A DNA stretch of 17,356 bases from Promethearchaeota archaeon (lineage in GTDB: Archaea > Asgardarchaeota > Lokiarchaeia > Sigynarchaeales > SOKP01), in NCBI GenBank assembly GCA_016839655.1, contig JAEOTW010000028.1, positions 1 through 17,356 of the forward strand, read 5' to 3'. The notes beneath the pieces were generated by a model. The model worked only from the letters and a program-made list of their open reading frames with translations, searched no databases and was not told the origin of the DNA. The number at the start of each line of letters is the position of its first letter. Position 1 is the first letter of the stretch. Made by a program: the position numbers and the translations under genes. Below, piece by piece: positions 1 to 17,356 of the stretch.

Positions 1-1
1 T

Positions 2-511
2 GTAGCAATTGTATCGGTTTCTGGAGGTCATGCGGTATTAGCAAGTGACATGTTAAAAAAGTATGGACTTAACGCAGTACGATTTTCACAACAAGAAAAA
101 AGAGATTTGAAAGATCTTATGAATCCAACTGCTCGAGAAATAGCTTCTTTTAATAATCCTATTGATTTAACCGGTTCTGTATTAGATACAGATATTGAGA
201 ATATAATTCGATATTTATCTGATCTAGAAAAAATTGAATGCATAATACTTCTTTTACTCCCTTATCCTCCGAATATCTCCTTTCAGATAGGAAGAAGAAT
301 TGCTAATGTTGTAGCTTATAAAAAAAAACCTACGGTTTGCTTTATTCCATATGTTCCAAAGTATTCTATGATAATAGAATCATTAGAACTTGCAAGAATA
401 CCCGTTTTTCATTCCATTAAGGAAACAGTTCAAGCTGTATCAGCATTAAAAGAAAGAACAAGAGTAGATAATTTAAAGCTTAAAAATTTATTTTGGGAGA
501 AGAAAACTTAA
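2..511 (+). CDS. ADP-forming acyl-CoA (acetyl-CoA) synthetase alpha subunit, C-terminal part (5' partial)
   Basis: The frame is open from the first bases of the window, so this is the 3' end of a gene that starts upstream; 169 residues are visible. The text V-S-G-G-H-A-V-L-A-S-D near the start, followed about 40 residues later by N-P-I-D-L-T-G, is typical of the second and third (ligase-CoA / succinyl-CoA-synthetase-like) domains of NDP-forming acyl-CoA synthetases. These cytosolic enzymes convert an acyl-CoA plus ADP and phosphate to the acid, CoA and ATP, giving substrate-level ATP in archaeal fermentation of amino acids or sugars. The protein stops soon after this domain with no ATP-grasp part, so it is either a separate alpha subunit or the end of a beta-alpha fusion. 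It converges with the 4Fe-4S gene, with 10 bases between stops. The family call is fairly sure; the acyl substrate cannot be told. Confidence 0.82.
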   Translation, partial: VAIVSVSGGHAVLASDMLKKYGLNAVRFSQQEKRDLKDLMNPTAREIASFNNPIDLTGSVLDTDIENIIRYLSDLEKIECIILLLLPYPPNISFQIGRRIANVVAYKKKPTVCFIPYVPKYSMIIESLELARIPVFHSIKETVQAVSALKERTRVDNLKLKNLFWEKKT

Positions 512-521
512 ATCTATGATT

Positions 522-1334
522 CTATGTAACATCAATTATTTTATCGATTTCTTCAATTGATTTCATTATATAATTTTTATCTTCGATTATTATATCTATT
601 GCCTTTTGCGGACAGATTTCAACACATCGGCCACATCCTTTACAGTTTTTGCCTATAAAAGCTTTTTTGTTTATTATTTCGATAGCATTGACAAAGCATA
701 TATCTTTACATATACCACATCCGATACATTCACTATTCACTTGAATTTTTACTCCAGGCATTTTTTTAATCTTAGATCCTATTTTCGGAGCTATAACTGG
801 AGATATTCGCCATAAACAACAGCAAGGATCGCAATTACATATACTTAATAGCTTTTCTCCTGGTTTAACTCCAAGCCATTGGGCATCTAATTTATTTCTT
901 CCAATCATATGTACTAACCCTGCGTCTTGACACTTTTTTATATGAATTAAAGCTTCTTCTTTAGTAACTAATCTTCCTAATTGTGGATTGATATTTAACA
1001 CAGCTTCTCCAAGAAAAAGACATCCCAGATCGATTGGGTAATCTTCACATTTCATACTTGATCTACAAATACAGAAATCCATAATCCAATGATTATTCGC
1101 TTTATTGATGAAATATTCTAATACTTGAGAGGGTAATACGAACTCACTATATTCTCCCATTGATTTATTAACCTCTATTACTTTATCTTGAGGGAGATAA
1201 ATAATATCATCGCCTTTAAATAGGAGATCATCAATTACTTTACCTAGGATTGGTAGATTCGTAAGTTTTGCAATAAATTTGACATTTGGAAATGCTTTTT
1301 TTAACAATTTTACAAACCACAAAGGACGAGCCAT
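522..1334 (-). CDS. Cysteine-rich 4Fe-4S dicluster ferredoxin-domain protein
   Basis: A 270-residue protein that I cannot name beyond its iron-sulfur domain. The C-terminal third holds two [4Fe-4S] ferredoxin motifs: C203-x2-C206-x2-C209-x3-C213 and C231-x2-C234-x2-C237-x3-C241-P. The first lacks the usual proline after its last cysteine. Before them lie two further cysteine groups: C88-I-C90-R with C96 and C105, and a C166-N-C-D-P-C-C-C173 cluster, which could bind another metal centre. No signal peptide or membrane span is seen, so it is probably a cytosolic electron carrier or a subunit of a larger redox enzyme. The ATG start has only a weak G-rich sequence upstream. It lies 70 bases downstream of the beta-galactosidase gene on the same strand, but a functional link is not evident. 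The dicluster call is firm; the physiological partner is unknown. Confidence 0.8.
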   Translation of the reverse strand: MARPLWFVKLLKKAFPNVKFIAKLTNLPILGKVIDDLLFKGDDIIYLPQDKVIEVNKSMGEYSEFVLPSQVLEYFINKANNHWIMDFCICRSSMKCEDYPIDLGCLFLGEAVLNINPQLGRLVTKEEALIHIKKCQDAGLVHMIGRNKLDAQWLGVKPGEKLLSICNCDPCCCLWRISPVIAPKIGSKIKKMPGVKIQVNSECIGCGICKDICFVNAIEIINKKAFIGKNCKGCGRCVEICPQKAIDIIIEDKNYIMKSIEEIDKIIDVT

Positions 1335-1404
1335 TTGCTATTACCCACTTAATATTTTAATAATTAAAGCTGTTTTTTATTTAGTTTTTATTGAATATAT
1401 AGTT

Positions 1405-4698
<3,294 letters not shown>

Positions 4699-4713
4699 CT
4701 AAATTGATTTATT

Positions 4714-5676
4714 ATGGATGTAAATATTGATTTATTAAAAGAATTAGAACTCACAATTAATACAGTAAATCCTGAAAGGGGTAAAATACCTATAAATATT
4801 CTCGGTTATGGAGAAATTACTTTAGTCTTTGAAATTGTTAATGATGAACATAATTATGCCTACAAGAGGTTACCTATTTTTGAAACGCGTAGACAAGCTG
4901 AAAAACACGAACAAATTTTCCGAGAGTATAATAGATTTCTAAATGAAGAAATAAAAATTAAAACACCACCACTTGAGATTGCGTGGTTTGAAACTGATGA
5001 AGGAAAAATCATATTTTACGCAATACAAGAAAAAATTCCATCTGAATCAGTTGGTAATAAAGTAATTCATCAAGCCACACAAAAAGAAGTTGAAATTTTA
5101 ATACTTAAAGCATTAAAAGAGATGAAAAAAGTCTGGACTTTTAATAGAGAAAATCATATTTTTGATGTTGGATTAGATGGTCAAATTTCAAACTTTGCAG
5201 TTATTGATTATAATCCTAATAATCCTCAAATAAATGATAATTCTCAACTAATTTATATTGATACAGTTCCACCATTTTATCGTAAAAATGGATCGGAGGC
5301 AATGGAAATAGAGTTATTAACAAAAAGTATGCCAAGTTTCATAAGAGGGCTATTAAAACTAATTTTTCTTCAAGATCTAATTGATAGATATTATGATTGG
5401 AGGTTAGTTATTGTAGATCTTGTAGCCAATTTCTTTAAAGAACAAAAACCAGAGCTGATTCAACCATTGATAAAAATTGTTAATAATTTTTTGAAGGAAG
5501 AAGCAAGTGATTTTGAGATAAAACATTTAACTTTTGAAGAAGTTCAGAAATATTATAAATCTGATAAATTTATTTGGGTCCTCTACCAAAGGATGAGATT
5601 ATTTGATAGATTTATCAAGACTAAATTATTGAGAAAAAAATATGATTATTATCTTCCAGGCAACATTGAAAGATAA
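4714..5676 (+). CDS. Protein-kinase-like (PKL) fold protein of unknown function, DUF6206-like
   Basis: A 320-residue protein without a named function. The N-terminal half reads like a degenerate kinase/phosphotransferase: a glycine loop G31-Y-G-E-I-T, a lysine in Y-A-Y-K51-R-L-P where the ATP-binding lysine of protein kinases sits, a following helix E-K-H-E-Q-I-F-R-E-Y, a catalytic-loop-like D155-G-Q-I-S-N160, and Y-I-D183-T-V-P-P where the metal-binding DFG aspartate would be. The C-terminal part (about 200-320) is helical and unassigned. The pattern recalls the aminoglycoside-phosphotransferase / DUF6206 group, but this is judged from motifs only. Real activity is plausible because the K, D, N and D residues are all kept. 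It is divergent from lacZ across 123 bases and may share a control region. The substrate is unknown. Confidence 0.7.
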   Translation: MDVNIDLLKELELTINTVNPERGKIPINILGYGEITLVFEIVNDEHNYAYKRLPIFETRRQAEKHEQIFREYNRFLNEEIKIKTPPLEIAWFETDEGKIIFYAIQEKIPSESVGNKVIHQATQKEVEILILKALKEMKKVWTFNRENHIFDVGLDGQISNFAVIDYNPNNPQINDNSQLIYIDTVPPFYRKNGSEAMEIELLTKSMPSFIRGLLKLIFLQDLIDRYYDWRLVIVDLVANFFKEQKPELIQPLIKIVNNFLKEEASDFEIKHLTFEEVQKYYKSDKFIWVLYQRMRLFDRFIKTKLLRKKYDYYLPGNIER

Positions 5677-5692
5677 TAATAAGTAAATCTTT

Positions 5693-5839
5693 CTATTTGT
5701 CTTTTTTATTACTCCACTTTTTTCTACAAGATTCAGAACAGAAAACGTGCATAGTTGTAGGCTCGATTGGGTCAAACTCTTGAATTTTTGCTCCTCCAAT
5801 TATTTCTTTTCCGCATTCTTGACATTTAACTTTAGCCAT
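5693..5839 (-). CDS. 48-residue TRASH/MYM-like zinc-finger protein
   Basis: A small gene of 48 residues starting M-A-K-V-K-C-Q-E-C-G and ending in a lysine-rich tail. It has C6-x2-C9 and, 24 residues later, F-C34-S-E-S-C38-R. The C-x2-C ... F-C-S-x2-C layout is that of the TRASH/YHS-like treble-clef fingers that bind zinc or other metals, often in metal sensing or trafficking proteins. The ATG is preceded by AGTGGTGGAAA, a G-rich possible ribosome-binding site. It converges with the kinase-like gene (17 bases between them) and is divergent from the dehydrogenase gene across 127 bases. The metal-binding motif and good start make it a credible gene despite its size; its role is unknown. Confidence 0.75.
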   Translation of the reverse strand: MAKVKCQECGKEIIGGAKIQEFDPIEPTTMHVFCSESCRKKWSNKKDK

Positions 5840-5966
5840 TTTCCACCACTATTATATTTTTTAATAATAAAGTAAATTGTATTTTAATAAATATTGAGAT
5901 TGACAAAAATACAAATATAATAGTATAATCAAATAAATCAAATATTAATTAGTATAGGATAATTAC

Positions 5967-7100
5967 ATGACTTATAAACCTAAAATTCTTTTAACCTCAA
6001 ATGTATTCACGGATAAGGAAATTGGCTCGAATGAAAAAATCTCCTTAGATTTACGAAATGAAATTAAAAATTTATGGAATTCTTTAGAAAAAGTCGCCAA
6101 TGTAGAAGTATTTAATGGTAGATTCCCTTCAGAGGCAAAAATCAAGAATGAAGTTAAGAAATTTAATCCAGATATTCTTGGTTGTCATCTAAGTCACACC
6201 ATATCTGCGGAAGTTTTAAATAATTCTCATATTTTTGTTATTGCTACTTCGACGGCAGGTTACAATCATATACATAGAAATGAAGAAGACGACATATTAA
6301 TAACCCATACACCAGGTGTTCTTCAGGAGACAGTGGCAGATTATACTGTCGCTCTAATTATGGCAAATTTGAGGAATTTGCTCGAGCTCCATAATTATGT
6401 CTGGAATGGAAGCTGGACACCTAATGATAAATGGGATTTAGATCAATCACTTTCTTCCATAATAAGTGAAAAAATCCTTGGTATTGTAGGAATGGGTGAA
6501 ATTGGAAAGAGTGTAGTGTCTAAACTATACCCTTGGGGCGTTAAAATCCTTTATAATGATATTAATCAAAAGATAGATTTTGAAGAGGATTATCCATTTA
6601 TAGAATTTAAAGAAAAAATTGAAGAACTTTTTAGAGATTCAGATATAGTTAGTATTCATGTGCCTTTAAATAAGGAAACTGAAAATTTAATAGACAAAAA
6701 CTTACTTAAATTAATGAAAAAAGACTCTTTACTTATAAATACGGCGCGGGGAGGCGTTTTAGATTTAGAAGCCTTAATAAGTATGTTAGAAAATAAAGAA
6801 ATTCAAATTAATATCGCTTTTGATGTATTTCCGCAAGAACCTATTGATTCTAAAACTCTTGTACGATTGAGAAAAATAAAATCAACTCAACCAAATATAA
6901 GAATGATTTTACTTCCTCATAATGCATCTGCTGATGCAAATACACGTGCTAAGATGAATATCCTCTTTTTGAAAGACTTAATTAAAATTATAAAATCTTC
7001 AACAATAGAAGATTTAAATGAAGTACATATTATTCCAGAACATAAAATTCTATTAAAAGAAAAAAATTGGAGAATATATAATTATTGGGGAAAGAAATGA
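5967..7100 (+). CDS. D-isomer-specific 2-hydroxyacid dehydrogenase (NAD-binding)
   Basis: A 377-residue enzyme of the D-2-hydroxyacid dehydrogenase family (D-lactate, glyoxylate/hydroxypyruvate and 3-phosphoglycerate dehydrogenases), which interconvert 2-oxoacids and D-2-hydroxyacids. Seen directly: the NAD motif G175-M-G177-E-I-G180, then an acidic D198 at the end of the second strand that favours NAD over NADP; T-A-R261-G-G with the substrate-binding arginine; E291 in D-V-F-P-Q-E-P; and H318 in L-P-H-N-A-S-A. These complete the Arg-Glu-His catalytic set. The T-P-G-V-L-Q-E-T-V-A-D-Y segment at about 115-126 is also typical. Length is slightly above the usual 310-340 because of an N-terminal extension and a short C-terminal tail. 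It heads a tight cluster: its TGA overlaps the ATG of the next gene (ATGA). The exact substrate cannot be fixed. Confidence 0.92.
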   Translation: MTYKPKILLTSNVFTDKEIGSNEKISLDLRNEIKNLWNSLEKVANVEVFNGRFPSEAKIKNEVKKFNPDILGCHLSHTISAEVLNNSHIFVIATSTAGYNHIHRNEEDDILITHTPGVLQETVADYTVALIMANLRNLLELHNYVWNGSWTPNDKWDLDQSLSSIISEKILGIVGMGEIGKSVVSKLYPWGVKILYNDINQKIDFEEDYPFIEFKEKIEELFRDSDIVSIHVPLNKETENLIDKNLLKLMKKDSLLINTARGGVLDLEALISMLENKEIQINIAFDVFPQEPIDSKTLVRLRKIKSTQPNIRMILLPHNASADANTRAKMNILFLKDLIKIIKSSTIEDLNEVHIIPEHKILLKEKNWRIYNYWGKK

Positions 7101-7669
7101 TAAGATCATTTATTGCTATTGAATTAAAAGATTCAGATACAATTGAAAAAATTAAAAGATTTACTCAAAGATTGAAGCAAAATCAACCAAAAATGAAGAT
7201 TGTTGAACCAGAAAATCTTCATATTACAATGAAATTTTTAGGAAATATACCTGAATCATTAGCACCTAAGATTTATGCGATTTTGCAAGAAGAAGTTAAT
7301 CAAAAATTGTTTCAAGGGAAGAATTTGAAATTTTACTTGAAGGGTGTGGGACAATTTAATAAGTTTTCAGTTCTATGGATCAAAATAATAGGTGATATAC
7401 AATTCTTACAAAATATTAAAGATTCTGCGGAAGAGTGTCTATTTGATAAATTAAAAATAGAGCGTGATAAGAGAACTAAGTTTAAACCTCATCTAACTAT
7501 AGGGAGACTTAAAAAAGATAAAATAAATTATAAAACTTTTGATACACTTAAGAATTTAATTAACGAGAATAAAAGTTTGGAATTTGGAGTGTTTAATATT
7601 AGTATGGTGAAATTAAAAAGATCACAGCTAACTCCAAGTGGTCCAATCTATTCTGACTTGGTTTATTAA
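7097..7669 (+). CDS. thpR: RNA 2',3'-cyclic phosphodiesterase (ThpR / LigT 2H family)
   Basis: A 190-residue protein of the 2H phosphoesterase superfamily, which opens 2',3'-cyclic phosphate ends of RNA and was first described as an RNA 2'-5' ligase. It begins M-I-R-S-F-I-A-I-E-L, the standard ThpR start, and carries both signature motifs: H42-I-T44 and H132-L-T134 (in K-P-H-L-T-I-G-R-L). A TTG at 7085 would add four residues, but the ATG at 7097 fits the family start and overlaps the upstream stop as ATGA, with a GGGG stretch 7087-7090 as a possible ribosome site. Its TAA is followed at once by the ATG of the HAD gene, so the three genes are very probably co-transcribed and translationally coupled. 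It is likely cytosolic, in tRNA or RNA end processing. Confidence 0.93.
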   Translation: MIRSFIAIELKDSDTIEKIKRFTQRLKQNQPKMKIVEPENLHITMKFLGNIPESLAPKIYAILQEEVNQKLFQGKNLKFYLKGVGQFNKFSVLWIKIIGDIQFLQNIKDSAEECLFDKLKIERDKRTKFKPHLTIGRLKKDKINYKTFDTLKNLINENKSLEFGVFNISMVKLKRSQLTPSGPIYSDLVY

Positions 7670-8359
7670 ATGGAGCAAAAAAGACCTATAAAAGCAATCG
7701 TCTGGGACCTAGATGGGACATTGATTCACTTCAAAATTGATTATTTAAGAGCACGAAGAATCGCTATAAATATATTAAAAAATTATGGAGTTCCTAAACG
7801 TCTCCTTACAGTTAATATTTCTATTTTGGAAAATATGAAATCAGCGAGAGAATATTTTGAAAAGGATGGTTTAAATAAGGAAAAAATAGATGTTATTATA
7901 GAAGAAGTAGATTTAGAAATTAGGAAAATAGAATATGAAGCAGCTCTTAATGCTACGATTATTGATGGAATAGATCAAGTATTAGATTATGCTAAAAATA
8001 AAAATCTAAAACAAGCTATTTTTACATTTAATACTAAAAGAAATGCTGAGATTTCTCTTAAAACGGTGAATTTGTTACAATATTTCAAAATAATTCTTGG
8101 AAGAGATAACATAGTGAATCTAAAACCTCATCCTGATCATTTAATTCAAATCTGTAACCAATTAAATGTAAAACCTAATGAAATATTAGTAATTGGAGAT
8201 AATATTCGTGATATCGAGGCGGCAATCAATGTTGGTGCTTATTCAATAGCTATTCTTACTAATTTAGCTAATGTTGAAACGCTCCAAAAAGCAAATAAAC
8301 TAATTAAAACAAATGAAATACCTCAAGAATTAATTAAAGAAATTGAGAAACTTTTATAA
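7670..8359 (+). CDS. HAD-superfamily phosphatase (phosphoglycolate-phosphatase-like)
   Basis: A 229-residue haloacid dehalogenase-type hydrolase. Motif I is D13-L-D15-G-T, with D13 the expected nucleophile. A helical cap follows (about 20-100). The motif II region has I-F-T-F-N-T, motif III is the lysine in L-K-P-H-P-D, and motif IV is G-D-N-I-R-D. The C1-type cap and length suit phosphoglycolate phosphatase or related small-molecule phosphatases. The start codon abuts the thpR stop with no gap, so it is the last gene of the dehydrogenase-thpR-HAD cluster. A link between a D-2-hydroxyacid dehydrogenase and a phosphoglycolate-like phosphatase would make sense in glyoxylate/glycolate handling, but that is inference. 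The substrate is not determined by sequence. Confidence 0.9.
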   Translation: MEQKRPIKAIVWDLDGTLIHFKIDYLRARRIAINILKNYGVPKRLLTVNISILENMKSAREYFEKDGLNKEKIDVIIEEVDLEIRKIEYEAALNATIIDGIDQVLDYAKNKNLKQAIFTFNTKRNAEISLKTVNLLQYFKIILGRDNIVNLKPHPDHLIQICNQLNVKPNEILVIGDNIRDIEAAINVGAYSIAILTNLANVETLQKANKLIKTNEIPQELIKEIEKLL

Positions 8360-8433
8360 ATTAACAAATGAAATTATAAAGTATCTACTATACTATTGTT
8401 GAATAATTACATTCTAGAGTTTAAATTAAAATA

Positions 8434-8688
8434 ATGAAAGTAGAATATTATTTAGATATTTTAAAACCACATATGCCTGGAGTGGACTTAGTAGCTCGCA
8501 CATTAATGAAAATTAATGGAGTTTCAAAAGTTCGCATTAAGGTTGATGAATTAGATCAAAAAACAGCATCTTTACATGTAAATGTTGAAGGGATCAATAT
8601 TTCACTTGATGAAATTACAGAAGTTTTAGGAACAATGAACTGTGCACTCCACTCTGTTGATGAAGTTATTGTTGAAGAGAAAGACTAG
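8434..8688 (+). CDS. DUF211 family protein
   Basis: An 84-residue protein matching the archaeal DUF211 family, which has a ferredoxin-like beta-alpha-beta fold and no settled function. Family-like features are the opening strand followed by L-K-P-H at about 10-13, a central I-N-G-V-S-K-V-R-I-K-V-D-E-L-D strand-turn, a V-E-G-I-N-I-S turn, and an end with H-S-V-D-E-V-I-V. Length is close to the usual 90-100. No Shine-Dalgarno sequence is seen before the ATG, so it may have a very short or leaderless mRNA. It stands alone on the plus strand, 74 bases after the HAD gene and with T-tracts downstream. Family assignment is fairly sure; a regulatory or binding role is only suspected. Confidence 0.82.
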   Translation: MKVEYYLDILKPHMPGVDLVARTLMKINGVSKVRIKVDELDQKTASLHVNVEGINISLDEITEVLGTMNCALHSVDEVIVEEKD

Positions 8689-8770
8689 CCTTTAAATCTG
8701 CCAAATCATCAAATAGGAGATTCATTAAGATCAATTTCTTGTAAGAAGCTTGTTTTTCTATAATAAACAA

Positions 8771-8789
8771 TTTTTTAATATTTTTTTTT
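8771..8789 (+). terminator. T-tract terminator after the DUF211 gene
   Basis: Two runs of T on the plus strand (TTTTTT at 8771-8776 and a nine-T run at 8781-8789) lie about 80 bases after the DUF211 stop. Archaeal RNA polymerase terminates at such oligo-T tracts. They sit within the loop of an inverted repeat, CTTGTTTTT at 8749-8757 and AAAAACAAG at 8813-8821. No other role is needed for the 173-base gap, but its base composition makes T-runs common. Confidence 0.4.
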
Positions 8790-8861
8790 ATTGTATGATT
8801 AACCAAAAAAATAAAAACAAGTTCTACTCATTTTTATCTAAATAAAAGAAATTTTATTGAG

Positions 8862-9215
8862 ATGGAAGATCCGAGCATAATCAAAGTCATTCAAGACAAA
8901 GGTGAAATCAATGATGAATTAGATTATGCCTTAATGAATTATTTAATTCAAAATCGAGGGCCTGGTTATACTGCTTGTCAACCCTCTTTAGTGGAAATTG
9001 AAGGGGGTAAGCAAGCTATTAAAATGAACATAGATCATACTTTTGTTGATAAGGATAACCAATTAATGGGCTTAGGTATTGTTGGCAAGATCTACATCGA
9101 AGTTGAATCCCTTCAAGTGATTTATTGCACACCCTTAGAAGATTTAGAAAGTAATATAAAAGTATTAAAATCCGCAGGAATTGAACCTCAACCTCGACCA
9201 CGTGGTAAGTATTGA
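8862..9215 (+). CDS. Conserved-looking hypothetical protein, 117 residues
   Basis: I do not recognise this protein. It is 117 residues, mixed alpha/beta, soluble, with no signal peptide or membrane segment. Notable parts are an N-terminal helix region rich in acidic residues, N-R-G-P-G-Y-T-A-C-Q-P at about 31-41, a V-D-K-D-N-Q-L-M-G-L-G turn, a strand ending in Y-C-T-P-L-E-D, and the end P-Q-P-R-P-R-G-K-Y. Two cysteines, in T-A-C and Y-C-T, are too few for a classical metal centre but could be redox-active. The frame ends in TGA, which is a real stop here. It starts after a 173-base gap, with no clear Shine-Dalgarno site, and is followed 94 bases later by another gene of uncertain role. Codon use and composition match its neighbours, so it is probably a true gene. 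Confidence 0.7.
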   Translation: MEDPSIIKVIQDKGEINDELDYALMNYLIQNRGPGYTACQPSLVEIEGGKQAIKMNIDHTFVDKDNQLMGLGIVGKIYIEVESLQVIYCTPLEDLESNIKVLKSAGIEPQPRPRGKY

Positions 9216-9309
9216 TTTTCACTTGTTTCAAACTTGATATGAGTAAAAAGAAATATTTCCTTGGAAAATAATATAAAATTCACTTCATTCTTATCATTAC
9301 TGAATTATT

Positions 9310-9858
9310 ATGTCAAGCAAAGAGAGTAAAATCAAGCAATTAATACAAGATTATTTGTTAGATGAAGGATTGTTACGAGAAAAAATTACTGACTCAAAAG
9401 TAGAATTTGGTTTTCAATTCATATTCCCTCCTGGAAAAGATCCATTGGGACGACAAGTTGGGAGGAGTATGGTAGTGTTTCGACCAAAGAGAAAAAATAT
9501 AATAATTGTGAGTTTAGGAATCCAAATTTCAGATCCACATGTAAAAGTTTTAGATTCTTTAGAAAAAAATAGAAAAATGAGCTATTTTATGGATTTAAGA
9601 AAATCCTTTCTTTTGAGAGACGTTTTTTTTCGAATTGATATAAAAAATAATCGATATGAAATAATGGATCAATATTTTCTTGATAAAGAAGGAAATTTAT
9701 CAAAGAATTCTTTTTTCAAAATCGTTCGTAAGGTTTTTAATTGTGCAGCTTACAGTAATATCATCCTATCAGAATATTGTGCCGGAAAAATAAAACCAGA
9801 AGATTTATTGAAATCTAAAGAATTCGATTCAGATTCTAACTTTTCCTTATATTCATAA
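9310..9858 (+). CDS. Hypothetical protein, possibly DUF2299 family
   Basis: A 182-residue soluble protein. Its N-terminal layout, a helix I-K-Q-L-I-Q-D-Y-L-L-D-E-G-L followed by a strand with F-G-F-Q-F-I-F-P-P-G, then a strand pair ending in I-I-I-V-S-L-G-I-Q-I, resembles the archaeal DUF2299 family, which has a chaperone-like alpha/beta fold. I judge this by appearance only. The middle (about 95-130) is rich in basic and aromatic residues, and the tail after 170 is serine- and acid-rich and probably disordered. The ATG has no Shine-Dalgarno sequence. Its stop is 17 bases before the HIT-family start, so the two are probably co-transcribed. The biochemical role is unknown; the gene itself is well supported by length and codon use. 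Confidence 0.65.
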   Translation: MSSKESKIKQLIQDYLLDEGLLREKITDSKVEFGFQFIFPPGKDPLGRQVGRSMVVFRPKRKNIIIVSLGIQISDPHVKVLDSLEKNRKMSYFMDLRKSFLLRDVFFRIDIKNNRYEIMDQYFLDKEGNLSKNSFFKIVRKVFNCAAYSNIILSEYCAGKIKPEDLLKSKEFDSDSNFSLYS

Positions 9859-9875
9859 TTAAAGTTTTAAATCTT

Positions 9876-10406
9876 TTGGTGAGAAAAATCTTTAAAAAAT
9901 GGCTACAAGCCCTTGGAAAATTAGATTATGTTCAGGGAAAGGCAAGACCAAATGTCGATTGCATTCTTTGTGCAGTGAGGGACAATGATGAAAGAGTTAC
10001 ATCCCTAAAAATATATGAAGACAATATTTGTTTTGTAGTTCTCAATCTTTATCCATACAATCCTGCCCACTTAATGGTCGCAACCTCCCAACATAAAACA
10101 AGATTCCTCGAACTTACCAAATCTGAGATTCTCCACATATTTCGAACAATTCAAGGCTTACAATTATTATTAAATGATTTATATAACCCAAAAGGTTATA
10201 ACATAGGCATGAATCAAGGAAAAGATGCAGGAGGTAGTATTGAGCATTTACATTTTCACATTGTCCCGAGATATGGCTCAGAACTTGGATTTATAGATAT
10301 AATAGCTGAAACTCGTATATTACCAGAAGGATTAGGAGCGGTAAAAAAGAAATTGGAAACGAATATTAACAAATATCTGACTAAAGAATTCTTTGAGAAT
10401 TATTAA
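9876..10406 (+). CDS. HIT-family nucleotide hydrolase/transferase
   Basis: A protein of about 176 residues of the histidine-triad family, which cleaves or transfers nucleotidyl groups on substrates such as diadenosine tetraphosphate or nucleoside phosphoramidates. The triad is H124-L-H126-F-H128-I-V within G-G-S-I-E-H-L-H-F-H, with H126 the expected nucleophile. C29-I-L-C32 near the N-terminus and the Y-P-Y-N-P-A-H-L-M-V segment place it in the zinc-containing branch near archaeal Ap4A-type HIT proteins. The start is uncertain. No ATG exists before the core, so translation must begin at TTG 9876, GTG 9879 or a rarer codon upstream. The text W-L-Q-A-L-G-K-L-D-Y-V-Q-G resembles the normal beginning of the family, so little is missing. 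It follows the DUF2299-like gene by 17 bases and converges with the histone gene. Confidence 0.9.
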   Translation: MVRKIFKKWLQALGKLDYVQGKARPNVDCILCAVRDNDERVTSLKIYEDNICFVVLNLYPYNPAHLMVATSQHKTRFLELTKSEILHIFRTIQGLQLLLNDLYNPKGYNIGMNQGKDAGGSIEHLHFHIVPRYGSELGFIDIIAETRILPEGLGAVKKKLETNINKYLTKEFFENY

Positions 10407-10411
10407 AATCA

Positions 10412-10431
10412 AATAAAAAGGAAAAAAAAAA
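10412..10431 (-). terminator. T-tract terminator of the histone gene
   Basis: Read on the minus strand, a run of ten T (10431-10422) is followed by CC and another TTTTT, starting about 25 bases after the histone stop. A palindromic TTAATTAA lies just before it. This is a typical archaeal oligo-T terminator for a highly expressed short gene. It also lies between the two convergent stops of the HIT gene and the histone. Confidence 0.55.
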
Positions 10432-10455
10432 CTTAATTAAGAATATCTGAAATGT

Positions 10456-10689
10456 TTATCTTGTGGCATTTCGAATATCTGCTGCGGTTACTCGCTTACG
10501 TTTATCAGCTTTGCAAACTTTAATAGCTTCTTTAGTTGCTGTAGCCGCACTCTTTTCAAGGAAATCAATTAATTTATCTAAAGCTTCTGCTGCTACGAGA
10601 TCTGCTCCCTCTTTTTTCATCAAGCGCCTTATTGGAGCCTTTGCAATATATCCTTCAGATTTCTTAGCAGGTGCTTTCTTTTTAGCCAT
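10456..10689 (-). CDS. Archaeal histone with lysine-rich N-terminal extension
   Basis: A 77-residue histone-fold protein that should form dimers and wrap DNA in the chromatin of the cell. The three-helix fold starts at about A16-K-A-P-I-R-R-L-M-K, matching the archaeal A-P-I-G-R start of helix 1. It continues through D-L-V-A-A-E-A-L-D-K-L (helix 2) and ends with R66-V-T68-A-A-D71-I-R-N-A. R66/T68 are the R-x-T DNA-contact residues and D71 the partner aspartate. Unlike the classical 66-69-residue HMf histones, it has about 14 extra residues in front, M-A-K-K-K-A-P-A-K-K-S-E-G-Y, a short basic tail. The C-terminus ends about four residues earlier than HMfB. A GGAGG site seven bases before the ATG and a TATA-like box suggest strong expression. 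Confidence 0.95.
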   Translation of the reverse strand: MAKKKAPAKKSEGYIAKAPIRRLMKKEGADLVAAEALDKLIDFLEKSAATATKEAIKVCKADKRKRVTAADIRNATR

Positions 10690-10696
10690 ATTTATT

Positions 10697-10701
10697 CCTC
10701 C
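10697..10701 (-). promoter_or_regulatory. Strong Shine-Dalgarno site of the histone gene
   Basis: On the minus strand GGAGG stands seven bases before the histone ATG, the best match in this window to the archaeal anti-Shine-Dalgarno sequence. Most neighbouring genes have no such site, so it supports both the chosen start and high expression. Confidence 0.75.
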
Positions 10702-10726
10702 ACTCTTTATTTAGTTTATTTTAGTT

Positions 10727-10737
10727 TATATTTTAAA
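10727..10737 (-). promoter_or_regulatory. TATA-like box of the histone gene
   Basis: On the minus strand TTTAAAATATA lies about 38-48 bases before the histone ATG. With the usual 25-base spacing to the start of transcription this gives a short leader that still contains the GGAGG site. The match is good, but the surrounding sequence is very AT-rich. Confidence 0.45.
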
Positions 10738-11010
10738 TGTTAATTAAGTATAACTACACATTTCTATTATATAAATGTTATGATTGGAATCAATATAACT
10801 ATGAAAGAGCAATAAGAGATCATATGGAATCGAAAATGAGATCGTTTTATTAATTTGATATTAATTTTTCCGACTAAAAACGATTTTTAATTTTTATTAA
10901 ATAAAGCCATAGATTCTTTATTTTTTGAATTTTTACTATTATTAATAATCCAATTGATCCAGTTGATAATTTATTAATCGTTAATTAAATTGTGTTAAAA
11001 TTTTAATGAA

Positions 11011-11071
11011 TTGAGAATTAAAAAAATTAGATATTTGAACTCCTAAAGCCTTGAATTCTAATTTTTCTCAA
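11011..11071. repeat. Imperfect inverted repeat in the histone-TrmB gap
   Basis: TTGAGA (11011-11016) plus AAAATTAGA (11023-11031) on the left matches, as a reverse complement, the 15-base TCTAATTTTTCTCAA at 11057-11071. Pairing is perfect apart from a six-base bulge (ATTAAA) in the left arm, and the loop is 25 bases. It could be an RNA hairpin or a protein-binding dyad; AT richness lowers its weight. Confidence 0.4.
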
Positions 11072-11117
11072 TTTTCACTGTTATTAAATAAATCAGTAAG
11101 GATTTATATGAAAAATT

Positions 11118-11148
11118 ATTGTAGAACAATTTTTTTTATTCTTTTTTT
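11118..11148 (+). terminator. Hairpin with T-tracts on the plus strand, no gene upstream on that strand
   Basis: ATTGT-AGA-ACAAT (11118-11130) forms a five-base-pair hairpin and is followed directly by TTTTTTT (11131-11137) and a second T-run at 11142-11148. This looks like a terminator, yet the nearest plus-strand gene ends at 10406, beyond the opposing histone gene. It may end an unseen small RNA, or be a chance product of base composition. Confidence 0.3.
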
Positions 11149-11306
11149 AATATATTAACACTAAATAAAGAATTAAAAATTGTATAGATTCCTCAAAACT
11201 TAAAACATTGAAATTTTATGATTTTTTCAAATATAAAAATTAAAATACTTTATGTTGAATTAGAGTATTAAAAAAAATAGATTTGTTCTATAATTTTTAA
11301 TTAGTT

Positions 11307-12143
11307 ATGTCGGAATTGAAAAAGATGGATGATCCCGAAATTGAAGTAGCACTTCAATCCTTGGGTTTTACTAAAAATGACTCTAAAGTTTTATTGACAT
11401 TATGCAAGTTCAAGATCCTAAGCCCTGCAGATATTGCTAAATATTCGAGTGTAGATCGAGCAAGAGTATATGATTCATTAAATAGGTTAATAGAAAAGGG
11501 ATTTATTCAAAAGGAGCCAATTAAAAGAGGAGCAAATTACCAAGTTATTCCGATAGAAAGAATTTTTAAGGTAATCCGTGAAGAATATAAAGAAAAAATT
11601 GAGGAAACCTTATCACTAGAAAAAATAATTGGCGATTTAGAAATCGACAAAGAAGAATCTGAACCAAGAGTCTGGTCAATAAATTCTAGATCAAAAATCC
11701 GGAAAAAAGTTAAAGAATTAATAAATTCTGCGAGTGAAAGAATATTCTTTATCATCACCCCAGATTTACTAATGCAAGAATTAGGTGGATATGACTGGGT
11801 TTTAAAGGAAATTTGGAACAAGAAATTTTCTTCTGAAATTCAAATTGTAATTGCCTTAAAGTATTATGAAATTTTAAAAGAAGAGATTAAAAAATTGTTG
11901 AAAATCTCGGTAAGAATTCATTCAATTGAAGGAGATAATGTTATTCCGTTTGGATTATTAATTACGGATAATCAATTTTTACTTACAACATTAGATAGTG
12001 TCAGAGAGGCACCAGAATATACTTCAGGGTTATGGTTAGAAAACGGTACTCCCAGACAACTTGTAGGATATGAACATTTATTCAAACATTTTATTACAAG
12101 CGAATGTAAATTAATACAACTAACACCACCGAAAAAACTCTAG
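11307..12143 (+). CDS. TrmB-family transcriptional regulator
   Basis: A 278-residue regulator of the archaeal TrmB group. The N-terminal winged helix-turn-helix (about 10-85) has L-G-F-T-K-N-D-S-K-V-L-L-T-L, S-P-A-D-I-A-K-Y-S as the first helix of the HTH, and V-D-R-A-R-V-Y-D-S-L-N-R-L as the recognition helix. A charged linker (about 85-115) that may form a coiled coil for dimerisation follows. The C-terminal domain (about 130-275) starts with A-S-E-R-I-F-F-I-I-T-P-D-L-L, the phospholipase-D-like effector domain common in this family. TrmB proteins sense sugars or other metabolites and repress or activate nearby genes. The ATG has no Shine-Dalgarno sequence and lies after the 617-base gap; the small GTPase gene follows 106 bases later on the same strand. 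The ligand and target are unknown. Confidence 0.9.
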   Translation: MSELKKMDDPEIEVALQSLGFTKNDSKVLLTLCKFKILSPADIAKYSSVDRARVYDSLNRLIEKGFIQKEPIKRGANYQVIPIERIFKVIREEYKEKIEETLSLEKIIGDLEIDKEESEPRVWSINSRSKIRKKVKELINSASERIFFIITPDLLMQELGGYDWVLKEIWNKKFSSEIQIVIALKYYEILKEEIKKLLKISVRIHSIEGDNVIPFGLLITDNQFLLTTLDSVREAPEYTSGLWLENGTPRQLVGYEHLFKHFITSECKLIQLTPPKKL

Positions 12144-12186
12144 ATTAAATTCCTTAATTTAATTAAAAATAAATATTAAAAAAAAA

Positions 12187-12193
12187 TATATAA
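12187..12193 (+). promoter_or_regulatory. TATA box of the small GTPase gene
   Basis: TATATAA preceded by a run of A (purine-rich, like a BRE) lies 57-63 bases before the GTPase ATG. With 25-base spacing the leader would be about 30 bases and include the AGGGG ribosome site at 12236-12240. This suggests the GTPase has its own promoter rather than reading through from the TrmB gene. Confidence 0.5.
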
Positions 12194-12235
12194 TTTAAAG
12201 TCAAAAACACAATTTTAATTTACTTTCAAGAAAAT

Positions 12236-12240
12236 AGGGG
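12236..12240 (+). promoter_or_regulatory. Ribosome-binding site of the small GTPase gene
   Basis: AGGGG nine bases before the ATG at 12250. Most plus-strand genes nearby lack such a site, so it supports the chosen start, which also fits the family N-terminus. Confidence 0.55.
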
Positions 12241-12249
12241 AAAAGCACT

Positions 12250-12807
12250 ATGTCTTATCGCGGAAAGGTTATATTACTCGGAGATGCCGGTGTTGGTAAA
12301 ACTAGCCTGTTAGCTCAATATGTTGATGGCCATTTTAGTGAAGACTATCATCAAACCACAGGAGCAAATTTTCTAATAAAAGAAATTGATTTAACTAAGA
12401 TTTTAGATCAATTGGATATAAAAAACCCAAAATTAAAAAAAGATATTAGAGACAAAGGCTTTAAACTTTATTTTTGGGATATTGGAGGGCAAACAGACAA
12501 ATTATGGGCAAATGAATATTATTTTGTTCAAGCAGTTGGAGCGATGGTTATTTTTTCATTAGATAAAGTATCTTCCTTTGAACAAATTGATTTTTGGATA
12601 AATAAATTGAAAGAATTAAGTGGAGATGTACCATACGTTATAGTGGGAAATAAAAGAGATTTACAAATAAAAGTTGATAAAGAATTAATCCAAGATAAAA
12701 TAAAAATTGTTGGAGCAAAATATTTTGAAACTTCAGCAAAACTGAACGAGAACGTGAATGAAGCATTCGAGAGCTTATCAGTTCAGATTTTAAATACTTT
12801 TAAATGA
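12250..12807 (+). CDS. Ras/Rab/Arf-like small GTPase
   Basis: A 185-residue GTPase of the eukaryote-like small G-protein superfamily that is expanded in Asgard archaea. All five G motifs are present: G1 G11-D-A-G-V-G-K-T-S19, a G2 threonine in Q-T36-T37-G, G3 W-D77-I-G-G-Q81, G4 N134-K-R-D137 and G5 T161-S-A-K164. The G3 text D-I-G-G-Q resembles Arf/SRPRB proteins (D-x-G-G-Q) more than Ras/Rab (D-T-A-G-Q), while N-K-R-D and E-T-S-A-K are Rab-like. Q81 is kept, so GTP hydrolysis should work. Between switch I and G3 there is an insertion of about 20 residues (about 47-70), charged and probably helical. There is no C-terminal cysteine for prenylation and no N-terminal glycine for myristoylation, so membrane binding, if any, is by other means. 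The cellular role is unknown. Confidence 0.93.
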   Translation: MSYRGKVILLGDAGVGKTSLLAQYVDGHFSEDYHQTTGANFLIKEIDLTKILDQLDIKNPKLKKDIRDKGFKLYFWDIGGQTDKLWANEYYFVQAVGAMVIFSLDKVSSFEQIDFWINKLKELSGDVPYVIVGNKRDLQIKVDKELIQDKIKIVGAKYFETSAKLNENVNEAFESLSVQILNTFK

Positions 12808-12894
12808 ACTCTAAATAATCTTAAATTCTAAAACTCATTTTTGACCATAATACTTCCACTTTTATTTAGTTTCAAGATTAAATCAATACAAATT

Positions 12895-13629
12895 ATGAGT
12901 ATTTTATTAATCCCTGTTGCTCCGTTAAAAAGAACTAAATCTCGTCTTAGAGATTGTTTTTCTAATAAACAGCTTAAAGATCTGACTATCGCTATGTTTA
13001 AAGATCTTTGTAAGACATTGAAAAATGTTACTTGTTTCGATCAAATGATTGTATACTGCAACACTCCTGAGATATTGGAACTTGCTCAAGATAATGATTT
13101 AACTGGGATCAAAGAGGAACTATCTTCTCCTCGTAAATCATTTGATGAAGTCATAGAAGATCTGAATACAATTGCGATAAATAAATTTGATGCAAAACAA
13201 ACAGTGTTTTCATTTTTGGATTTAATATTAATTTCCTCAGAAAATTTCTATGAAATTAATCAATTAATTAAAGAGAACCAATTAGTTGTATGTCCTGCTA
13301 TTCATTCCGCAGGGATTTCTATTTTTGGGCGTAATCCTCCTAACATTATTTCCTCTTTTTTTTCAGACCCAAATATACCCTCACTAGTTGCTCTACTTAA
13401 TAATGCTTCTCAGAAGGGTGTAGATAAAATAGCAGTATATGATTCTTTTAGAGCAGGATTTGATATTGATATAAAACATGATTTAGTTTTAGGATATGAA
13501 TATTTAAAAATCCTTAATTTGAGGGATACAAATGTGTTCAAATTCCTTCAAAATAATTTAAAATTAGCTCTCAAAAAGACCAATGCAAATAATAATCGAA
13601 GTTTTAAAATTACAAAAAGAAAATTATGA
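12895..13629 (+). CDS. cofC: CofC-like 2-phospho-L-lactate guanylyltransferase (coenzyme F420 synthesis)
   Basis: A 244-residue nucleotidyltransferase of the CofC group, which activates 2-phospholactate or a related acid with GTP for coenzyme F420 synthesis. The start I-P-V-A-P-L-K-R-T-K-S-R-L matches the family signature P-V-K-P-L-x-x-A-K-S-R-L. The I-P-S-L-V-A-L-L-N-N-A and A-G-F-D-I-D-I-K-H-D-L segments match the later F-x-x-H-L and L-A-L-D-I-D-T-P-E-D-L regions. The start was moved from a TTG at 12841 to the ATG at 12895 because the signature begins there. Three sites are degenerate: D-L-I-L-I replaces D-L-P-L-L, S-F-D-E-V replaces the usual G-L-N-x-A, and A-G-I-S replaces G-T-N-A. The enzyme is therefore divergent and its substrate may differ. 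Its TGA stop lies one base from the convergent coiled-coil gene. Confidence 0.75.
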   Translation: MSILLIPVAPLKRTKSRLRDCFSNKQLKDLTIAMFKDLCKTLKNVTCFDQMIVYCNTPEILELAQDNDLTGIKEELSSPRKSFDEVIEDLNTIAINKFDAKQTVFSFLDLILISSENFYEINQLIKENQLVVCPAIHSAGISIFGRNPPNIISSFFSDPNIPSLVALLNNASQKGVDKIAVYDSFRAGFDIDIKHDLVLGYEYLKILNLRDTNVFKFLQNNLKLALKKTNANNNRSFKITKRKL

Positions 13630-13630
13630 T

Positions 13631-14863
13631 TTAGAATGAAAATGTTATATTTATCTTAACTTTCTCATTTAATACTTCTTCAACTAGAGTCTGGAACTCT
13701 TCTCTCTCGGTTTTAAGAGCACTGAGGTATCTAGTATAATCTTTATTCTTTCGATTAAAATCAGCCTCAATATGTTCGAGTTTTATAGTATTTGAAGAAA
13801 TTTGATTCTTTATTTCTTCTAATTTCTCTGCTAATCCATGATCCTTTATTTTTTTTTCGACCTCTTTTATGTTTTCTCTTATTTGCAAATATTCTTCAAT
13901 ATTCGCCTGTAAATGCTTCTCATCAAAAATAGCATTAATTTGGTCAATAGTTTTTTCTTTTGTTTCAGTTTTTAAATTTAATTTATTTTCTTCTAATACA
14001 TGACGTAATTGGACCATAAGAGCTGTAAATTTAGGTAAATCTTTTCGTTCATTAATTAGCATTTTTATTGGATTTTTAAGAAAATCTCTCATATAATTCA
14101 AATCAATATTTGGAATGTGAATTGAATCTTTTTCTAATTCAAACTTTAGTTTCTTTAATGCTTTTTTAAATCCGATTTCGTCATTAATTTTTAATTGTAA
14201 TTGAAACAATTTGTCTTTTTCAGCTTCTAATTCTTTAAAAAGAGCATTTTGTTCGATCTTTATCAATTCTGAATTTAAATCTTCTTGATTTTTATTCCGT
14301 TCCTTCAAGGCTTCTCCAAAATTATCTAAGTCTATCTTAGCATGTTCAATATTATCTTTAAGATGAAAGATTTTTGGCAATTTCTTTAGTAAATATTCTG
14401 CTTCTTTCACATTTGTATATTTTCTCCTCATGAATTCATCTAATTGCACTTGTTTTTTCGTTAGTTTTCGAGTGATATAATTTAACTCTTTAAGTTCTGC
14501 TTGTACTTCTTTATGAAACTTTGGTAATGATTTTCTAGCAATTTCATTAATGCTAGTAAATAGTTTCTTAACTGAATTGAGTAATTTTAGAATGTTATCG
14601 TAATTTAATTCTTCTTCAGGAATTTCAATTTCATCAATTTCTTTTCTTATGCGATCGGAAAAGAAATTCAAGGATCTTTGAGCTTTTTGATCAATCTTTT
14701 CTTTTCCAGTTTCTATGAAATGATCTAAACATACTTTTATTTCGATTAAATTCTCTCTAACTTCATGGATTAGTTTCTTGGTAACTTTTCTAATTTTAAA
14801 AAATTGAGCATTTACCCGTTGTTTATAGAAATCTTCAAAATCTTCAAGATCTTGTGCTATCAT
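13631..14863 (-). CDS. Long coiled-coil protein of unknown function
   Basis: A 410-residue protein, nearly all alpha-helical and very rich in K, E, L and I, with heptad-like spacing over most of its length (about 20-400). There is no Walker A or B motif, so it is not an SMC or Rad50 ATPase, and no signal peptide or membrane span. A few possible helix breaks (I-P-E-E-E at about 97, I-P-N-I-D-L-N at about 253, F-S-F at the end) suggest two or three coiled-coil segments, as in structural or scaffold proteins. I do not recognise a family. It starts 18 bases after the stop of seryl-tRNA synthetase on the same strand, so the two are probably co-transcribed, although no clear ribosome site is seen. 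The gene is certain; a cytoskeletal, division or scaffold role is only a guess. Confidence 0.8.
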   Translation of the reverse strand: MIAQDLEDFEDFYKQRVNAQFFKIRKVTKKLIHEVRENLIEIKVCLDHFIETGKEKIDQKAQRSLNFFSDRIRKEIDEIEIPEEELNYDNILKLLNSVKKLFTSINEIARKSLPKFHKEVQAELKELNYITRKLTKKQVQLDEFMRRKYTNVKEAEYLLKKLPKIFHLKDNIEHAKIDLDNFGEALKERNKNQEDLNSELIKIEQNALFKELEAEKDKLFQLQLKINDEIGFKKALKKLKFELEKDSIHIPNIDLNYMRDFLKNPIKMLINERKDLPKFTALMVQLRHVLEENKLNLKTETKEKTIDQINAIFDEKHLQANIEEYLQIRENIKEVEKKIKDHGLAEKLEEIKNQISSNTIKLEHIEADFNRKNKDYTRYLSALKTEREEFQTLVEEVLNEKVKINITFSF

Positions 14864-14881
14864 TTTATATTCTATTAGTTT

Positions 14882-16171
14882 TTATTTTAATGGTTTAATA
14901 ATCTTTTTACCATTCATATATTTCTGAAGTACTTCTGGAATTGTTATTGAATGGTCTTTATTCTGATAATTTTCAAGAATGCAACAAATTGTACGTTCAG
15001 TTGCTATTGCAGTTGAATTTAAAGTATGTAATATTTCTTTTGCTTGTTGTGAACCAACTTTTCCCATCCGAATTTTTAACTTTCTTGCTTGGTAATCCAA
15101 ACAATTGCTGCATGAAACCAGTTCACGATATGTTTTTGACGCTGGGAACCACGCTTCTAAATCATATTTTTTAGCAGCATTATCATTTAATTCTCCAGAA
15201 GCGATGTTTGCTATTCTGTATGGTATTTTTAAATCTTTATAAAGTTCTTCAGAATTAGTAATTAATTCTTCAAAATGATTCCATGAATCTTCAGGTTTAC
15301 TGAATATAAATTGTTCTACTTTTTCAAACCGATGAACTCTGAATATTCCTAATGTGTCTTTTCCATGTGATCCTGCTTCTCTTCTAAAGCATGATGAAAT
15401 TCCAGCATATTTTATAGGTAATCTATTAGGTTCAATAATTTCATCATAATGATATGCTGCGATAGTTTGTTCGGAAGTCGCAATCATATATAGATCTTCA
15501 TCTTGAATTTTATAGAGTTGCTCTTCAAAGTCTGCCAATTCTGCAGCAGCCTTCATTACTTCATGTTTAGTGAAAAAAGGAGTCCACATTGGAATGTAAT
15601 TTTTGTTTATTAATCTCTCTAAAGCAAATTTCAAAAGAGCTAAATTAAGAAGAACCAGATCTCCTTTTAAATAGAAAAATCTTGATCCCACAATTTCTGA
15701 AGCTTTTTTAGTATCGACTCCCCCAATTTTGGTGACTAAGTCGACGTGAGAAAGAGGTTTGAAATCAAATTTTGGATTACTCCCCACTGTCCGAAGAATC
15801 TCATTATCCTCCTCAGTTTCACCTCTAGGAACAGATTCATGTAGAATATTCCCTACCATATATCGATATTTTTCTCTTTGTTCTAAATATTCTGTTCTTA
15901 GTTTTTCTAACTCATCAATTTTTTCCTTAATTCTTTTTGAGTCTGATATAGATTCATCAGCTTTCTTAGTATCACCAGCTTTTTTATATTCTCCAATTTT
16001 AAGAGAAATTTCATTCCGTCTTTTTCTTAATTCTTCAATCTCTTGTAAAGCAGATCTCCACTTTTTATCAAAATCTAATACCTTTTCTGCAATTGAAGAA
16101 TCCTTAAACCTTTTTTCCTCTGATTTAATTATATCATCTAATTTATTTCTGAATAGTTCAATGTCAAGCAA
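14882..16171 (-). CDS. serS: Seryl-tRNA synthetase
   Basis: A 429-residue class II synthetase that charges tRNA-Ser, and also tRNA-Sec with serine, the first step of selenocysteine formation. The N-terminal 100 residues form the long antiparallel coiled-coil arm that grips the tRNA (R-K-R-R-N-E-I-S near 46 is typical). The catalytic core has T-S-E-Q-T-I-A-A-Y, motif 2 (S-S-C-F-R-R-E-A-G-S-H-G and F-R-V-H-R-F-E-K-V-E-Q-F), E-L-V-S-C-S-N-C with D-Y-Q-A-R, and motif 3 (A-T-E-R-T-I-C-C-I-L-E-N-Y-Q). It is the common bacterial/archaeal type, not the zinc-dependent methanogen type. The start is TTG, supported by AAGGAG seven bases upstream and by the family start M-L-D-x-x-x-F-R. The coiled-coil gene follows 18 bases later. 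Confidence 0.96.
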   Translation of the reverse strand: MLDIELFRNKLDDIIKSEEKRFKDSSIAEKVLDFDKKWRSALQEIEELRKRRNEISLKIGEYKKAGDTKKADESISDSKRIKEKIDELEKLRTEYLEQREKYRYMVGNILHESVPRGETEEDNEILRTVGSNPKFDFKPLSHVDLVTKIGGVDTKKASEIVGSRFFYLKGDLVLLNLALLKFALERLINKNYIPMWTPFFTKHEVMKAAAELADFEEQLYKIQDEDLYMIATSEQTIAAYHYDEIIEPNRLPIKYAGISSCFRREAGSHGKDTLGIFRVHRFEKVEQFIFSKPEDSWNHFEELITNSEELYKDLKIPYRIANIASGELNDNAAKKYDLEAWFPASKTYRELVSCSNCLDYQARKLKIRMGKVGSQQAKEILHTLNSTAIATERTICCILENYQNKDHSITIPEVLQKYMNGKKIIKPLK

Positions 16172-16178
16172 AATTTAG

Positions 16179-16184
16179 CTCCTT
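16179..16184 (-). promoter_or_regulatory. Shine-Dalgarno site that fixes the TTG start of serS
   Basis: AAGGAG on the minus strand lies seven bases before the TTG at 16171-16169. With no ATG in frame near the conserved N-terminus, this site decides the start. Confidence 0.75.
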
Positions 16185-16277
16185 AGATATAACTTGAAAA
16201 TTATGATATAAGATTAATAAATTATTATTTTATTAAAATGTGAAATTGATTCAAAAATATTGTTATAAAAATTAATA

Positions 16278-16463
16278 TTATTCATGCTGAATCCGATCAT
16301 TAATGGTGGAACGAGCAAGAGCTGTTTTAATCTTTCCTTTATCATAACCTACCATATCAATAATCCTTATTATTTTAATTCTTCGGCTTTTACCTTTCAG
16401 ACCCTCTTCGAGCATGAACTCCTTTGCAAAATCTTCTTTCTTTTTTTCTTCTATCTCTGACAT
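16278..16463 (-). CDS. Small charged hypothetical protein, 61 residues
   Basis: A 61-residue, highly charged protein that I do not recognise. The first 25 residues are acidic/lysine-rich and probably helical (M-S-E-I-E-E-K-K-K-E-D-F-A-K-E-F). The second half, R-R-I-K-I-I-R-I-I-D-M-V-G-Y-D-K-G-K-I-K-T-A-L-A-R-S, could be a small helix-turn-helix-like unit, but that is a guess. There is no Shine-Dalgarno site before the ATG. It lies 106 bases upstream of serS on the same strand and is divergent from hdrA across a 226-base gap (16464-16689), in which I see no other gene. Composition and the ATG start support a real gene, but it is short and without known relatives. Confidence 0.5.
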   Translation of the reverse strand: MSEIEEKKKEDFAKEFMLEEGLKGKSRRIKIIRIIDMVGYDKGKIKTALARSTINDRIQHE

Positions 16464-16682
16464 ATTATTAAATAATTATTTTTTCAATAAAAAATTCACG
16501 AGACCTCCATTAAAGGATTTTTTGAAAATTAAATGATTAAGAGATATAACAAAAGAAAATAATTCATACCACTTATTGAACCCTAATCAGAAAAAATAAA
16601 TTATTTCCTTAATTTCAAAACTCAATTAATTTAGTACAAAATTGCAAACTAACTAAAAAATTGTGGTGACATTATACAAAAA

Positions 16683-16687
16683 GGTGA
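16683..16687 (+). promoter_or_regulatory. Ribosome-binding site of hdrA
   Basis: GGTGA, complementary to the archaeal 16S 3' end, lies two bases before the ATG at 16690 and five before the ATG at 16693. It supports initiation upstream of the first in-frame TGA, which matters for reading that TGA as selenocysteine. Confidence 0.6.
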
Positions 16688-16689
16688 AA

Positions 16690-17356
16690 ATGATGTCTGA
16701 TACACAGACCATGGATGAACCGAGAATTGGAGTTTATGTATGCGAGTGAGGCGTGAATATTAAAGCTTCTGTTGATTGTGATGCAGTTAGAGATGCCATA
16801 GAAAACTTACCAAATGTAGTTATATCTAGAGTTAACTCATTTACATGTTCTGATCCAGGACAAAATTCAATAAAAAATGATATTTTGGAGCAAGATCTGA
16901 ACAGAGTAGTAGTAGCTGCTTGTACGCCAAAAATTCATGAACCAACTTATCGAGCAGTATTAATTGAAGCTGGTTTAAGCCCTTATTATTTTCAAATGGT
17001 AAATTTAAGAGAACACTGTTCTTTTGTCCATAGAGATGATAAAAAAAAGGCAACTGAGAAAGCAATAAGGTTGGTTAAAGCTGGGATTAATCGTGCTCGA
17101 GAATTAGAAAACATTCCTCGAAAAGAAATTCCTGCTGAAAAAGCTGTACTTGTTATAGGTGCGGGTATTGCGGGTATGAATGCGGCTTTAGACTTAGCTA
17201 ATCAAGGAATTCCAGTATATTTAGTTGAAAAAGAAGCCACTATTGGTGGTAAAATGGCACAATTAGATAGAATTTATCCAACTGATGATTGTGGGATATG
17301 AGTTCTGGCACCGATAATGGTAAATGCATCAAAACATCCAAATATAAATTTATACA
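16690..17356 (+). CDS. hdrA: HdrA-like heterodisulfide reductase subunit A, predicted double-selenocysteine protein (3' partial)
   Basis: The flavin-containing subunit of heterodisulfide-reductase-type complexes, which bifurcate electrons between ferredoxin, a disulfide and a hydrogenase or formate donor in the cytosol. The N-terminal domain opens R12-I-G-V-Y-V-C18-E-U20-G, then T-C-S-D-P-G-Q and V-V-A-A-C-T-P-K-I-H-E-P-T-Y, all HdrA hallmarks. The FAD Rossmann motif is G157-A-G-I-A-G162 followed by G-G-K-M-A-Q-L-D and Y-P-T-D-D-C201-G-I-U204-V-L-A-P. U20 and U204 are in-frame TGA codons at positions that are cysteine in usual HdrA proteins. The frame is otherwise open to the window edge; the rest of the TrxR-like domain and the ferredoxin domains lie beyond. 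An ATG at 16690 or 16693 with GGTGA upstream is preferred over GTG 16753, which would lose the conserved first 20 residues. Confidence 0.9.
16747..16749 (+). other. First in-frame TGA, predicted selenocysteine codon (U20)
   Basis: TGA in the sequence V-C-E-TGA-G-V-N-I, exactly where HdrA proteins have the second cysteine of the N-terminal C-x-C-G motif. The frame and homology continue without shift on both sides. Confidence 0.8.
17299..17301 (+). other. Second in-frame TGA, predicted selenocysteine codon (U204)
   Basis: TGA in D-D-C-G-I-TGA-V-L-A-P, at the second cysteine of the HdrA D-C-S-x-C-x-L-x-P motif, the region where methanococcal HdrA selenoproteins carry their selenocysteine as far as I recall. 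Homology (I-M-V-N-A-S-K-H-P-N-I-N-L) continues in frame afterwards. Confidence 0.88.

What the first reader, a model, noticed from the sequence alone, without database searches (positions are those of the whole stretch)
16690..17356. HdrA with two in-frame TGA codons: likely a double-selenocysteine electron-bifurcating subunit
The frame runs from ATG 16690 to the window edge, broken only by TGA at 16747 and 17299. Both fall at positions that are cysteine in HdrA (C-E-U-G and C-G-I-U), with conserved sequence on both sides and no shift. TGA ends at least four other genes here (7100, 9215, 12807, 13629), so the code is not reassigned. Chance nonsense mutations would not both hit conserved cysteines. 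Single-Sec HdrA is known; a second Sec in the N-terminal C-x-C motif is less familiar. Ordinary gene callers would start the gene at 16753 and stop it at 17301.
Basis: partly seen in the sequence, partly recalled or inferred. Interest (0 to 1): 0.9.

Follow-up and report, generated by a model that had tools for sequence, protein, structure and literature searches.

The report
Asgard HdrA with paired selenocysteine codons
The gene encodes an energy-metabolism protein from an uncultured Asgard archaeon in which two UGA codons, normally read as stop, almost certainly insert the rare amino acid selenocysteine, and some relatives have up to five such codons at cysteine positions that probably hold iron-sulfur clusters.

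Summary
Observation confirmed. The hdrA frame opens at ATG 16690, meets only TGA 16747 and TGA 17299, and stays open to the window end. In 125 distinct Asgard HdrA sequences, 293 of 294 in-frame TGAs in the aligned part fall on 6 of 26 conserved cysteine columns; site 20 is TGA in 116 of 124 and site 204 in 118 of 124. A eukaryote-type SECIS follows hdrA or hdrA-mvhD in 63 of 73 relatives (control 2 of 691), with covariation. The genome of the nearest relative found holds tRNA-Sec(UCA), SepSecS, EF-Sec-like, PSTK-like and TGA-containing selD genes. So both TGAs are very probably selenocysteine. Beyond the finding: 13 of 125 HdrAs have TGA at 20, 53, 78 and 204 together, one adding a fifth at 306. 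Site 204 equals Cys197 of a solved HdrA, which ligates the N-terminal Fe-S cluster of the partner subunit (PMC9012536, passages). My inference: these Sec residues ligate that one inter-subunit cluster, two in the window's protein and all four in some paralogs. Sec-HdrA in Lokiarchaeia is known; multi-Sec was probably noted in 2016 (recalled); a 2026 review lists one Sec for HdrA.

The parts
16690..17356 (+). hdrA, 5' part (222 codons), cut by the window end
   Evidence: 211-217 residues aligned to five solved HdrA chains, best E 2.3e-77; complete relatives are about 650-700 aa
16747..16749 (+). TGA codon 1, predicted Sec20 (C-E-U-G); aligns with Cys13 of the 5ODC chain
   Evidence: TGA in 116 of 124 distinct relatives, Cys in the other 8
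17299..17301 (+). TGA codon 2, predicted Sec204 (DDCGIU); aligns with Cys197 of the 5ODC chain, described as the inter-subunit cluster ligand
   Evidence: TGA in 118 of 124, Cys in the other 6
16846..16848 (+). TGT, Cys53; TGA in 17 of 124 relatives
16921..16923 (+). TGT, Cys78; TGA in 32 of 125 relatives
16741..16743 (+). TGC, Cys18; Cys in 124 of 124 relatives, never TGA
16753..17301 (+). truncated 182-aa ORF that a standard gene caller would report

Best explanation
The window holds the start of a Lokiarchaeial hdrA gene, the FAD-carrying subunit of a soluble heterodisulfide-reductase-type complex. UGA at codons 20 and 204 is recoded as selenocysteine by Sec-tRNA and EF-Sec, directed by a eukaryote-type (AUGA...AA/GA) SECIS in the 3' UTR of the hdrA or hdrA-mvhD transcript; one SECIS serves several UGAs. 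Shown: codons, conservation, SECIS and its covariation in relatives, machinery genes in the nearest relative's genome. Inferred: translation itself; and that Sec20 of one subunit and Sec204 of its partner are both ligands of the N-terminal [4Fe-4S] cluster bridging the HdrA dimer, on the low-potential branch toward ferredoxin, where selenolates may tune potential or ligand exchange. I rate recoding as Sec at about 0.95 and the shared-cluster reading at about 0.7; the confidence below is for the first with HdrA identity.
For: Frame and TGAs. 125 distinct HdrAs from 150 loci: 293 in-frame TGAs on 6 of 26 conserved Cys columns, 1 stray. dN/dS 0.024-0.038 between the TGAs against 7 of 7 relatives; 430 codons after the second TGA give dN 0.038-0.045, dS 0.95-1.07 in 4 of 4 pairs of relatives. 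SECIS in 63 of 73 3' UTRs against 2 of 691 stretches elsewhere; 43 aligned SECIS: 95.8% of cells paired, 79 two-sided changes against 24.8 in shuffles, 5-19 in slid controls. In loci fetched later: SECIS in 28 of 34 Sec-hdrA, 0 of 6 Cys-hdrA, 4 of 120 stretches inside the gene. Machinery in L001's genome: tRNA-Sec (UCA), SepSecS, EF-Sec-like, PSTK-like, two selD genes with one TGA each. Cys197 of the other subunit ligates the N-terminal cluster (PMC9012536, passages); residue 204 aligns with it. TGA fills 20, 53, 78 and 204 together in 12 HdrAs, and in L157 with 306 as well.
Against: No whole genome is held for the window and its SECIS would lie beyond the window end; SECIS and machinery are shown only in relatives. 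No peptide or selenium data. PSTK hits are under the curated cut-off in 4 of 4 genomes, EF-Sec in 3 of 4; tRNA-Sec passes its cut-off in 1 of 4. The 11 codons before the first TGA show weak constraint: dN/dS 0.24-0.33 in 5 of 7 comparisons, 0 with L001, not computable with L006. 10 of 73 3' UTRs gave no SECIS by the rule, 7 of them not explained by contig ends. One covariation measure is not clearly above shuffles (further pair types 21 against 19.3, 56 of 500), and the basal pair 14-42 is unpaired in 13 of 43. The SECIS rule was tuned after looking at the sequences. Ligand geometry was not measured: no coordinates were returned. Cys18 is also invariant, so which three N-domain residues bind the cluster is inferred.
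Confidence: 0.88

Rival explanations
1. Genome-wide reassignment of TGA to Trp (table 4) or Cys.
For: Public protein sets hold versions with Trp at the sites: of 7 that I read, 7 have W at 204 and the 6 that reach site 20 have W there.
Against: TGA ends 4 of 15 other ORFs in the window; where the sites are not TGA in the Asgard DNA they are Cys codons, never Trp; in the later set SECIS-like elements follow Sec forms (28 of 34) and not Cys forms (0 of 6); a tRNA-Sec with UCA is present in the nearest relative's genome.
Confidence: 0.02
2. Pseudogene or sequencing errors.
For: One relative (L068) has a stray TGA at a Leu codon, which may be such an error.
Against: The same two codons in over 110 distinct genes, purifying selection between and after them, frames complete to a stop in 72 of 79 loci, the other 7 cut by contig ends.
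Confidence: 0.01
3. Sec at both sites, but the residues serve separate selenol/thiol redox or protective roles and do not ligate one cluster.
For: CxxU at 201-204 looks like a thioredoxin-type redox pair, as a review table lists it (PMC13188914, passage); ligation was not measured here; Cys18 is as invariant as the Sec sites.
Against: Cys197 is described as a cluster ligand (PMC9012536, passages); the extra Sec sites 53 and 78 lie in the same N-terminal domain and 303/306 in a CxxCxxC motif of the inserted ferredoxin domain, where ligand roles are usual (recalled); Cys201 and Cys18 are never TGA.
Confidence: 0.25

Closest known systems
Sec-containing HdrA of methanogens (HdrAU of Methanococcus maripaludis; Methanocaldococcus jannaschii HdrA)
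   Same: same protein family; Sec listed in a CxxU motif, which fits our site 204
   Different: listed with a single Sec (PMC13188914 Table 1); here two, and up to five in relatives
Selenoprotein HdrA of Asgard archaea (Huang et al. 2024, PMC11227280; Sun et al. 2021, PMC9723677; Mariotti et al. 2016, not held)
   Same: same clade, hdrA-frhD/mvhD pair, eukaryote-like AUGA_AA or AUGA_GA SECIS with A-rich apical loop
   Different: the passages and the one section that I saw of the 2021 and 2024 papers do not mention more than one Sec per HdrA; the 2016 abstract, as I recall it, says that three families have multiple Sec residues, so the double Sec is probably not new
HdrABC-MvhAGD structure 5ODC (Methanothermococcus thermolithotrophicus by its title; called M. 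wolfeii in PMC9012536)
   Different: Cys at all sites; methanogen enzyme acting on CoM-S-S-CoB, an acceptor not shown for Asgard archaea
VhuD/MvhD (FlpD) with two Sec
   Same: multi-Sec partner subunit, next gene after hdrA in many relatives; two Sec listed in PMC13188914 Table 1
   Different: a small hydrogenase delta subunit of about 140-160 aa, not HdrA

Membership tests
HdrA (NF040770 type) | sequence similarity to solved HdrA over the N-terminal and FAD domains | tested here: met
   five solved HdrA chains, best E 2.3e-77; full-length relatives
HdrA (NF040770 type) | curated NCBIfam cut-off reached | tested here: not met
   L001 HdrA 810.5 bits against cut-off 1100 for NF040770, a 777-position model whose end (644-772) matches L001's separate MvhD; it is the best match all the same, over model positions 1-641
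HdrA (NF040770 type) | Cys of the inserted ferredoxin, TrxR and C-terminal ferredoxin domains | tested here: met
   in relatives only (columns 253-310, 393-410, 589-629; assignment of columns to domains from recall and PMC9012536); beyond the window end for the window's own gene
archaeal selenoprotein | in-frame TGA on a column that is Cys in homologues | tested here: met
archaeal selenoprotein | SECIS in the 3' UTR | tested here: inconclusive
   met in relatives: 63 of 73, covariation; the window ends before its own 3' UTR
archaeal selenoprotein | Sec machinery in the genome | tested here: inconclusive
   met in the genome of the nearest relative L001 (86.5% DNA identity over 6.7 kb); no genome is held for the window
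archaeal selenoprotein | Se incorporation in the protein | not testable with these tools
   needs mass spectrometry or 75Se labelling
flavin-based electron-bifurcating HdrABC complex | bifurcation activity with HdrB, HdrC and an electron donor | not testable with these tools
   mvhD and an FrhB-like gene follow hdrA in L001; among the + strand frames listed in the 4.6 kb after hdrA there I recognised no hdrB or hdrC (by eye); the - strand was not looked at

The most novel reading that the evidence does not exclude
Lokiarchaeial HdrA paralogs build a biological [4Fe-4S] cluster whose four protein ligands are all selenocysteine, three from one subunit and one from its partner, and repeated Cys/Sec exchanges have gathered along the ferredoxin-side branch (N-terminal cluster and inserted ferredoxin domain), with up to five Sec in one HdrA. 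The window's protein is the two-Sec form of this series.
Probability: 0.5. Interest if true: 0.85.

Novelty: new variant of a known kind. Interest (0 to 1): 0.62.

Why it matters
Selenolate ligation of Fe-S clusters is little known in nature (recalled). Among 120 distinct HdrAs with all six columns present, 6 have no Sec, 1 has one, 73 two, 24 three, 15 four and 1 five (loci chosen, so not frequencies). Such a homologous series, if it sits on the same cluster(s), would let one ask directly what selenium does for a low-potential cluster in an electron-bifurcating enzyme. In L157 one SECIS-like element follows seven predicted Sec UGAs (five in hdrA, two in mvhD), so the processivity of UGA recoding in close archaeal relatives of eukaryotes becomes testable. 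For annotation: standard callers split these genes or print Trp at the Sec sites.

Tried and rejected
Own genome: none held. Rfam and tRNA scans of the window: nothing. A wrong family accession (TIGR03149, a nitrite-reductase protein) was searched and tells nothing. First mvhD search patterns missed many genes; SECIS counts rest. The count of three TGAs in some mvhD genes was wrong for Sec: on reading them again, the last TGA is the likely terminator in L143, L148, L156, L157 and L159. A first alignment by motif lost 13 of 150 loci and was replaced. One search failed at writing its file and was repeated. Searches were answered with input errors (short term, illegal sign, wrong coordinates); one search was replaced on another locus; one search ran beside and its reference question was not repeated in full. 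Mariotti et al. 2016 is not held under DOI or PMC id, so whether it names HdrA as multi-Sec is from recall only. The structure model came without coordinates, so Cys-Cys distances were not measured. I rejected TGA reassignment, pseudogene and assembly error (see rivals). Of the 57 distinct SECIS hits, 43 went into the covariation test; 14 more divergent ones were left out. The tree is a quick one, with 32 of 115 inner branches open; Sec codons were masked in it but Cys at the same columns was not, so the change counts are rough minima. Fold-search rows 11-50 are thioredoxin-reductase-like flavoproteins. A second source (PMC6019823, passages) gives the low-potential path as clusters HA3, HA5 and HA6 without residues; I could not map these names to our sites.

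Full report
1. Observation. The frame from ATG 16690 has two stops in 222 codons, TGA at 16747 and 17299, and is open to the window end at 17356. The other two frames of the stretch have 24 and 25 stops. G+C by codon position is 50, 37 and 18%, as expected of a coding frame in 29% G+C DNA. The mechanical ORF is 16753-17301. TGA is the terminator of 4 of 15 other ORFs checked in the window.

3. The TGAs in relatives. In the first 79 HdrAs (of 80 loci; L070 lacks the N-terminus), 50,454 codons held 173 TGAs: 79 of 79 at site 20, 78 of 78 at site 204, 8 of 79 at site 78, 5 of 75 at site 306, and 3 elsewhere (one at a Leu codon in L068, two past the usual gene end in L055). I then searched 148 genomes of the phylum (132 with a match at E 1e-150 or better, at most 8 candidates scored per genome, list cut) and fetched 40 more HdrA regions, chosen on purpose: 20 with 3-5 TGAs, 14 with 2-3, 6 with none. 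Over 150 HdrA loci, 125 distinct after removal of 25 duplicates, 26 conserved Cys columns were read. TGA occurs at site 20 (116 of 124; 8 Cys), 53 (17 of 124), 78 (32 of 125), 204 (118 of 124; 6 Cys), 303 (3 of 121) and 306 (7 of 121), 293 in all, plus one stray in the aligned part. The other 20 Cys columns, Cys18 and Cys201 among them, are never TGA. The commonest pattern is Sec at 20 and 204 only (73 of 125); 12 have 20, 53, 78 and 204, and L157 has these plus 306; L141 has only 204; 6 have none. Because loci were chosen by similarity and by TGA count, these are not population frequencies. On a quick tree of 118 rows the fewest changes are 3, 7, 8, 1, 1 and 5 for sites 20, 53, 78, 204, 303 and 306, so Cys and Sec have probably been exchanged several times at the same positions.

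4. Selection. Against 7 of 7 close relatives, dN/dS between the TGAs is 0.024-0.038; the 18 codons after the second TGA show 0-1 non-synonymous against 4-8 synonymous changes. The 11 codons before the first TGA are less constrained (0.24-0.33 in 5 of 7, 0 with L001, not computable with L006). In 4 of 4 pairs of relatives, 430 codons after the second TGA have dN 0.038-0.045 and dS 0.95-1.07. Selection on the protein thus continues past both codons.

5. SECIS. The window ends before the 3' UTR. In relatives, hdrA is followed by mvhD (FlpD, PF02662), which itself has in-frame TGAs, or directly by the 3' UTR. The rule [A/G]UGA, stem 7-12 bp, A-rich loop, GA or AA finds a hit in 63 of 73 3' UTRs (50 after mvhD, 13 after hdrA) and in 2 of 691 same-length stretches of the same loci; the rule was shaped after seeing the sequences and follows the published model (PMC11227280, passages). 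Three of the 10 misses are contigs that end too early, two are hits under the threshold (L027, L028), and five had no hit. In 43 aligned elements, 17 pairs in three helices are 95.8% paired with 79 two-sided changes, against 24.8 in shuffles and 5-19 in slid controls; the number of pair types is not clearly above shuffles (21 against 19.3), and pair 14-42 fails in 13 of 43. In the later set, with a stricter rule, an element lies within 680 nt downstream in 28 of 34 Sec-hdrA and 0 of 6 Cys-hdrA loci; 4 of 120 stretches inside hdrA gave a hit.

6. Machinery. In the genome of L001: tRNA-Sec with anticodon UCA (62 bits, over the cut-off), SepSecS, an EF-Sec match (230.6 bits, just under the 242.25 cut-off), a PSTK-like gene (145.6 bits, under the 290.5 cut-off) and two selD genes over the cut-off, each with one TGA. 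The tRNA, SepSecS and EF-Sec genes lie within 7 kb of one contig. In the other three genomes searched, tRNA-Sec hits were below the cut-off, and of their loci scanned those that ARAGORN named were other tRNAs; SepSecS and TGA-containing selD were found in all four.

7. Mechanism. Chadwick et al. 2022 (PMC9012536, passages) state that in the solved HdrABC-MvhAGD complex one ligand of the N-terminal Fe-S cluster is Cys197 of the other HdrA copy, and that the electrons going out to ferredoxin pass this cluster and the inserted ferredoxin domain. Window Sec204 aligns with Cys197. The three other main Sec sites (20, 53, 78) are in the N-terminal domain, each 1-4 residues after the end of a beta strand of the model (strands 13-18, 43-49, 72-77), and 303/306 are in a Cys motif of the inserted ferredoxin domain. 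Three N-domain residues plus Cys197 of the partner make four, the usual ligand number of a [4Fe-4S] cluster. I infer that the Sec sites mark this cluster's ligand set, that the window's protein gives the cluster two selenolates, and that some paralogs give it four. No Sec site lies in columns 393-410, which I take (recall) for the TrxR-domain cluster on the HdrB/C side, or in the C-terminal ferredoxin columns 589-629. What selenium does there is not known; a changed potential, faster electron transfer or easier ligand exchange in a moving domain are open. [quoted passage not shown]

8. What is known. Sec-HdrA is long known in methanogens (PMC2933860, PMC11097638; passages) and in Asgard archaea (PMC9723677, PMC11227280, PMC11291895, PMC5424206; passages and one section). 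In what I saw of these, none says that HdrA has more than one Sec. The 2026 review's Table 1 gives HdrA one Sec and MvhD/VhuD two, and its text says that a small subset of its 119 families has 2-3 (PMC13188914, passages). My searches of the library (listings, and passages of the papers named) showed no statement of multi-Sec HdrA. Mariotti et al. 2016 is not held; I recall that its abstract speaks of three Lokiarchaeal families with multiple Sec residues, so two-Sec HdrA was probably seen there. Supplements were not open to me. The mapping of Sec sites to one cluster, and the four- and five-Sec forms, I did not meet in these searches.

9. Side result. Public protein sets hold these proteins with Trp at the Sec sites, apparently through table 4 (7 of 7 read), or as pieces of about 459 aa whose length and coverage (66-69% of the query) fit a start after the second TGA (those pieces were not read).

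Noticed in passing
L001:8026-8454; mvhD of L143, L148, L156, L157, L159: mvhD, next to hdrA, has two in-frame TGAs of its own in these six (e.g. CDKUGYS, IISUKEG in L001); in L143 four Sec codons in hdrA and two in mvhD precede one SECIS-like element.
   Followed up: partly
P0002, P0003, P0004, P0006, P0007, P0014, P0020: Public protein clusters carry Trp at the Sec sites of Lokiarchaeial HdrA, apparently a table-4 gene-calling artefact.
   Followed up: partly
L068, HdrA Leu codon aligned with L001 residue 167: A single in-frame TGA at a Leu codon, the only one of 294 off the six Cys columns; sequencing error or true change unknown.
   Followed up: no
window 14882-16171 (-): Seryl-tRNA synthetase (PF02403, PF00587), whose enzyme also charges tRNA-Sec (recalled), lies beside hdrA; the DNA of this stretch matches beside hdrA in many of the loci.
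   Followed up: partly
window 12250-12807 (+): Ras-family small GTPase (PF00071), as is common in Asgard archaea (recalled).
   Followed up: no
window 12841-13629 (+): CofC-like guanylyl transferase (PF01983), a hint of coenzyme F420 synthesis.
   Followed up: no
L001:8549-10039 (+): FrhB/FdhB-like gene (PF04432, PF04422) after mvhD: possible F420 electron-donor module for this HdrA.
   Followed up: no
L164, L165, L168, L170: Unusual Sec subsets (20+53+204 in three; 53+78+204 in L170), showing that the sites change independently.
   Followed up: partly
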